Below, one piece after another: positions 1-64,000 of a stretch of DNA of 64,000 nt. The position numbers were made by a program, and so were the translations under genes. The stretch lies in NCBI RefSeq assembly GCF_010993745.1, contig NZ_WOTN01000004.1, positions 434,001-498,000 on the forward strand. The letters are read 5' to 3'. Position 1 is the stretch's first letter. Every line of letters starts with the position of its first letter. The notes beneath the pieces were generated by a model that worked only from the letters and a program-made list of their open reading frames with translations, did not search any database and was not told where the DNA came from. This stretch comes from Fodinicola acaciae (GTDB lineage: Bacteria > Actinomycetota > Actinomycetes > Mycobacteriales > HKI-0501).

Positions 1-470
1 ACCGTACGCTCACGGCATTCGGCGATCGCGACCTTGACGGCCTGCTCGAGTTTGTCCGGGTCCACCACGACGTTCCGCGCGAGAGCGGCGTATCGCTCGG
101 CCGCGGTGCCGGTTCCAGGCAGTACGTCGTCCAGCTCGCTGACCAGGGCCGCGAACTCCTCCTCGGTGTGGCCGGGGTCGACGGCGCCGTAGATGGCCGC
201 CGACTCCTCGTCGAAGCTCGGCGTCGCGCCGCCGATAATGTCGGCACGCGCGGCCATCGCGCGCAGCTGTCCGGCGAGTTGCCGGCCGCGCTGGCTGTCC
301 GGTGGCAACTCGGCCGCCGCGGCACGAGCCGCTGTGCCGATCTGCGCGGGCGTCAGATGCTCAGCGTCCTCTCGCCAATGCGCCGGTCCGTAGTATGCGT
401 CGACATAGTCAGGGTCGTGTCGTCCGAGCGCCAGCACGAGTTTTATGTATCTCTCCGCGATGTCGTCCAT
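1..470 (-). CDS. conserved protein of unknown function, partial (C-terminus beyond window)
   Basis: An open frame runs leftwards from an ATG at 470 to the window edge without a stop, giving 156 residues that begin MDDIAERYIKLVLALGRHD and include DYVDAYYGP. The composition is soluble and acidic, with no signal peptide or membrane segment. The N-terminal pattern (alpha-helical, 'HDPDYVDAYYGPxxW') resembles large uncharacterised bacterial proteins that I associate loosely with DUF885/zincin-like peptidases, but the metal motif would lie outside the window. It is divergent from the PLP enzyme at 566, sharing the roughly 95-bp spacer. Function is not assigned. Confidence 0.6.
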   Translation of the reverse strand, partial: MDDIAERYIKLVLALGRHDPDYVDAYYGPAHWREDAEHLTPAQIGTAARAAAAELPPDSQRGRQLAGQLRAMAARADIIGGATPSFDEESAAIYGAVDPGHTEEEFAALVSELDDVLPGTGTAAERYAALARNVVVDPDKLEQAVKVAIAECRERT

Positions 471-565
471 GGCCTGGATGCTAGGGTCTGGGCCAGCGCG
501 GACCGACACTTTGGTGTGGTCCTGATCCGGTCGGCCGGTATCGATGCAGACGGGCGCATGAGAGA

Positions 566-1843
566 GTGCTCCGGGTGAGGACCGCTTCGTACGAGCAGCT
601 GATCCGCGAGCCGATCGACGCTCAATACAAAGGCTTTCCGGCGACCGACACGACGCACACGATCGGCACGGTCGCGTCCGCCGGCTGGCAGCTGACCGAC
701 TTCATGTTCCCGGTGCTCGTGCTCAAACAGGAGCCGCTCGAGCACAACCTGAAGCTGATGGCCGACTGGTGCGCCGAGCACAACGTCTCGCTGGCGCCGC
801 ACGGCAAGACGCCGATGGCGCCGCAGCTGTTCCTCCGCCAGCTGGACGCCGGCGCCTGGGGTGTCACGGCCGCGACGACCAGCCAGGCGCGGATCATGCG
901 GTCCTTCGGCGTACGCCGGATCATCCTGGCCAACGAGCTGGTCAACCCGGCCGCGCTGCGCTGGGTCGGCCAGCAGCTCGACGCCGATCCGGAGTTCGAG
1001 ATGTTCTGCCTGGTCGATTCCAGCTACACGGTCGACCGGATGACGGCGCTGCTCGCCGGCGTACGCCGGCAGCTGCCGGTGTTCCTGGAGGTCGGCATGC
1101 CGGCCGGCCGCGCCGGCGTACGCGACCACGCCGAGGCGCTGAAGGTCGCCGCGAGCATCGCCGCCTCGCCGGCGCTGCGGCTGGCCGGCGTGGAGGCCTT
1201 CGAGGGCGTCGCCGGCTCCAACCGCGAGCCACAGACGCTGGCCGAGGTCGACGACGTGCTCAGCCGGATGGTCGAGCTGCTCGGCGAGATCGACAAGGCG
1301 GGACACTTCGACGGCGACGAGATTGTCTTCACCGCCGGCGGCAGCTCCTACTTCGACCGCGTCGTGGCGGCGGCGGAGCGCATCGGCACGCTCAGCAAGC
1401 CGGTGCGTACGGTCCTGCGCAGCGGCTGTTACCTGACCCACGACCACGGCTCGTACGAGGTCACCTCACCACTGCGAGCCGGCCAGGACGGACCATCGCT
1501 GCAACCGGCCCTGGAGGTCTGGGGCGAGGTGCTGTCGACTCCCGAGCCAGGCCGCGCGATCGTGGGCTTCGGCAAGCGCGACGTGCCGTACGACCAGACC
1601 CTACCCACCCCGCTGACCTGGACCGACGCGACAGGCACGCAGACCGGGGTGGCCGGTCGCGCGACCGTCGAGAAGCTCAACGACCAGCACGCCTACCTGT
1701 CGTACGCGGACCTGGACATCAAACCGGGAGACCTGCTGTCCTTCGGCATCTCCCATCCGTGCACCGCGTTCGACAAGTGGCGGCTGATCCCGGTCGTGGA
1801 CGCCGGCTATCGGGTCGTCGACGCCGTGCGTACGTTTTTCTGA
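566..1843 (+). CDS. D-serine deaminase-like PLP enzyme (alanine racemase N-terminal fold)
   Basis: A 425-residue fold-type III PLP protein of the D-serine dehydratase/D-threonine aldolase group, which removes or rearranges D-hydroxy amino acids. The PLP lysine is visible at about residue 81 in APHGKTPMAP. The C-terminal domain keeps a His-x-Cys pair (SHPC, about residue 400) that binds a metal in this family. The length fits the family. The start is a GTG; a second GTG lies 9 bp downstream. The tail overlaps the convergent PPOX gene by 37 bp. The substrate is uncertain (D-Ser, D-Thr or another D-amino acid). Confidence 0.85.
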   Translation: MLRVRTASYEQLIREPIDAQYKGFPATDTTHTIGTVASAGWQLTDFMFPVLVLKQEPLEHNLKLMADWCAEHNVSLAPHGKTPMAPQLFLRQLDAGAWGVTAATTSQARIMRSFGVRRIILANELVNPAALRWVGQQLDADPEFEMFCLVDSSYTVDRMTALLAGVRRQLPVFLEVGMPAGRAGVRDHAEALKVAASIAASPALRLAGVEAFEGVAGSNREPQTLAEVDDVLSRMVELLGEIDKAGHFDGDEIVFTAGGSSYFDRVVAAAERIGTLSKPVRTVLRSGCYLTHDHGSYEVTSPLRAGQDGPSLQPALEVWGEVLSTPEPGRAIVGFGKRDVPYDQTLPTPLTWTDATGTQTGVAGRATVEKLNDQHAYLSYADLDIKPGDLLSFGISHPCTAFDKWRLIPVVDAGYRVVDAVRTFF

Positions 1844-2268
1844 GCCCAGGGTCCGTTGCCGGTGATCCGGTGCGGCGTGACCCGGACGATCACCGCGTCC
1901 GGGTCGGGCCGGCGCGGGCCGAGCAGAAACTCCTCGACGCCGAGATAGCGCCTGGCCTCCGCGTCCATCAGCTCGGCGTAGTCGTCGGCGATGTCCGGCC
2001 CGACGATCGTCGCCGTCCCGTAGACGAGCAGATACTGGTTGAGGCCGCGCTCGTCCTTCTGGTCGTCCTCGACCAGCACGCTGACCCTCGGGTTCAGCCG
2101 GATGTTGCGCACCTTCGGCATGTGTTTGCCCATTCCCATCACGATCTGGTCGCCGTCCCTGGCGCCCCAGAGCAGGGAGGTCTGCGGACTGCCGTCGGGG
2201 TTGACGGTGGTCAGTACGACATTGTGTGCGCCTTCGAAAAGGCGATGAGTGGTCTCTGGAAGCCGCAT
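1807..2268 (-). CDS. PPOX-class flavin/F420-dependent oxidoreductase
   Basis: A 153-residue single-domain split-barrel protein of the pyridoxamine 5'-phosphate oxidase family. The N-terminal pattern LTTVNPDGSPQTSLLW, the central HMPKVRNIRLNPRVSVLVED and the C-terminal VRVTPHRITG are characteristic of actinobacterial PPOX-class proteins that use F420 or a flavin. It is cytosolic. It is divergent from an HxlR regulator with a 64-bp gap, a common arrangement in which HxlR controls the flavoprotein gene. The cofactor and substrate cannot be read from the sequence. Confidence 0.85.
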   Translation of the reverse strand: MRLPETTHRLFEGAHNVVLTTVNPDGSPQTSLLWGARDGDQIVMGMGKHMPKVRNIRLNPRVSVLVEDDQKDERGLNQYLLVYGTATIVGPDIADDYAELMDAEARRYLGVEEFLLGPRRPDPDAVIVRVTPHRITGNGPWAQKNVRTASTTR

Positions 2269-2332
2269 GTCGGCGAGCCTAGGAATCCGATTGTTACCTG
2301 GCGGTTCCTCAAGGCCCGGCTACCGTTTCGGC

Positions 2333-2698
2333 ATGGACGCCAACATCTTCCTGGCCGACTGTCCGGCCCGACTGGCGATCGAGATCATCGCCGACAAGTG
2401 GGCCGTCGTGGTGATCGCCGGGTTGTCCCGCGGACCGTGCCGGCACGGCGACCTGGTCGCGCTGATCGGCGGCATCTCGCGCAAGATGCTGACGCAGACG
2501 CTGCGAAAACTGCAGAGCTACGGGCTGATCGAGCGACGTGCCTATCGTGAGGCACCGCCGCGGGTCGAGTACGCGCTGACGCCGCTCGGCCAGACCCTGC
2601 TGCATCCGGTCGCGGTGCTCACCGACTGGGCCATCGACAACGGAGAGGCCGTGCTCGACGCGCAGGAGTCGCTGGCCAAGGTGCCGGCCGCGATCTGA
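2333..2698 (+). CDS. HxlR-family transcriptional regulator
   Basis: A 121-residue single-domain winged-helix protein. Recognisable family segments are the N-terminal cysteine (DCPARLAIEIIADKWAV), the recognition region (GGISRKMLTQTLRKLQSYGLIER) and the wing (PPRVEYALTPLGQTL). HxlR proteins sense redox or electrophilic signals, often through the N-terminal Cys. The ATG at 2333 was preferred over an upstream in-frame start because it gives the family length and places DCPA near residue 9. It is divergent from the PPOX gene, its probable target. Confidence 0.88.
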   Translation: MDANIFLADCPARLAIEIIADKWAVVVIAGLSRGPCRHGDLVALIGGISRKMLTQTLRKLQSYGLIERRAYREAPPRVEYALTPLGQTLLHPVAVLTDWAIDNGEAVLDAQESLAKVPAAI

Positions 2699-2713
2699 CT
2701 GCATGATGGGCCG

Positions 2714-3628
2714 ATGGATCTCGAACCGTACCGTGGCGAGCTGCTGGCCTACTGCTATCGGATGGTCGGCTCGTTTCACGAGGCGGAGGACCTGGTGCAG
2801 GAGACCATGGTCCGCGCGTGGAAGGCCCGCGACCGGTATGACCCGACGCGCGCGTCGGTGCGCACGTGGCTCTACCGGATCGCGACCAACGTCTGCCTGA
2901 CCGCACTTGAGGGCCGTACGCGGCGGCCGCTGCCGTCCGGGCTCGGCGCGCCGAGCGACGATCCGCGGGCGCCGCTCACCCCGGCGCTCGACATCCCCTG
3001 GTTGCAGCCGTTTCCGGATGCGCGTACGGACACCGAGGCGAGGACCGACCTGCGGCTGGCGCTGGTCGCGGCGATGCAGGTGCTGCCGGCGCGCCAGCGT
3101 GCCGTCCTGGTGCTTCGCGAGGTGCTTGAGTTCAGCGCCGGCGAGGTCGCCGCGCAGCTGGAAACGACCGTCGCGGCCGTCAACAGCGCGCTCCAGCGAG
3201 CCCGTGCGGCACTCGCCGGCGCGGGAGAACTCGGCGACCTCAAGGAGCCCGACGATCCCGACGCGCGCGCCGTGATTCACCGGTACGCGCAGGCGTTCGA
3301 GGCGGCCGACGTGCCGGCGCTCGTACGGCTGCTGACCGATGACGCCGTGCTGGAGATGCCGCCAGTGCCGCTGTGGTATCGCGGCAGCCGCGACTATGGC
3401 CTGTTCATGGACCGCGTGTTCCAGATGCGCGGGACCGGTTGGCTGACCAGGCAACTGACCGCCAACGGCCAGCCGGCGTTCGCCGCGTACGCATCGGAGC
3501 CCGGCGGCGGTCACCAGCTCCACACGCTGCAGGTCCTCACGGTCGCCAAGGGCCAGGTGACACACAACGTGGTGTTCGCCGATCCACGCGTGTTCGAGGC
3601 TTTCGAGCTGCCCCGGCGAATTTCTTGA
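2714..3628 (+). CDS. ECF sigma factor with C-terminal SnoaL-like domain
   Basis: A 304-residue RNA polymerase sigma-70 family protein. Region 2 is at about residues 5-70 (LLAYCYRMVGSFHEAEDLVQETMVRAW) and region 4 at about 115-170 (LPARQRAVLVLREVLEFSAGEVA). The final roughly 110 residues (AVIHRYAQAFEAADVPALVRLLTDDAVLEMPP) form a SnoaL/NTF2-like domain. Sigma factors with this extension usually lack a separate anti-sigma factor and use the tail for self-control. No anti-sigma gene is adjacent; the next gene, a DHFR-family protein, is a plausible target. Confidence 0.9.
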   Translation: MDLEPYRGELLAYCYRMVGSFHEAEDLVQETMVRAWKARDRYDPTRASVRTWLYRIATNVCLTALEGRTRRPLPSGLGAPSDDPRAPLTPALDIPWLQPFPDARTDTEARTDLRLALVAAMQVLPARQRAVLVLREVLEFSAGEVAAQLETTVAAVNSALQRARAALAGAGELGDLKEPDDPDARAVIHRYAQAFEAADVPALVRLLTDDAVLEMPPVPLWYRGSRDYGLFMDRVFQMRGTGWLTRQLTANGQPAFAAYASEPGGGHQLHTLQVLTVAKGQVTHNVVFADPRVFEAFELPRRIS

Positions 3629-3697
3629 TCTGGCGCGATGAGTCCGGCGAGTGTCGCCGGTAGGTACGGGTGACCATCCAACGAAGGGACACCCGCC

Positions 3698-4264
3698 ATG
3701 AGCGTCATCGTCATCCAGTTCGTCACCCTCGACGGCATCGTCTCCGATCCGGACGGCTCCGCCGGCACCCCGGCCGGCGGCTGGGCCTTCCGGCACGGCC
3801 CGGAGACGGTCGCCGGCGACAAGTTTCGCCTCGGCAGCGTCCTCGACGACGGCGTGATGCTGCTCGGACGCACCACCTGGCAGCTGTTCTCCCGGCTCTG
3901 GCCGGGCCGCGACGACCCGTTCTCTCAGCGGATGAACGCGGCGTCCAAGCTGGTCGCCTCGCGTACGCTCACCGACACCTCGGCATGGTCCAACTCGCGG
4001 GTCATCGACGGCGACCTGATCGACGCCATCAGGAATGAGCAGCGGGATGTGGTCATCACCGGCAGCCTGAGCGTCGTCCACGTGCTGATGGCCGAGGACC
4101 TGGTCGACGAATACCGGCTGCTGACCTTCCCCACCATCCTCGGCGGCGGAGACCGGCTCTTTCCGGCCGGCTCGCCGGCGGCGTATCTGGAGTGCCTGTC
4201 GGCCGAGCCGGCCGGCGCCGCCGTCCTCACCCGCTTCGGCCGGACTGTCACCCCCGCCGGCTAA
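3698..4264 (+). CDS. dihydrofolate reductase family protein (RibD C-terminal-like)
   Basis: A 188-residue NADPH-binding protein of the DHFR/RibD-C family found widely in actinomycetes. Visible features are the N-terminal strand IVIQFVTLDGIVSDPDG, the loop LGRTTWQLFSRLWPG and the C-terminal TFPTILGGGDRLFP typical of the group. It lies 69 bp downstream of an ECF sigma factor gene, a frequent pairing. These proteins are not the essential folate enzyme, and their substrates are mostly unknown. Confidence 0.87.
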   Translation: MSVIVIQFVTLDGIVSDPDGSAGTPAGGWAFRHGPETVAGDKFRLGSVLDDGVMLLGRTTWQLFSRLWPGRDDPFSQRMNAASKLVASRTLTDTSAWSNSRVIDGDLIDAIRNEQRDVVITGSLSVVHVLMAEDLVDEYRLLTFPTILGGGDRLFPAGSPAAYLECLSAEPAGAAVLTRFGRTVTPAG

Positions 4265-4274
4265 TGTCGTACAT

Positions 4275-5195
4275 ATGTTCGATAGACTGGCGGAGCAGGT
4301 GGCGGTCCTCGCGCTGACCGAGGCGTCGCCCGGCCCGTGGTGGCGGACCGCGGCGGCCATCGAAGATGCTGGCAGCGCGCTGGCCATCCGGCACGGTCAC
4401 GGCCCGATCCCGGAGCAGCACCGCGATTACGTGGCGGTGCTCCAGGATCGCGCCGGGTCGACCAGCCTCCCGGCGATGGCCGAGCGGATCGAGGACGCCG
4501 CCGAGCGCGGGGTCCGGCTCGTCACGGTGCTCGACGACGACTATCCGGTCAACCTGCGCGCGATCCACGACAAGCCACCGTTTCTCTGGTATGCCGGCAC
4601 ACTGTCCGCCGCCGACGCGCGCGCCATCGCCGTGGTCGGCACCCGCGGCGCCTCCGACGACGGCCTGCGCCGCGCCCGCCGGCTCACCGCCGGTCTGGTC
4701 GAGGCCGGTGTCACGGTCGTGTCCGGTTTGGCCAGCGGCATCGACACAGCCGCACACCTGACCGCGTTGGAGACCGGCGGCCGTACGCTGGCGGTGCTCG
4801 GCCACGGCATCCTGCGACCGGTCTATCCCAAGGAAAACCGTGGCCTGGCCGCTCGGATCCGGTCCGGTGGCGCGGTGATGTCGCAGTTCTGGCTGGAAAC
4901 TCCGCCACAGCGCACGACTTTTCCGTTGCGCAACGCGGTCACCAGCGGCCTGGCGACCGGCACGGTCGTCATCGAGGCATCGGCCACCAGCGGCGCGAAA
5001 ATGCAGGCCAGACTGGCACTCCAGCACGGCAAGCGACTGTTTTTGTTGTCCTCGTTGGTCGATTCGGAAGACTGGGCGCGCAAGTACGCGCGCCGGCCCG
5101 GCGTAACAGTGGTGAAGACGATCGAAGACGTCCTCGGCGGCTATTCGGAGAAGGTGACCTCCGGCGGTGGCCGGCGGAAACCGCGCGTCAGATAG
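4275..5195 (+). CDS. DprA/Smf-like DNA-processing protein
   Basis: A 306-residue protein with the Rossmann-like DprA domain, which loads RecA on single-stranded DNA in transformation. Motifs are AIAVVGTRGASDDG (family G-S/T-R), SGLASGIDTAAH, a SQF-like strand and FPLRNAVTSGLATG, corresponding to the conserved FPxRNRxI region. An N-terminal roughly 110-residue helical region precedes the domain, and no C-terminal winged helix is evident. It is not in the usual rnhB-comM-dprA context, so it is probably a second DprA homologue. The 3' end overlaps the convergent permease gene by 55 bp. Confidence 0.82.
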   Translation: MFDRLAEQVAVLALTEASPGPWWRTAAAIEDAGSALAIRHGHGPIPEQHRDYVAVLQDRAGSTSLPAMAERIEDAAERGVRLVTVLDDDYPVNLRAIHDKPPFLWYAGTLSAADARAIAVVGTRGASDDGLRRARRLTAGLVEAGVTVVSGLASGIDTAAHLTALETGGRTLAVLGHGILRPVYPKENRGLAARIRSGGAVMSQFWLETPPQRTTFPLRNAVTSGLATGTVVIEASATSGAKMQARLALQHGKRLFLLSSLVDSEDWARKYARRPGVTVVKTIEDVLGGYSEKVTSGGGRRKPRVR

Positions 5196-6448
5196 GCGAG
5201 CAGGGCGACACCGAGCACCAGCCAGCAGGCACCGATGATGATCGCCTGGCGATCCAGATTGGTCAGCAGCCACACATCCACCGCGGCACCGATCAGCGGC
5301 ACGACCAGGTTGAGCAGCCAGCCGCGCGCGCCGGTGAGCGTACGGCGCCGGATCGCCAACGCGATCACACAGAGGTTGACGAACGTGAAGGCGGTGAAGG
5401 CGCCGAAGTTGATGAACGACGCGGCCGTGGAGATGTCCAGGAAAACGCCGATCAGCCCGACGAAACCGATGATCGCGATGTTGATCAATGGGGTGTGGAA
5501 CCGGTTGCTCAGAAAGGCGAAAACCCGCTTCGGCAGCACCGAGTCGCGACCCATCGCATAGAGCAGCCGGGACGCGCTGGCCTGCGCGGCGATGCCGGAG
5601 GCAAACTGGGTGATCACCAGTCCGGCGAGGAAAACCGCCGCGAACAGCCGGCCGCCGATCACGCCGGCGATCTCGTACGCGGCCGAGTCGGGATGCGCGA
5701 CGTGGACCGTCGAGGCGACCAGCTGGGTCGCGTACGAGGCGATCACGAATATGGCGCCACCGATGATCGTGACGAGCACGATCGCGCGCGGGACCGTACG
5801 CTTCGCGTCCAGCGTTTCCTCGGTGAGCGTGGTGATCGCGTCGAATCCGAGGAAGGAATACGCGGCGACCGCGGCACCGGCGGCCACCCCGGACACCGAC
5901 GCACCGGCATGCCAGAAAGGCATCGTCGACAGGCCGCCGCTGGTGTGCGTAAACGAGAGGATGACGAAGAAAAGCAGCACGAGCACCTGCATCGCCATCA
6001 ACAACAGATTGACGTTTGTCGCGAGCTTCAGGCCGAGCACGTTGAGGATCGTTGTCAACACGATGAAAAGGACGATCCACAGCCAGGTCGGCACACCGGG
6101 AACGGCCGTCGACAGATACGACGCACCGATCAGCCAGATGACCGTCGGCAGCCAGAAATAGTCGAGCAGCACGGCCCAGCCGACCAGGAAACCGACGCGT
6201 GAGTCGATCGCGCGACGCGTGTACGTGTAAGCCGATCCGGCCACCGGAAAGGCGCGCGACATCCGGCCATAGCTGATGGCCGTGAAAAGCATCGCCACCA
6301 ACGCCAACAAATACGCCGTCGGCACGACTCCGCCGGAATCCTGGTCCAGGACACCGAAAGTGCCGAGCACGATCATCGGCGCCATGTACGCCAGGCCGAA
6401 CAGCACCAGCGGTCCGAGCGTGAGCGTACGGTTCAGGTCACTGCTCAT
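5141..6448 (-). CDS. APC-family amino acid permease
   Basis: A 435-residue integral membrane protein with about 12 hydrophobic helices, starting MSSDLNRTLTLGPLVLFGLAYMAPMIV. The first helix carries the APC-type unwound Gly-rich stretch, and the segment AYSFLGFDAITTLTEET is a hallmark of APC transporters, where the glutamates and Phe line the substrate path. It imports an amino acid or amine. The ATG at 6448 overlaps the stop of the upstream carbon-nitrogen hydrolase by 11 bp, so the two form an operon. The pairing suggests that the substrate is linked to an amide or nitrile. Confidence 0.88.
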   Translation of the reverse strand: MSSDLNRTLTLGPLVLFGLAYMAPMIVLGTFGVLDQDSGGVVPTAYLLALVAMLFTAISYGRMSRAFPVAGSAYTYTRRAIDSRVGFLVGWAVLLDYFWLPTVIWLIGASYLSTAVPGVPTWLWIVLFIVLTTILNVLGLKLATNVNLLLMAMQVLVLLFFVILSFTHTSGGLSTMPFWHAGASVSGVAAGAAVAAYSFLGFDAITTLTEETLDAKRTVPRAIVLVTIIGGAIFVIASYATQLVASTVHVAHPDSAAYEIAGVIGGRLFAAVFLAGLVITQFASGIAAQASASRLLYAMGRDSVLPKRVFAFLSNRFHTPLINIAIIGFVGLIGVFLDISTAASFINFGAFTAFTFVNLCVIALAIRRRTLTGARGWLLNLVVPLIGAAVDVWLLTNLDRQAIIIGACWLVLGVALLAYLTRGFRRPPPEVTFSE

Positions 6449-7277
6449 GCGGCCCCCTCCAGGTCTCCGGGTCGATCCGGCCGCGGTAGGCCGGCAGCTC
6501 CAGCGCCGCGTCACCGGGCCGGAACTGGTCCCACATCCGGTTCAGTCCAGCCGTGCCGAAGCGGCGTACGCGCGCCACCTCGTCGAAATCCAGCACGTCG
6601 GTCAGCACCTCCGGCGCGCGGCCGGCGGCGACGCGTACGCGGCCCTCCGGGTCGACCACCAGGCTCTGGCCGACACCGGTCGGCGCGGCCGCGTTGGGGC
6701 TCAGCACGTAAACCTGGTTGGCGATCGCGTTGGCCCTGGTCAACACCACTTCCTGTGCGCGGTCGCTGGTGGTCGTCTGGGTCGGGTTGATGATCACCTC
6801 GGCGCCGAGCCAGGCCAGCTGCCGGGACACCTCCGGAAACCAGGCGTCGTAACAGATCGACAGTCCGACCCTGCCAAGGTCGGGCAGGTCGACGACGACG
6901 AAGTCGGTGCCTGGCCGGTATGGCTCGTACGGCCGCCACGGAAAACACTTCCGATAGGCCGCGGCCAGCTTGCCGGTCGGCGAGAACAGGACGGCGGTGT
7001 TGTAGACGGCGTCGCCGGCTCGCTCGCACAGCGTGCCGGGCAACAGCCAGATTCTCAGGTCGCCGGCCAGCTCAGCGAGCATCGCCGCGCGCGGACCGCC
7101 CAAAGGCTCGGCCGCGTCCGGATTACGCGCGGTGTCACGGAAAAGATGCAACTCCGGGTAAACCAACAACCGGGTTTGCGGAAAGCGTTCCACGACTTCG
7201 GCCACGTCGGCCGCGAACGCCGACTCGCCGGCGACCGGCTCCGCTTGGACCAGCGCGAAAGGCAACCAGCGAGCCAT
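6438..7277 (-). CDS. carbon-nitrogen hydrolase (nitrilase superfamily amidase)
   Basis: A 279-residue nitrilase-superfamily enzyme hydrolysing a C-N bond. The catalytic triad is visible: Glu in VYPELHLF, Lys in AYRKCFPW and Cys in SICYDAWFPE. The length fits amidase-like branches. The ATG at 7277 gives the conserved first strand (RWLPFALVQAEPV); an in-frame ATG at 7289 is an alternative. It is translationally coupled to the amino acid permease downstream, so it may process an imported amide. The exact substrate is unknown. Confidence 0.85.
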   Translation of the reverse strand: MARWLPFALVQAEPVAGESAFAADVAEVVERFPQTRLLVYPELHLFRDTARNPDAAEPLGGPRAAMLAELAGDLRIWLLPGTLCERAGDAVYNTAVLFSPTGKLAAAYRKCFPWRPYEPYRPGTDFVVVDLPDLGRVGLSICYDAWFPEVSRQLAWLGAEVIINPTQTTTSDRAQEVVLTRANAIANQVYVLSPNAAAPTGVGQSLVVDPEGRVRVAAGRAPEVLTDVLDFDEVARVRRFGTAGLNRMWDQFRPGDAALELPAYRGRIDPETWRGPHEQ

Positions 7278-7399
7278 GACGATCAGCATGACGAGCCGAC
7301 CGGCGTCCCGCCAGACGGAGGACAGAATGTGGACACACACCGACATAGATCCGCCGGGGTGAAACGTCTCTAGATGTGTAGGCCTACAGATGGGGTGGC

Positions 7400-7921
7400 A
7401 TGGACGCGGCGGCCAAGCAGCGGTTCGCGGAGTTCGTGGCGGCACGGACTCCGGCCCTGATGCGCCTCGCGTACCTGCTCACCGGTGACCAGCACGCCGC
7501 CGAGGACCTGCTGCAGACCGCGCTCACCAAGGCCATGGTGCGGTGGCGGACGCTGCAGCGGGACGATCCCGAGGCGTACGTGCGCAGGGTCATGTATCAC
7601 GAGCAGGTCAGTTGGTGGCGGCGGGCGGCCCGCCGCCGGGAGACCACCGTCCACGAACTGCCCGACACCCCACTCGCCGACCCGAGCGACCAGTCGGACC
7701 TGCGGATGCAGACCCGGCAGGCGTTGCTGAGGCTGACCGCCAAACAGCGCGCCGTGCTGGTGCTGCGCTATTTCGAGGATCTTTCCGAGACGCAGGTCGC
7801 CGACGCACTCGGCTGCTCGGTCGGCACCGTACGCAGCCAGACGGCCAAAGCGGTCGCCAGGCTCCGCCAGCTCGCGCCAGAACTCGCGCGTATGACCACG
7901 TTCGAGGAGGTCACGCCATGA
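7400..7921 (+). CDS. SigE-family ECF RNA polymerase sigma factor
   Basis: A 173-residue sigma-70 protein of the actinobacterial SigE (TIGR02983-like) group. Region 2 is at about residues 10-75 (ALMRLAYLLTGDQHAAEDLLQTALTKA) and region 4 at about 110-160 (LTAKQRAVLVLRYFEDLSETQVADALGCSVGTVRSQ). The last codon overlaps the next start (ATGA), so the downstream membrane protein is co-translated and is the likely regulator of this sigma factor. Confidence 0.9.
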   Translation: MDAAAKQRFAEFVAARTPALMRLAYLLTGDQHAAEDLLQTALTKAMVRWRTLQRDDPEAYVRRVMYHEQVSWWRRAARRRETTVHELPDTPLADPSDQSDLRMQTRQALLRLTAKQRAVLVLRYFEDLSETQVADALGCSVGTVRSQTAKAVARLRQLAPELARMTTFEEVTP

Positions 7922-8433
7922 CTTCACCGATGGAGGACGCGATCAGGGAGGCGCTGCGCGAACTCTCCCAGGAGGCAGTCCCGTTGGATCTCACCAATAA
8001 AGCAGTCCGCGGCGCGACCCGTCGCAAGCTCACCGTCGCGGTCGCCAGCGCCGCCGCGGTCGCGGCGATCGGCCTGAGTGCGCCGCTCGCCTTCGCCGCG
8101 ACCGCCGGCAAGCCGGTGCCGGCGACCCCGCGGCCCGCACCGAGCTGCGTGGCCTCGGCGACTCCGTCGGCGCCGGCCGGTCCGAGCGGGCCGGCACCGG
8201 TGTCACCGTGTCCGCCGGTGCCGTCGGCATCGCCGTCGCCGGACCTGCCGCCCGGCTCGCCGAGCGTGTCACCGCCGCCGAGTCCCGGGCATCCCGGCGG
8301 TCCGCGGCCATCGACGTCACCATCGGTGTCGCCGCCAGCCCCGTCACAGTCACCGTCGGCGCCGTCACCGGCCAACCCCCACCCGTCGGCGTCGGCGCCG
8401 GCGGACCCTGGACCCGCGCCATCGCGGTCCTGA
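7918..8433 (+). CDS. membrane protein with Pro/Ser-rich exterior, probable sigma-factor partner
   Basis: A 171-residue protein. An N-terminal cytoplasmic part of about 40 residues (MEDAIREALRELSQEAVPLD) is followed by one membrane segment (LTVAVASAAAVAAIGLSAPLAFAAT). The remaining half is almost entirely Pro, Ser and Ala. The start overlaps the stop of the sigma factor gene, the usual position for an anti-sigma factor. No zinc-binding HxxxCxxC motif of the ZAS type is present. The low-complexity half probably spans the cell wall. A role as an anti-sigma factor is inferred only from context and topology. Confidence 0.7.
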   Translation: MTSPMEDAIREALRELSQEAVPLDLTNKAVRGATRRKLTVAVASAAAVAAIGLSAPLAFAATAGKPVPATPRPAPSCVASATPSAPAGPSGPAPVSPCPPVPSASPSPDLPPGSPSVSPPPSPGHPGGPRPSTSPSVSPPAPSQSPSAPSPANPHPSASAPADPGPAPSRS

Positions 8434-8436
8434 ACA

Positions 8437-8470
8437 GAGGTGGGGTGGTCCGGCCGGACCACCCCACCTC
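8437..8470. terminator. 34-nt perfect palindrome between convergent genes
   Basis: Two 17-nt arms (GAGGTGGGGTGGTCCGG and its exact complement) meet without a spacer in the 70-bp gap between the sigma-partner gene and the S33 peptidase gene, which converge here. A GC-rich stem of this size fits a bidirectional terminator. No U-tract is evident, as is usual in actinomycetes. Confidence 0.7.
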
Positions 8471-8503
8471 GTACGCCACAATCGGAATCCGATTGTCACG
8501 CTC

Positions 8504-10048
8504 CTACCGCGGCAGACCTGGCCGGTCGTTCGCGGTGGCCGCCTTCGCCGCGCTCTTGGCGGCGGCCGCGGTCGGCGTCGGGTGCGGGTCACCGACGCAG
8601 CTCACGTCCTTCTTCGGCAGGTTGCCGTTGAGCAGCCAGTCGGTGCCATAGCCCATCGTGCAGGTGTTCTTCGACTGGTAGAGATACTGGCCGTGGTTCC
8701 ACTGGCCGGTGACCGTCACCAGGCGCGAGTTACGCAGTGCCTTGTGCATGTTGAGCGCACCCGGATACGGCGTCGCCGGGTCACCGGTGGCGTTGATGAC
8801 CAGGATGTCGCCGCGGAAGTTGACCTTGGTCGCCTGCTTGGCGCTGTACGGCCAGAAGGCACACGGCAGGTTGAACCACATGTTGCCGTAGACCAGGAAC
8901 GGATAGTTCTTGTACTGCCGAGCCGCGTCCGCATACCACTTCTGCAGGTTGTGCGGCCACGCCTTGTCGTTGCAGCCGACCGTCGTGTAGATCGCGTTGC
9001 CGTTCTCACCGGCCAGGTCGGTCGGACCGTACTGGTCGGCCAGCGCCTTGTCGTCGTGCTTGTTCACGTAGTCGCTGACCGCCTGCGCAAGGCCCGGCCA
9101 CGTGCTGTCGGCGTACATCGCGCCGGAGCCGATGTTGTCGAACTCGGCGGAGCCGAGCACGCCACCGACCGGCTTCTTCTTCACCGCGGCGCGTACGGCG
9201 TACCAGTTTTTCGACACCGCGCCTTCGGTTTTGCCGAGGTGGAAGACGGCGTCGTTGCTGGCGGTCCAGCGGAGGAACTCGTGGAACGACTTGTCGAACG
9301 CCACGTTCTGGCCGAGGTTGTCGTCATACCAGACACCGGTCGGGTCGACCGCGCTGTCCAGGATGAACCGGCGCACGTTGTCGGGGAACAGCGACGCGTA
9401 GACCGAGCCGAGGTAGGTGCCGTACGAGTAGCCCAGATAGTTGATCTTGCGCTCACCGAGCGCGGCGCGGATGAAGTCCATGTCGCGAGCCGTGTTCGCG
9501 GTGTTGATGAACCTGACGTCCGGCCCGTTCTTCAGGCAGCCCTGCGCGTAGTACGCGGCACGGCCGGTGTTGATCGCGAGGTCGCGGCGCGAGCTCGGGA
9601 TCGGCTCCGGCAGCGGGCCTTTGTAGAACGTGTCCGGGTCGACGCAGTAGATCGGCGAGGAAAGGCCGACGCCGCGCGGGTCGAAACCGATGACGTCGTA
9701 CGCCTTCTTCAGCGCGTCAGGCAGCCGGTTTTGCACGCTTTGCGCGTACTGGACACCGGTGCCGCCGGGACCGCCGCGGTTGACCAGCAGCGCACCCTGC
9801 CGCTCGGCCGCCGTACCGGTCGCCTTGGCCCTGCTGATGACGACGCTGAGCTTCTTTCCGCCGGGATGCGCGTAATCCAGCGGCACCTGCAGCGTGGCGC
9901 ACTGCAGCGTCGCCGAATAGCCAGGCGGACACGACCCCCAGTTGACGCTGCTCGCACCGGCCTGCGGAGCCGCCGTGGCAGCGAGCGGGCTGGTCAGGAC
10001 GCCGGCGCCGATCGCGGCCACCGCTCCTGCCACCATGATTCTCCTCAT
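8504..10048 (-). CDS. secreted S33-family peptidase (tripeptidyl aminopeptidase type)
   Basis: A 514-residue alpha/beta-hydrolase exopeptidase with a signal peptide (MRRIMVAGAVAAIGAGVLTS...ATAAPQAG), hence exported. The oxyanion segment NRGGPGGTG, nucleophile elbow GYSYGTYLGS, Asp in NATGDPATPY and His in QWNHGQY complete the catalytic machinery. The C-terminal part is the TAP-like domain of Streptomyces tripeptidyl aminopeptidases, followed by an Ala-rich tail. The start at 10048 is preceded by GGAGGGG. It probably trims peptides outside the cell for uptake. Confidence 0.9.
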   Translation of the reverse strand: MRRIMVAGAVAAIGAGVLTSPLAATAAPQAGASSVNWGSCPPGYSATLQCATLQVPLDYAHPGGKKLSVVISRAKATGTAAERQGALLVNRGGPGGTGVQYAQSVQNRLPDALKKAYDVIGFDPRGVGLSSPIYCVDPDTFYKGPLPEPIPSSRRDLAINTGRAAYYAQGCLKNGPDVRFINTANTARDMDFIRAALGERKINYLGYSYGTYLGSVYASLFPDNVRRFILDSAVDPTGVWYDDNLGQNVAFDKSFHEFLRWTASNDAVFHLGKTEGAVSKNWYAVRAAVKKKPVGGVLGSAEFDNIGSGAMYADSTWPGLAQAVSDYVNKHDDKALADQYGPTDLAGENGNAIYTTVGCNDKAWPHNLQKWYADAARQYKNYPFLVYGNMWFNLPCAFWPYSAKQATKVNFRGDILVINATGDPATPYPGALNMHKALRNSRLVTVTGQWNHGQYLYQSKNTCTMGYGTDWLLNGNLPKKDVSCVGDPHPTPTAAAAKSAAKAATANDRPGLPR

Positions 10049-10260
10049 AGAACCATCCCCTCCTGGCGTACCGCACCGATCTGGTCGGCCATCGCCGGAT
10101 GAGGATGCTGCCAGACAATCGCGTTTTCCGAGGTTGATCAAAGAAAATTGGTTTTCGGTTGTCCCGGTACGTCCCCGTGTGCGTACCGTTTCGGCGCGGA
10201 CAGGCAAAGTTGTGACCTGATGCATTGACGGCGTACGCGGATGGGTCGACGGTGGCTGCC
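10049..10260. other. intergenic region between divergent genes
   Basis: A 212-bp spacer between the S33 peptidase and a small hypothetical gene on the other strand. It must hold both promoters. It contains an AT-richer patch around 10136-10160 and a Shine-Dalgarno sequence for the peptidase. I see no RNA gene and no convincing -35/-10 pair. Confidence 0.5.
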
Positions 10261-10575
10261 ATGCGCAACCGCGACCTGTGGGACCACGAGGACCTGCCGC
10301 CGGAGCTGGTGCGGCTGCGACAGCTGATCGCCTGCGAGCTGCACGCGCAGTTCACGCTGCGGATGGCCGTCGCGTACGAGGACATCCCGGAGGTCGCGGA
10401 CGCCGTCGCGCACCGGCTCGAACAGGCCTTCCGGGTCGAGTGGTCGCCGGTCTGGGAACAGGATCGCGGCGAGGACGACGAGTCGCTCGGCCCGGACAGC
10501 GCGGTTTTCTATGGATCGCGGCTTTCCTCCGACCGATTCCCGATCTTCGACCACGACTGGCCATCCGCACGGTGA
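10261..10575 (+). CDS. small hypothetical protein
   Basis: A 104-residue acidic protein starting MRNRDLWDHEDLPPELVRLRQL and ending with aromatic and charged residues (VFYGSRLSSDRFPIFDHDW). It has no signal peptide, membrane segment or recognised motif. The ATG at 10261 was chosen over an upstream TTG (10225). Its stop overlaps a GTG (GTGA, 10572-10575) that could start the methyltransferase frame, so the two are probably co-transcribed. Function unknown. Confidence 0.55.
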   Translation: MRNRDLWDHEDLPPELVRLRQLIACELHAQFTLRMAVAYEDIPEVADAVAHRLEQAFRVEWSPVWEQDRGEDDESLGPDSAVFYGSRLSSDRFPIFDHDWPSAR

Positions 10576-10601
10576 GCTCGTACGGGTGGTTGAGTGGGGA
10601 T

Positions 10602-11249
10602 ATGCGGGATGCCTGGGGACTGAACGAGCGGCTTTTCGCCGCCTGGTATCCGTGCGTGATGGGCCTGTCCGAGCGGGCCGGCGGTGCCGCGATCCGCCAC
10701 GAGCTGCTCACCGGCGCCGCCGGCCGCACGCTGGAGATCGGCGCCGGCAACGGCTACAACCTGCCGCACTATTCGGCCGCGGTGACCGAGCTGGTCGTCA
10801 GCGAGCCGAGCCCGTACATGGTCGAGCACCTGCGCAAACGGCTGGAGGCCACGCCGCCGCCGGTCGGCTCGTGGGACCTGGTGCAGACCGGTGCGGAGGC
10901 GTTGCCCTTCGACGACACCAGCTTCGACACCGTCGTCGCCGCGTATGTGCATTGCACGATCCCTGACCCGGCCGCGGCGTTGCGCGAGATCCACCGGGTC
11001 CTGCGAGACGGTGGACGCTATCTTTTCCTTGAGCACGTACGGGATCGGTCGCTGTTCGGCAGTCTCCAGGACCTGGTCGAGGTGCCGCACGCGTACGTCG
11101 CCGCCGGTTGCCACCCCAATCGCCGCACCGAGGACCTGCTCGACGCGTCACCGCTGACGGTCGAGCGGCTGGAACACGGCACTCTGCCGATGGGTTTTCC
11201 CACCGTACGACCGACCATCCGTGGTGTCGCGGTCAGAACGGCTTCGTGA
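10602..11249 (+). CDS. class I SAM-dependent methyltransferase
   Basis: A 215-residue Rossmann-fold methyltransferase. Motif I is RTLEIGAGNGYNLPHY (about residues 44-58), the acidic end of strand 2 is VSEPS, and the post-I region ALPFDDTSFDTVVAAYVHCTIPDP matches UbiE/MenG-like methyltransferases. The ATG at 10602 has a GGGGA sequence just upstream; the alternative GTG at 10572 overlaps the preceding stop and would add ten residues. The acceptor substrate is unknown. It converges with the GNAT gene (17-bp overlap). Confidence 0.85.
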   Translation: MRDAWGLNERLFAAWYPCVMGLSERAGGAAIRHELLTGAAGRTLEIGAGNGYNLPHYSAAVTELVVSEPSPYMVEHLRKRLEATPPPVGSWDLVQTGAEALPFDDTSFDTVVAAYVHCTIPDPAAALREIHRVLRDGGRYLFLEHVRDRSLFGSLQDLVEVPHAYVAAGCHPNRRTEDLLDASPLTVERLEHGTLPMGFPTVRPTIRGVAVRTAS

Positions 11250-11631
11250 GATCGACAAGTCCGGCCTTCGTTGGCCGGAATCCGCACCGAGCATAGAAAG
11301 TTTCCAGGTGCGGCACATAGTCGGCGTGCAGCCACCGCGCTCCGCGCGCTTTCGCCTCGACGGCAGCCGCGCGTACGAGCCGTACGCCTAATCCGTTGCG
11401 GCGCTCGTCAGGATGCACTGTCGTGTCCAGGACGATCGCGTGGATGCCGCCGTCGGTCGCCACGTTCACGAAACCGACCAGCCGGTCGCGGCGTGCGGCG
11501 GTCACCCATAGCAGGCTTCTTTCCAGGATGCCGGCGAAAGACCGCGGCCGATGGCCTGGCCACGACGCGGCGAACAGCTCGTTGAGCGCGTCGTCGGTCG
11601 TCGCCTCCCGTACGGCGATTGTGATCGTCAT
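11233..11631 (-). CDS. GNAT-family N-acetyltransferase
   Basis: A 132-residue single GNAT domain. The acetyl-CoA pyrophosphate loop is in VHPDERRNGLGVRLVRAA, corresponding to R/Q-x-x-G-x-G/A. The last strand (YVPHLETFYARCGFRPTKAGL) is typical. The substrate is unpredictable. It starts 38 bp from the divergent MerR gene, so its promoter overlaps the MerR operator region. Confidence 0.87.
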   Translation of the reverse strand: MTITIAVREATTDDALNELFAASWPGHRPRSFAGILERSLLWVTAARRDRLVGFVNVATDGGIHAIVLDTTVHPDERRNGLGVRLVRAAAVEAKARGARWLHADYVPHLETFYARCGFRPTKAGLVDLTKPF

Positions 11632-11640
11632 GCGAACAGT

Positions 11641-11663
11641 TTGACTTTGAGTGCACTCTAAGG
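11641..11663 (+). promoter_or_regulatory. MerR-type promoter/operator
   Basis: TTGACTTTGAGTGCACTCTA, followed by AGG, holds a -35 (TTGACT) and a -10-like element (CTAAGG) on either side of a dyad centred on GAGTGCACTC. This is the over-long, palindrome-containing spacer typical of MerR-activated promoters. It lies just upstream of the merR-like gene and suggests autoregulation. Confidence 0.7.
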
Positions 11664-11669
11664 CCTAGC

Positions 11670-12149
11670 GTGTTTTCCGTGACCACGACAGAGCAGCTCA
11701 ACGACCTGATCACCAGGGCCGCCGAGGACGGCCTGCCGGACCTGCGCGACCTGCTGGCCGCGTCGGTCACCGCCGGCGACGCGGGCGACCTGCCGCTGAC
11801 CGTCGGCCAGACCGCCGAGCTGCTCGGTCTGTCGGCTCACACGCTGCGCTATTACGAGCGGATCGGCCTGGTCGACGTGGAGCGTAGCGGTTCGGGTCAG
11901 CGCCGCTATGACCGCGAGGCGCTGGCTCGCGTCGTCTTCATCACGCGACTGCGGCTGTCCGGCATGTCGATCAACGACATCGGCGAATACATCCGCCTGG
12001 TGGAGCAGGGGACCGGCACCGAAGAGCAGCGGCTGGAGCTGCTTTACCGGCACCGCGCCAAAGTGCAGCGTCAGTTGGACGAGCTGCGGTTCACCATGGC
12101 GGTGATCGACTACAAGATCACCACCTACGGTGGATCCTGCGGCTTTTAG
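11670..12149 (+). CDS. MerR-family transcriptional regulator
   Basis: A 159-residue regulator. About 38 N-terminal residues precede the winged helix (LTVGQTAELLGLSAHTLRYYERIGLVDV), followed by the QRRYDREALARVVFITRLR segment and a C-terminal dimerisation helix. Cysteine is limited to one residue near the end, so metal sensing is unlikely. The first GTG was used; another GTG three codons later is possible. The aldo/keto reductase downstream is the likely target, a common actinomycete pair. Confidence 0.88.
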   Translation: MFSVTTTEQLNDLITRAAEDGLPDLRDLLAASVTAGDAGDLPLTVGQTAELLGLSAHTLRYYERIGLVDVERSGSGQRRYDREALARVVFITRLRLSGMSINDIGEYIRLVEQGTGTEEQRLELLYRHRAKVQRQLDELRFTMAVIDYKITTYGGSCGF

Positions 12150-12184
12150 TTTTCCTTTTCCTGAATTGATTGGACGGCTTTGTC

Positions 12185-13147
12185 ATGCCCAAAATCCGCG
12201 ATCTCGACGTTTCCCGGCTCGGCCTCGGCCTGATGGGGATGAGCTTCGGCTATGGCCCCGGCGACCGCGCCGAATCGTTGGCCACCATCAACGCGGCCAT
12301 CGACAGCGGTGTGACTTTCCTTGACACGGCTGACATGTATGGCAACGGCCGCAACGAGGAACTGCTCGCAGAAGTCCTGCGTACGCGCCGGTCCGAGGTC
12401 ACCGTGGCGACGAAGTTCGGCATTGTCACCGATGCCGACAACAATGTCGTCGGCATCAACGGCTCACCCGCGTACGCGGCGACCGCTGTCGACAATTCGT
12501 TGCGGCGGCTGGGAATCGACACGATTGACCTCTATTATCTGCACCGCGTCGACCCGACCGTACCGATCGAGGAGACGGTCGGCGCGATGGCCGACATGGT
12601 CGCGCAAGGAAAGGTGCGCCACCTCGGCCTGTCCGAGGCATCGGCTGACACTCTGCGGCGTGCCAGTGCCGTCCATCCGATCACCGCAGTGCAGAGTGAG
12701 TGGTCGATTTTCAGCCGTGACATCGAAACCACTATCGTGCCGACCGCTCGCGAGCTCGGCATCGGCCTCGTGCCGTACAGTCCGCTCGGCCGTGGCCTGC
12801 TCACCGGCGCCACCCGCGACCTCTCCGCCGACGACTTCCGGCGTACGCAGCCGCGCTGGCAGGGTGACAACCTCGAGGCAAACCTGGCACTGGTCGAGCA
12901 GATCCGCGCGATCGGCACCGAGGTGGGTGCCACCCCGGCCCAGGTCGCACTCGCCTGGCTGCTCGCGCAGGGCTCCGATGTCGTGCCGATCCCTGGTACG
13001 AAACGCCGCACGTACCTGGCCGACAACCTCGGCGCGATCGACGTGTCGCTGTCCGCGGAGCACCTGGAGCAACTGTCCAAGCTGAGCCCGGTCGGCGACC
13101 GCTATCCCGACATGAGCTGGGTCTCCGGCGAAAGCGCTGCCGGTTAA
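12185..13147 (+). CDS. aldo/keto reductase
   Basis: A 320-residue (beta/alpha)8 NADPH-dependent carbonyl reductase. The catalytic tetrad is visible: Asp and Tyr in [15 protein letters not shown], Lys in VTVATKFG and His in YYLHRVDP. The phosphate-binding C-terminal segment is [16 protein letters not shown]. The gene follows merR on the same strand, 35 bp later, and is probably induced by it against reactive aldehydes or similar compounds. An in-frame TTG at 12170 is an alternative start. Confidence 0.9.
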
Positions 13148-13173
13148 GGTCGCGGGGACGACCGGGAGGCGCG

Positions 13174-13845
13174 ATGGCGACGTACGTGTTGGTGCCGGGC
13201 GGGTGGCGCGGCGGCTGGTATTTCGAGCCGCTGGCGCGCCAACTGCGCCGGCACGGCCACGAGGCGTACGCGGTGACGCCGACCGGACTCGGCGACCGCG
13301 GGCATCTCGGTGCGGCGACGGTCAACCTCGACACCCACGTCCAGGATGTGGTGGCGCTGTTGGAAAGCGAGCGCATCGCCGACGCGGTGCTGTGTGGCCA
13401 CAGCTATGGCGGCATGATCGTCGCCGGCGTCGCCGACCGAGTGCCACACCTGATCGACGCGGCGGTTTATTGCGACGCGTACGTGCCGGCGGACGGCCAG
13501 TCCTGCTGGCAGCTGACCAGCGACGCGTTTCGCCGGATATTCCTGGAAAATGCCAGCCAGGACGGCTTCAGCGTGGCGCCGCCAGCCGGTTCCGACCCGC
13601 GCTGCACGGCGCATCCGCTGGCGTCTTTCCTGCAGCGACCGCGGCTGACCAGCGCCGGCGAGCAGCTCCGCCGCCGTGACTTCGTCTATCTCTCGGGCTG
13701 GCCGGAGACGCCGTTCACCGCGGTCTACGAGCGACTGCTCCGAGACCCACGGTGGCGCGTACATTCCCTGCCGGTCGGCCACGACGTCATGGCCGCAGCA
13801 GCCGACGACCTGCTCGACATCCTGCTGGACGTGCCGACCGGTTAG
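13174..13845 (+). CDS. alpha/beta hydrolase (esterase/hydroxynitrile-lyase-like)
   Basis: A 223-residue alpha/beta hydrolase. It starts YVLVPGGWRGGWYFEPLA, the pattern of small esterases related to plant methylesterases and hydroxynitrile lyases. The nucleophile elbow is LCGHSYGGMI (Ser about 78) and the C-terminal His is in LPVGHDVMAAAADDL. It is cytosolic, and its substrate is unknown. It stands 26 bp after the aldo/keto reductase and may be part of the same transcript. Confidence 0.85.
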   Translation: MATYVLVPGGWRGGWYFEPLARQLRRHGHEAYAVTPTGLGDRGHLGAATVNLDTHVQDVVALLESERIADAVLCGHSYGGMIVAGVADRVPHLIDAAVYCDAYVPADGQSCWQLTSDAFRRIFLENASQDGFSVAPPAGSDPRCTAHPLASFLQRPRLTSAGEQLRRRDFVYLSGWPETPFTAVYERLLRDPRWRVHSLPVGHDVMAAAADDLLDILLDVPTG

Positions 13846-13929
13846 CCAGTTTTGTCGATCGCGCCACGATCGAGGCCGATATCTGACAGTATTGACGACG
13901 TCACAGGCAGCCACGTCGGGGAGTGCGCC

Positions 13930-14100
13930 ATGCTCGGGACGATCGTCGTTGTCGCCGTACTCGCTGTTCTCGTCTTCGGAGCTGTGGGCTGGTGGGTCAA
14001 TCGACATCCGGCGACCCGCAAAATGCACAACCGCTGGTTCTTCGGTGCGCTCGCGGTCGTGGCCCTGCTGCTCGTCCTCTATCTGCTCGGCTCCAAGTGA
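13930..14100 (+). CDS. small membrane protein
   Basis: A 56-residue protein with two hydrophobic segments, TIVVVAVLAVLVFGAVGWWV and FFGALAVVALLLVLYLLG, joined by a short basic loop (NRHPATRKMHNR). The ATG at 13930 makes the first helix start immediately. No known family is recognised. Confidence 0.6.
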   Translation: MLGTIVVVAVLAVLVFGAVGWWVNRHPATRKMHNRWFFGALAVVALLLVLYLLGSK

Positions 14101-14142
14101 TCAAACAGTGTCGTGATGTGACGCCAGACGTACGATGCGTCA

Positions 14143-15330
14143 ATGGCGGAGAGTGTCACAAAAAGCCAGATCGCCGCGTTTCGGCTCAACGCTCATCATC
14201 TCGCGGGCCGGCTGAGCGAGAAGTCCCTGCTGGACGCGGCTGGCGCGTGCGGCGTACAGAACAGCCCGCCCGGATCGGCATCGCTGGCCCTGCACGCAAG
14301 GGTCGAGAATGTCACGTCAGAGCGGATGAACGAGGCCGTCGCCGGCGAGAAGAGCCTGCTGCAGACCTGGTGCGTACGTGGAGCGCCGTTCTATTTCCCC
14401 ACTGCTGACGGGTCAGTGTTCACCAGCGGCGTACTCCCTGTCACCGAGAAGGCCCAACGTCATTTCATCCTTGGCGTGGAGCAGTCGCTCGATCGGCTCG
14501 GCATGAGCGTCGCGGAGGTGGTCGGACTGATCGCTGACAGGATCGGTGACATCCTGTCCGGCCGCCAGCTGGCGATCAACGAACTCGGCGCCGAGACGGC
14601 CACGCGCATCGCCAGCGTACTTCCCGGGAAACAAAGGACAATCTGGGAGGCGGAGGGGCCGTACGCGAAAGGCCAGCCGCTCGGGGAAGCCATCGTCCAC
14701 TTCTGCCTCCGCATTCTCACGCTGCAAGGCATCGTCTGTTTCGCGCCCCGCACTGGAAACAAGGCGCCTTTCGTACTCGTCGAGGAATGGCTCGGCCACT
14801 CACTTCCCCAGATCGACCCGACCGCGGCCCGCGCCGAACTGCTCCGCCGCTATCTGCGCTGTTACGGTCCATCCACGCGCAAGGATTTCGCCGCGTGGCT
14901 GGGCGTCTTCGCTGGCGACGTGGATCCGTGGTGGAATCCGGTGGAAAACGAGCTGACTCCGGTCGATGTCAACGGCCCGGCTTGGATTCTCACCGAAAGT
15001 CTCGATGCGTTGCGGGCGTCGTCGCCGGCGACAGGCGTACGGCTGCTTCCACCGCGCGATCCGTACACGCAACTGCGCGATCGAGAGTCCATCGCCGACA
15101 AGAAGTTTCACCGGGAAATCTGGAAGACGCTCGGCGATCCCGGCGTCCTCCTCGTCGACGGCGCCGTCAGCGGCACCTGGCGACCGCGCAAAACCGGACG
15201 CAAGCTGACCATCGCCGTGCGTGCGTTCTCGTCACTGCCCGCCAGCCGAAAGAAGGCGCTCCAGAACGAAGCGGAAGCGGTCGCCACGCTGCGCGGCGCG
15301 ACCACCCTGGACCTCGAGTGGAGCGGATGA
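14143..15330 (+). CDS. winged-helix DNA-binding protein, AlkZ-like (HTH_42) family
   Basis: A 395-residue protein resembling the AlkZ/AlkX (DUF1006, HTH_42) DNA glycosylase family. The supporting segments are FRLNAHHLAGRL near the N-terminus, ELLRRYLRCYGPSTRKDFAAWLG in the middle, LLPPRDPYTQLRDRESIADKKFHREIW, and VLVDGAVSGTWRPRKTGRKLTI near the end. Characterised members excise alkylated or cross-linked bases. The QxQ/QxD catalytic motif of AlkZ is not clearly seen. Its final nine bases overlap tRNA-Gly on the other strand. Confidence 0.75.
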   Translation: MAESVTKSQIAAFRLNAHHLAGRLSEKSLLDAAGACGVQNSPPGSASLALHARVENVTSERMNEAVAGEKSLLQTWCVRGAPFYFPTADGSVFTSGVLPVTEKAQRHFILGVEQSLDRLGMSVAEVVGLIADRIGDILSGRQLAINELGAETATRIASVLPGKQRTIWEAEGPYAKGQPLGEAIVHFCLRILTLQGIVCFAPRTGNKAPFVLVEEWLGHSLPQIDPTAARAELLRRYLRCYGPSTRKDFAAWLGVFAGDVDPWWNPVENELTPVDVNGPAWILTESLDALRASSPATGVRLLPPRDPYTQLRDRESIADKKFHREIWKTLGDPGVLLVDGAVSGTWRPRKTGRKLTIAVRAFSSLPASRKKALQNEAEAVATLRGATTLDLEWSG

Positions 15331-15392
15331 CGGGAATCGAACCCGCACTGTCAGCTTGGGAAGCTGAAGTTCTACCATTGAACTACATCCGC
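15322..15392 (-). tRNA. tRNA-Gly (anticodon CCC)
   Basis: A 71-nt cloverleaf on the minus strand. The acceptor is GCGGATG/CATCCGC, the anticodon arm is TCAGC-TTCCCAA-GCTGA with CCC at positions 34-36, and the T arm carries GGTTCGATTCC. The CCA is not encoded. Its 3' end overlaps the stop codon of the AlkZ-like gene. Confidence 0.95.
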
Positions 15393-15466
15393 AGAAGTGC
15401 TCCAGACACTTTAGCAACCATGGCCCGCGCAGGCGGGCTCGGATGGCCATCAGTACGCTCACTAGG

Positions 15467-16045
15467 GTGCTGCTGTCCGATCGCGACCTGCTCAAGGCCA
15501 TCGACGAGGGCCGGCTCGGCCTGGATCCGTGGGAACCCGAGCTCATCCAGCCTTCCAGTGTGGACGTACGACTGGACCGCTGGTTCCGGGTCTTCAACAA
15601 CCTGAAGTACACCCACATCGACCCCTCCAAGCAACAGGACGACCTGACCTCGCTGGTGGAGACCGAGCCGGACCAGCCGTTCGTCCTGCACCCCGGCGAG
15701 TTCGTCCTCGGCTCGACGCTGGAGGTCGTCAGCCTGGCCGACGACGTGGCGGCGCGGCTGGAAGGCAAGTCGAGCCTCGGCCGGCTGGGGCTGGTGACCC
15801 ACTCGACGGCCGGCTTCATCGACCCCGGCTTCTCCGGCCACGTGACGTTGGAGCTGTCCAACCTGGCCAACCTGCCAATCACCCTGTGGCCTGGCATGAA
15901 GATCGGCCAGATCTGCGTGTTCGCCCTGTCGTCGCCGGCCGAGCACCCGTACGGGAGCACCAAGTACGGCTCGCGCTACCAGGGCCAGCGCGGCCCGACC
16001 CCGAGCCGCTCGTTCCAGTCCTGGCGCACTTGGCCCACCCGCTAG
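15467..16045 (+). CDS. dcd: dCTP deaminase
   Basis: A 192-residue trimeric deaminase converting dCTP to dUTP (to dUMP in bifunctional actinobacterial forms) in thymidylate supply. The conserved start [21 protein letters not shown], the substrate loop [16 protein letters not shown], the active-site region [13 protein letters not shown] with [15 protein letters not shown], and the C-terminal [14 protein letters not shown] are all present. The GTG at 15467 was chosen because family members begin at 'M/V-LLSDRD'; an upstream ATG at 15443 adds eight non-conserved residues. Confidence 0.95.
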
Positions 16046-16108
16046 GGACGGTTCGTTACACAAAGCTTCAATCGTCACCCAGAGTACCTTCGCGCATACC
16101 GTATCGCG

Positions 16109-16160
16109 GCGAGATTGACAAATCATCTGTGAACTTTGACAGATGATTTGTCAATCTCGC
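16109..16160. repeat. 52-nt inverted repeat (22-nt perfect arms, 8-nt spacer)
   Basis: The arm at 16109-16130 (core TTGACAAATCATCTGT) is exactly complementary to the arm at 16139-16160, with GAACTTTG between them. The right half contains TTGACA (16136-16141), 18 bp before CATACT (16160-16165), so it may also be a promoter with an operator. It lies directly at the 5' end of the Fic-family reading frame; in that frame a TGA lies inside the right arm. Confidence 0.85.
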
Positions 16161-16314
16161 ATACTCGCTCCAGCTGTTTCTGACGCCCGACCTGGACGAG
16201 GACGATCGGCGCGTCGTCGCCGAGATCGAGAGCTACCGAGCCAAGCTGCGCCTCTACCTGCGGGAACCACGACGGTGGAAGGGGCAGCTGCGACGCAACC
16301 TGAAGGCGCGCGCA

Positions 16315-17310
16315 GTGCGTGGCTCAAACAGCATTGAAGGCTACGACGTGAGCTTGGACGACGCGTTGGCGCTCATGGAAGACGAGGAGCCACTTGACGC
16401 AGATCGCCTCACCAGTCTGGAGATCATCGGCTATCGAAACGCGCTGACGTACATCCAGCAACTAGCCGATGACGCGGAATTTGTCCTTGATGAATCATTG
16501 CTGCGAAGTCTGCATTTCATGATGCTCGGGCATGATCTTACGAAGAGTCCTGGCCGATACAGGCGCGGGCCGATATACGTGCATGATGATGAGCGAGACC
16601 TCACCGTATACGAGGGGCCCGATCGCGACGACGTGCCTCGTTTGATGCGAGAGCTTGTTTCCGGTCTACAGTCCGTTTCCGATAACTGTCCTGTGTTCGT
16701 CAGAGCTGCGATGGCTCACCTGAATTTGGTCATGATCCATCCATTTCGCGACGGGAATGGGCGCATGGCGCGCGCACAGCAGACTCTGATTCTGGCGCGA
16801 GAGAAGATTCTCGCGCCAGAGTTCAGCAGCATCGAGGAGTGGCTTGGACGGAATACCAGCGAATACTACCGGGTGTTGGCGTCGGTCGGTGGAGGTTCCT
16901 GGCATCCAGAACGCGACACAACGACATGGGTAAAGTTCAATTTAGTCGCTCATCATATGCAGGCACAGACCGTATTGCGGCGAGTTGACGACGCCTCTCG
17001 GATCTGGAGCTGGTTGGAGCAGGTTGTCGAAACCAGGCGCTTGAATCCGCGGATGCTCAACGTTCTCTATCCGGCAGTGATGGGGTTCAGAGTACGACGA
17101 ACCTCGTACGAAAAGGACGCGGAAATCGAGACGGGCACGGCGAATCGCGATCTCCGAATGATGGTCGACAAGGGCCTTCTCATCGCGAGAGGTGAGACCA
17201 AAGGCCGATACTACGCTGCGACGCAGGACCTGCGTCGAGAGCGACAGGACCTGATGGGGAAGCGGGCAGAATTGATCAATCCCCATGCGGCTGCGGTCAA
17301 CCTCTATTGA
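16315..17310 (+). CDS. Fic-family protein (AMP-transferase type), class II
   Basis: A 331-residue Fic protein from the first usual start (GTG). The core motif HPFRDGNGRMAR (H142) transfers AMP or another nucleotide to a target hydroxyl. The inhibitory motif SNSIEG lies at residues 4-9, N-terminal to the core, which defines class II Fic. A winged-helix-like C-terminus follows. Coding-like sequence continues upstream in frame for about 55 codons (LTPDLDEDDRRVVAEIESYR) back to a TGA within the inverted repeat, without ATG, GTG or TTG. The true start is therefore unclear, or the 5' end has been altered. Confidence 0.8.
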   Translation: MRGSNSIEGYDVSLDDALALMEDEEPLDADRLTSLEIIGYRNALTYIQQLADDAEFVLDESLLRSLHFMMLGHDLTKSPGRYRRGPIYVHDDERDLTVYEGPDRDDVPRLMRELVSGLQSVSDNCPVFVRAAMAHLNLVMIHPFRDGNGRMARAQQTLILAREKILAPEFSSIEEWLGRNTSEYYRVLASVGGGSWHPERDTTTWVKFNLVAHHMQAQTVLRRVDDASRIWSWLEQVVETRRLNPRMLNVLYPAVMGFRVRRTSYEKDAEIETGTANRDLRMMVDKGLLIARGETKGRYYAATQDLRRERQDLMGKRAELINPHAAAVNLY

Positions 17311-17363
17311 GACTCCATCGACTGAGGCTCGCGCACCGCCCAGCCTGCGTATGGGCGGCTGCC

Positions 17364-17507
17364 CGGCAGCTATGGGACTGAGGTTGGGTCTTCGCGACAC
17401 GGACCGAGGTCCGTTCAACCCGCTCACGAGTGGTCGGCCCTCCTGACGAAGGCCAAGAAGCGCCAGAACGACGAACGCCGGCCAGCCTGTGTGGAGGCTG
17501 ACCGGCG
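17364..17507 (+). pseudogene. decayed 3' fragment of a tyrosine integrase plus its terminator
   Basis: This stretch matches the 3' part of the intact integrase at 30243-31502. GGGTCTTCGCGACACGGACC corresponds to its GGGTCTTCGCGACGCGGACC, followed by TCAACCCG, GAGTGG and GAAGGCCAAGAAGCGC. A stem (17474-17507) resembles the integrase terminator at 31528-31563. The reading frame is broken and internal segments are deleted. It sits immediately outside the left attachment site, where the integrase of an earlier element would be expected. Confidence 0.72.
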
Positions 17508-17568
17508 GGCGTGGCGGAGGATACGAGATTCGAACTCGTGAGGGGTTGCCCCCAACACGCTTTCCAAG
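17508..17568. repeat. left attachment site (61-bp tRNA-Ser 3' duplication)
   Basis: A 61-bp sequence from GGCGTGGCGGAGG to TTTCCAAG, identical to 31575-31635. It reproduces the CCA end, acceptor, T arm, variable arm and part of the anticodon arm of tRNA-Ser(GGA), and then diverges. It is the truncated tRNA copy left by site-specific integration. Confidence 0.93.
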
Positions 17569-17879
17569 TCCGCATCCATGCGTTCAGCAGGGGTCGCCAC
17601 CATCCGTGACCTGCGCAAACTCCTTCGGCCGCACCTCCGAGAACGGCCCTGAACGCTCACGAATGAGACCAAAACTGAGACTACGAAGACTAAAGCAAGG
17701 ACCCACACCGCACGTCCACACGGCAGGGGTCCGTGGGCCGATGGTCATCAATCGAGTGTCGTCACAGGTGACGAGATGTGACCAATCAGTTGACGGCGAG
17801 AGTCATACGTGACGCTGCTCACTCGCCTACGCTCGGTGTTCGATCTGGGCAAGAGTGTGATCGCTTCGTAGGAGGATGT
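17569..17879. other. element left-end non-coding region
   Basis: About 310 bp between the left attachment site and the first cargo gene. It contains a 20-nt repeat (AATGAGACCAAAACTGAGAC, 17662-17681), identical to 31498-31517 at the integrase stop codon. The cargo gene's Shine-Dalgarno sequence (GGAGG at 17871) closes the region. No further gene is supported. Confidence 0.6.
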
Positions 17880-19247
17880 ATGACTGCTGAGATTGCGATC
17901 ATGAACCGGTCGGCGATCGCGCTGGCTGCAGACAGCGCCGTAACTGTCACGCAGGTTGGCGAAGATAAAGACGGTAATCGGATCTATCGGCAGAAAATAT
18001 ACTCTAATGCAAATAAGCTATTCGAGTTAGTTAAGGGCCGACCCATCGGCATAATGATCTATAATAATGCCGAATTGTTGGATGTTCCATGGGAGACGCT
18101 TATAAAGCTATTCCGCGAGGAGAACCGAGATTGCGTCGCCGACTCGGTAGATGCTTACTTTGAGCGGTTCATCAGTTTTCTCTCTAAGAACACCGACCGC
18201 TTCTTTCCCGTTGAAGCGCAGGTGGAGTACTTCGAAGCATTCATGCGGGCGTTTGTGGACCAATTTCTCAACACATTCTCTGGGCACTTACAGCACATGG
18301 CGACTGAGAGAAGCATCCGACTAACGAAAGGGATCAAGCGACAGACAATCGAAAGTTTGCTCGACAGACTCCTTGTCGGGTGGCAAAAAGTGAAGCGAGC
18401 TCCCTGGTCTCGGGATTTGCCAGCGGCCGAATTGAATGAGATACGACGAGCCATCCTTGAGTTGATGCCAGATGAAGCCGAAGGATTCCTTCTCCTGGCG
18501 AAACACAAGAGACAGCTGCGTGACGCGGCAACCCTTGCCCTTCTTTGTGCGACTGATCCGCCGTCGTGGACCGGTCTGGTGGTGGCCGGATTCGGCCAAG
18601 GTGAGCCGTATCCCAGCCTCTGTCACATGAAAATTAGTGGGGTCGTCGGCAATCGCTTGATGATCCTCGGTCAACTCAAACGAAGTGTTGATTCAGAGTC
18701 TGGCGCAATGATTATGCCGTTCGCGCAAAGCGCTGAAGCTCAATTATTCCTAACCGGCGTTGACCCCGAGGTTGCGGACGCAATTGGCAGCTTCTGGAGT
18801 GAGGTAACAACCAAATTGCCGCATGCAATCTCCAAGATCGTAAGTGACACTGGAGCCTCGTTGACGGACGCTCAGGAGGAGGCTGTGAACGAGGCGTTGG
18901 AAACGTTCGGTGGCGCTATCTGGGACAGCTTTGCTGAGTACATGAACCGCTTCCACGAGGATACGAGAATTTCTCCAATATCAGCCGGCGCTCGTTTCAT
19001 GGCGAAGAGCGATCTTGCTGAGCTGTCCGAAGCACTAGTCAATCTCGCTACGCTCCGTGCTCGCGTCTCGATCGATAGGTCTGAGACGGTCGGCGGCGCT
19101 ACCGACGTTGCCGTCATATCTCCAGGTGACGGCTTCGTGTGGATCAAACGCAAGCACTACTTTGATCTGTCGTTAAATCCCTTTTGGGCTGTTCGACACG
19201 GCGTGGAACATGTACCATGCCCGCAGGACTCTCGGGGAGGTTACTAA
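17880..19247 (+). CDS. proteasome-like Ntn-hydrolase family protein (predicted)
   Basis: A 455-residue protein with GC content well below its chromosomal surroundings. The N-terminus MTAEIAIMNRSAIALAADSA can be laid on proteasome beta subunits and HslV. Thr2, exposed if Met1 is removed, matches catalytic Thr1, and Asp18 matches Asp17 of the 'AADS' strand. A Lys around 39 (QKIYSNANKLFEL) takes the place of Lys33, before GIMIYNNAEL. The remaining 350 residues are helical with no known domain. GGAGG precedes the ATG. A 55-residue gene starts 3 bp after its stop. Peptidase activity is a prediction. Confidence 0.65.
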   Translation: MTAEIAIMNRSAIALAADSAVTVTQVGEDKDGNRIYRQKIYSNANKLFELVKGRPIGIMIYNNAELLDVPWETLIKLFREENRDCVADSVDAYFERFISFLSKNTDRFFPVEAQVEYFEAFMRAFVDQFLNTFSGHLQHMATERSIRLTKGIKRQTIESLLDRLLVGWQKVKRAPWSRDLPAAELNEIRRAILELMPDEAEGFLLLAKHKRQLRDAATLALLCATDPPSWTGLVVAGFGQGEPYPSLCHMKISGVVGNRLMILGQLKRSVDSESGAMIMPFAQSAEAQLFLTGVDPEVADAIGSFWSEVTTKLPHAISKIVSDTGASLTDAQEEAVNEALETFGGAIWDSFAEYMNRFHEDTRISPISAGARFMAKSDLAELSEALVNLATLRARVSIDRSETVGGATDVAVISPGDGFVWIKRKHYFDLSLNPFWAVRHGVEHVPCPQDSRGGY

Positions 19248-19249
19248 CG

Positions 19250-19417
19250 ATGGGAACGTTCACGTCATCGCTTCCCTTGCCTGGAGGTAGCAGGCAGGGC
19301 GCAACCTCCAACGAAGCAGGCAGAGCGCGCAAAGCCGCAGCTGATGCTGTAAAGCAGGCGTTGGCGAAGGTTGCGAACTCGCAGGCGCGTCGTGAGAAGG
19401 CCTCCAGCTCGAAATAG
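19250..19417 (+). CDS. small Ala/Lys-rich protein coupled to the Ntn-hydrolase-like gene
   Basis: A 55-residue basic protein, MGTFTSSLPLPGGSRQGATS followed by an Ala/Lys-rich helix (ARKAAADAVKQALAKVANSQ). It starts two bases after the upstream TAA, with GGGGAGG overlapping the end of that gene, so translation is coupled. No family is recognised. A binding partner, tag or regulator of the upstream protein is possible. Confidence 0.6.
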   Translation: MGTFTSSLPLPGGSRQGATSNEAGRARKAAADAVKQALAKVANSQARREKASSSK

Positions 19418-19444
19418 GCGGCATGGGTCTTAATCAGCCACAGC

Positions 19445-19573
19445 GCTGGTTGGTCTTCCCGTCGGCAGGCGTAGCCCTAGCGGGCCGGGTCGTCAGGGTC
19501 AATCGTGGGGTGTCGGTTGACCCTGACGACCCGGCCCGCTTGCCTGTGGTGCCGGCGGGAAGACCAACCAGTG
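19445..19573. repeat. long imperfect inverted repeat (about 58-nt arms)
   Basis: The arms agree in an outer block (CTGGTTGGTCTTCCCG against its complement CGGGAAGACCAACCAG) and an inner 23-nt block containing GGGCCGGGTCGTCAGGGTCA. A mismatched middle separates the blocks, and a 12-15-nt centre (TCGTGGGGTGTCGG) separates the arms. The structure follows the 55-residue gene. It could be a terminator, a MITE-like insertion or a structured RNA. Confidence 0.75.
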
Positions 19574-19950
19574 CCACGTACCGCAGGATGCGTCGAGGGC
19601 TTCTCGGAGGCGCCAGGGGGTTCGGGGGCCGGCGAGGACCCCCGAGTACGTACGGCGCGGCTGGACGGTCGGCAGCTCGGCCTGGTGCTCGTCGTGCTGA
19701 GTGCTTCTGGTGCGGAGCGGGCGTGGCTCCGGTCGTCCGGCACGGCCGCCGTCCGAGGACGGCGCCCCAGCGCCGCCCGCAGCGGCGGTGCGGCGGGCCG
19801 GGCGCGCCGGAGGCGCGCCTTGATCCAATAAAGAGCAATTCAGCAGCGGCAGCAGTCGAGGCTTGGCATCTGAGTGCATCGTCCTGTCGGACTGCATCGC
19901 TAACATCGGGTAGAGATAACGGTGCACCAGGCTATGAAAGTCAGGCGACA
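19574..19950. other. very GC-rich non-coding segment
   Basis: About 375 bp whose first 245 bp are far richer in G and C than the genes on both sides. It ends in a perfect stem GGCGCGCC-GGA-GGCGCGCC (19801-19819). Long frames cross it on both strands, but their translations are low-complexity Arg/Pro/Ala and none has a convincing start. The last 130 bp are AT-richer and should hold the promoter of the HNH-like gene. Confidence 0.5.
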
Positions 19951-20826
19951 ATGATCCAGCGAAGCCAGAGGTGGCGCTGCGCGTTCTGCGGTCAAGCGGG
20001 GAAGGCGAGCAGAGAGCACGTACTTGCCCAATGGCTACATGAACACATTGGCCCGCTTCCGGGGCCACGAGCAACGGAAGTCCTAGGAATCGACTTTGAC
20101 GAGCAAGAGGGCGCTTATGTGGAGAGGCGTCGGCAACGATACGACTCGCAAAGCACGCTGCTCCATCAGGTTACGCGGAAGGTCTGCTCGACGTGCAACA
20201 ACGGGTGGATGAGCAGCTTGGAAGCAGCATCTCGCCCGGTCATGCTGGCGCTTATGGACTCGACGCGGGCCGCCACCCCGGTTGCGATCACAGCGGATGA
20301 CGCTGCGACATTAGCGCGCTGGACGACAAAGACGGCCATGACCAGCGAACTGGCAAGCCTACGCGACGAGAAGAACGAGGAGCCGTGGATCTCCGCTGAT
20401 CTTCGTGAGGCGCTGATGACTGCATCGTCACCACTCGCGAATTCCCGGGTTTGGTTGGCGACCTACGCTCCGGGTGAGGTTTGCAAGCTAATGCAATCTG
20501 TAGTCACGTACGATCCGATTCAAGGCGGCGGTCAGCGTCAAGCATTTGCCAGCTGCCTGATGCTTAATGGCGTGGCTTTTCTTACCTACATTTTTCGCCC
20601 TGGCGATCGATTCAATCCGCTTCCACCTCTACAGCGCTTCCACGGACTGTTGCTATGGCCGACACTAACACCAGTTGAGTACCCTCCGTTACCTTGCAAG
20701 GAAAGTGAGTTGTTTAATGCGATCACCAACTGGTCACCTTGGTTGAGCATATATAATAAGCAGCAGCTTGCACCGCCCACTAATACTTCAACTGGCGAAA
20801 TGAAGCGGCAGGGTCATTCGACATAA
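19951..20826 (+). CDS. HNH-type putative nuclease
   Basis: A 291-residue protein whose N-terminal third carries an HNH-like zinc site. It begins with CAFCGQAGKASREHVLAQWL, followed by HQVTRKVCSTCNNGWMSSLE, giving two CxxC pairs with EH and N in the expected positions. The rest (WTTKTAMTSEL, FHGLLLWP) is of unknown fold and resembles HNH-domain proteins of mobile elements. The ATG at 19951 starts just before the zinc site; a longer upstream frame is low-complexity. It is cargo of the integrated element, with codon use less GC-rich than the chromosome. DNA cleavage is inferred from the motif only. Confidence 0.75.
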   Translation: MIQRSQRWRCAFCGQAGKASREHVLAQWLHEHIGPLPGPRATEVLGIDFDEQEGAYVERRRQRYDSQSTLLHQVTRKVCSTCNNGWMSSLEAASRPVMLALMDSTRAATPVAITADDAATLARWTTKTAMTSELASLRDEKNEEPWISADLREALMTASSPLANSRVWLATYAPGEVCKLMQSVVTYDPIQGGGQRQAFASCLMLNGVAFLTYIFRPGDRFNPLPPLQRFHGLLLWPTLTPVEYPPLPCKESELFNAITNWSPWLSIYNKQQLAPPTNTSTGEMKRQGHST

Positions 20827-21206
20827 CCTTGAATGTCGACCGTTACACCCGAGGTGTCGACAATTAAACGACGAACATGCAATCTTCCAGCATCGGGATA
20901 TCGGAGAGTCATTCCGCGTGAGGCAATGTGATAGCCGTTGGGAGTCGTTCGCCAACGCATGAGTCCCAGCTCGCCATGACGGTCGGCAACCATCCAATGT
21001 TTGTCACTAAATTTAACCAACAATTGGTCGCCGACATCGATTGTGGCTATTCGTGGAGATCGGGTACCTCTCGCAGCAAATCCGTGCATCGGCAATCTGC
21101 CTGAAGCGTAGAGTTCGTCGACATAAGGGCCCGCAAGACCAACGACGAGGTAGCCGTTGGCCCGACGGGTGAGGACTGGGTGTCGCGTTGCGGGCCCTTC
21201 GTTCAT
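20814..21206 (-). CDS. hypothetical protein
   Basis: A 130-residue protein with mixed beta character (RANGYLVVGLAGPYVDELYA, RIATIDVGDQLLVKFSDKHWMV). No signal peptide, membrane segment or known motif is seen. The ATG at 21206 has GGAAGG six bases upstream and is preferred over a TTG at 21248. It converges with the HNH-like gene (13-bp overlap). Function unknown. Confidence 0.55.
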   Translation of the reverse strand: MNEGPATRHPVLTRRANGYLVVGLAGPYVDELYASGRLPMHGFAARGTRSPRIATIDVGDQLLVKFSDKHWMVADRHGELGLMRWRTTPNGYHIASRGMTLRYPDAGRLHVRRLIVDTSGVTVDIQGYVE

Positions 21207-21240
21207 CACACCTTCCCAACGTCCAGCGGGAGTCGGATAT

Positions 21241-21780
21241 CTAGTCAAGCTGATGAAGCGCGCGGCTCCACGGGAATGAATCTAGGCGCGCTGCTCCGAC
21301 TCCAGGTTCGTGTGGCTCCCATTCACCAGGGCCGAAAAGGACTCGGACGCCTTCGGCGCGGAGTTCCTCGATGGCGTGGCGGAAGGGGCGGCGGTTGGCC
21401 AAAGCTGAGTTGACGAATGGGAGTATGACGGTTGGTGTGCCTCGGCCGATGTTTTCTGAGAGTAGGTCGAGTGCGTAGGTGTCGGCGGTGCCGTGGGCGA
21501 GTTTGTTGATGGTGTTGTATGAGGCTGGCGCGACGATGATGGCGTCGGGAACTGGCCTCCCGGAACTGCGGCGTTCGGCGGCTGGGCGGTGGCCGGTGCG
21601 GACGGGGTTGCCGGTCTGCTTTTCAAGAGCTTCGACGTCGATGAAGCCGGCGCCGGCTGGTGTGGCGATGATGTGCACGTCCCAGCCATCGTCTTGTGCG
21701 AGTGTGACGAGGGTGCCGACTCGGTTGGCGGGGCCGGCGCCGCAGACGAAGATCCAGAGCACGCGGGATGGGTTGGTCAC
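21241..21780 (-). CDS. flavoprotein (PPC-decarboxylase-like fold)
   Basis: A 179-residue protein of the homo-oligomeric flavin-containing Cys decarboxylase (HFCD) fold. It shows VLWIFVCGAGPANRVGTLVTL at the N-terminus, HIIATPAGAGFIDVEALEKQ, then the flavin-binding IIVAPASYNTINKLAHGTADTYAL and VILPFVNSALANRRPF. The catalytic His of true decarboxylases is not evident. The GTG start overlaps the stop of the XRE regulator by one base (TAGTG), so the pair is co-translated. The same pair recurs in many actinomycetes; its role there is not known to me. Confidence 0.82.
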   Translation of the reverse strand: MTNPSRVLWIFVCGAGPANRVGTLVTLAQDDGWDVHIIATPAGAGFIDVEALEKQTGNPVRTGHRPAAERRSSGRPVPDAIIVAPASYNTINKLAHGTADTYALDLLSENIGRGTPTVILPFVNSALANRRPFRHAIEELRAEGVRVLFGPGEWEPHEPGVGAARLDSFPWSRALHQLD

Positions 21781-23192
21781 TACGCGGCTCCGATTCGGGT
21801 AGCCAGCTGGTGTACGTGGGGACGCAGGCTGAGTGGTGCGGATGACTCGATCCGTTGCACCAGGGCATGCACGGACGGACGGCCGCGTAGTTCCTCGGGT
21901 GCGATGGCCTCGGCGTGCTGTACGGCCTGGAAGGCGGGCTCGTGCTTGCCCCACTGGTTGAATCCGGCGGCCACGTCGAGGTAGAACGTGGCTCTGCGCT
22001 CGACCTGGGCTATCGCGGTGTCGTCTACCTGGCGGGCGGTAGAGATCGCGGTGCCGGCGTCTCCGAGTTCGACGGCGAGGTTCACCCGGTGCAGCAGGAC
22101 GTTTGTGGGGCCGAAGGCGGTCCATGCGTGGTTGCCGTCGTGGCCGAGCAGCGTTGCCGCGCGGTCTGCTTCGCCGACTAGCTCTAGCGCTGTGTCTCGG
22201 TCGTTTGCGCGCGCTGCGGCGACTGCGCCGCGCAAGAGCAATGATCCGTACACGGACAACGACGAGTCGTTGCCGATGTCCAAGTGGTCTTGGAAGCTCT
22301 CCCCGAATCGGTTGACAAAGGCGCTGGCTTCACGACGGTTGCCGCCACCCATGAGCGCGTGCGCGAAAATCCGCGCGCTAGCGCCGAGCGTGACGGGGTT
22401 CTCGCTTGCTTTTGCGGCGCTCATGCTGCGGTCAGCGGCGACCGCGGCGAGGCCGTCGTTGCCGACTTTCAGGAGTATGCCGGCGATGACGTGGTATGCG
22501 TCGGAGATCGCGGCGTGAAGGCGTGACTTCAGCAGTCCATCGGATGCGGTGGCGGCGATCTGGAGGGCAGGGACTAGGCCGGAGAGAGCTGCTGCGGCGT
22601 CATTGTAGCGGCTTGCCTGGTAGAGCTGGCGGACTTTTCCGCTGGTACGCAGCAAAGCAGCTGGGTCGAGGTTGTCTCCGGTCGGGGCGGATAGAGGGAA
22701 GGGCAGCAGAAGGTCGGTGAGGGATCTTGAGGCGGTGCTTGCGGCCGCGGCGAGGGTCGACGCTCCTGCCAGGCTGAGGAAGTCTCGCCTGCGCATGGGA
22801 TCGTCCGCTCCCTTGTCGGCCGCATCGAGAACCTGATCCCACGAAGGTAGTCCGCGGTCGAGGTCGGAGCTATCGCCTTGGGACGTGGCGCTGACCGCTG
22901 CTGGCGTACGCGGGGCAAGGCCCATCTGTTGCCGCGCGGCATCGGGCATACCGAGGCCATCAGCGACGCGCTCCAGCACGAGGATGCTTTCGACCTTGTG
23001 TTGGCCGCGCATGAACTCGCTGACGCGGCCCTGTTTGAAGTCGACGGCGGTGCCGATCTGCGTCTGCGTGATCTGGTGGTACTGGCGCAGCAGCCGGAAC
23101 AGGTGGCCGAGATCGCGGGCGCGGAGAGCGGCGCAGACCTGCGGTCGGTCCCAGAACGTCGCGGGAAGCTTGATCAGGTCGTGTGCCGGCAC
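21780..23192 (-). CDS. XRE-family regulator with TPR-like C-terminal domain
   Basis: A 470-residue protein. The helix-turn-helix is at about residues 25-80 (LFRLLRQYHQITQTQIGTAVDFKQGRVSEFMRG), followed by a linker, an RRRDFLSLAG segment at about 133-143 and an alpha-helical repeat domain rich in Ala (ASRYNDAAAALSGLVPAL, ANDRDTALELVGEADRAATL) resembling TPRs. This architecture is typical of actinomycete signalling regulators. The GTG at 23192, with GGGGAGG upstream, was chosen; the frame continues upstream without conserved sequence. It is translated with the flavoprotein gene. Confidence 0.85.
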   Translation of the reverse strand: MPAHDLIKLPATFWDRPQVCAALRARDLGHLFRLLRQYHQITQTQIGTAVDFKQGRVSEFMRGQHKVESILVLERVADGLGMPDAARQQMGLAPRTPAAVSATSQGDSSDLDRGLPSWDQVLDAADKGADDPMRRRDFLSLAGASTLAAAASTASRSLTDLLLPFPLSAPTGDNLDPAALLRTSGKVRQLYQASRYNDAAAALSGLVPALQIAATASDGLLKSRLHAAISDAYHVIAGILLKVGNDGLAAVAADRSMSAAKASENPVTLGASARIFAHALMGGGNRREASAFVNRFGESFQDHLDIGNDSSLSVYGSLLLRGAVAAARANDRDTALELVGEADRAATLLGHDGNHAWTAFGPTNVLLHRVNLAVELGDAGTAISTARQVDDTAIAQVERRATFYLDVAAGFNQWGKHEPAFQAVQHAEAIAPEELRGRPSVHALVQRIESSAPLSLRPHVHQLATRIGAA

Positions 23193-23351
23193 GTGCCTAC
23201 AAACCTCCCCGCTGACCGTCTGAGCTGCGGAAACCGTCTCCGCGATGATTCTAGGCCAGCGATCGATCACTGTCGGCGTTCGGCGTATCTCAGCAACGGA
23301 TATCTCATCGTGGGGTGCCCGCTGACCTGATTGGTCGACAAGCTCTGTTGC

Positions 23352-23543
23352 ATGGCCGGAACAGGGGAAACGCAGACCTGCCAGTCCTGCGAGGGGCGCG
23401 GCTGGCTGGTGGTGGCGAGTCGGCGTAATTGGGACGGCGGCGAGTACGGCCGGCGGCTTCACCGTCGCGCTTGCCTGGACTGCGGCGGGAACGGCACCGC
23501 CGCCGTACGAGGCGTCCTCTACGTGTGGGACCGCGCCGGATAG
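23352..23543 (+). CDS. small DnaJ-type zinc-ribbon protein
   Basis: A 63-residue protein with two CxxCxGxG motifs, CQSCEGRG and CLDCGGNG, spaced as in the zinc centre of DnaJ. The linker is WLVVASRRNWDGGEYGRRLHRRA. Such small proteins are common on actinomycete plasmids and integrated elements. It is divergent from the XRE gene (160-bp spacer). Confidence 0.65.
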   Translation: MAGTGETQTCQSCEGRGWLVVASRRNWDGGEYGRRLHRRACLDCGGNGTAAVRGVLYVWDRAG

Positions 23544-23671
23544 GTCTGCGGCCGCTGAGCTGGCACCGGGACGGTCCGTGCCGAGATTCCTAACGATCCC
23601 CATCGTCCTCGGTTCCCCGTCCCGGTGCCTTTCACGTTTTCGCGCTTTTGGCGGCAGAGGGAGCCGTGTTG

Positions 23672-23977
23672 ATGAAACTCTGGGCGGCTCGGAAGCTGCC
23701 GAAACTCAACGAGGAAGCCATCGCAGAGTCCTTGGACGTCTGCCCTGTTGACGTCCAGGACGAGCTGATGTAGGAGCTGGCCGCGCGCATTTGCGACGAC
23801 CACCGCCGCATCTCTGATTACTGCCTGATCTGTGAGCAGGACTGGCCGTGTTCTGCCTTCATTCTCGGAGTCGAAGGGCTGGAAGGCTCGTTCGAGCACG
23901 GCGGGTGGCGGCTGAGGCTGCGGAACTGGCGCCGCCGCGTCTTCTGGCCAAGCCGGCCGTGGAGGCAGGGAGCATGA
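23672..23977 (+). pseudogene. small gene interrupted by an in-frame amber codon
   Basis: The frame starts at an ATG (MKLWAARKLPKLNEEAIAES...), meets TAG at 23771-23773 after 33 codons and continues as plausible coding sequence (ICDDHRRISDYCLICEQDWP) to a TGA. That TGA overlaps the next ATG (ATGA, 23974-23977). The overlap and the cysteine pattern suggest a genuine ancestral gene of about 101 codons. Whether it is dead, expressed as two parts or a sequencing error is open. Confidence 0.5.
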
Positions 23978-24408
23978 GCGGCAAGCGCCGATGGTTCGGC
24001 CGGTCCACCGAGAAACCCACCCTGGTGCCGACCACGGTACCGGCAACCGTGGACATCTCCGGCCGACCGGACGTGTTCGCGATCATCCGCGAAGCCGACC
24101 CTTCCGGCGTGTCCGGACTGGGCATCGTCGGCTGGGGTGTGATGTTCCCTGACGCCAAGGCCGTACTGCGATGGACCGGCCAGACGACCGGCGTGCAGCA
24201 GGTTTCGGTCTATGACTCGATCTTCGACATCGAAACCGTCCACGGTCACGATGGAGCCACTAAGATCGTCTTCTTTCCCCAGCCGCCGTCCGCACTCGGC
24301 GGCGACGCCGGCCCGACCGTGACGGGTGACGCTGCGACCGCAAAAATTTGCGATCACCGCACCTCAACGGCTAACCTCTCGACAAGTCGAGTAGATGTCT
24401 CCTCGTAG
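23974..24408 (+). CDS. conserved hypothetical protein of actinomycete elements
   Basis: A 144-residue soluble protein. The central block VFAIIREADPSGVSGLGIVG...GVMFPDAKAVLRW...FDIETVHGHDGATKIVFF is a pattern I associate with small conserved proteins beside RepSA/TraSA modules. Its start overlaps the preceding broken gene (ATGA) and has GGAGG upstream. Its 3' end contains the operator of the GntR gene and overlaps that gene by 14 bp. Function unknown. Confidence 0.62.
   Translation: MSGKRRWFGRSTEKPTLVPTTVPATVDISGRPDVFAIIREADPSGVSGLGIVGWGVMFPDAKAVLRWTGQTTGVQQVSVYDSIFDIETVHGHDGATKIVFFPQPPSALGGDAGPTVTGDAATAKICDHRTSTANLSTSRVDVSS
24378..24391. promoter_or_regulatory. GntR/KorSA-type operator, perfect palindrome
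   Basis: CTCGACAAGTCGAG, a perfect dyad ending three bases before the ATG of the GntR gene. A copy with one change lies upstream of the plasmid-type operon at 25205. The position implies autoregulation. Confidence 0.75.
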
Positions 24409-25162
24409 GTGGGTGGGTAGGGTGCCTCTGGATGTGGCTCCGCCTCGGTATGTCGTGATCGTGAACACGATCCAGCAGCGCGTCGAGGACGGCACCTACC
24501 CGCCCGGCTCCATGCTTCCCAGTGAAGCCCAGCTCAGCGACGAGTTCTCCGTCTCCCGCGTGACCGTGGTACGCGCGCTGTCCATCCTGGCTCAGGACGG
24601 CTGGGTCGAGGCGCAGCATGGACGCGGACGGATCGTACGCGGTCGCCCCCGACCGAAAGTCGAGGCGCTGCCCGGCTACGTCTCGGACGCGCTTGACGGC
24701 AACGAGTCCGGCACCACCGCCGGCATTGCCGTGTTGGAAACCCGCCGCGTGCAGTGCCCTCAACGGATCGCGTCCGCGCTCCAAGTCCCAGCCGGTACGC
24801 CGACCGTGGCCCGGCGACGGCTCGTGACGGTCGCCGAAGTCGGAGCCGTTGAGCTGTCCACGGTGTACATCACTGTGGAAAACGCCGGGCGTACCGACCT
24901 GGAATCCTCCGCGCCGCTCTCCGGCGGAGTCCTCGATCATTTGCGGCAGCGCAAAGAAATCTCGTTCGGGCAAGCCACTGAGATCGTGTCTGCACGGGCG
25001 GCTACGGCCGACGAGGCACGCACTCTGGAGATCGAGCGCCGTTCACCCGTACTGACCGCGCTCGTGATCGCCTACGACCGCTCCAACGCGCCCGTGGTCG
25101 CCATCGACAGCGTCTACGCGCCGACGCGCCAGGAACTCGAAAGCACATATCTGCTGCCCTGA
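24395..25162 (+). CDS. GntR-family regulator (KorSA-like repressor of the element)
   Basis: A 255-residue GntR/HutC-type regulator. The winged helix is at about residues 18-85 (VEDGTYPPGSMLPSEAQLSDEFSVSRVTVVRALSILAQDGWVE) and the C-terminal UTRA effector domain at about 90-250. In pSAM2 the KorSA homologue represses the pra gene and thereby replication and transfer. The palindromes at 24378 and 25205 fit binding at its own start and at the downstream operon. The operators suggest that it holds the element in the integrated state. Confidence 0.87.
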   Translation: MSPRRWVGRVPLDVAPPRYVVIVNTIQQRVEDGTYPPGSMLPSEAQLSDEFSVSRVTVVRALSILAQDGWVEAQHGRGRIVRGRPRPKVEALPGYVSDALDGNESGTTAGIAVLETRRVQCPQRIASALQVPAGTPTVARRRLVTVAEVGAVELSTVYITVENAGRTDLESSAPLSGGVLDHLRQRKEISFGQATEIVSARAATADEARTLEIERRSPVLTALVIAYDRSNAPVVAIDSVYAPTRQELESTYLLP

Positions 25163-25204
25163 CTGGCGGAATGTACCGCTTGCGCTTCTCGATCCCTCCA
25201 TGCA

Positions 25205-25259
25205 CTTGACAAGTCGAGTTGTTCACATGCTAAAGTCAACTCGACAACACAAGTTGTCG
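25205..25259 (+). promoter_or_regulatory. operator/promoter of the element's transfer-replication operon
   Basis: CTTGACAAGTCGAG (25205-25218) is one base away from the palindrome at 24378 and includes a -35-like TTGACA. A second dyad, CGACAA-N6-TTGTCG, lies at 25242-25259, with an AT-rich -10-like patch (TAAAGT) between them. The first gene of the operon begins 26 bp later, with GGAGG. Confidence 0.7.
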
Positions 25260-25284
25260 TCCAGACGTACGACCTGGAGGAATC

Positions 25285-25743
25285 ATGGCGGTTCAGAACA
25301 GGCACCGGTTCAGCGAGGCTCAGGCCGTGGTGTTTGAGCGGGGGCTTCTGCTCTGCGGGGAGGTCGAGGCGGACACCGAGTTTCAGTCGCGGGATGAGCG
25401 GGCGGCGGGTCGTCCGGTGCGGCAGCGGGTGGACGAGGTGACTGGCAAGCGGCAGTGGAAGGGCATCTTCATCGACCAGTCCGCCGGCAAGGCCAAGAAT
25501 CACTCGATCGAGATCACCTTCCTGGCGGACGTGCAGCCGGTCCCGGCCAGCAACGGGGAAACGGTGCTGGGGATGCGGCCGGTGGAGCTGGAGGGCTTGC
25601 AGGTCTCGCCCCGGCTGGTCGGTCAGGGTGAGTACAAGGGCATTGGCTGGGCATACTTCGCGACCGGGTTCAAGCAGCCGGCGACCAGTGCGGCCAAGAC
25701 GGCCGGCAAGGCGTCCGCCGACACGGCTGGAGCGCGGTCGTGA
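25285..25743 (+). CDS. hypothetical protein, first gene of the element operon
   Basis: A 152-residue protein starting MAVQNRHRFSEAQAVVFERG, with a central HSIEITFLADVQPVPASNGE and a C-terminal Ala/Lys/Thr-rich tail (KPATSA-like) suggestive of a flexible end. No recognised domain. It occupies the position of the pra/small plasmid genes in pSAM2-like elements, immediately after the repressor-controlled promoter. It overlaps the next GTG start (GTGA). Confidence 0.6.
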   Translation: MAVQNRHRFSEAQAVVFERGLLLCGEVEADTEFQSRDERAAGRPVRQRVDEVTGKRQWKGIFIDQSAGKAKNHSIEITFLADVQPVPASNGETVLGMRPVELEGLQVSPRLVGQGEYKGIGWAYFATGFKQPATSAAKTAGKASADTAGARS

Positions 25744-26081
25744 CTGGCGGGAGTGTCGACCTAGTCGAGGTGAACCGGGCCGCCATGGTTGATGCGGTGG
25801 TCGATGTGGTGACGACCACCTGTGACCTGACCGTGGTGAGCGCGCGGGTGGTGCACGGCTCGGACGTGGCGGATATGGCGCGGTCCAAGGAGGCTTGTGA
25901 GCTGCTTGTGCGGGCTACACACAGGCTCGCGATGCTGCTCTATCCCGGTTCTTTCGGCATTCCGACAGACGATGGAAACGCCTTCTGGGAGCGGTTGCGT
26001 AACGCCGCCCTGGATAGGGGCTCGTTCCTCTCGGAAAAGCAGCCAGTGGGAGTGCGTACGTCGACGGCGGCGGCGTCATGA
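25740..26081 (+). CDS. hypothetical element protein
   Basis: A 113-residue helical protein (VNRAAMVDAVVDVVTTTCDL, ACELLVRATHRLAMLLYPGS). It shares the A-x-L-L-(F/Y)-P-G pattern with the next gene product (ALAELLFPGLREYE), so the two are probably distant paralogues. It starts at a GTG inside the previous gene and ends in the next start (ATGA). Function unknown. Confidence 0.6.
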   Translation: MTGGSVDLVEVNRAAMVDAVVDVVTTTCDLTVVSARVVHGSDVADMARSKEACELLVRATHRLAMLLYPGSFGIPTDDGNAFWERLRNAALDRGSFLSEKQPVGVRTSTAAAS

Positions 26082-26404
26082 CCAACGGCCGCAGAAAAAA
26101 CGACCTCGATCACACCGTCGTGGCGATGGCCGTGGTGGAGATGGTGGCCTGCACGCGGGCGGTGGGCCAGGCGTGGCGGGTCAACGTGCACGGCATGTCC
26201 AGTGACGCTCGCGGCCGGCTGCTGCACAACGCCGCCAACATCGAGGCAAAGCAGGCGCACGCGTTGGCAGAGCTGCTGTTTCCGGGACTGCGGGAGTACG
26301 AAACCAAAGCCGCGCTCCGGACCGCGCTGCTGACCCGCGTACGGACGCCGGTCGAGCAGGACATCCCGTCCGTCCACCCAGTGATGAGTCACCAGCCCGG
26401 TTGA
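26078..26404 (+). CDS. hypothetical element protein
   Basis: A 108-residue helical protein (HTVVAMAVVEMVACTRAVGQ, NIEAKQAHALAELLFPGL). It is similar in layout to the preceding 113-residue protein and overlaps it by four bases. No membrane segment or known domain. It is followed by a 109-bp gap before the zinc-ribbon gene. Confidence 0.6.
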   Translation: MTNGRRKNDLDHTVVAMAVVEMVACTRAVGQAWRVNVHGMSSDARGRLLHNAANIEAKQAHALAELLFPGLREYETKAALRTALLTRVRTPVEQDIPSVHPVMSHQPG

Positions 26405-26513
26405 TGGCTGGTGCGCGAGGACGGGGCCGGGTCAGTTTGACGGCCGGTCCGGTCCCGGTCCTCGCACACGGTGCAACCACACAACATCGCCTCCGCACGA
26501 GGTGAGAAAGCGA

Positions 26514-26717
26514 GTGTCTGGCATGGGTAAGGGTAAACGGGGACCGGCACGGGGTAGCCGGTGCGGTCGCTGCGGCGCGATGGTGACTGGCCTGGACAAA
26601 GGGGCGGCGTGCCAGTCCTGCGCCGATCAGCTGACCTTTGAGGCGTTGGGCCGTACCCGGGGAAAGTTCGTCTCGGTCGGCTGGCCGACTGCCCGCACTC
26701 ACGGCGGTGCCCTGTGA
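26514..26717 (+). CDS. small zinc-ribbon protein
   Basis: A 67-residue basic protein with CGRCGAMVTGLDKGAACQSC, two CxxC pairs forming a zinc ribbon, and a Lys/Arg-rich N-terminus. The GTG at 26514 has GAGGTGAG nine bases upstream; a GTG at 26502 and an ATG at 26523 are alternatives. The stop overlaps the start of the translocase gene, so it belongs to the same operon. It may help recognise element DNA. Confidence 0.6.
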   Translation: MSGMGKGKRGPARGSRCGRCGAMVTGLDKGAACQSCADQLTFEALGRTRGKFVSVGWPTARTHGGAL

Positions 26718-28321
26718 TTGGGCCGCGCGGGGCCAAGCAGACGACCGGCTTGGTGGTCGTTCCCGAAGACCAAGTACGCGGCAAGTGGGCTGTCCCGCTG
26801 GCCATCCTGCGGGCTCTGGGCCGACTGGTGCGGTGGGTGGTCATGCATCCGGTGGACGTGGCCGCGCTGCTCGGGTTGGGGTGGTTGTGGGTCCAGCACA
26901 GCTGGCAGGCCCCGGTGATCGCGGTCGGCCTCGTCGGCCTGGCGCTCACCGGGTGGGCGGTCTGGAAACCAGCTTTGTTTCACCGGTTCGCGTTGTGGCC
27001 GGTGATCTCGCGGTTTCGGCACATGTGGAAATACCAGATCCGCTGGCGGCCCGCGATGACCCTGTGCAAGCTGGACGCGACCTACGACCGGCAGCAATAC
27101 CTGCCAAAGCTGGTGTGGGTAGCCGCGAATCGGTGGGTCGACAAGGTCACCGTTCGCATGTTGATGGGCCAAAAACCCGGCCACTACACGTACAAGGCTG
27201 AAGAACTGGCACGGACGTTCGGTGTCCGTGAGTGCCGGATCTCCTCGGCCCCGCCGATCGCGCCGGACCGTACCGGGCGGTTCGCGTGGCTGCTGCGGCT
27301 GCTCGACCGGGTCCGGTACCGGGATCATCCTGACCGCGTCGTGCTGACGTTGATCAAGCGGGACCGGCTGGCCAGAACCGTTATGCCGCTGCACATTCCA
27401 CGCGTGCCGAACCTGCGGGCACTGCCGGTCGCGGTACGTGAGGACGGCGCGCTTTACACGCTTCGGCTGGCCGGGTCGCACGTGCTGGTCGCCGGCGCCA
27501 CCGGATCAGGCAAAGGCTCAGTGATCTGGTCAGTCATCCGCTCCCTGGCCGGCGCGGTGCATGACGGGTGGGTTCAGCTGTGGGTCATCGACCCCAAAGG
27601 CGGCATGGAACTGGCCTTTGGCCGGTCGCTGTTTCACCGGTTCTGCTACGGCGAGGACGACACGGCCGACCCTGACCGTAAACGCTCGTATGAGATCGCC
27701 TACGCCGAGTTTCTGGAAGATCTCGTGGTCGAGATGCAAGGCAGGCAAGCGAAACTACGCGGGGTCGCGCGGGATCACACGCCGAGCAAGGACAGCCCGG
27801 CGATTGTCGTGATCATCGATGAGCTGGCCTCGCTGACCGCGTACGTCATCGATCGCGAGGCCAAGAAACGCATCGCGGCCGCATTGGCGCTGCTGGCATC
27901 CCAAGGCCGCGCGGTCGGCATCGACCTGCTGGCCGCGTTGCAGGACCCGCGCAAAGAGGTGCTGCCGTTCCGGGACCTGTTCCCGACCCGCATCGCGCTG
28001 CGACTGGTCGAAGACGGCCAGGTCGACCTGGTGCTCGGCGACGGCGCCAGGGACCGCGGCGCGTACGCCGACCTCATCGACGCCACCGGACAAGAAGGCG
28101 TCGCCTACGTCGTGCTGGACGGCATGCCCGAACCAGTACGGCTGCGGTTCGGGTGGATCACCGATGACGAGATTCACCGCGTCGCGGCCTGGTACGCACC
28201 CGGCCGGCGCAACACGTACGCGGAGCTGGCAGCGATGGACGGCGACCACGCGGGACCTGGCGTCATCGACTCCACCACGGTCGAGTTCCCTCGGCCGGAG
28301 TTCGGGGACGCTGGCGAATGA
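26714..28321 (+). CDS. FtsK/SpoIIIE-type DNA translocase (TraSA/TraB-like transfer protein)
   Basis: A 535-residue membrane-anchored ATPase. Two hydrophobic helices lie at about residues 48-85 (VAALLGLGWLWV, VIAVGLVGLALTGWAVW). The motor domain follows with Walker A GATGSGKGS (about 260) and Walker B IVVIIDELASL. In Streptomyces elements this single protein moves double-stranded DNA between hyphae in place of a type IV system. It overlaps the zinc-ribbon gene before it and the Rep gene after it by four bases each. Confidence 0.9.
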   Translation: MIGPRGAKQTTGLVVVPEDQVRGKWAVPLAILRALGRLVRWVVMHPVDVAALLGLGWLWVQHSWQAPVIAVGLVGLALTGWAVWKPALFHRFALWPVISRFRHMWKYQIRWRPAMTLCKLDATYDRQQYLPKLVWVAANRWVDKVTVRMLMGQKPGHYTYKAEELARTFGVRECRISSAPPIAPDRTGRFAWLLRLLDRVRYRDHPDRVVLTLIKRDRLARTVMPLHIPRVPNLRALPVAVREDGALYTLRLAGSHVLVAGATGSGKGSVIWSVIRSLAGAVHDGWVQLWVIDPKGGMELAFGRSLFHRFCYGEDDTADPDRKRSYEIAYAEFLEDLVVEMQGRQAKLRGVARDHTPSKDSPAIVVIIDELASLTAYVIDREAKKRIAAALALLASQGRAVGIDLLAALQDPRKEVLPFRDLFPTRIALRLVEDGQVDLVLGDGARDRGAYADLIDATGQEGVAYVVLDGMPEPVRLRFGWITDDEIHRVAAWYAPGRRNTYAELAAMDGDHAGPGVIDSTTVEFPRPEFGDAGE

Positions 28322-30000
28322 CAGAGGACTCGGGGAATCCTTCTATGACAACGAAGTCTGACCCTCATGACCGGAACCTGTCCCGCATAGAACGGGCCAG
28401 AATGCCGCTAGCCAAAGAAGTGTTGGAATCCGTCGCGCTGCAATTCGGCGTGTGCGTACGACCGATGGCCATGCGGCGCATAGACACCACCACCGGCACC
28501 ACAGAAATTATCCCGGTGCCGTGTGGCGCCCGGCTGGCCAGCAAATGCGAGCCGTGCGCCAAACGGGCTAAGGCTCTGCGGCTGGCACAGTGCCGCGAGG
28601 GTTGGCACCTAGCCGACGAACCGCCGCTGGAGTCCGACGACCCGACCGAATTGCAGCAGCAGCTGGCGACGGCCCGTGCTGACGCGCAGAGCCATCGTGA
28701 CGAGTTGGCCGGGCAGCTTGGGGCCGATCACCCCGAGGTCGCGGAGCTGGACGTCCAGCTGGCCGAGGTCGACGAGCAACTGCGGCAGGCTGGCGTACGC
28801 GGCACCCTGACCGACAAACCGGCACGCCGGACTCGCTCGACCAAACGGCGCCAGGATGCCGCCGAGCTGCCTCGGCTGCCCGTCGACAAACGCACGGTTG
28901 GCCGGACCTACACGGCGAACGACGGCACGGTCTGGCGTCCGTCGATGTTCATCACGCTGACCTGTGACTCGTACGGCCGGGTCGGTCCGGATGGTGCGCC
29001 GGTTGATCCGTCCAGCTACGACTACCGGCGTGCCGCTCGGGATGCCATCCATTTCCCGAAGCTGGTTGACCGGTTCTGGCAGAACCTTCGCCGCGCGGTC
29101 GGCTGGGACGTGCAGTACTTCGCCTCTCTGGAACCACAACGCCGGCTGGCGCCGCACCTGCACGCGGCAATTCGCGGGACCATTCCGCGGACTGCCATCA
29201 AGCAAGTTGCAGCTGCCACGTATCACCAGGTGTGGTGGCCGGCCTGCGACGAACCGCGTTACCTGCCGGGGCATCTCCCGGTTTGGGACGGCGAGCTGGC
29301 CGCGTACGTCGACCCCGACAACGGCGACCAGCTCACGACCTGGGATCAGGCGCTCGATGACATCGGTGAGGATGACGAGCCGGCGCACGTCGTACGGTTC
29401 GGCGCGCAGGTCGACGCCAAAGGAGTCGAGGCCGGCACCGAACGGGCCAACCTGCTCATCGGCTACCTGGGCAAATACCTGACAAAGCAGCTGGACGAGT
29501 GCCACGAAGCGATCACCGACCGACAGAAAGCGCACCTCGACCGGTACGCGGACGCGCTCCGCTTCGAGCCGTGCTCGCCGACCTGCGCCAACTGGCTCAT
29601 GTACGGCGTACAACCGAAAAACAGCCGGCCCGGGCTGGCTCCCGGACACTGCAAAGGCCGCGCACACAAAAGGGCCACGCTCGGGTTCGGTGGCCGGCGC
29701 GTACTGCTCTCGCGCAAGTGGTCCGGCAAGACACTCACTGACACCCGCAACGACCGGCGCCGCTGGGTGCTCGGCATGATCCAGAAACTCCAACAGCACG
29801 GCGGCGACCAGGCGCACGTCGAGGTTTCGGCAACCGAGAACCCCGACCGGTACGCCTGGGAACGACTGTCCACATCGGACACCGATGCCATCGGCCGTAG
29901 GCAGCTGCTCATGCACGCCATCGCCGACCGGCAACGATGGCGCCGCGAGCTCGACCAGGCGCAGGCACTCGCGGCCGGACAGCCGGAGGTGGCGGCATGA
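28318..30000 (+). CDS. RepSA-like replication initiator
   Basis: A 560-residue rolling-circle initiator. It has an N-terminal zinc cluster (CGARLASKCEPCAKRAKALRLAQC), a central helical linker, and the HUH nuclease region with the metal motif PHLHAAIRG and the probable nicking tyrosine in IGYLGKYLTKQ. The family replicates pSAM2-type elements after excision. The origin is often inside or next to this gene but could not be located. The stop overlaps the excisionase start (ATGA). Confidence 0.88.
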   Translation: MTEDSGNPSMTTKSDPHDRNLSRIERARMPLAKEVLESVALQFGVCVRPMAMRRIDTTTGTTEIIPVPCGARLASKCEPCAKRAKALRLAQCREGWHLADEPPLESDDPTELQQQLATARADAQSHRDELAGQLGADHPEVAELDVQLAEVDEQLRQAGVRGTLTDKPARRTRSTKRRQDAAELPRLPVDKRTVGRTYTANDGTVWRPSMFITLTCDSYGRVGPDGAPVDPSSYDYRRAARDAIHFPKLVDRFWQNLRRAVGWDVQYFASLEPQRRLAPHLHAAIRGTIPRTAIKQVAAATYHQVWWPACDEPRYLPGHLPVWDGELAAYVDPDNGDQLTTWDQALDDIGEDDEPAHVVRFGAQVDAKGVEAGTERANLLIGYLGKYLTKQLDECHEAITDRQKAHLDRYADALRFEPCSPTCANWLMYGVQPKNSRPGLAPGHCKGRAHKRATLGFGGRRVLLSRKWSGKTLTDTRNDRRRWVLGMIQKLQQHGGDQAHVEVSATENPDRYAWERLSTSDTDAIGRRQLLMHAIADRQRWRRELDQAQALAAGQPEVAA

Positions 30001-30233
30001 CCACCGACAAGCTTTCGGCAGTAGATGGCGGCTCGACGCCTGGACTGCTGCTGACCGTGGAAGAAGCGGCGAAGCGGCTGCGGATTGGCCGGACGCTGAT
30101 GTACGCGCTCATCCGGTCGGGAGAGGTGGAGTCCATCCCGGTTGGTCGGCTGCGCCGGATTCCGGCTGAGTGCCTGGACGAGTACGTCAAGCGCGCTCGC
30201 GCGGCCAACCGCTCGAAGAATTCTGCGGCATAG
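29997..30233 (+). CDS. xis: excisionase (MerR-like helix-turn-helix, Xis)
   Basis: A 78-residue protein with the compact winged helix-turn-helix of AlpA/Xis proteins: LLTVEEAAKRLRIGRTLMYALIRSGEVESIPVGRLRRIPAECLDEYVKR. It directs the integrase towards excision. It is translationally coupled to rep and lies 9 bp before the integrase gene, the standard xis-int order. Confidence 0.9.
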   Translation: MTTDKLSAVDGGSTPGLLLTVEEAAKRLRIGRTLMYALIRSGEVESIPVGRLRRIPAECLDEYVKRARAANRSKNSAA

Positions 30234-30242
30234 GGGGAGCCC

Positions 30243-31502
30243 ATGAAGCGGAACGCAAACGGTGAATCGACCGTATATGAAGGAAAAGACGGCCGGTGGC
30301 ACGGACGAGTGACTGTCGGTGTGAGGGATGACGGAAGCGCCGACCGGCGTCATGTCAGTCGGAAGACGGAAAAGGCGGTCCGTGCTGCCGTCCGCAAGTT
30401 GGAGAGCGATCGCGATTCCGGCAAGGTCAAGAAGGCCGGCAGGACTCCGACCGTGGAGAAATGGCTGCTGCACTGGCTGGAGAACATCGCTGCGCTGTCG
30501 GTCAAGTCGTCCAGCTACGAGGCGTATCGCGTCGCTGTGCATGTCCACCTGGTCCCCGGCATCGGTAAGCACCGGTTGGACAAGTTGGAGCCGGATCACC
30601 TGGAGCGCTTCTACGCGAAGATGATCAGGTCAGGTAGCAAACCGGGTACGGCTCATCAGGCTCACCGCACTATCCGGACAGCGCTCGGCCAAGCTGTCCG
30701 GCGCGGCTACATCACGAGCAACCCTGCGGCAATCGCCACGCCGCCCCGGCTGACTGAAGAAGAGGTGGACCCGTACTCGGTCGCTGAGGTGCAGCGCATT
30801 CTCGCTGCGGCGGCCAACCATCGGAACAGTGCACGGTGGGCTGTCGCTCTGGCGCTGGGGCTCCGGCAGGGCGAGGTGCTGGGGCTGAAGTGGACGGATG
30901 TAGATCTCGGCAACGGCACGATGGTCATCCGGCGGTCTCGCGTACGACCGAAGTACGAGCACGGTTGCGGCGGTGACTGCGGCCGGAAGCCTGGCTACTG
31001 CAAGCAGAAGCGACAGATCCGACCGGACACTGACGACACGAAGTCACGGGCTGGTCGACGTACGGTCGGTCTGCCTGGCGAGCTGGTGACGCTGCTCCAG
31101 AAGCATCGGGACGAGCAGGACCAGGAGCGCGAGAACTCTCGGCAGTTGTGGACTGACGGCGGCTGGGTCTTCGCGACGCGGACCGGCGGGCCGCTCAACC
31201 CGAACACCGACTATCGCGAGTGGAAGCACCTCATCCACGAGGCCGGCGTACGGGATGCGCGGCTGCATGACGCTCGCCACACGGCGGCTACAGCGTTGCT
31301 GATCCTCGGCGTGCCGGAGCGGGCTGTCATGGATCTGATGGGCTGGTCCAGTACGTCCATGGCCAAGCGCTACCAGCATGTCACCGGACAGATCCGCCAG
31401 GACATCGCGGCGCAGCTCAACGGTCTGATCTGGCAGACGAAGAAGGCGAAGAAGAAGGCCGGCAAGAAGAAGGCCAAGAAGCGCAAGGCCGACGACAAAT
31501 GA
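30243..31502 (+). CDS. int: tyrosine recombinase/integrase of the element
   Basis: A 419-residue integrase. An N-terminal AP2-like arm domain (NGESTVYEGKDGRWHGRVTV) is followed by a core-binding SAM-like domain (about 65-150) and the catalytic domain. Catalytic residues are Arg in LALGLRQGEVLGLKW, His-x-x-Arg in LHDARHTAATALL and Tyr in STSMAKRYQHV. The C-terminus is a Lys-rich tail. It ends 76 bp from the tRNA-Ser gene, whose 3' part is the attachment core. Confidence 0.94.
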   Translation: MKRNANGESTVYEGKDGRWHGRVTVGVRDDGSADRRHVSRKTEKAVRAAVRKLESDRDSGKVKKAGRTPTVEKWLLHWLENIAALSVKSSSYEAYRVAVHVHLVPGIGKHRLDKLEPDHLERFYAKMIRSGSKPGTAHQAHRTIRTALGQAVRRGYITSNPAAIATPPRLTEEEVDPYSVAEVQRILAAAANHRNSARWAVALALGLRQGEVLGLKWTDVDLGNGTMVIRRSRVRPKYEHGCGGDCGRKPGYCKQKRQIRPDTDDTKSRAGRRTVGLPGELVTLLQKHRDEQDQERENSRQLWTDGGWVFATRTGGPLNPNTDYREWKHLIHEAGVRDARLHDARHTAATALLILGVPERAVMDLMGWSSTSMAKRYQHVTGQIRQDIAAQLNGLIWQTKKAKKKAGKKKAKKRKADDK

Positions 31503-31527
31503 GACCAAAACTGAGACCAGAACGACG

Positions 31528-31563
31528 AACGCCGGTCAGCCCGTACGAAGGCTGGCCGGCGTT
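31528..31563 (+). terminator. integrase terminator
   Basis: A stem of AACGCCGGTCAGCC and GGCTGGCCGGCGTT (one G-T pair) with an 8-nt loop, 25 bp after the integrase stop. A related stem lies at 17474-17507 beside the left attachment site. Confidence 0.75.
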
Positions 31564-31574
31564 TGGCCTGGTGA

Positions 31575-31635
31575 GGCGTGGCGGAGGATACGAGATTCGA
31601 ACTCGTGAGGGGTTGCCCCCAACACGCTTTCCAAG
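31575..31635. repeat. right attachment site (61-bp direct repeat)
   Basis: Identical to 17508-17568. Here it is continuous with the 5' half of tRNA-Ser, so integration restored a complete tRNA on this side. Confidence 0.93.
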
Positions 31636-31666
31636 CGTGCGCCCTAGGCCTCTAGGCGAATCCTCC
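31579..31666 (-). tRNA. tRNA-Ser (anticodon GGA), integration target
   Basis: An 88-nt minus-strand class II tRNA. The acceptor is GGAGGAT/ATCCTCC, the anticodon arm is CACGC-TTGGAAA-GCGTG with GGA, a long variable arm (TTGGGGGCAACCCCT) follows, and the CCA is encoded. Its 3' part equals the attachment core of the element. Confidence 0.96.
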
Positions 31667-31735
31667 GTCGGACATCCTACCGACCGTGGTGAGCGGCGGC
31701 CGAGGCGGGCAGTGTCGGAGGCGCGAGGTAAGCTG

Positions 31736-31832
31736 ATGACCAGCCCCTCGTGCGGCGTGCATCCTGTGAACTCCCCCAGGGCCGGAAGGCAGCAAGGGTA
31801 AGCGGGCTCTGGCGGGTGCGCGGGGGGCCCTT
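31736..31832 (+). ncRNA. ffs: signal recognition particle RNA (small bacterial type)
   Basis: The conserved apical helix is present (CCAGGGCCGGAAGGCAGCAA, about 31778-31797), flanked by complementary GC-rich arms (CCCCTCGTGCG and TGCGCGGGGGG). The gene lies directly upstream of dnaX, its usual place in actinobacteria. Both ends are estimates. Confidence 0.88.
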
Positions 31833-31873
31833 ACGTTCAGCCGACCCGACAGGCAAGAGGGAGGCGGCGTTCA

Positions 31874-33817
31874 GTGGCGAACCTCGCGCTCTACCGGAAG
31901 TATCGTCCGCGCACCTTCGCCGAGGTGGTCGGACAGGAGCACGTCACCGGACCGCTCATCCAGGCGCTGACCAACAACCGGCTCAACCACGCATACCTGT
32001 TCAGCGGCCCCCGCGGCTGCGGCAAGACCTCCTCCGCGCGCATCCTGGCTCGCTCGCTCAACTGCGCGAAGGGGCCGACGCCGACCCCGTGCGGCGAGTG
32101 CGAGTCGTGTGTGGCGCTGGCGCCAAACGGGCCCGGCAGCCTCGATGTGATCGAGATCGACGCGGCCAGCCACAACGGTGTCGAAGACGCCCGTGACCTG
32201 CGCGAGCGCGCGTTCTTCGCGCCGGTGTCCAGCCGCTTCAAGGTGTACGTGATCGACGAGGCGCACATGGTCACCACGGCGGCGTTCAACGCGCTGCTGA
32301 AGCTGGTGGAGGAGCCGCCGGAGTTCGTGAAGTTCGTCTTCGCGACCACCGAGCCGGACAAGGTGCTGCCGACGATCCGCTCGCGTACGCACCACTATCC
32401 GTTCCGCCTCATCCCGCCGCAGCAGCTGCGCGACCTGCTGGAGGAGATCTGCAACAACGAAGGCGTCAAGATCGAGCCGACGGTGTTGCCGCTGGTCGTA
32501 CGGGCAGGCGGCGGCTCGGCGCGTGACTCGTTGTCGGTGCTCGACCAGCTGCTGGCCGGTGCCGGCGAGGACGGTGTCACGTACGCGCGCGCCATCTCGC
32601 TGCTCGGAGTCACCGACGCCGCGCTGCTCGACGACGTGTGCGACGCGCTGGCCGCGGCCGACGGCGCCGGTGTGTTCAACGCGATCAACAAGGTCGTCGA
32701 GGCCGGTCACGACCCTCGCCGGTTTGCCTCTGACCTGCTCGAACGCCTCCGTGACCTGGTCGTGCTGGAGCGCGTGCCGGACGCCGGCGCCAGTGGTCTC
32801 ATCGACGTGCCGGCCGACCAGTTGGAGCGGATGACCGGCCAGGCCAAGCGGCTCGGACCGGCCTCGCTGTCCCGGATGGCCGACATCGTGCACGACGGTC
32901 TGGTGCAGATGCGGGGTACGACCTCGCCGCGGCTGGTGCTTGAGCTGCTGTGCGCGCGCATGCTGCTGCCAGCCGCCGAGGAGAGCCACAGCGCGCTGAT
33001 GCAGCGCCTCGAGCGGATGGAGCGGCGGTTCGAGATCGGCGGCATGCCGGCTCCGTCTTCGGTGGCCCCGTCTTCGGTGGCTCCGGCGCCGGCACCAGCG
33101 CCTCAACCGGTCGCGCAGCCAGCACCGGCTCCAGCTCCAACACCAGCTCCAACACCGGCGCCGCAGCCAGCAACAGCTCCGCAAGCGCCCCCGCCCCCGG
33201 CTCAGCCGGCCGCTCCGACGCCGGCACCGAGTGGCGGCGGCATGGACACCACGGCCGTACGGCAGATCTGGCCGCAGGTGATGGAGCGAGTGAAAGGCGT
33301 ACGCCGCGCGCACTGGTCGGCGCTGATGGACTCGACGCCGACCGCGATCGAAGGCAACACGCTCGTCGTCACAGTCAAAAACCAGGGCAACGCCGCCTGG
33401 CTGAGCAAGGACGAGGCGGTCCAGGCGGTCGCCGGCATCCTCAACGACCTGCTCGGCGTGCGCTGGACGCTGAAATACGTCACGGGTCGCCCGCCGGGCG
33501 GTGGCGGCGCGGGTCCGGCACGCGGTTCGCAGCCACCGCCACCTCCTCCACCGCCGGCACCGACGCCAGCACCGGTGGAAGCCGCTAAGGACGAGTGGCC
33601 GGACGTACGCGCGGTCCCTGGCGCCGACGCGCCGCCCCCGCCGCCGGCACCGGAAAAACCGAAGATCGTCGACATGGAGCCGCCACCGGATCCGTACGAC
33701 GAGCCCTATCCCGACGAGTACGACTCGGTCGACGTGCCTGGCGAGCGCGTCGACGTGATGAGCAGCGCGATCCAGGCGATCCAGGCGCTCGGCGCGACCG
33801 AAATCAAAGAAGGCTAG
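31874..33817 (+). CDS. dnaX: DNA polymerase III subunits gamma and tau
   Basis: A 647-residue clamp-loader ATPase. Walker A is GPRGCGKTSSAR (about residues 43-54). A zinc module (CAKGPTPTPCGECESC) and the Walker B/sensor region YVIDEAHMVTTAAFNALLKLVEEPP follow. Residues of about 395-455 are a Pro/Ala linker and the C-terminal part contacts polymerase, as in tau. The start is GTG. The gene stands between the SRP RNA and ybaB-recR, the conserved recombination-replication block. No obvious frameshift site for gamma was identified. Confidence 0.96.
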   Translation: MANLALYRKYRPRTFAEVVGQEHVTGPLIQALTNNRLNHAYLFSGPRGCGKTSSARILARSLNCAKGPTPTPCGECESCVALAPNGPGSLDVIEIDAASHNGVEDARDLRERAFFAPVSSRFKVYVIDEAHMVTTAAFNALLKLVEEPPEFVKFVFATTEPDKVLPTIRSRTHHYPFRLIPPQQLRDLLEEICNNEGVKIEPTVLPLVVRAGGGSARDSLSVLDQLLAGAGEDGVTYARAISLLGVTDAALLDDVCDALAAADGAGVFNAINKVVEAGHDPRRFASDLLERLRDLVVLERVPDAGASGLIDVPADQLERMTGQAKRLGPASLSRMADIVHDGLVQMRGTTSPRLVLELLCARMLLPAAEESHSALMQRLERMERRFEIGGMPAPSSVAPSSVAPAPAPAPQPVAQPAPAPAPTPAPTPAPQPATAPQAPPPPAQPAAPTPAPSGGGMDTTAVRQIWPQVMERVKGVRRAHWSALMDSTPTAIEGNTLVVTVKNQGNAAWLSKDEAVQAVAGILNDLLGVRWTLKYVTGRPPGGGGAGPARGSQPPPPPPPPAPTPAPVEAAKDEWPDVRAVPGADAPPPPPAPEKPKIVDMEPPPDPYDEPYPDEYDSVDVPGERVDVMSSAIQAIQALGATEIKEG

Positions 33818-33850
33818 GCTGACGCAAAAGTCAGCAGCGAGGAGAATGCC

Positions 33851-34186
33851 GTGAGGCCCGGTGGCCAGCCCAACATGCAGCAGATGCTCAAGCAGGCGCA
33901 GAAGATGCAGCGCCAGCTGGAGGAGGCGCAGGCCGAGCTCGCGGCCGCCGAGGTGACCGGCTCGGCCGGCGGCGGCATGGTGACCGCCACGGTGACCGGC
34001 TCCGGTGAGCTGACCGCGCTGGCCATCGACCCCAAGGTCGTCGACCCCGACGACGTCGAGACCCTCGCCGACCTGGTGATCGCCGCCGTACGCTCCGCGT
34101 CCGACGAGGCGAAGAAGCTGGCCGAGCAGAAGATGGGACCGGTCACCGGTGGCCTCGGTGGGCTCGCCGGCGGCCTGGGTCTCTAG
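33851..34186 (+). CDS. YbaB/EbfC-family nucleoid-associated protein
   Basis: A 111-residue DNA-binding dimer. Its N-terminal helix ([22 protein letters not shown]) and the beta segment [29 protein letters not shown] are diagnostic. It starts at a GTG with GAGGAG upstream and ends 6 bp before recR. It co-occurs with dnaX and recR in most bacteria. Confidence 0.94.
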
Positions 34187-34192
34187 CCGACC

Positions 34193-34792
34193 GTGTACGA
34201 GGGTACTCTCGCCGACCTGATCGACGAGCTCGGCCGGTTGCCTGGCATCGGGCCGAAAAGCGCGCAGCGCATCGCCTTTCACATCCTGTCCGCCGACCCG
34301 GCCGACGTGACCCGGCTGGCGCAGGTGCTCACCAAGGTCAAGGAGCTCGTGCGCTTCTGCACGATCTGCTTCAACGTCGCCGAGCAGGAGCAGTGCAAGA
34401 TCTGCCGCGACGCGCGTCGCTCCGACGAGGTGCTGTGTGTCGTCGAGGAGCCAAAAGACGTGATCGCGATCGAGCGTACGCGCGAGTTCCGCGGCAAATA
34501 CCACGTGCTCGGCGGCGCGATCAACCCGCTGGAAGGCGTCGGCCCTGACGACCTGCGGATCCGCGAGCTGATGCAGCGGCTCGGGTCGGGACTGATCCGC
34601 GAGATCATCCTCGCCACCGACCCCAACACCGAAGGCGAAGCGACCGCGACCTACCTCGCGCTGATGATCAAACCGATGGGCCTGACGGTCACCAGGTTGG
34701 CCAGCGGGTTGCCGGTCGGTGGCGATCTGGAATACGCCGACGAGGTGACGCTCGGCCGCGCGTTCGAAGGCCGCCGCGCGCTCGACGTGTAG
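34193..34792 (+). CDS. recR: recombination protein RecR
   Basis: A 199-residue RecFOR-pathway protein that forms a DNA clamp. It has the helix-hairpin-helix [20 protein letters not shown], the zinc finger [16 protein letters not shown], a Toprim domain ([34 protein letters not shown]) and the Walker-like C-terminus [20 protein letters not shown]. The length is standard. The start is GTG. Confidence 0.97.
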
Positions 34793-34882
34793 GAATTCCG
34801 TACGCCAGAACGTAAATGTCACCGCCATCACAAACATGGGACGTTTGTTAACGCGTTGCGGGGGTAGTGGCGAGACTTAGGT

Positions 34883-36178
34883 GTGCGCGCTTCCGCAGAC
34901 CCCTCCTTAGCCAGCCCGGCCAAGCCGGGACGTCCCACTCTCACTCTCGCCTGGCCGATGTGGCTGCTCGGCGTCAGCGTCTACGCCGTGGCGGTTTTCC
35001 AACGCGGCAGCCTCGGCGTCGCCGGTCTGGCGGCCGCGTCGCATTTCCACGCCGGACCCGCGGCGTTGTCGATGTTCACGATCGTGCAGCTGCTCGTCTA
35101 CGCGATGATGCAGGTGCCGGTCGGGCTGCTCGCCGACCGCGTCGGGCCGCGCCGAATGCTCGCCACCGGGCTGGTGCTGATGGCGATCGGCCAGCTCGGC
35201 GTGGCGCTCACCGACAGCCTGCCGACCGCCGTCGCGGCGCGCGTACTCGTCGGCGCCGGCGACGCGATGAGCTTCGTGTCGATCCTGCGGCTGATCGCGG
35301 CCTGGTTTCCGCCGCATCGCTGCGCCTTGCTGACGCAGCTCACGTCTTTGGCAGGCCTGGTGGGAAATCTGGCGTCTGTGTTGCCGATGGCCGCGCTGCT
35401 CCAGGCATCCGGTTGGACCACGACTTTTGTTGTGAACGCTGGCGTCGCGCTCGTGCTGTTGGTGCCGGTCGGCTTCCTGTTGCGCGATCGTCCGGGCGGT
35501 GGTCGCACCGCGAAGCCGATCCACACCGCGTCCGTACGCCGCCAACTCGCCGAGGCCTGGGCTCAGCCGGGGACCCGGCTGGGGACCTGGACGCACACCT
35601 GCACGATGTTCTCGTCATGCGTTTTCGGTCTGCTGTGGGGATTTCCGTATCTGGTCAAAGGCGTCGGCCTGCCCACCGCCACCGCCGGCATCCTGCTGAC
35701 CGAACTGGTCGTCACCGGCGCGGTTTTCGCGCAGGTCTTCGGAATCGTCGCGTCGCGCTGGCCGGCGATCCGGCATCGGCTCGCACTGACCGTCGTCGTC
35801 GCGATCATGGTGTCGTGGACCGTCGTACTGGCGTGGCCGCACCCGCCGGTCTGGCTGCTGGCCGCGCACATCCTGGTCATCAGCGCCGGCGGCCCGGCGT
35901 CGATGCTCGGCTTCGAGCACGCGCGCGAAGCGAATCCGCCACAGCGAGCGGGCACGGCGTCCGGCCTGGTGAACATCGGTGGCTTCACCGCGTCGGTGAT
36001 CGGCATGCTGCTGATCGGTGTCACGCTGCAGGTCTTCGCCGGCCTCGGCGCTGCCGCGTACGCCCTGGCGTTTTCCTTGCAGTTCGTGCTGTTCGCGGTC
36101 GGGTTGGCGCAGATGGTCCGCTACGGCCGGATGGTCGCGCGGCGAGAGCGCATCCCACTCAGAACCCGCCGCGGCTGA
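34883..36178 (+). CDS. MFS transporter
   Basis: A 431-residue membrane protein with about 12 helices. Loop 2-3 carries PVGLLADRVGPRRMLATG, the MFS motif A. The N-terminal helix AWPMWLLGVSVYAVAVFQRGSLGVAG and the C-terminal half (GTASGLVNIGGFTASVIGMLLIG) resemble the nitrate/sugar-phosphate-like branch of actinobacterial MFS proteins. Substrate unknown. The start is a GTG. Confidence 0.87.
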   Translation: MRASADPSLASPAKPGRPTLTLAWPMWLLGVSVYAVAVFQRGSLGVAGLAAASHFHAGPAALSMFTIVQLLVYAMMQVPVGLLADRVGPRRMLATGLVLMAIGQLGVALTDSLPTAVAARVLVGAGDAMSFVSILRLIAAWFPPHRCALLTQLTSLAGLVGNLASVLPMAALLQASGWTTTFVVNAGVALVLLVPVGFLLRDRPGGGRTAKPIHTASVRRQLAEAWAQPGTRLGTWTHTCTMFSSCVFGLLWGFPYLVKGVGLPTATAGILLTELVVTGAVFAQVFGIVASRWPAIRHRLALTVVVAIMVSWTVVLAWPHPPVWLLAAHILVISAGGPASMLGFEHAREANPPQRAGTASGLVNIGGFTASVIGMLLIGVTLQVFAGLGAAAYALAFSLQFVLFAVGLAQMVRYGRMVARRERIPLRTRRG

Positions 36179-36285
36179 GTACACGCCGGCGAGAATCCCG
36201 CTCGCTCTTGAAGTGCAGACGCCGCTGCCCTGGCTTGCCTCGGCCATGTGGCCGGGCTGCGGCCACGCCATGCCCGGAGGCGGAC

Positions 36286-37587
36286 ATGGCGGAAGTGTGC
36301 AATGTCGTATATGCGCCAGTGAGCGGCATTGCCGCCAGGTATCGGGTGCTTCAGAGTGAGCAGCGGCAATCGGTGCCGACTCCGGAGGTCAGGTTGAGCG
36401 ATCCGAGAAAACGTTTTCACGGTAGACCGGTCACACGTCGTACGGTCTTGAGAGCCGGCGTGGCGCTTGGAGCGGCAGCGGGCGCCGGCATCCCGGCGGC
36501 GGCTGGTGCGCAGCAGAACGGTACGCCGCTGTGCGACAACGTCGACGACTCGGCGTGGCGGCAGAGCCTGGGCTCCAGCGACCTGTGCATCCCATATCAC
36601 CGCGAGCACGACAACAGCTGGGGATACATCTGGGGTGACTCGTTTCGCGACCTGCAGCAGTTTGGCGACTACATCGGCTCGCCGGTGATGCTGTGCCAGG
36701 ACACCTTCGACGCCTCCGGCGGATCACCGATCTCGTTCACCTGGGCCATGCCGAGCGGCGGCCGCTGCGAGCAGCTTTTCAACTACACGCACAATGCCGA
36801 CAACGGACACGGCTTCGAGGTGAGCCGGATCCCCAATGACTGCATCGAATTCGGCGGTCGTACGTATCTGCAATACACCTCGGTCGCGGTGTGGCAGCCG
36901 CCGGCCGGCTATGACGGATCGCTGATGAGCGGTGTCGCCTATTCCGACGACTACGGCGTGACCTGGCAGGACTATCCCTACCACTGGGCCGGCGACACGC
37001 AGGGCACCAACCAGTCGATGTATGGCATGTGGTCGTTCGCCGGCATCGACCCGGACGGCTGGCTCTACATCTTTTCCAAGCGGTGGAACGGATCGCACAA
37101 CAACACCGCGGACGGCGGCGCGATCCAGCTGTTCCGCATCCAGCCGGACGAGTTCCGCGCCGGCAACTTCGGAGCGCAGCAAAACTGGGCGTACGTCGGC
37201 GGATCCTGGCAGTGGACCACGTCCGCGCCGCCGTCGCCGATCCTGCAGGGCAACAACATCGGCGAGTTTTCGGTGAAGCGCATCGGAAACACCTATTGCA
37301 TGTCGTATTTCGACGTCAACGAGTATGCGATCTGCACGCGTACGGCGCCGCGGCCGGACCGCGAGTGGACGGCACCGAAAATCCAGATCGTCGGCGACAA
37401 CACCGTCCCCGGCCACTGGGGCAAACCGCAGCGGCGTTTCCTTTACGGCGGCTACATCCACCCCGGCAGCGCGAGCGCCAGCTCGCTCACCATCATCGTG
37501 TCGCAGTGGGGCGACCGGGTCGGCCCCGGCGTGGACATCCACGACCCGCCCTACTGGGCCGTGCAGTATGACGGCATCGTGCCGTAG
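36286..37587 (+). CDS. Tat-exported DUF4185 protein
   Basis: A 433-residue secreted protein with a twin-arginine signal at about residues 50-75 (RRTVLRAGVALGAAAGAGIP). The mature part is a beta-propeller-like DUF4185 domain (DNSWGYIWGDSFRD, GWLYIFSKRWNGSHNNTADG, GEFSVKRIGNTYCMSYFD), a fold related to sialidase- and lectin-type propellers. The ATG at 36286 has GGAGG six bases upstream but leaves an unusually long pre-signal segment; an internal GTG or TTG closer to the signal is possible. Probably a cell-surface carbohydrate-binding protein or glycosidase. Confidence 0.8.
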   Translation: MAEVCNVVYAPVSGIAARYRVLQSEQRQSVPTPEVRLSDPRKRFHGRPVTRRTVLRAGVALGAAAGAGIPAAAGAQQNGTPLCDNVDDSAWRQSLGSSDLCIPYHREHDNSWGYIWGDSFRDLQQFGDYIGSPVMLCQDTFDASGGSPISFTWAMPSGGRCEQLFNYTHNADNGHGFEVSRIPNDCIEFGGRTYLQYTSVAVWQPPAGYDGSLMSGVAYSDDYGVTWQDYPYHWAGDTQGTNQSMYGMWSFAGIDPDGWLYIFSKRWNGSHNNTADGGAIQLFRIQPDEFRAGNFGAQQNWAYVGGSWQWTTSAPPSPILQGNNIGEFSVKRIGNTYCMSYFDVNEYAICTRTAPRPDREWTAPKIQIVGDNTVPGHWGKPQRRFLYGGYIHPGSASASSLTIIVSQWGDRVGPGVDIHDPPYWAVQYDGIVP

Positions 37588-38457
37588 CTATGACTTTCGT
37601 TGCTGTGGCAGGTCTCCGTCCGGAAACGCGACCGGCTTGGGGTCGACCGGCTCCAGCGACGCACCGGTCGTACGCGGCGGTTTCTGGTCAGCGGGCGGCG
37701 CCGGCTCCGGCGCCGCCCTTTCCAGAAAACGCAGCAGTTCCACCGGAAACGGCAACACCAGAGTGGAGTTTTTCTCGGCGGCAACCTCGACGACCGTCTC
37801 CAGCAACCGCAGCTGCAGCGCGGCCGGCGTCTCGGACATCACCTTCGCGGCGTCGGAAAGCTTGGCGGAGGCCTGATATTCGCCGTCCGCGGTGATGATC
37901 CGCGCCCGCCGTTCGCGTTCGGCCTCGGCCTGCCGCGACATCGACCGCTTCATCGACTCCGGCAGCGCCACGTCCTTGATCTCGACCCGATCGATGTTGA
38001 CACCCCAGGCCAGCGCCGGGTTGTCGATCATCAGCTGCAGGCCCTCGTTGAGTTTTTCCCGGTTGGACAGCAGATCGTCCAGCTCGCTCTTGCCGATGAT
38101 CGACCGCAGCGAGGTCTGCGCGACCTGCAGCACCGCGAACCTGTAGTCCTGCACGTTGATCGCGGCACGCACCGGATCGACGACGTTGAAATAGACGACC
38201 GCGTCCACGCGTACGGTCACGTTGTCGCGCGTGATGCCTTCCTGCGCCGGCACCGGCATGGTGATGATCTGCATGTTGACCTTCTGCATGCGATCGACCA
38301 CCGGCACGATCAACGCGAGCCCCGGACCGCGGATGTGTTGTCGCACCTTGCCAAACCGGTAGATCAGGCCGCGTTCGTACTGCTTGACGATCCGCGCGCC
38401 GGACGCGGCGCCGAGCACGACCACCGCGCCGATCCCGATCAGTGCCTCGATGATCAT
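37588..38457 (-). CDS. SPFH/band-7 (slipin/stomatin-like) membrane protein
   Basis: A 289-residue protein with one N-terminal membrane helix (IEALIGIGAVVVLGAASGARIV) and an SPFH domain (QYERGLIYRFGKVRQHIRGPGLALIVPVVDRMQKVNMQ...DAVVYFNVVDPVRAAINVQDY). A coiled region (KRSMSRQAEAERERRARII) and a Pro-rich tail follow. Slipins scaffold membrane microdomains. It ends one base after the stop of the convergent DUF4185 gene. Confidence 0.92.
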   Translation of the reverse strand: MIIEALIGIGAVVVLGAASGARIVKQYERGLIYRFGKVRQHIRGPGLALIVPVVDRMQKVNMQIITMPVPAQEGITRDNVTVRVDAVVYFNVVDPVRAAINVQDYRFAVLQVAQTSLRSIIGKSELDDLLSNREKLNEGLQLMIDNPALAWGVNIDRVEIKDVALPESMKRSMSRQAEAERERRARIITADGEYQASAKLSDAAKVMSETPAALQLRLLETVVEVAAEKNSTLVLPFPVELLRFLERAAPEPAPPADQKPPRTTGASLEPVDPKPVAFPDGDLPQQRKS

Positions 38458-38502
38458 CTTCGCCTCCTAGCGAAGCGACTCAGCCTGATCGTACGCCGGA
38501 AA

Positions 38503-38844
38503 TCACCTCCACCACGACCTGCGACGAGCGCCCGGCTCCGGCCCACGCACCAGCGGATGACCAGCCGCCTCCCAGGCTTTCGTGCCACCGTCCAGCGACA
38601 ACGCACTCCGGCCGGCCAGGTCCAGCAGCCGCGCGGCACGCCAGGAGCGGTTACCCATCGAGCAGACGGTGATCAGCTGGCCGGCCGGCAACTCCCTGGC
38701 GCGTACGGCCAACTCGTCGATCGGCACGTAGAGCGCGCCAGGAATGTGGCCGTGCGCGTATTCGTCCGGCGTACGCACGTCCAGGAACGTGTCGCCGGCC
38801 TGCCACACCGCGTGTGCCACCGACACGTCGACTCGCTCGGCCAC
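38503..38844 (-). CDS. single-domain rhodanese-like protein
   Basis: A 113-residue rhodanese domain. FLDVRTPDEYAHGHIPGALYVPIDEL is the conserved N-terminal half. The active-site loop is VCSMGNRS, with the persulfide-bearing Cys at about 61. It may carry sulfur for transfer reactions. It is 45 bp upstream of the SPFH gene on the same strand and divergent from the DUF952-cupin gene, with a 22-bp gap. Confidence 0.9.
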   Translation of the reverse strand: MAERVDVSVAHAVWQAGDTFLDVRTPDEYAHGHIPGALYVPIDELAVRARELPAGQLITVCSMGNRSWRAARLLDLAGRSALSLDGGTKAWEAAGHPLVRGPEPGARRRSWWR

Positions 38845-38866
38845 CGGTCCAGGTTATCGTTTGACG

Positions 38867-39640
38867 GTGATCATCCACCTGCTCCCGCTGTCCGCCTTCC
38901 GCGACCAGGACGGTCCGATCACCGCGGAATCCCTGCGGACACAGGGATTCGTGCACTGTTCCCCGGACGAGCCGACGATGCTCAAGGTCGCCAACGCCTT
39001 CTATGCCGGCGCGACCGAGCAGATGGTGGCCCTGGTGCTGGATCCGGAGCGCATCACCGCGGACGTGCGCTGGGAAGCGCCGGACCATCCCGACGCCGCG
39101 GCCGCGGAGTTTCCGCACGTGTACGGGCCGATCGACCGCGAGGCGATCGTGGAGATCCGTTACGCACGAAGGGATGTCACCAACGCGTACGTCTCGCTCG
39201 ACCTGCGCCCGCCGAGCGCCGAGGCGCTGGATCTGTTGCCTCACCCCGAGGGCGGCTGGTTCGGCGAGACCTGGCGGACCGCGCACACGTACGTGCCGGA
39301 CGGCTATCCGGGTGAGCGGTCGACCGCGACCGGCATCTACTACCTGCTGCGCCCTGGCGAGTTTTCCGCGTGGCACAAGGTGCGTTCCGACGAGCTCTGG
39401 CTCTGGCACGGCGGCCTGCCGCTGAGGCTCACGCTCAACGCCGACAAACCGGTGGCCGGTGACGTGCGCATCCTCGGTGGCGACCTCGCCGCCGGCCAGC
39501 GGCCGCAGCTGCTCGTGCCGGCCGGACACTGGCAAACCGCCGAGCCGATCGGATCCGGCGGTGAGGTCCTGGTCAGCTGTGTGGTCTCGCCGGGTTTCGA
39601 CTTCGCCGACTTCTCCGTGCCAAACGATGACAGTCCGTGA
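38867..39640 (+). CDS. DUF952-cupin (DUF985) fusion protein
   Basis: A 257-residue two-domain protein. Residues of about 1-105 are DUF952 (IHLLPLSAF, TQGFVHCSPDEP, FPHVYGPI), an ADP-ribosyl-like fold of unknown function. Residues of about 118-250 are a cupin_5/DUF985 barrel (LLPHPEGGWFGETWRTAHTY, TGIYYLLRPGEFSAWHKVRSDELWLWH, GFDFADF). The metal-binding His and Glu of the cupin are visible in the second block. The start is GTG. The enzyme activity is unknown; sugar isomerase-like chemistry is possible for the cupin half. Confidence 0.85.
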   Translation: MIIHLLPLSAFRDQDGPITAESLRTQGFVHCSPDEPTMLKVANAFYAGATEQMVALVLDPERITADVRWEAPDHPDAAAAEFPHVYGPIDREAIVEIRYARRDVTNAYVSLDLRPPSAEALDLLPHPEGGWFGETWRTAHTYVPDGYPGERSTATGIYYLLRPGEFSAWHKVRSDELWLWHGGLPLRLTLNADKPVAGDVRILGGDLAAGQRPQLLVPAGHWQTAEPIGSGGEVLVSCVVSPGFDFADFSVPNDDSP

Positions 39641-39667
39641 GAGGTCACCAGCGGTAAACTGACCTCT

Positions 39668-40132
39668 GTGTCAGTCGTCATCGAGCCATCGACCAACCGG
39701 GACCTGATCCTCGGTTGGGGTGCGGTGATCGGTGGCTTCAGCCGCACCAGCCAGCAGTTGATGGCGCAGCTCACCGACGAGCTCGGCTATCCGGCCGGCT
39801 GGTTCGAGATCCTGATGCGGCTGCTGTGGACCGGCGACGAGCGCGGCATCCCGATGACGACGCTCGCTCGCGAGGTGTCACTGACCAGCGGCGGCTTCAC
39901 CAAGATCGCCGACCGGATGGTGGACGCCGGCCTGATGACGCGGACGACCTGTGCCAGCGACCGCCGCAAGACGTACGCGCAGCTGACGCCGACCGGCCGC
40001 GAGGTCGCCGAGCGCGCCGAGCGGGTGCACGCCGAGGGTCTGAAGCAGTACGTCGTCGACGTGCTCGGCACGGAGGATACGGCGACTTTGGTCCGTATTA
40101 TGGGGATCCTGCGCGACACGCACGGCTGCTAA
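39668..40132 (+). CDS. MarR-family transcriptional regulator
   Basis: A 154-residue winged-helix dimer. The recognition helix region is IPMTTLAREVSLTSGGFTKIADRMVDAGLMTR and the wing is TCASDRRKTYAQLTPTGREVAE. The start is GTG, 27 bp after the DUF952-cupin gene. Targets are not obvious; the GH116 gene downstream is separated by 87 bp. Confidence 0.9.
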   Translation: MSVVIEPSTNRDLILGWGAVIGGFSRTSQQLMAQLTDELGYPAGWFEILMRLLWTGDERGIPMTTLAREVSLTSGGFTKIADRMVDAGLMTRTTCASDRRKTYAQLTPTGREVAERAERVHAEGLKQYVVDVLGTEDTATLVRIMGILRDTHGC

Positions 40133-40219
40133 CTGGTCCGTCCTGTTCCGGACGGACACCCTTGACCATGTCATAGGTCACAAGTAGGTTCCTGAGAAAT
40201 CGATTTCACGGGAGCCGCC

Positions 40220-43200
40220 ATGACCTCCACCGAGTCCAGCTCGTCGGTCAGCCGCCGAGCCTTCCTCAGCCTGAGCGCTCTCGGCGTCGGCGTGATGTCG
40301 CTGCCGGAGCAGGCAGCCGCAGCGCTCGGCATCAGCCCGCAGAACCTGGTCGAAGTGCCGGCCGACAAGCAGCTGACCGAGGCGTTCGTCGCGTCGCTGA
40401 CACAGCGCGGTGCGCCGACGACGGTCTCCGACCCGGCGGCGCTGGCCAAGATCGGGATGCCGGTGAGCGGCGTCTGCACCGGACAGGTCTACCTCGCCGG
40501 CGACGGCCGGCTGTGGCTTTGGGACGTGGACAGCCAGCCGGGCTTCCGGCCTGGTGGCGCGGACGGCAGCGGACCGCATTACGCGCATCCGCTGTCGGCA
40601 TGGAGCCCGTTCCGCAACGGTTTCGCCGTACGCGTCGACCAGAAAATCCGCGCGCTGGACGCGACCGGTTTTCGCAATGTCTCCTTCGTCGGCCAATATC
40701 CCATTGGCCGCACCGAATATCGCGACGACGACAGTCCGCTGACGGTCAGCCTTGAGGCGCTGTCGCCGTTTGTCCCGACGAACGCCAAAGATTCCACCAT
40801 TCCGGCGACGTATGTGACATACACGCTGAAAAACACCAGCCACCGCGCCGTCACCGCCAGCCTGCTCGGCTGGATCGACTCGCCGGTCGCACTCGCCGCG
40901 CGTACGGCTCAGGGCGTCGTGCTGACCAGCGCGAGCTTCGCCACCGGCAAGGCGCGCGGCGTCGAGTTTTCCGGCCGTGGCGCCGAAGACGGCGGCACCC
41001 GCGAGGACATCGTCTTCGAGGACTGGGAACGCGACACGTACGCGCCATGGACCGTCGAGGGCACCGCCTTTGGCGACGGCCCGGTCACCGAAGAGGAATG
41101 TCCGCCGTACTTCCGCCGCTATGGCTCGCTGCACATAACCGGCACGAAGTTCGTGACCTCGCATCTTTTCCGCGGTGCCAACGGAGACATCGACCTCGCG
41201 GACCGCCCGCACGGCAAGCTGACCAGTCCGACCTTCACGGTTTCCCGGCGATACGTGCACATCGCCGTCGGCGGTGGCCACTGGCCCGGCGAAACCTGTG
41301 TCAACGTCGTGATCGACGGCAAGACGGTCGCCAGCTTCGCCGGCACCGACCAGGAGCCGCTGACCGTACGCAGTGCGGACCTGAAGAAACTGCAGGGAAA
41401 GACCGGCTACATCGAGATCGTGGACAACCGGTCCGGCGGCTGGGCCCACATCAACTGCGACCAGATCCTGTTCAGCGACAAGCCGCACGTGCCGTACGAG
41501 CAGCTGCCGGACGCCGGCACCTTCGCGCTGGCCGCGCTGGACCCGTCGGCCAAGGTCGTCCCGTCGATCGCCGACGCGACCACGATCGACGCGATCTTCG
41601 CCGGCAAACCCGGACCGTCCGAAGTGGACGGTGGGGAGGCGACCATCACCTCGTCGGTCGGTGTGGACGTGCGGCTGCGGCCCGGCCAGTCCAAGACGGT
41701 GACCTTCGCGCTTTCGTGGTTTTTCCCACGCCCGAGCACCAACTACCAGGGCCTGGACTCCTTCCCGCAACTTCGTAAGCAATACAAGAACACGTTCAGC
41801 TCCGCCCGGAGTGTGATCACGCACGCCAGCGCCAACGCGGCACGGCTGTCGGCGCAGACCCGCGACTGGGTGAAGACCTGGTATGACGACTCGACGCTGC
41901 CGCACTGGTTCCTGGAGCGTACGTTGGCGCCGGCCTCGACGCTGGCGACGCTGACCTGTCAGCAGTTCGACACCGGCCGTTTCTACGCGGACGAGGGAAT
42001 CTACTGCTGCGGCGGCACCTGCCAGCACGTCTGGACGTACGCGCACAGCGTCGGACGGCTCTTTCCGGAGCTGGAAAGATCGGCGCGAGAGCTCGGAGAC
42101 CTCAGCCACGGCTACAACGAGCAGACCGGCCAGATGGGCTTCCGGCAGGAACAGTGGCTGGACTTCGCCGCCGACGGCCAGCCGGGCACCATCCTGCGGA
42201 TCTATCGCGAGCACCAGATGTCCGAGGACAGCGCGTTCCTGCGCCGCGTGTGGCCGAAAACCAAGAAGTCGATCCAGTTCATGATCGGCCAGGACGGCGA
42301 CCAGCCGGACGGTGTTTTCGAAGGCCGGCAACCCAACACCGACGACCAGGACTGGTTTGGCAAGATCCCGTGGATCACCGGCCTCTACGTGGCGATGCTG
42401 CGGGCCGGCGCGGCGATGGCCACCGAGATGGCCGACCCCGCTTTCGCCGCCACCTGCAAGGCAATCGCCGACCAGGGGACCAAACATCTGGACAGCGACA
42501 TGTGGAGCGACGAGTACGGCTATTTCTACTCGCCGCGCGATCCGGCGCATCCGGGCAACCTCAACACCAACCGGGCCTGCTACATCGACCAGCTGCACGG
42601 ACAGACGTACGCGCTGCAACTCGGCCTGCCGCGGGTCTTCGAGAAGGACAAGACCGACACCGCGCTGAAGAACATCTTCAAGTACAACTTCCTGCCCGAC
42701 CCGGCGACCTGGGTGAAAACCCATGGACTGTACGGAACCCCGCGGGTCTACAGCACGCCCGGCGAGGCCGGCACGCTGATGGGGACGTGGCCATTCGGCA
42801 ACACCGAGGTCGGCGGCCTGGTCGGCTATCTCGACGAGGTGTGGACCGGCCAGGAATACCAGTTCGCGGCCAACCTGATCGGCGAAGGCCACGTGACCGA
42901 GGGTTTGACGGTCACGCGTGCGATCTATGACCGCTATGCGGCGGCGAAACGCAACCCGTACAACGAAGTCGAGTGTTCCGACCACTACGCGCGCGCGATG
43001 AGCAGCCACGCGGTTTATCTCGCCGCCTGCGGCTACAGCTATCACGGGCCGGCCGGAAAGCTCGGTTTCGCACCGAAAATCTCGCCCGAGCGATTCTCCG
43101 CGGCATTCACCGTGGCCGCCGGATGGGGTCTCTATCGGCAAAACCGCAGCCGGCATGAACAAACCGCGCGGCTCGAATTGCGTTATGGCCGGCTGACGTT

Positions 43201-43390
43201 GCGGTCGTTCGCGACCGAGCTGCCGGCCAACTGCCGGTCGGTGGCGGTCACGATGTTCCGGCACGGCCGGCACCTGCGTACGGTGGTCGGCGAGCTGGCC
43301 GCCGAAGGTGGACAGACGGTCGTCCGTTTCCGTGAGCCCGTACAAATGGTCGCCGGGGACGAACTGACCATCATTTACCTGTTCAAGTAA
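40220..43390 (+). CDS. Tat-exported GH116-like glycoside hydrolase
   Basis: A 1056-residue secreted protein with a twin-arginine signal (SRRAFLSLSALGVGVMSLP). The N-terminal half is the beta-sandwich domain (TYVTYTLKNTSHRAVTASLL, AIDA-like repeats). The C-terminal (alpha/alpha)6 catalytic domain contains the GH116/DUF608 hallmarks CCGGTCQHVWTYAHSVGRLFPELER, TDDQDWFGKIPWITGLYVAML and NEVECSDHYARAM. The family includes beta-glucosidase, beta-xylosidase and glucosylceramidase activities. The spacing of acidic residues matches retaining enzymes, but the substrate is not predictable. Confidence 0.85.
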   Translation: MTSTESSSSVSRRAFLSLSALGVGVMSLPEQAAAALGISPQNLVEVPADKQLTEAFVASLTQRGAPTTVSDPAALAKIGMPVSGVCTGQVYLAGDGRLWLWDVDSQPGFRPGGADGSGPHYAHPLSAWSPFRNGFAVRVDQKIRALDATGFRNVSFVGQYPIGRTEYRDDDSPLTVSLEALSPFVPTNAKDSTIPATYVTYTLKNTSHRAVTASLLGWIDSPVALAARTAQGVVLTSASFATGKARGVEFSGRGAEDGGTREDIVFEDWERDTYAPWTVEGTAFGDGPVTEEECPPYFRRYGSLHITGTKFVTSHLFRGANGDIDLADRPHGKLTSPTFTVSRRYVHIAVGGGHWPGETCVNVVIDGKTVASFAGTDQEPLTVRSADLKKLQGKTGYIEIVDNRSGGWAHINCDQILFSDKPHVPYEQLPDAGTFALAALDPSAKVVPSIADATTIDAIFAGKPGPSEVDGGEATITSSVGVDVRLRPGQSKTVTFALSWFFPRPSTNYQGLDSFPQLRKQYKNTFSSARSVITHASANAARLSAQTRDWVKTWYDDSTLPHWFLERTLAPASTLATLTCQQFDTGRFYADEGIYCCGGTCQHVWTYAHSVGRLFPELERSARELGDLSHGYNEQTGQMGFRQEQWLDFAADGQPGTILRIYREHQMSEDSAFLRRVWPKTKKSIQFMIGQDGDQPDGVFEGRQPNTDDQDWFGKIPWITGLYVAMLRAGAAMATEMADPAFAATCKAIADQGTKHLDSDMWSDEYGYFYSPRDPAHPGNLNTNRACYIDQLHGQTYALQLGLPRVFEKDKTDTALKNIFKYNFLPDPATWVKTHGLYGTPRVYSTPGEAGTLMGTWPFGNTEVGGLVGYLDEVWTGQEYQFAANLIGEGHVTEGLTVTRAIYDRYAAAKRNPYNEVECSDHYARAMSSHAVYLAACGYSYHGPAGKLGFAPKISPERFSAAFTVAAGWGLYRQNRSRHEQTARLELRYGRLTLRSFATELPANCRSVAVTMFRHGRHLRTVVGELAAEGGQTVVRFREPVQMVAGDELTIIYLFK

Positions 43391-43468
43391 GGGTCCTCTC
43401 GCGGACCGCCCCGATGATCGGCGATACTTCGCGCAACAGGCGGATCGATCGTCGGGGCGGAAAAGCGT

Positions 43469-44173
43469 ATGAACGAGGGCACGGGACGGCGTCAGCAACA
43501 CCGGCAGGAGATGCTGGCGGAGATCGTCGCGACGACCCGCGACATCGTCGTGGCCGACGGTCCCGGCGCGGTCACCATCGCCGCGGTGGCCGGCCGGATC
43601 GGCGTGACGCCGCCCGCGCTCTATCGCTATGCCGACGGTCGCGAGGGCCTGCTCGGCCTGGCCCGCGAGGCGGTCGCCGAGGAGCTGACCAACGAGCTGC
43701 TGAAGGCGCAGGAGTCGGCCGGTGACTCGCCGGCCGAGCAGGTCGTCGCGGTGTGCCGGCAGCTGCGTGACTGGGCCCTGCGGCACCGCGCCGAGTTTGG
43801 TCTGCTGTTCGGCATGTTGACGGCGCTGCCGAGCGACCAGCACTCGGCGGCCATGCGGCTGGCGCGGATCTTCGAGGAGGGCGTGCTGCGCCAGTTTGCC
43901 GCGCGGCCGTTCCCGGTGCCGGCCGACGAGGATCTGCCGGAGCGCCTGCGGACCGGCCTGTCGGCCTATCGCGAGCGGCTGCTCGTACGCGCGTCCGAGG
44001 CCGGCATCCCGCTGACCTCGCTGTCCGTGGCCGCGACCGCCGCGCTGCTGGACTACTGGACGCGTGTCTACGGGCTGATCTCGATGGAGGTCTACGGACA
44101 GCTCGCGCACGCCGTCCACGACGGCGCGCCGCTGCTGGACGCCGTGCTGGCGCAGCTGACCGGCTCCGACTAG
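43469..44173 (+). CDS. TetR-family regulator (WHG C-terminal domain)
   Basis: A 234-residue regulator. The DNA-binding domain is at about residues 12-60 (MLAEIVATTRDIVVADGPGAVTIAAVAGRIGVTPPALYRYADGREGL). The ligand domain contains LRHRAEFGLLFGML, typical of the WHG (TetR_C_13) subgroup. It stands 80 bp before the keto-acid decarboxylase on the same strand, and the dyad at 44211 lies between them. Confidence 0.88.
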   Translation: MNEGTGRRQQHRQEMLAEIVATTRDIVVADGPGAVTIAAVAGRIGVTPPALYRYADGREGLLGLAREAVAEELTNELLKAQESAGDSPAEQVVAVCRQLRDWALRHRAEFGLLFGMLTALPSDQHSAAMRLARIFEEGVLRQFAARPFPVPADEDLPERLRTGLSAYRERLLVRASEAGIPLTSLSVAATAALLDYWTRVYGLISMEVYGQLAHAVHDGAPLLDAVLAQLTGSD

Positions 44174-44210
44174 GACGCCGCGAGGCCTCTTGCTTTCAAC
44201 GCAACCTGGA

Positions 44211-44225
44211 TTACCGTTAACGTAA
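44211..44225. promoter_or_regulatory. putative TetR operator upstream of the decarboxylase
   Basis: TTACCGTTAACGTAA is a near-perfect dyad (TTAC...GTAA, centre CGTTAACG) in the gap between the TetR gene and the decarboxylase, 29 bp before the latter's ATG. Confidence 0.55.
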
Positions 44226-44253
44226 CTAGTGCGACGGGTTGCGGAGGTGGCGG

Positions 44254-45864
44254 ATGAAGATCGGCGACTACCTGCTGTCCGAGTTGGCCGGACGGGGCGT
44301 ACGGCATCTGTTCGGCGTGCCGGGCGACTACAGCCTGCCCTTCCTCGACCAGGTGCTGGCGCACCCGGACGTCGAGTGGGTCGGCAACTGCAACGAGCTC
44401 AACGCCGGCTATGCCGCCGACGGTTACGCACGGATCGCCGGCCTCGCGGCCATCTCGCTCACCTACGGGGTCGGCGAGCTGTCCGCGATCAACGCGGTGG
44501 CCGGCGCGTACGCCGAGCGCGTGCCGGTCGTGGTGCTCGGCAGCCTGCCGGCGCGCCGCGCGCTGGACGCCGGCCGTGTCGTCCATCACGGTCTCGGCGA
44601 CGCCGACTGGCGGCGGGTCATCCGCGCGTATGGCGAGGTCACCGCGGCGCAGACGGTGCTCACGCCGGACAACGCGGTCGTGGAGCTGACGCGCGCGTTG
44701 GACATCGCGGTGACCGAGCGGCGTCCGGTCTACGTCGGCCTGCCGGCGGACGTACCGACCGTCGAGCTGCCGACCGCGGCGCCGGCGCTTGCCGAGATCC
44801 ATGGCCTGACCTCGGCGCCTGGTGAGCTGGCCGCCTTCGCGAGCGCCGCCGAGCGGCTGGTGAAGGCCGCCAAGCGGCCGGTCGTCCTGGTCGGCCACGA
44901 GCTGGCACGGCTCGGCCTGGCGGCCGAGATCGAGCGGCTCGCTACTGGCCTGCCGGTGGCGATGACCGCGATCGGAAAGGGACAGATCGACGAGCAGGCG
45001 GTCGACTGGATCGGCACCTATCTCGGTCCGGCCAGTCCGGACGGCGTACGCGAGACGGTCGAGCAGTCCGACTGCGTGCTGGCGCTCGGCACGATCTTCT
45101 CCGACACCGAGACGGCCGGTTTCTCGGCCGCTCTGCCGGAGTCGGCGATGATCGTCGTGCGGCCGGAAAACGCGACCGTCGCTGGAAAACCGTTTGGGCC
45201 GGTGGCCGCGGCGGATGCGCTGCACGCGCTCGCCGAGCTGCTCGGCACGCGCGATTCGGCCGTACGGCCAACGAAAACGCGGGTCTACGAGGACGGTCCG
45301 CTGACCCAGAATCCACTGTGGACAGAGGTCACCGCGTCGATCCGGCCCGGCGACATCGTGGTGCTGGACCAGGGAACCGCGTCGTTCGGCATGCTCGACT
45401 ATCGGATGCCGAGCGGCGTCAGCTACCTCGCGGGCACGCTGTGGGGGTCGATCGGCTATTCGCTGCCGGCTGCGCTCGGTGCCGCGGTCGCGGCGCCCGA
45501 CCGGCGCGTGGTGCTGCTGATCGGCGACGGATCGCTGCAGCTCACAGCGCAGGAGCTGAGCACCATCGCGCGCGTCGGCGCCAATGTGACGATCGTGTTG
45601 GTCAACAACAACGGCTACACGATCGAGCGCGCGATCAACGGCCCGCACGCCGTCTACAACGACATCAACCATTGGGACCACGCGGCACTCGTACGCGCGT
45701 TGTGCGGACCTGACGTGCCGATGACTCCGGTGCGTACGATCGGCGAGCTGCGGTCGGCGCTGGACGGCGATGGCTTCCGCGTCATCGAGGCGCACACGCA
45801 GCCGCTCGACCTGCCGACCCGGCTGGACGTTTTCGTGTCGGCGGTGAAGGCGGCGCAGGGTTAG
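44254..45864 (+). CDS. TPP-dependent 2-keto-acid (indolepyruvate/phenylpyruvate-type) decarboxylase
   Basis: A 536-residue thiamine-diphosphate enzyme that decarboxylates a 2-keto acid to an aldehyde. The N-terminal domain has the catalytic Glu in NCNELNAGYAADGYAR and the HH pair (VVHHGLGD) of pyruvate and indolepyruvate decarboxylases. The C-terminal TPP motif is GDGSLQLTAQELSTI...VNNNGYTIER. The ATG at 44254 follows GGAGGTGG; an ATG five codons upstream lacks a ribosome site. It could act on indolepyruvate or phenylpyruvate, and it depends on thiamine, whose synthesis gene thiC is close by. Confidence 0.9.
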   Translation: MKIGDYLLSELAGRGVRHLFGVPGDYSLPFLDQVLAHPDVEWVGNCNELNAGYAADGYARIAGLAAISLTYGVGELSAINAVAGAYAERVPVVVLGSLPARRALDAGRVVHHGLGDADWRRVIRAYGEVTAAQTVLTPDNAVVELTRALDIAVTERRPVYVGLPADVPTVELPTAAPALAEIHGLTSAPGELAAFASAAERLVKAAKRPVVLVGHELARLGLAAEIERLATGLPVAMTAIGKGQIDEQAVDWIGTYLGPASPDGVRETVEQSDCVLALGTIFSDTETAGFSAALPESAMIVVRPENATVAGKPFGPVAAADALHALAELLGTRDSAVRPTKTRVYEDGPLTQNPLWTEVTASIRPGDIVVLDQGTASFGMLDYRMPSGVSYLAGTLWGSIGYSLPAALGAAVAAPDRRVVLLIGDGSLQLTAQELSTIARVGANVTIVLVNNNGYTIERAINGPHAVYNDINHWDHAALVRALCGPDVPMTPVRTIGELRSALDGDGFRVIEAHTQPLDLPTRLDVFVSAVKAAQG

Positions 45865-45969
45865 GGCCTGTCTCCATGTTCCGGGGGATGAGAGTCGAGA
45901 TCCAAACGTCGTCTGCCGGTGCGGCGGAGCCACCCGGCTATCGCCCCGCGGAATATGAAGACAGGCCCT
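45863..45969. repeat. MITE-like 107-bp element with 25-bp imperfect terminal inverted repeats
   Basis: The ends AGGGCCTGTCTCCATGTTCC and the complement of its right-hand partner (AGGGCCTGTCTTCATATTCC) agree at 22 of 25 positions, enclosing 57 bp without a gene. GGGCCTGTCT-type ends resemble those of some actinobacterial insertion sequences. The element begins inside the stop codon of the decarboxylase. No transposase and no clear target duplication are present. Confidence 0.65.
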
Positions 45970-45987
45970 CGGGCATGCTTCGTGGTT

Positions 45988-46770
45988 ATGACGTCCGACC
46001 GGCCGCGTACGCGTAGCCCCATCTCGAAGGCGCTCGCCGTCTGCCTCGCGGTGGCCGACAGCACCGAGCCGCTGCGGCTGTCTGATCTGGCGCAACGCAC
46101 CGGCATGCTGCCGCCGACCGCGCTGCGTACAGTCGCCGAGTTGGTCGACGCCGGCTGGGTCGCACGGGACAGCTCGGACCGCTATTTGCTCGGCCCGGCG
46201 CTGCTCAAGCTCGCGCGATCGCCGCTGCACGCGACCTCGCTGGCCGCGATGTCGCGCGTCGCACTGCGCTGGCTGGCCGACCGCCTCGGCCTGATGGCCA
46301 ACCTGCAGGTGCTGGAAAACTTCGACGTGCGGATCGTCGCCGAGGTGCGGTCGGTGCGCTATGAGCGGCTGGTCGACCGCGAAGGCGAGCGGTGGCCCGG
46401 ACACCGTACGGTCGCCGGCGTCGTTTTGTTGTCGCAGCTGGTCGAACCGGAGCGGCGACGCTATCTCACCACGTTGGCCGCGGCCGAGTCTGCGGAGGCC
46501 TCGGCCGAGCTCGCCGAGGTGTTGAGCGTCGTACGCGCCGACCGTGTCTATTCCAACGACACCTTCGATCCGCTGTTGGCCGCGATCGCCTGTCCGATCG
46601 TGACGCCGGACGAGGCCTGCCATGGTGCGTTGAGCATTGTCGGCGTACGCGCCGAAATGGCGGATCCGGATCTGCGCGACCGGTCGGTCGACCTGCTGCG
46701 CGCGGCCTGCTCGGCTTTGGCGACCGCGATCGCCGAGCCAGGCACCTCAGTCGCCGCGCTGCTCAGCTAG
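45988..46770 (+). CDS. IclR-family transcriptional regulator
   Basis: A 260-residue regulator. The winged helix is at about residues 12-65 (SPISKALAVCLAVADSTEPLRLSDLAQRTGMLPPTALRTVAELVDAGWV) and the GAF-like effector domain follows (HRTVAGVVLLSQLVEP...CPIVTPDEACHGALSIVGVRAEM). The ligand is unknown. The ATG at 45988 is just downstream of the MITE-like repeat, which may supply or disturb its promoter. Confidence 0.88.
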   Translation: MTSDRPRTRSPISKALAVCLAVADSTEPLRLSDLAQRTGMLPPTALRTVAELVDAGWVARDSSDRYLLGPALLKLARSPLHATSLAAMSRVALRWLADRLGLMANLQVLENFDVRIVAEVRSVRYERLVDREGERWPGHRTVAGVVLLSQLVEPERRRYLTTLAAAESAEASAELAEVLSVVRADRVYSNDTFDPLLAAIACPIVTPDEACHGALSIVGVRAEMADPDLRDRSVDLLRAACSALATAIAEPGTSVAALLS

Positions 46771-46805
46771 TGTCCCGAGTCCCGACGACGCAATCGGGTG
46801 CTGGC

Positions 46806-48522
<1,717 letters not shown>

Positions 48523-48597
48523 TTGTTCAGTCGTTTGTCGCCAACACGCTAACCGGCCGGCCCCGACATGATCAAGGCCGCCCGGCGAGGTTTTTTC

Positions 48598-50634
48598 TCA
48601 GGCCGCGTGCGCGAGCTCGCGCGCGTATGGCAGTTCCCGCAGCTGCGGCCGCACGGACTCGTAGACCTTTTCATAGCGAGAAATCGTCGTCTCGATGCCG
48701 TGCTGCGCGACCAACTCGCGGCCGGCGGCCCCCATCCGGCCGGCCAGCTCCGGATCGTCGAGCAACTTGCGCAGGCAGGCGGCCAGCTCGGAAACGTCGC
48801 CTGGCGTGAACAGCGAGCCAGTGCGGCCCGGCCGTACGAGGTGAGGCAGCGCCATCGCGTCAGCCGCGACCACCGGCTTGCCGGCGGCCATCGCCTCCAT
48901 CGTCACCAGGCTCTGCAGCTCCGCGGTGCTCGGCATGCAGAAGACATCGCATCGGGCGTACGCGGCGGTCAGCTCGGAATCGCTGACGAAACCATGGAAA
49001 ACCACCCGGTCGGCGATGTGCAGCCGGCCGGCGAGTGCCTGCCACGAGTCGCGGCAGGCGCCGTCGCCGACGACCTCGAGGCGTACGCCCGGCAGCTCCA
49101 CCAGCGCGTGCAGGATGTCCGGCACACGCTTCTCCTCATCCAGCCGGCCAACGAAAAGCACCGTCGGCGGATGGTCTTTGGGCGCCTCGCCTTGATAACG
49201 CGCCGCGTCGATGCCGCAGGAGATCGGCGTGACCGGCAGCGCCAGGCCGTGGTCGGTCAACAACTCGGCCGCGCGCGGCGTCGGCGTGGTGACGACATCT
49301 GCCTTGTCCAGAAAGCGAACCAGGTCGCGCCAGGCCAGCCTGCTCAGCGCAGACCGCGTCCAGCCCGGCATCCGCGTGTAGCCAAACGCGTTGTCTGGCA
49401 CGAAATGATTGGTCGCCACCAGTGGAATGTCCTTGCGGCGGGCGATTTTCGCCAGGATGCGGCCCATCGCGAAATGCGCCTGGATGTGCACGACATCCGG
49501 CCTGAGCTCGTCGACGAGCTCGCCGATCGGTCCGGACACCTGCCACGGCAGGCAGGTCGTCAGGGTCGGATGAAACGGCGTGAGGTGAGCGGGGAAGCGG
49601 TGCACGGTCACGCCGGGCAGCCGCGGCATCGGCTGGCCGGTCTGGACCGTCTCCGGACAGACGACGTGCACGTCGTGACCGCGCGCGGCAAGACCGACCG
49701 CCAGCCGCGCACCGAAGTTGGCGGCACCGTTGATGTCCGGCGGAAAGGTGTCGGCGCCGATCAGAATGCGGCGCTGCTCACCGGTTGTCACGTCAGCCTC
49801 CTGTGCGGATGAAGTTGTTTTTTCGGTACGTGCGAGCAAAACGACACCGATGACGGCGATCAGCGCGCCGACGCCTTCGAGTGCGAGGACGCCCGGCGTC
49901 GGAGCCGGCGCCTCGCCGAGCAGGGCGGCGCCGAGGCCGATCGACACCAGCGGGTCGAAAACCGTCACCGTGGCGATGACCAGCTCGGCCGGACCGCTGG
50001 AATATGCCTGCTGCACCAGATATGACCCGACGACGACCGCCAGCAGCATGCCACCGGCCGTCCCGACCAGCGGCAGAATTCGTTGCGAACCAAAGAACTC
50101 CTGCATCCCGCCACGAGCCAGTGTCGACACCAGGCCGAGCGCCATACCGCCGCCGATCGCCGATGCCAGGCTGCGGACGACACCTGTCGTACGCGCGACG
50201 ACCACGACGGCAGCCGCGACGGCGAGCCCGACGACGAGCAGCGCGATGCCTTCGGCATATCGGACCGGCTCTCCACCGGTCGGCTGTTGTGCCGCGACCA
50301 CAACGAAAAGTCCGACGCCAGCGGCGACCGCCACGACGCCGGCGACCGTGGTCCGCCGTGCCTTCGTGCGGTCGGCGCGAGCGTTCATCGCGGTGGTCAA
50401 CGCCGGCGCCATCGCACCAATTGGCTGTACGACCGCCAAAGGCGCGAGCGCCAGTGCGACCAGGTGCAGGCCGGTGCCGGTGCCGAGCATCGCGCCACCG
50501 GTCAGCCACCGACGATTTCGCAGCAATGCCGGCACTTTCATGCCGGTCGCACGTACGCCTTGATGCTGCAGCCGCGCGGCGACGGCGAGAAAAAGTGCGC
50601 CAGCAGCGGCCAACGCGATCGCGAGCCAGGTCAT
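48598..50634 (-). CDS. DMT-family transporter fused to a GT4 glycosyltransferase
   Basis: One uninterrupted 678-residue frame. Residues of about 1-275 are an EamA/DMT-like membrane domain with about nine helices (MTWLAIALAAAGALFLAVAA; GMALGLVSTLARGG). Residues of about 282-678 are a GT-B glycosyltransferase family 4 domain (ILIGADTFPPDINGAANFGARLA; VLFVGRLDEEKRVPDILHAL; CMPSTAELQSLVTMEAMAAGKPVV). At the junction AGGAGG precedes an in-frame GTG (49791), so a separate 397-residue glycosyltransferase could also be made. Related proteins are usually two adjacent genes. The role is probably cell-envelope glycolipid synthesis coupled to transport. Confidence 0.83.
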   Translation of the reverse strand: MTWLAIALAAAGALFLAVAARLQHQGVRATGMKVPALLRNRRWLTGGAMLGTGTGLHLVALALAPLAVVQPIGAMAPALTTAMNARADRTKARRTTVAGVVAVAAGVGLFVVVAAQQPTGGEPVRYAEGIALLVVGLAVAAAVVVVARTTGVVRSLASAIGGGMALGLVSTLARGGMQEFFGSQRILPLVGTAGGMLLAVVVGSYLVQQAYSSGPAELVIATVTVFDPLVSIGLGAALLGEAPAPTPGVLALEGVGALIAVIGVVLLARTEKTTSSAQEADVTTGEQRRILIGADTFPPDINGAANFGARLAVGLAARGHDVHVVCPETVQTGQPMPRLPGVTVHRFPAHLTPFHPTLTTCLPWQVSGPIGELVDELRPDVVHIQAHFAMGRILAKIARRKDIPLVATNHFVPDNAFGYTRMPGWTRSALSRLAWRDLVRFLDKADVVTTPTPRAAELLTDHGLALPVTPISCGIDAARYQGEAPKDHPPTVLFVGRLDEEKRVPDILHALVELPGVRLEVVGDGACRDSWQALAGRLHIADRVVFHGFVSDSELTAAYARCDVFCMPSTAELQSLVTMEAMAAGKPVVAADAMALPHLVRPGRTGSLFTPGDVSELAACLRKLLDDPELAGRMGAAGRELVAQHGIETTISRYEKVYESVRPQLRELPYARELAHAA

Positions 50635-51350
50635 CGGGCCACGTCCACAGTGGACACCTTGCGGACTTTCCGGCCGGCGATCACGATCCCGGCCGCGATC
50701 ATCGCCAGCAGGCCGAAGTCGACGACGAGCACGATCCGCTCGACGAAGCCACTGAGCAGGACCGCGCCGAACTTCTCCGGGAAGATCGCCGGCAGGTGGA
50801 TGGCGACCAGTACGAGCACGCCGAACGACGCGGCAGCGCAGGTCCAGCGGATCCAGTTGCCGAGCCGGCGCAGCGGCTCGTGTGAGCACAGGGCGGTCGC
50901 GATGCCGAGGCCGGCCATCGGCAGTGCCACGAACGCGATGACGGCCAGATAGCGGTGAATGTTGCCGACCACGCTCATCTGGCCGAGCACGATGCGGTCG
51001 GTCGGAAAGGTCGGCAGCAGCGCCAGTCCGGCGCACCACACGCCCATCAGCGCGTACGACAGCCGGTGCGCTCGCAGCGGCGAATATCGCATGCCGACCA
51101 GCAACGCCGCCGAGCCGAGCGCGGTCATCACGACGGCGAAGCCGAACAGACCGCCGACACCCGGAACGTACACGTAGTCGCTGACGGTGTCGCGGATCGG
51201 ATTGAGCGACGGCGGCGCGACGGCGTGCAGATATCCGACTGACACGAACGCCAGCAGGAAGGCGACCAGACCGGCGGCGACCGGCCACACCGGACTGGCG
51301 GTGCGCCTGTCCACCACCCACGGACGACTGACTTCGCTGCTGACGGCCAT
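50631..51350 (-). CDS. DUF998 membrane protein
   Basis: A 239-residue protein with about six helices: WPVAAGLVAFLLAFVSVGYL, GGLFGFAVVMTALGSAALLVG, and later pairs. The SLNPIRDTVSDYVYVPGVG segment between helices 1 and 2 is characteristic of DUF998. Its stop overlaps the ATG of the DMT-GT4 gene (ATGA), so they form one operon, a neighbourhood that recurs in actinomycetes. Function unknown, probably linked to envelope lipids. Confidence 0.88.
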   Translation of the reverse strand: MAVSSEVSRPWVVDRRTASPVWPVAAGLVAFLLAFVSVGYLHAVAPPSLNPIRDTVSDYVYVPGVGGLFGFAVVMTALGSAALLVGMRYSPLRAHRLSYALMGVWCAGLALLPTFPTDRIVLGQMSVVGNIHRYLAVIAFVALPMAGLGIATALCSHEPLRRLGNWIRWTCAAASFGVLVLVAIHLPAIFPEKFGAVLLSGFVERIVLVVDFGLLAMIAAGIVIAGRKVRKVSTVDVAR

Positions 51351-51447
51351 GAAAAGATCCTGGCCGGACAGGCACCCCGGTGTCGTGATCCGTTGGTCGG
51401 GACCTGACCCTATACATCGTGTGTAGGGGTCTATGCCTCAGGTATTA

Positions 51448-51471
51448 AGGCGCAACCCCTAGGGGGCGCCT
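51448..51471 (-). terminator. hairpin after the SDR gene
   Basis: AGGCGC and GCGCCT enclose CCCCTAGGGG, itself palindromic. It abuts the stop codon of the SDR gene and precedes the promoter region of the DUF998 operon. Confidence 0.55.
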
Positions 51472-52142
51472 CAGGGATTAGAGCCGGTGTAGATCCGTTC
51501 GACTTCCCAGTCCTTTTTGGCCTGCACATGTACGTCCCAGAATGCCTCGGCGATGCGCTCCGGCGCGAACTCCGCCGAGCTGCCGATCACACCTTTGATG
51601 GTCACCGTGGCGGCGTGGATGCCTTCGTCCGCGACCTCGACGGCGAGAGCTCGCAGCAGCGAGCGCTGCGCGGCCTTGCCAGCGGACAGGGCAGCGCCGT
51701 CGACCCACGGGTTGAGCGCGACGCCACTGCCGGTCAGCAGGATCGTGCCGGACCGGCGCTTGCGCATCCCGGGCAGCACCTGCTGGACGGTGTCGAGGAA
51801 ACCGCCGGCGTTGGAGGCGAGGCTGGCCAGCAGCCGTACGGAGTCCAATGTAGACGGACGTCCCGGCTCCACCGCGGCGACGTTGTAGACCAGCACCTGC
51901 GGCACGCCGAGCTGCTCGGTCAGCTTGTCCAGCGCCGACCGGATCGAGCCGGAATAAGACGCGTCGCCGACCGCGGTCGTCGCCTCGACGCCGGCCTCGG
52001 CGAGCTGGCCGGCGAGCCGCTCCAGCGTCGGCTGCTGGCGCGCCACCAGGCCGACCCGCAGGCCACCCGCGGCGAACCGCTTGGCCAGCGCGTATCCCAT
52101 GCCGCCACCGGCGCCGACGATGACGATCGACTGGTCTGCCAT
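51471..52142 (-). CDS. SDR-family protein lacking the catalytic tyrosine
   Basis: A 223-residue short-chain dehydrogenase/reductase-like protein. The cofactor motif is IVIVGAGGGMGYALAKRFA and the next block is YNVAAVEPG. At the active site the sequence reads VDGAALSAGKAAQRS: the Lys is present but the family Tyr is replaced by Leu. It therefore may not be a normal oxidoreductase. Start ATG at 52142; divergent from the kinase-like gene (36-bp gap). Confidence 0.82.
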   Translation of the reverse strand: MADQSIVIVGAGGGMGYALAKRFAAGGLRVGLVARQQPTLERLAGQLAEAGVEATTAVGDASYSGSIRSALDKLTEQLGVPQVLVYNVAAVEPGRPSTLDSVRLLASLASNAGGFLDTVQQVLPGMRKRRSGTILLTGSGVALNPWVDGAALSAGKAAQRSLLRALAVEVADEGIHAATVTIKGVIGSSAEFAPERIAEAFWDVHVQAKKDWEVERIYTGSNP

Positions 52143-52178
52143 GCCTGCAGCTTAGGGACCATTTGGCAGGATGGCGTT

Positions 52179-53057
52179 GTGGAGGGTGGCATCGACATCG
52201 CGTACGTCCGCGAGCACAGTGGCACGCTGAGCCGGCTGATCGAGCACCAGCGGATCCGGATGACGCCGGTGCCTGGCGGCGACATCTGCGTGGCGCAGCG
52301 GCTGACGCTCGACGACGGCTCGGACCTTTTCGCGAAAACGCTGGACAAAGCGCCGGCCGGCCTGTTCGAGGCGGAGGCCGCCGGCCTGCGGTGGCTCGCG
52401 GCGGCTGATGCCGTGCCGGTGCCGGAGGTGATCGGCTATGCCGACGACCTGCTCGTACTGGAGTGGATCGCTCCCGGCGCGCCGACCGCCGACGGCATGG
52501 CCGAGTTTGGCCGGCGGCTGGCTCGGCTGCACGCGGCCGGTGCCGACGGCTTCGGCGCGCCGTGGCCCGGGTTCGTCGGCTCGCTGCCGGTGAGCAACGA
52601 GCCGGCGCCGGACTGGCCGGCGTTCTATGCCGAGCGGCGTGTACGACCGACGCTGCGGCTGGCCGTCGACCACGGCCGGATCTCGCCGTCTGATGCCGCC
52701 GCCGTGGACCAACTGCTCGACAGACTGGACACCGTCGCCGGACCGGCCGAGCCGCCGGCGCGCGTCCACGGCGACCTCTGGTCCGGCAATGTCCACTGTG
52801 GACACGACGGCGTGGCGTACCTGATCGACCCGGCGGCGCACGGCGGCCACCGCGAGACCGACCTGGCCATGCTGGCGCTTTTTGGCTTGCCACACCTGGA
52901 AACGGTGCTCAGCGCGTACGCACAGGAGCGGCCGCTCGCCGACGGATGGCGTGAGCGCGTGGCGCTGCACCAGGTTCATCCGCTGGTCGTGCACGCGGCG
53001 CTTTTCGGGGGTGGGTACGGTGCACGGGCCGGAGAAAACGCGCGCCGGTACTTGTGA
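52179..53057 (+). CDS. fructosamine-kinase-family protein
   Basis: A 292-residue protein of the fructosamine kinase/ketosamine-3-kinase family, in the APH-like kinase fold. The catalytic HGDLWSGNVH and the metal-binding IDPAAHGGHRETDLAM are intact, and LVLEWIAPG is the hinge strand. It would phosphorylate Amadori products to reverse glycation. The GTG at 52179 is used. It is followed after 27 bp by ung, so the two may be co-transcribed as a repair pair. Confidence 0.9.
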   Translation: MEGGIDIAYVREHSGTLSRLIEHQRIRMTPVPGGDICVAQRLTLDDGSDLFAKTLDKAPAGLFEAEAAGLRWLAAADAVPVPEVIGYADDLLVLEWIAPGAPTADGMAEFGRRLARLHAAGADGFGAPWPGFVGSLPVSNEPAPDWPAFYAERRVRPTLRLAVDHGRISPSDAAAVDQLLDRLDTVAGPAEPPARVHGDLWSGNVHCGHDGVAYLIDPAAHGGHRETDLAMLALFGLPHLETVLSAYAQERPLADGWRERVALHQVHPLVVHAALFGGGYGARAGENARRYL

Positions 53058-53084
53058 CGCCACGAAATGACGGAGGCTGACCAG

Positions 53085-53771
53085 ATGGCCGAGACGGCCC
53101 GGAAGAACCTGGCGGACATCCTGGACCCGGGCTGGGCCAAGGCGCTGGATCCGGTGGCCGACCGGATCACCGCGATGGGGGACTTCCTGCGCGCCGAGAT
53201 CGCCGCCGGTCGTCAGTATCTGCCGGCCGGCCAGCACGTGCTGCGCGCTTTCACGCAGCCGTTCGACGACGTACGCGTGCTGATCGTCGGCCAGGACCCC
53301 TATCCGACGCCGGGTCACGCGATCGGCCTGAGCTTCTCGGTGGCGCCGGACGTGCGGCCGATTCCGCGGTCGCTGCAGAACATCTATCGCGAGTATGTCG
53401 AGGATCTCGGCTTTCCGATGCCGTCCAACGGTGACCTGTCGCCGTGGGCCGATCACGGCATCCTGCTGCTCAACCGGTCGTTGACCGTCTCGCCCGGCCA
53501 ACCGGGGTCGCATCGCGGCAAGGGGTGGGAAGAGGTCACCGAGCAGGCGATCCGTGCGCTGGCGGCGCGTGGCAAGCCGATGGTGGCGATCCTGTGGGGC
53601 CGCGACGCGCGCAACCTGCGGCCGCTGATGCCTGGCGTGCCGTGCATCGAGTCGGCGCATCCGTCGCCGATGTCGGCCGACCGCGGCTTCTTCGGCTCAC
53701 GGCCGTTCTCGCGCGCGAATGAGCTGCTGGTTGGCCAGGGTGGCGAGCCCGTCGACTGGCGCCTGCCGTAG
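53085..53771 (+). CDS. ung: uracil-DNA glycosylase
   Basis: A 228-residue family 1 UDG that removes uracil from DNA. The water-activating motif [18 protein letters not shown] (Asp about 71) and the minor-groove loop [18 protein letters not shown] are complete, with LLLNRSLTV between them. The ATG at 53085 was preferred because GGAGG lies eight bases upstream; an ATG 18 bp earlier lacks a ribosome site. Confidence 0.96.
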
Positions 53772-53786
53772 GGTCCGCGCCTGCGA

Positions 53787-53850
53787 GTCCGATTGTCATC
53801 CTGTTGCCCAATTTACCAGCGGGTAACAGTCAACAAGGTGGCAATCGGAC
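53787..53850. terminator. long imperfect hairpin between ung and mftF
   Basis: The arms GTCCGATTGTCATC and GGTGGCAATCGGAC (G-T pairs only) continue inwards as CTGTTGCCC and GGGTAACAG, with the loop AATTTACCAGC. It lies between convergent genes. A third GTCCGATTG occurs at 53863-53871. Confidence 0.6.
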
Positions 53851-53896
53851 GCGGTTTGGCGTGTCCGATTGGGACCGTGGCGGACATCTGCGCAGG

Positions 53897-55321
53897 TCAG
53901 CGGCCGGGGCGGGTGACCTTGGTGAAGGCTGGCCGCAGGGGTGCGAGCGTACGGTGGCGGAGCGCGCCGAGCCACAGGCCGGTGCCGTAGGCCAGGTCGT
54001 CCAGCCGCCGCGCCGCCACGTAACGGACCGGGTCGAGGGGCGGACGGTCGCGATACCAGGAGACCAGGCCCTCGCCGAGCGCGACGGCGACCGCGACGCG
54101 GCGAGCGCGGCGCGAGACCAGCGAGGCGGCCAGGGTGATCGGCCAGGCGTGCCGCGTCAGCAGCGAGGCCACCTGCCAGCCGCTGGCCAGCGTGCCGTGG
54201 AAGACCAGCTGCCGAGACGTACGGTCCACGTCCTCCAGCGCCGGCACGTCGACCCGCAACCGCCGCGCCAGCCGCCGCGCCGCGACGGCGGTGATGCCGA
54301 GGCCGGCGAGCGTCCCCGGCCAGCCGGTCAAGGCCAGGCCCCACGCGGAGGCCGACCACCGGTCCATCACGAGCGGCGCGACGGCGTCACCGTGTCGCAA
54401 GGCGAGCGGCGCCGCGCCGGTACCGTAGAACGCGCGCGTACGCATCCATTCCAACAACCGCGTCCGATGCTCGTGCTCGACCTGCGACCGCGGCTCGTAA
54501 CGTACGGTCCAGCCTGCCTCCACCAGCCGCCACACCAGGTCGACGTCCTCGGCCACTCGCATGCCTTCGTCGAAACCGTCGCCGACCGCCGACCGGCGGA
54601 CGAGCAGCGCCGCGCTCGGCACGTATGACACGCGGCTGCGCGGCTGGACGGACGCTTCGGCCGGTCCACGGTCCAGCGAGCTGGCAAACTTTTCGTAGCG
54701 ACCGATCCACGACGACGGCTCACCGAGCGACACGATCCGCGGCGCCACGACGGCGACCAACGGGTCGGCGAAATGGTCGAGCAGCGGCTGCAGCCAACCG
54801 GCGACCGGCGCACAGTCGGAGTCGAGGAACGCCACCAATCGCGTTTCCGCGACTCGCAAACCGGCGTTGCGGGCGGCCGACGGACCATATGGCATCGGAT
54901 GCCGCAGCAGCCGCGCGCCATACGTGCGTGCGATGCGCGCGATCGCCAACTGGTCGCGCGAACCGTCGTCCACAACGACCAAAGACGGCGTGGGGGAGAC
55001 CGTCTCGACGACTTGGCGAAGCAGTCGCTCGAGGCCGGCTGGCCGGTCTTTCACCGGTACGACAACGGTGATCAGCTCTGGCGCGGCTGGGGTTGGTCGC
55101 GGATGCGCGACTCCGGACGCCAGCAGCCGCCTCGCCAACGCCGCCGAGGTCTGGTCGCCTACCACCACCGACCCGTCGACCAGCAGGTCAGCGGCTTTCG
55201 GCGACAGCGTCAGGATGCGAAACGGCGCACCACCCATCAGCACGCGGCCGCGCTGTTGCACACCGGTGTCCAGCCCTACGGCGAAGCCCACCGGCAGGCT
55301 GGTGGCCTCCGGCAGGCTCAT
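53897..55321 (-). CDS. mftF: mycofactocin glycosyltransferase MftF
   Basis: A 474-residue GT2-type enzyme that adds glucose units to (pre)mycofactocin. The roughly 90-residue N-terminal module (GFAVGLDTGVQQRGRVLMGGAPFRILTLSPKAADLLVDG) is specific to MftF. The catalytic domain has ITVVVPVKDRPAGLERLL, VVDDGSRD, FLDSDCAP (DxD-like) and EDVDLVWRLVEAGW, and hydrophobic helices follow. It overlaps the SDR stop (ATGA). It is the last gene of the mftE-SDR-mftF operon. Confidence 0.92.
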   Translation of the reverse strand: MSLPEATSLPVGFAVGLDTGVQQRGRVLMGGAPFRILTLSPKAADLLVDGSVVVGDQTSAALARRLLASGVAHPRPTPAAPELITVVVPVKDRPAGLERLLRQVVETVSPTPSLVVVDDGSRDQLAIARIARTYGARLLRHPMPYGPSAARNAGLRVAETRLVAFLDSDCAPVAGWLQPLLDHFADPLVAVVAPRIVSLGEPSSWIGRYEKFASSLDRGPAEASVQPRSRVSYVPSAALLVRRSAVGDGFDEGMRVAEDVDLVWRLVEAGWTVRYEPRSQVEHEHRTRLLEWMRTRAFYGTGAAPLALRHGDAVAPLVMDRWSASAWGLALTGWPGTLAGLGITAVAARRLARRLRVDVPALEDVDRTSRQLVFHGTLASGWQVASLLTRHAWPITLAASLVSRRARRVAVAVALGEGLVSWYRDRPPLDPVRYVAARRLDDLAYGTGLWLGALRHRTLAPLRPAFTKVTRPGR

Positions 55322-56103
55322 CCGACGAAGCCGCCATCGACGTTGAGCACGCTGCCGGTGACCGCGGAGGCGGCCGGCGAGCACAGCCAGGCCACCGCGG
55401 CGGCGATCTCGGCAGGTTCGAGGATGCGGTCGGTGAGTTGGTGCTGTGCGAACTCGTCCACGGAACCAAGGTGATACAACGCGGCCGTCGCCGCCAGCAT
55501 GTCGGTGCGCGTCGATCCCGGCGCGACCGCGCTGGCGAGCACTCCGCTGCCGCGCAGGTCGGCCGCCAAGCCACGGATCAGACCGACGACCGCGTGTTTC
55601 GCCGAGCAGTAGGTGGCCAGGTGCCACAGTCCGCGTTCGCTCGCCGCCGACGCGACCGCCACAAACCTGCCAGTGCGCGGCGTTGGCCGCTCCAGCATCG
55701 CCGGCACCGCCGCACGAGCGAGATTGTGCACGCCGCGTACGCCGACATCGAAAAGCGCGTCGTATGAGTCGTCCGGCAGCTCCCACAACGGCACACCGCC
55801 GGCGATCACCGCCGCCGCCGCGACCGCCGCGTCGACGCCACCGTATTTCCGGACAGCGCTCGCGACAAGGTCCTTCATCGCGCCGGCATCGCGTACGTCG
55901 GCGACCACCGGCAGGACGGCGTCACCGTATGGCTCGGCGACCGCCTCGAGATCGTCCCGAGAGGCCAGCCGATAAGGCAGGGCCGCGTTGTCCGCGCAGA
56001 TGTCGGACGCCACGACGAGCCAGCCGGCGCCGGCCAGCTGATCGACGACAGCTGCTCCGATCCCGCGCGCGGCGCCGGTGACGACCGCGACGCGCGCGCT
56101 CAC
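55318..56103 (-). CDS. mycofactocin-coupled SDR oxidoreductase
   Basis: A 261-residue short-chain dehydrogenase: VAVVTGAARGIGAAVVDQL (NAD site), catalytic YCSAK and a C-terminal TGSVLNVDGGFVG. The insertion after strand 2 (SDICADNAALPYRLASRDDLEAV) is the feature of SDRs that keep NAD(H) bound and pass electrons to mycofactocin. It starts at a GTG overlapping the mftE stop and ends in the mftF start, so all three are co-translated. Substrate probably an alcohol. Confidence 0.9.
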   Translation of the reverse strand: MSARVAVVTGAARGIGAAVVDQLAGAGWLVVASDICADNAALPYRLASRDDLEAVAEPYGDAVLPVVADVRDAGAMKDLVASAVRKYGGVDAAVAAAAVIAGGVPLWELPDDSYDALFDVGVRGVHNLARAAVPAMLERPTPRTGRFVAVASAASERGLWHLATYCSAKHAVVGLIRGLAADLRGSGVLASAVAPGSTRTDMLAATAALYHLGSVDEFAQHQLTDRILEPAEIAAAVAWLCSPAASAVTGSVLNVDGGFVG

Positions 56104-56801
56104 ACCAACCGTCCGCGCTCGTCCGGAGTCCACCGGCGTACGGCCTCCACCAGCCCGGTCGCCATCTCGTCCAGCAGCAGCTCGCCTTCGGCCGCGCTCG
56201 CTCCGGTCGGATCGCCGAGCACACCGTTGGGGCTCAGCGCGCGTACGCCGTGAGTGCGCAGCGCGGGCATCAGCTCGGCCAGCGGCTGGGTGTTGCCCGG
56301 CTCGGCGCCGGCGCGTACGACGGCCGGGTCGACGTGCAGCATCAGCGAGGTCTCGGTGCGGCCGGCATGCGCGTCACCGGTCCGGGTGACACACGGCCAC
56401 CAGGCCGCGTCGCGGCCTTCGTATCGCAGCAGCTGCACCGCACCGACCAGCGCACCGATGTTGCCGCCATGGGCGTTGACGAGCAGCAACCGGTCGGCCC
56501 AGCGGCAGGCGGAGCGTCCGTATTCGACCAGCATCGCGCGCAGCGTCGCGGTGCCGATCGAGATCGTGCCGGGGAAATCCTCGTGCTCACCGCTCGCGCC
56601 ATAGCCGACCGGCGGCGCCAACAGGCCGCGGATTTCCTCGGCGGCGGCGTCGGCGACCGCGGCGGCGACTCGCGTGTCGGTGTCCAGTGGCAGGTGCGGG
56701 CCGTGTTGCTCCAGCGACCCGACCGGTACGAGCAACAGGTCAGGCCGGTCGATCTCCGTCCACCGCAACGACCGCAGCCTCAACGTCACCCCTTCGGTCA
56801 C
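56100..56801 (-). CDS. mftE: mycofactocin peptidase MftE (creatininase family)
   Basis: A 233-residue metallopeptidase that cleaves the modified C-terminal Val-Tyr unit (AHDP) from MftA. Metal and active-site segments are LVPVGSLEQHGPHLPLDTDT, GEHEDFPGTISIG and LLVNAHGGNIGAL, as in creatininases. The start is GTG. It is first in the operon with the SDR and mftF. The precursor gene mftA lies about 6.4 kb away. Confidence 0.92.
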   Translation of the reverse strand: MTEGVTLRLRSLRWTEIDRPDLLLVPVGSLEQHGPHLPLDTDTRVAAAVADAAAEEIRGLLAPPVGYGASGEHEDFPGTISIGTATLRAMLVEYGRSACRWADRLLLVNAHGGNIGALVGAVQLLRYEGRDAAWWPCVTRTGDAHAGRTETSLMLHVDPAVVRAGAEPGNTQPLAELMPALRTHGVRALSPNGVLGDPTGASAAEGELLLDEMATGLVEAVRRWTPDERGRLV

Positions 56802-56828
56802 CCGCTCGCCGCATCGAGAACCTTGACG

Positions 56829-58106
56829 CTATGTAGCGCGACCACCCCGACGCAACCCACCATCCGAACGGGACGTCGCGAGCAGCCAGTCGGCGATGTC
56901 CGCGACGACCGTGCCGTCGACGTGCTGCGGACGCTCGTAGTCGGCCACCGAGGATTGGCCTTCGCCAAAGAAAAACATGTGGTCGGCGGCGTCGTACGCG
57001 CGCAGAGTCACGTCCGTGCGGCCGCCGAGACCGGCACGCCAACCGGCCAGGTCGTGCTCGGCGGTCACCTGGAAGTCGCGGCCACCCTGCAGGATCAGCA
57101 TCGGCTTGCCGACAGCGGCGGCGGTGGCCACCGGGTCGTACGCGCGCATGTCGAGCCAGTAAGACGCGGAGAAACCGAAGAGCAGCTGGTCGAGCGGCGT
57201 GTCCGCGGACAGGTCCGGCGCGTCGACCACGGCGGCCTGCCGCTCGATCGTCGCCACCGCCGCGTCCATTGCCGGACCGGGACTGGCGGCCGCGAGGTGG
57301 CGCGCCACGCGCACGGCGTTCCAGGTCATCGGCTTGGTGTCGCCGGCCATCACCACCAGGCCGGCGACCGACGGCTCGGCCGCCGCCACGCGCGGCGCGA
57401 TCTTGCCACCCATGCTGTGGCCGAGCACGAAAATCCGGCTCGGATCGACGATCGGCTCGGCCCGCAGGAGGCGGATCGCGGCGACCGCCGCGGGCACGTA
57501 CTCGTCGGTCGCGGTGAACCCCGGCCGGCTGGCGGCCGCGCCGTCGACGTAGGTGATCTTGTCGAAACGTACGACCGCGACGCCGCGGCTCGCCAACCCC
57601 CAGGCGATGTCCTTCAGCGGCCGGTTGGGGCCGGTGGTCTCATCGCGGTCGAAGGGGCCGCCGCCGCTGAGCAGCACGACGGCCGGCGCGCGGTCTGCGT
57701 CAGTCGGCAGCGTCAACGTGCCCGGCAACCCGTCGACGGTGATGTCTCGCTCGACGAACCGACGCTCATCCGCGTACGACGGTGGCGTCCACGGCATCGC
57801 GGCCGACGCGATCCGAAGGCCATGGATGTGGTCATCGCCATCGATCGACATGACCACCGAGAGGCCGCCGCGCTCGCAGGTCACCGGGACGGTCAGCCGC
57901 GTCAGGCCGTTCGCCGCCGGCGCGCTCGTCGGCCGGCCGATCGCGGAGACCGCGCCGAGCCGATCCAGCTCGGTGGTCCACGCCGTACGCAACACCTCGG
58001 CGGAGACGAGCGCGCGCAGCGGCGGCTCGAACATCTCGACTACGTCCTCGTATCGGCCATCGCGCACCAGCGCGAGGACTTCGACAGCTCTATGGTCAGA
58101 ATTCAT
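56829..58106 (-). CDS. alpha/beta hydrolase with N-terminal DUF3887-like domain
   Basis: A 425-residue protein. Residues of about 1-100 resemble DUF3887 (EVLALVRDGRYEDVVEMFEPPLRALVSAEVLRTAW). The rest is an alpha/beta hydrolase with VVLLSGGGPFDRDET, nucleophile elbow VLGHSMGGK, Asp in LILQGGRDFQVT and His in AADHMFFF. Substrate unknown. It is divergent from a small winged-helix regulator (54-bp gap), which probably controls it. It lies between the two mycofactocin operons. Confidence 0.85.
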   Translation of the reverse strand: MNSDHRAVEVLALVRDGRYEDVVEMFEPPLRALVSAEVLRTAWTTELDRLGAVSAIGRPTSAPAANGLTRLTVPVTCERGGLSVVMSIDGDDHIHGLRIASAAMPWTPPSYADERRFVERDITVDGLPGTLTLPTDADRAPAVVLLSGGGPFDRDETTGPNRPLKDIAWGLASRGVAVVRFDKITYVDGAAASRPGFTATDEYVPAAVAAIRLLRAEPIVDPSRIFVLGHSMGGKIAPRVAAAEPSVAGLVVMAGDTKPMTWNAVRVARHLAAASPGPAMDAAVATIERQAAVVDAPDLSADTPLDQLLFGFSASYWLDMRAYDPVATAAAVGKPMLILQGGRDFQVTAEHDLAGWRAGLGGRTDVTLRAYDAADHMFFFGEGQSSVADYERPQHVDGTVVADIADWLLATSRSDGGLRRGGRAT

Positions 58107-58160
58107 CGCCAACCTTTCTCTTATTTTGCGAACGGTAACACATGATGAGATCGTTGGGCG

Positions 58161-58688
58161 GTGAACACGATGGGGCTGATTGGTCATCCGGTCCGGCTGC
58201 GGATCGTGCACGCCATGCGCGCAGGCCAGGTGATGACGACCGCGCAACTGTGCGAGCGGCTGCCGGACGTGTCGAAGGCGATGGTCTATCGGCACATTGA
58301 TCTGCTGGTCAGTGGGGGCGTGCTGGAGGTGGCCGACGAGCAGCGGGTACGTGGTGCGGTCGAGCGGCACTTCCGGCTGCGGCAGGAGAAAGCGGTCATC
58401 GAGCAGGAGAAGCTGACCGCCGACGACTATCGGCAGGGGTTCGCCGTGGTGATGGCGGTGCTGGCCGCCGAGTTCGACGCGTATCTGCAGCGCCAAGGCG
58501 CCGATCCGGTCGCCGACCTGGTGGGCATCCGGCAGCACTCGGTGTGGCTGAGCCGCGAGGAACTGCTCGGCCTGATCGACGATCTGCGCGCCGCCATCGT
58601 GCCGCGGCTTGCCAACGAACCGACCACCAACCGGAGGCAGTTTCTGCTCAGTCCGATCTTTTTTCCGGTCGATAGCCGAGATGACTGA
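58161..58688 (+). CDS. ArsR-like winged-helix regulator
   Basis: A 175-residue protein with an N-terminal winged helix (MGLIGHPVRLRIVHAMRAGQVMTTAQLCERLPDVSKAMVYRHIDLLVSGGVLEVADEQR) and a C-terminal helical ligand region. It resembles the ArsR/YdfF-like and transcriptional-repressor families of actinomycetes. The start is a GTG. Its likely target is the divergent hydrolase. The 3' end overlaps the convergent TetR gene by 41 bp. Confidence 0.83.
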   Translation: MNTMGLIGHPVRLRIVHAMRAGQVMTTAQLCERLPDVSKAMVYRHIDLLVSGGVLEVADEQRVRGAVERHFRLRQEKAVIEQEKLTADDYRQGFAVVMAVLAAEFDAYLQRQGADPVADLVGIRQHSVWLSREELLGLIDDLRAAIVPRLANEPTTNRRQFLLSPIFFPVDSRDD

Positions 58689-59250
58689 GCAGCGACCGGA
58701 GATAGTCGCGCATGCCATCGGCCGGCAGCGGGTCCGGTGTGATCACCAGCCGATAGAAGACCGCACCGCCGACAAGGTCCTGGAAGACCTGCGGATCGGT
58801 GTCCGGCGGCAGCTGGCCGGCGTCGCGCTCGCGCTCGATGATCTTCGCGAAGACCGCGCGGCGCGGCTCGACGTACGCGTCCCAGTAAGTGCGGAAGAGC
58901 GTCGGGTTGTCCGGCAGCGAGCCGACCAGGCGCGCCAGCAGCTGCCTGGCGTGGATCTGCGACAACGCGTTGGACCAGAAGTCGAGCATCTCCTCGATCG
59001 ACAGCGCGCCGATGTCGCCCAGCCGCGGCTCGGTGGTGAGCCGAGCCGCCTCGACCGCCTTGATCAGCAGCTCGTCCTTGTTGGCAAACCGCCGGTAGAC
59101 GGTCAGCCGCGCGACGCCGGCGCGCTTGGCCACCTGCTCGATGCTCGTGCCGTCCGGGCCGCGCTCGATCAGCAGCTCCAGCGCCGCGCGCAGGATCGCG
59201 ACGTCGTTTTCCGGATCGCGCGGCCGGCCACCGGCGTTGCGTGCGGTCAT
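58648..59250 (-). CDS. TetR-family regulator
   Basis: A 200-residue regulator. The helix-turn-helix is at about residues 15-60 (AILRAALELLIERGPDGTSIEQVAKRAGVARLTVYRRFANKDELL), followed by a TetR_C ligand domain (WDAYVEPRRAVFAKIIERE). Its ATG overlaps the monooxygenase stop (ATGA), so it is translated from the same transcript. The dyad at 60727 upstream of the monooxygenase is its likely operator. Confidence 0.9.
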   Translation of the reverse strand: MTARNAGGRPRDPENDVAILRAALELLIERGPDGTSIEQVAKRAGVARLTVYRRFANKDELLIKAVEAARLTTEPRLGDIGALSIEEMLDFWSNALSQIHARQLLARLVGSLPDNPTLFRTYWDAYVEPRRAVFAKIIERERDAGQLPPDTDPQVFQDLVGGAVFYRLVITPDPLPADGMRDYLRSLLSHLGYRPEKRSD

Positions 59251-60710
59251 CGCAACCGCAGGCGGCTGGTCAGCCAGTCGCGCAGGTCGGTCACCGAGGT
59301 GCCGCGCCAGGCCACGTGACCGTCCGGGCGTACCAGGATCGCGTCGGTGAGACCTGCCCTCGCCGGCTGTGCCGCGACGACGTCGCCGAGCGCTTCCTCG
59401 GCCACCTGGCGGAGGTGGTCGGCGCCGTTGAGCATGACCCAGTGACCGCCGGCCACGATCCGCTGCAGTGTCGTGCCGCCGGCACAGGCGATGTCTGGCA
59501 CGCGGTCGCCGGCCGCCGGCTTGCGGCCGGCGCGATCCGCGAGGGGACCACCGCGATAGGTGATGGTCAGTCCGGACGTACGCAGGAACAACGCCTTGCG
59601 GAAGGCACGCAGCTGGACCAGCGGCACGATCACCATGCGCAGCAGCGCGGTCAGCGGCGTGCCACCGACGAGCAGTTTCGTCGCCGCCGTCGTGCCACCG
59701 AGGACGGCCTGCGCGACCGGCCGGCGCTCCGCCTCGTACGTGTCCAGGAGTGACTGCGCGGCGCGGCCGGACTCGACCAGCGCCAGCTTCCAGGCCAGGT
59801 TTTCCGCGTCGCCGATGCCGGTGTTCATGCCCTGGCCGCCGGTGGGGCTGTGCAGGTGCGCGGCGTCGCCAGCCAGGAAGACGCGGCCAAACCGGTAGTG
59901 GTCGACCAGCCGCTCCTGGACCCGGAAGATCGAGGCCCACTGGATCGACCGGAGGCTCTCCGGCGGCAGGTCCATGCGATCCTTCGCGAACTCCGTGACG
60001 ACCTCGCGGGCCGTCGCGTACGCGTCGTCGGACGGACCGTCGAGCCGCGTGAAGAACCGCCAGAAACCGCCTGGCAGTGGGAAAACGCCGACCTCACGAC
60101 CGTCGCCGGCCCAGGCCGTCGACCCCGAACGCGGCAGCGGCCAGTCGGCGCGTACGTCCGTCAGGAGGACGTCCTGGAGCAGCGGGTTGCCCGGGAAGTT
60201 GACACCGGTGAGCTTGCGTACGGCCGAATGGCCACCGTCGCAACCGACCAGCCAGTCGGACCGCAGCTCGACCTTCTCGCCGTTGACCTCCACGGTCGCG
60301 GTGACTGCACCGGCGTCCTGCTCGTAGCCGACCAGCCGCGTCCCCCACTCGACCTTCGCGTTGAGCTCGGCCAACCGGTCGCGCAGCTGACCTTCGACCT
60401 CGGCCTGCGAGATCACCAGCGTCGCGCGCTGTCCCGGCGCCACCTCCTCGCCGACCGGCACGCGGATCGTCGTACCACCGGCATGCAGCGTGATGTCCTG
60501 CACCGGCAACGCGCGCTCGGGCAGGTCGCCGAGCGCCTTGACACGTGTGAGCACCTCCGCGCCGCGCGGCTGCAACCCGAGCGCCCGCGACGTGGTCGCC
60601 GGCCCCGCCGCCGCATCGATGACCCGCACCCGGATGCCGCGCTGCGCGAGCGCACACGCCATGGTCAACCCGGTCGGCCCACCACCAACCACCAGAACCT
60701 GCGAGTCCAT
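59247..60710 (-). CDS. FAD-dependent monooxygenase (PheA/TfdB class)
   Basis: A 487-residue class A flavoprotein hydroxylase. The FAD motif is VLVVGGGPTGLTMACALAQRGIRVRVID. The second motif DWLVGCDGGHSAVR and the third, VFLAGDAAHLHSPTGGQGMNTGIGDAENLAWKLA, are complete, and a thioredoxin-like C-terminal domain follows. It hydroxylates an aromatic or polyketide substrate with NAD(P)H and oxygen. It is co-transcribed with a TetR repressor, suggesting substrate-induced expression. Confidence 0.9.
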   Translation of the reverse strand: MDSQVLVVGGGPTGLTMACALAQRGIRVRVIDAAAGPATTSRALGLQPRGAEVLTRVKALGDLPERALPVQDITLHAGGTTIRVPVGEEVAPGQRATLVISQAEVEGQLRDRLAELNAKVEWGTRLVGYEQDAGAVTATVEVNGEKVELRSDWLVGCDGGHSAVRKLTGVNFPGNPLLQDVLLTDVRADWPLPRSGSTAWAGDGREVGVFPLPGGFWRFFTRLDGPSDDAYATAREVVTEFAKDRMDLPPESLRSIQWASIFRVQERLVDHYRFGRVFLAGDAAHLHSPTGGQGMNTGIGDAENLAWKLALVESGRAAQSLLDTYEAERRPVAQAVLGGTTAATKLLVGGTPLTALLRMVIVPLVQLRAFRKALFLRTSGLTITYRGGPLADRAGRKPAAGDRVPDIACAGGTTLQRIVAGGHWVMLNGADHLRQVAEEALGDVVAAQPARAGLTDAILVRPDGHVAWRGTSVTDLRDWLTSRLRLR

Positions 60711-60726
60711 GAGTCCCCTCGGTTAG

Positions 60727-60747
60727 TAAACAGTGCTGTTCTGTTTA
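60727..60747. promoter_or_regulatory. putative TetR operator/promoter of the monooxygenase operon
   Basis: TAAACAG-N7-CTGTTTA, a perfect 7-bp dyad 17 bp upstream of the monooxygenase ATG in an unusually AT-rich patch. The size and position suit a TetR dimer covering the promoter. Confidence 0.65.
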
Positions 60748-60985
60748 TAAACCGGGATCCCGCGCTGGACAAGGTGAGCCGAGCCACTTACCTGCTACAG
60801 CCCGAAACTGTCGTACCCAGATGCCAATGTTTGCCCCCACCCACTTCGGGCGGGGGGTGGGTTGAGAGGCTTTTCTTACATAAGGAATGGTCGCGATGCA
60901 CGCATGGTGGCCATGCGTGCGGCCGGCCGGGTCGCGGCGGATGCAGGCGAGGGGGTACGGACGCGGGCGTCGCGACGCTGAGCGG
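60748..60985. other. intergenic region with tandem hairpins
   Basis: About 240 bp downstream of the mycofactocin SDR and upstream of the monooxygenase promoter. It holds a GC-rich stem around CCCACCC/GGGTGGG (60833-60860) and the perfect hairpin at 60898. No gene is supported. Confidence 0.6.
60898..60920 (-). terminator. terminator of the mftABC-SDR operon
   Basis: A perfect 10-bp stem, GCACGCATGG and CCATGCGTGC, with a TGG loop. It lies 66 bp downstream of the SDR stop on the minus strand. Confidence 0.7.
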
Positions 60986-61768
60986 TCAGCGGATGGTGTT
61001 GCCGGCGTCGACCTTGAGCTCGGTGCCGGTGACATAGCGCGCGGCGTCGGAAGCCAGATACGCGACGGCGGCGGACACGTCCGAGATCTCGACCACCTCG
61101 ACGTCGAGCGCGTTGACGAAGATCGGACCGGTGTGCGGATGCTTGTCGATCAGCGACTGCAGCGTCGCGAAGCCGGCGGACATGCCGGTCTCGACGCCGG
61201 CCGGATGGATGGTGTTGACCCGGATGTGGTGCTCGGCCCATTCGTTGGCCAGCGATCGCGCGAGGCCGACGATGCCGGATTTCGCCGCGACGTACGGCGC
61301 GAGGAACGGTTGGCCTTTCAGCCCGGCGGTCGAGCTGATGATGATCACCGAGCCGCCACCACCGGCGATGAGATGCGGCGCGGCGGCGACGCAGGTGTTC
61401 CACACGCCGGTCAGGTTGATGTCGATGACGTCGCGCCAGATCTCCGGCGTGACCTGGTCCCATTCCCACGCGCCGCCGATGCCGGCGTTGGCGACCACGA
61501 TGTCCAGCCGGCCGAGCAGCCCGGCCGCGTCAGCCAAAGCCGCGCCGTCGCGTACGTCCGCGACGACCGGCACGCAGCGACGGCCGAGAGCCTCCACGGC
61601 GCGTACGGTCTGGTCCAGATCTTCCTTGCCAGCCAACGGATATCCCATGCTGGCGACCGGCGCGCAGATGTCGACCGCGATGATGTCGACGCCTTCGGAC
61701 GCCAGTGTCACCGCGTGACCGCGGCCCTGACCGCGGGCCGCACCGGTGATGAGCGCGACCTTCGCCAT
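60986..61768 (-). CDS. mycofactocin-coupled SDR oxidoreductase
   Basis: A 260-residue SDR of the mycofactocin-dependent group (TIGR03971-like). It shows VALITGAARGQGRGHAVTLA, the characteristic insert VDICAPVASMGYPLAGKEDL, the catalytic Ser-Tyr-Lys (ISSTAGLKGQPFLAPYVAAK) and C-terminal VTGTELKVDAGNTIR. Such enzymes bind NAD tightly and cannot exchange it, so mycofactocin re-oxidises it. The ATG shares one base with the mftC stop (TGATG), placing it in the mftABC operon. Substrate likely an alcohol. Confidence 0.92.
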   Translation of the reverse strand: MAKVALITGAARGQGRGHAVTLASEGVDIIAVDICAPVASMGYPLAGKEDLDQTVRAVEALGRRCVPVVADVRDGAALADAAGLLGRLDIVVANAGIGGAWEWDQVTPEIWRDVIDINLTGVWNTCVAAAPHLIAGGGGSVIIISSTAGLKGQPFLAPYVAAKSGIVGLARSLANEWAEHHIRVNTIHPAGVETGMSAGFATLQSLIDKHPHTGPIFVNALDVEVVEISDVSAAVAYLASDAARYVTGTELKVDAGNTIR

Positions 61769-62910
61769 CAGACCGGACTCTCGTCGCACCAGGTGTCCGG
61801 TGGCCGGCGACCGATGCTCACCGGTACGACCCGGTGCGAGTGGTCGCCACTCGGCCGCGGCTTGGCGTCCACAGTGGACAGTGCCAGCTCGCCGTAACCC
61901 CGCACGCACTCCGGATCGGGCCCGTCCAAGGGAAGTCCGGTGAAAAACTTCGCCGCCATGCAGCCACCGCGGCACGCGTCGAAATGTTGGCATTTCGTGC
62001 ACGCACCGCCGGTCTGCGGCCGCCGCAGGTCGGCGAACAGCTCGGATTCCTTCCACACCACCGGAAAACCGCCAGGAGAGCGTACGTTGCCGGCCAGAAA
62101 TGCGTCGTGAATGGCAAACGGGCAGGCATAGACGTCGCCGACCGGGTCGATCAGGCACACAACCCGCCCGGCGCCGCACAAATTCAAGCCCGGCAACGCT
62201 TCGCCGAAGGCCGAGAGGTGAAAGAAGGAGTCGCCGGTGAGTACGCCTTCACCGTTTGCCACCAGCCAGTCGTAAATCTCGCGCTGCTGACCGGCGGTCG
62301 GATGCAGCTGGTCCCAGACGTCCGCGCCACGGCCGGACGGCCGCAACCTGGTGATCCGCAGCTGCGCGCCGTATGTGTCGGCCAGCGCCTTGAAAGCATC
62401 CAGCTGCGGCACGTTTTCTCGCGTCATCACAACGGAAATCTTGAAGTTGGCCATGCCGGCGTGGGCAAGATTGCGCATCGCCGTCAGCGCCATCTCGTAC
62501 GATCCGCGGCCGCGCACGGCGTCGTTGACCTCGGCGGTCGCGCCGTCCATCGAGATCTGTACGTCGAGATAGTCGTTGCCGGCCAGCCGTTTGGCCACCG
62601 CTGGCGAGATCTTCACGCCGTTGGTGGAAAACTTCACGCCGACGTGGTGATCGACGGCATAGTCGACCAGGTCGAAGAAATCCGGCCGTACGGTCGGCTC
62701 GCCGCCGCCGATGTTGACATAGAAGACCTGCATCCGCTCCAGGTCGTCGACGATCGCCCGGCACTCGGCCGTGGTCAGCTCGCGCGGATCGCGCCGGCCG
62801 GACGCGGAAAGGCAGTGCACGCAGGAAAGGTTGCAGGCGTAGGTGAGCTCCCAGGTCAGGCAGATCGGTGCGGCCAGGCCGTGTTGGAAGTGCTCCGCCA
62901 GCGCGGTCAT
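61768..62910 (-). CDS. mftC: mycofactocin radical SAM maturase MftC
   Basis: A 380-residue radical-SAM/SPASM enzyme. The SAM cluster is CNLSCVHC (C26, C30, C33), followed by the GGEP motif (IGGGEPTVRP). The auxiliary-cluster cysteines are in LNLCGAGRVVCLIDPVGDVYACPF and CTKCQHFDACRGGC. It oxidatively decarboxylates the terminal Tyr of MftA and cross-links it to the adjacent Val. The ATG at 62910 overlaps the mftB stop (ATGA) and gives the family N-terminus; a longer upstream frame is not conserved. Confidence 0.97.
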   Translation of the reverse strand: MTALAEHFQHGLAAPICLTWELTYACNLSCVHCLSASGRRDPRELTTAECRAIVDDLERMQVFYVNIGGGEPTVRPDFFDLVDYAVDHHVGVKFSTNGVKISPAVAKRLAGNDYLDVQISMDGATAEVNDAVRGRGSYEMALTAMRNLAHAGMANFKISVVMTRENVPQLDAFKALADTYGAQLRITRLRPSGRGADVWDQLHPTAGQQREIYDWLVANGEGVLTGDSFFHLSAFGEALPGLNLCGAGRVVCLIDPVGDVYACPFAIHDAFLAGNVRSPGGFPVVWKESELFADLRRPQTGGACTKCQHFDACRGGCMAAKFFTGLPLDGPDPECVRGYGELALSTVDAKPRPSGDHSHRVVPVSIGRRPPDTWCDESPV

Positions 62911-63185
62911 CGGACCTCCGGTTCGCGGGGCCGGATCATGTCCGTACGCGCCAGCGCGGCCAGCGCCTTCGCGTACGTCGGCAGCTTCGCGTCGCCGACG
63001 CCGGCAGCCGCGCACGCCGACCGCGCGGACGGATGGTCGGCGAGCGTACGCACGACGGTCACCACGGTCTGGTTTTTCAGGAACGACAGCTTGCGGTTGC
63101 CGAAGTGATAGAGCATCGCGCCGAAAGGCTCCGGCCGCATCGACACCTGCCGGTGCAGCGTCCAGGCCCGGTCCAGGTCGAACAC
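62907..63185 (-). CDS. mftB: mycofactocin precursor-binding chaperone MftB (RRE protein)
   Basis: A 92-residue RiPP recognition element that holds MftA for MftC. VFDLDRAWTLHRQVSMRPEP then FGAMLYHFGNRKLSFLKN is the conserved core. The GTG at 63185, four bases after the mftA stop, was chosen because the longer frame upstream only reads through mftA out of frame. It overlaps mftC by four bases. Confidence 0.92.
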   Translation of the reverse strand: MFDLDRAWTLHRQVSMRPEPFGAMLYHFGNRKLSFLKNQTVVTVVRTLADHPSARSACAAAGVGDAKLPTYAKALAALARTDMIRPREPEVR

Positions 63186-63189
63186 CGGA

Positions 63190-63303
63190 CTAGTAGACGC
63201 CGCACATGCCGTCGATGGAGATCTCCTCGACCAGCACCTCTTCGACTTCCTCGGGCTGCTCGGCGACCTCAGCCTGTTCCGCCTCAAGCACCTCGCTGGC
63301 CAT
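63190..63303 (-). CDS. mftA: mycofactocin precursor peptide MftA
   Basis: A 37-residue peptide, MASEVLEAEQ...EEISIDGMCGVY. The acidic leader (about half Glu/Val) and the terminal IDGMCGVY are the invariant signature. The last Val-Tyr becomes the redox-active core after MftC and MftE action. CAGGAGG stands seven bases before the ATG. It is too short for usual gene calling but is first in the mftABC-SDR operon. Confidence 0.97.
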   Translation of the reverse strand: MASEVLEAEQAEVAEQPEEVEEVLVEEISIDGMCGVY

Positions 63304-63393
63304 AGCGTCCTCCTGAGAAGTCGGCGATCACCTGACGCTAAACACCACACCGGCCGGCACACAAGCCCTGCTCTCCAACCGGACAGGGCACGG

Positions 63394-64000
63394 CTAGATC
63401 AGGCCGAGCTTGCTGGCTGCGTAAACGGCCTCCGCGCGCCGCGACACATCGAGCTTGCGCATCACGTTGGACACGTGAAACTTCACCGTTGTCTCGGAGA
63501 TGAAGAGTTTCTTCCCGATGTCCACATTGGACATTCCGTGCGCCAGCAGCCGGAGCACCTCCAGCTCGCGCTCGGTGAGGCTCCGGCCGCGGTCCTCGCC
63601 ACCGCCGGAGTGCAGCGACTTCACCACCACGGCGGCGGCATGCGCGTCGAAGGCGCTCTCGCCACGGTGCACGGCACGCACCGAGCTGACCAGCTCTGTC
63701 GGATCGACGTCCTTGACGACGTAGCCCTTGGCGCCGGCCTGGATCGACGCGACGACCAGCCGCTCGTCGATGAACGTGGTCAGCACGAGTACGCCGATGT
63801 CCGGATGCGCGGCGACGATGTGCCGGCACAGCGACAAGCCCTCGGAGTCGCTGCCGGTGGACAGCTTCAGGTCGAGCAGCACGATGTCCGGCTCGGTCTT
63901 GTTGATCAGCGCGAGCGCTTCCGGTGCGCTGGCCGCCTCGGCGACGATCGTCAGCCCCGGCTCGCGCTCGAGCATCGACCGCAGTCCCTGCCGGACGATC
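63394..64000 (-). CDS. LuxR/NarL-family response regulator, partial (N-terminus beyond window)
   Basis: 202 residues are visible. The receiver domain begins inside IVRQGLRSMLEREPGLTIVA, so about 15-20 residues are missing. The phosphorylated Asp is in PDIVLLDLKLS and the Lys in GAKGYVVKDVD. The C-terminal LuxR helix-turn-helix is LTERELEVLRLLAHGMSNVDIGKKLFISETTVKFHVSNVMRKL. A sensor kinase gene is expected just outside the window. It is upstream of mftA on the same strand with a 90-bp gap containing a GCCCTG/CAGGGC stem, so it is probably a separate transcript. Confidence 0.92.
   Translation of the reverse strand, partial: IVRQGLRSMLEREPGLTIVAEAASAPEALALINKTEPDIVLLDLKLSTGSDSEGLSLCRHIVAAHPDIGVLVLTTFIDERLVVASIQAGAKGYVVKDVDPTELVSSVRAVHRGESAFDAHAAAVVVKSLHSGGGEDRGRSLTERELEVLRLLAHGMSNVDIGKKLFISETTVKFHVSNVMRKLDVSRRAEAVYAASKLGLI

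Follow-up and report, generated by a model that had tools for sequence, protein, structure and literature searches.

A predicted PMI-4-type proteasome-like hydrolase and a position-conserved small gene carried by an AICE of Fodinicola acaciae

Within the 64,000 nucleotides of Fodinicola acaciae DNA analysed here (the window), an AICE carries a gene for a 455-aa proteasome-like protein and, directly behind it, one for a small basic protein. By its architecture the larger protein is a well-supported new member of PMI-4, a catalogued but uncharacterised family of proteasome homologues, and the small downstream gene, whose pairing with PMI-4 is also well supported, is what is new here. The reading we favour, to which we give an even chance, is that the first of the two makes a threonine Ntn hydrolase that works independently of an unfoldase, that the second makes a small regulator or adaptor dedicated to it, and that both travel on the AICE as conflict or defence cargo.

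Table 1. The gene pair and the AICE that carries it, in window coordinates.
Feature	Position	Strand	Remarks
att repeat, left AICE end	17508..17568		61 nt, 100% identical to 31575-31635
PMI-4-type proteasome-like Ntn hydrolase	17880..19247	+	455 aa; Thr2, Asp18, Ser19 and Lys46 invariant or nearly so
small basic protein	19250..19417	+	55 aa; stands where other loci have the conserved small gene; its partner-profile match is not significant
404-nt segment common to two related AICEs of the genome	19445..19848		88-90% identical; right of the gene pair
GntR/UTRA regulator	24395..25162	+	
FtsK/SpoIIIE-type transfer protein	26714..28321	+	
RepSA replication initiator, pSAM2 type	28318..30000	+	PF20199, E 1.5e-100
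tyrosine integrase	30243..31502	+	PF00589, E 3.4e-25
att repeat, right AICE end	31575..31635		overlaps tRNA-Ser 31579-31666 (-)

The att repeats at the tRNA gene enclose an integrase, a RepSA-type replication protein and an FtsK-type transfer protein (Table 1), the combination by which we identify the element as an AICE; its GntR/UTRA regulator is presumably KorSA-like. A preliminary description of this DNA had proposed the pair as AICE cargo, and both this gene content and a comparison with two related AICEs elsewhere in the genome (G000:C4:1003500-1023400, L206; G000:C4:1356500-1376400, L207) bear it out. These share a core about 84% identical over 4.8 kb, lie at other integration sites (tRNA-Phe and tRNA-Thr) and hold partly other cargo. 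The interval from the att repeat to the 404-nt segment measures ~146 and ~138 nt in them against ~1876 nt in the window, where it contains PMI-4 and the small gene; this with/without comparison concerns the interval and not whole elements, the related AICEs differing elsewhere too. Shorter overlapping frames also run through the longer interval.

Several further features of these regions were noted. The cargo region of one related AICE encodes an APH-like protein and a Ser/Thr kinase similar to the PD-T4-6 defence kinase (PADLOC E 2.5e-33, a kind of model that kinases readily match), and the other AICE encodes a 445-aa protein of no assigned function. By eye, the window's 404-nt segment contains a long hairpin around 19480-19545. 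A SoFic-like Fic/DOC protein (16315-17310; PADLOC E 2.5e-46) ends ~200 nt outside the left att repeat.

The 455-aa protein begins MTAEIAIMNRSAIALAADSAVT. Its reading frame is open upstream as far as 17778; Shine-Dalgarno-like sequences (AGGAGG and GGGGAGG) precede the starts of the two genes, which makes Met1-Thr2 the likely N-terminus despite the open frame. Just 2 nt separate its stop from the start of the small protein, which has a pI of 11.5. Searches of Pfam, NCBIfam and PADLOC returned no credible match for either member of the pair; PADLOC, in its 2023 database, has no model for either, which places them outside the known anti-phage defence systems represented there. The viral fold library gave 0 matches under E 1e-3, and the single PDB match to the lone 455-aa protein by phmmer, a designed protein at E 1.2, was dismissed as chance. 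The phrog_5990 profile matches residues 1-436 (E 2.1e-80) and is catalogued without function. In its own genome the protein has one place, itself.

Structure prediction and fold comparison, the check that the preliminary description had itself named, return a proteasome beta fold, so that the predicted alpha-beta-beta-alpha, 20S-beta architecture of the 455-aa protein is well supported. The AlphaFold2 model, computed from a 124-sequence alignment, has a mean pLDDT of 91.1 and a pTM of 0.87. When it was compared with the PDB by Foldseek, ranks 1-48 were all proteasome chains, 6 of them at E < 0.001, and rank 49 was unrelated. Structural alignment to yeast beta5 gave a Z of 16.2 over 185 residues and put model residue 2 on chain residue 1. 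The best sequence match of the family profile in the PDB was Thermoplasma beta, with a whole-sequence E of 7.5e-4 composed of two stretches that are weak alone (i-E 46 and 0.22); in this register T2 and the GG-iDVavI strand are aligned, the lysine of NKLF falls on that of KKLF, and the Thermoplasma residue facing D18 is Glu, not Asp. Cullin-3 chains score near Thermoplasma beta (E 0.002); they match profile positions 84-163, which fall within the first helical insert, and a relationship with them was set aside as chance helix similarity.

Conservation was read from the same 124 rows, namely the window protein and 123 of 130 non-redundant homologues (L050 was left out as short, and L163, L164, L166, L167, L169 and L170 as coming from the phage or plasmid collection). 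Residue 2 is T in 122 rows and S in 2; among 134 unique full-length sequences, the window's included and fragments uncounted, it is T in 132 and S in 2. D18, S19 and K46 are each present in 124/124, and at residue 39 there are 110 rows with K, 10 with R, 3 with T and 1 with A. These counts uphold the original placing of D18 on Asp17 and, together with the structural alignment and the profile register, that of Thr2 on the catalytic Thr1. The same description had sought the Lys33 equivalent near residue 39 and staked its reading on the conservation of T2, D18 and K39: T2 and D18 hold and the lysine exists, but it is the invariant K46 and not K39, which is incompletely conserved. A candidate for the Gly47 oxyanion glycine, by our own placement, is position 62, with G in 82/124 and N in 29/124; the window protein has N.

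What had looked like an unfamiliar extension of 350 residues proves in the model to be the rest of the beta fold together with two helical inserts (residues ~80-455). Strands 231-282 and 408-423, and by our assignment H3 and H4, fall inside it, with the inserts at about 105-223 and about 296-372. Helices 71-81 and 90-103 are present, and there is no helix between strands 34-41 and 56-62. One of the best-conserved stretches of the family, the nearly invariant WIKRKHYF (residues 421-428), has a low AlphaFold confidence in the single-protein model (pLDDT about 60) as well as in the fusion model described below.

Fuchs, Alva and Lupas described 22 new proteasome homologues in 2021 (PMC8665760), and in their table PMI-4 (Proteasome homolog with Multiple Insertions 4; representative sequence HDY66466.1) has the most members of all 22 families, with 501 sequences. 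PMI-3 and PMI-4 are both given two inserts, after H1/H2 and between H3/H4; PMI-4 is recorded from Actinobacteria, Cyanobacteria, Bacteroidetes, Euryarchaeota and phages, and PMI-3 from Proteobacteria, other bacteria and Euryarchaeota only (PMC8665760). Assigned against that published text, our model carries its inserts after H1/H2 and between H3/H4, with none between S3/S4, and the relatives found here are likewise spread over bacteria, Actinobacteria among them, archaea and phages. The window protein thus fits PMI-4 by architecture and distribution; PMI-4 is preferred over PMI-3 since the survey's records from Actinobacteria, Cyanobacteria, Bacteroidetes and phages are, as between the two, all of PMI-4.

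A relative is encoded by 225 stretches of the genome collection, from many bacterial phyla and from archaea. The best 80 of the 225 have 30-36% identity and align from residue 1 (one from residue 7) to at least residue 428, and such nearly full-length matches put the open reading frame beyond chance. Homologues are also encoded at 74 loci on viral contigs, and there were 13 matches in phage records (7 covering at least 80% of the query) and 10 in plasmid records (8 covering at least 80%). In a tree of 77 rows the window protein clusters with three other actinobacterial sequences, L015, L007 and L083 (support 99). Archaeal and bacterial labels need 7 changes on this tree against 12.1 in shuffles, and the starred branches force only 2 of them, so that the sequences are at most compatible with transfer between archaea and bacteria. 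Other genomes of the class contain proteasome-like ORFs that have diverged further (478 and 330 aa; L084, L085, L087); these are perhaps other PMI variants.

PMI-4 homologues occur in mobile contexts, namely prophages, phages, phage satellites and plasmids, some of them near defence genes. In streptococcal satellites PMI-4 sits at or towards the end opposite the integrase. Among 5426 E. coli genomes 22 gave a partial DNA match, all chromosomal (a second query also gave 22), and the four loci inspected place PMI-4 inside prophages. In one prophage type it adjoins a repressor-like HTH gene; in another its orientation is the reverse of that of its neighbours, with a small gene on one side and a Q antiterminator on the other. 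E. coli strain 165 has a homologous left flank (87% identical), then ~250 nt, then a different antiterminator gene, and no PMI-4. A position at the prophage edge is not the rule, since, of 53 homologues on viral contigs, 5 come within 500 nt of the end of the contig downstream.

The genes around 18 loci gave matches to 116 PADLOC families and same-genome control regions to 13, both being counts of redundant families and not of genes, obtained from 140/140 neighbour and 137/140 control proteins with the 3 longest controls removed; among the controls, 7 genes matched one family. Such defence-rich surroundings are no more than suggestive. The wider neighbour set contains many housekeeping genes, and the nearest-neighbour alignment set for 40 loci comprised 145 of 160 proteins, 11 having been omitted as short and 4 as long. 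On Rhizobiales plasmids, multiubiquitin and ThiF (E1-like) genes lie a few kb from PMI-4 in L169, L170, L175 and L176, with a ClpP-like gene also near it in the last three; this is 4 of the 8 plasmid records inspected, of 10 that matched, one of the 8 being without annotation. Ubiquitin-like neighbours were ruled out as a general partner, all four cases being from Rhizobiales.

No unfoldase of the HslU, Clp or Lon type appears among the annotations of the inspected PMI-4 loci, which agrees with the observation first made in the window that no AAA unfoldase is adjacent. Together with the spread over bacteria and archaea, this would suit an unfoldase-free quality-control protease with the small gene as its assembly helper, and a quality-control role for such homologues is raised by Fuchs et al. 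(PMC8665760). We nevertheless regard it as unlikely, given the mobile contexts, the few E. coli genomes concerned (22/5426) and a sporadic occurrence within the class, where 5/394 genomes match and only the window's own genome and G075 do so over nearly the whole model.

The small downstream gene recurs across these loci. An ORF of 30-110 aa lies near the PMI-4 stop in 125 of 129 loci, these being the ones with at least 260 nt downstream among the 134 unique full-length sequences, the window's included. Under a stricter rule (40-85 aa, start at most 30 nt from the stop) the count is 116/128 PMI-4 loci against 191/788 control stops, which are the ends of open frames of at least 250 codons on both strands of the same loci and not all real genes. 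A Shine-Dalgarno sequence stands at 72/120 small-gene starts against 158/2391 random ATGs, a comparison that favours the partners, for which any nearby in-frame ATG was counted, the control ATG having one chance. The coupled 55-residue partner of the preliminary description, 2 bases after the stop, is accordingly supported by gene order, Shine-Dalgarno sequence and position conserved across loci. In E. coli the downstream ORFs (49 or 34 aa) are unannotated.

Substitution rates show purifying selection on the small gene in close pairs: dN is below dS in the 40 closest pairs listed, as in L003/L011 (dN 0.14, dS 1.1) and in further close pairs with dN/dS values of 0.16/1.88 and 0.12/1.64, dS being saturated in several of them. 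Small-gene dN is 0.7 to 3.3 times PMI-4 dN in these 40, and a small protein that often changes faster than the enzyme, a tight gene order and homologues on plasmids, satellites and prophages would all be expected of a toxin-antitoxin-like addiction pair, in which PMI-4 would be a protease that is toxic unless inhibited by the small protein, so that the element is retained in the cell. We hold this to be rather improbable, as the enzyme gene is the first of the pair and orphan partner-like matches are few and remnant-like.

These matches come from a search of 20 genomes with a profile of 28 hand-picked partners. It found a match beside PMI-4 in 20/20 and 3 matches elsewhere; 18 of the 28 partners come from the genomes searched and those matches are by construction, so that only the rarity of matches elsewhere is informative. 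Of the 3, one seems to have decayed, another is a motif on its own and the third lies in an unrelated ORF. The isolated N-terminal motif, FHSMKAVEEHYFPN, belongs to a 92-aa ORF (L200, 944-1222, minus strand) in the genome behind L021, with no adjoining PMI-4. An iterated partner profile gathers 63 loci, a partly circular count since it was iterated on the set counted, and about half of the small ORFs, a very divergent set, are therefore not recognisably alike. Against the partner profile the window's 55-aa protein scores an E of 7.5, fourth among 341 small ORFs, which is not significant; it is assigned as a partner by position, spacing and ribosome site, not by sequence. As to natural fusions of PMI-4 and partner, the one candidate was a single long tail (L169), rejected as not partner-like by eye; in a read-through fusion model of the two the partner remained undocked, at a pLDDT of 45-63.

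All 28 hand-picked partners share one invariant proline, preceded in 27 by two aromatic or Leu residues and followed by a G..LA-type helix region. The short aromatic-Pro motif that the better-conserved partners carry could be taken as the substrate or acceptor site of a sequence-specific, Connectase-like transpeptidase or ligase, the small protein being that substrate or acceptor, and there is precedent for a ligase in the same superfamily in the survey's account (PMC8665760). This is distinctly improbable in our view: the model lacks the S3/S4 helical insert and has H1/H2, and the motif is missing from most partners outside the profile.

Returning to the hydrolase with a dedicated regulator or adaptor, the mechanism that we propose would begin with removal of Met1 by methionine aminopeptidase, as the small residue 2 implies, leaving Thr2 as the putative N-terminal nucleophile, aided by Asp18 and Lys46. 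We infer that PMI-4 cuts peptide bonds with no AAA unfoldase of its own. Its helical inserts would prevent or remodel ring assembly, two such inserts making the classical double ring unlikely by an argument of Fuchs et al. (PMC8665760), and the enzyme would probably act as a monomer or small oligomer. The small protein, presumably translated directly after PMI-4, most likely binds it, and would gate the enzyme, recruit for it or inhibit it; in the better-conserved group it consists of an aromatic/Leu-Pro motif and then a helix. That WIKRKHYF is conserved and yet of low pLDDT suggests that it becomes ordered on contact with something else, either a second subunit or the partner. Mobility, sporadic presence, the repressor-adjacent site in one prophage type and the defence-rich surroundings favour a role in conflicts between phages and mobile elements, in which the pair would most likely serve as a weapon; a role in defence proper is so far only suggested.

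More tentatively, and with more doubt than confidence, PMI-4 and its partner might form a proteasome-like machine of general occurrence that has two components, needs no unfoldase and has been carried through bacteria and archaea by mobile elements. When phages attack, the tiny protein would program the protease or release it. Such a machine would be a new protease-based immune system, and PMI-4 would have its first genomic context. The survey saw no genomic context or co-occurrence pointing to a specific function of the homologues (PMC8665760), and we found no report of a PMI-4 function or of a position-conserved partner gene in the open-licence PMC literature. A small, position-conserved and often unannotated gene offers a clue to how the PMI-4 family may work and turns its function into a direct experimental question, one that the prophage copies in E. 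coli make testable in the laboratory.

Among known systems, the 20S beta subunits (yeast beta5, Thermoplasma beta) share with the window protein the fold, Thr1, Lys33 and the GG strand, whereas the window protein has 455 aa, two large helical inserts and no propeptide before the Thr. HslV, Anbu and BPH belong to the same superfamily, and Connectase is, like the window protein, an insert-bearing Ntn enzyme, and monomeric, according to the survey (PMC8665760). The former three are compact ring subunits, unlike a protein with two large inserts, and HslV pairs with HslU, which is annotated beside PMI-4 in none of the inspected loci; the window protein is thus not an HslV. Nor is it a Connectase, which has its insert elsewhere, as two helices between S3 and S4, and is without H1/H2. 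To our knowledge, no small partner gene accompanies Connectase. With PMI-4 itself the window protein shares the beta-subunit core, the long inserts after H1/H2 and between H3/H4 and the Thr/Asp/Lys active site; that family was published without informative gene context (PMC8665760), whereas here it comes with a position-conserved small gene, as a mobile pair.
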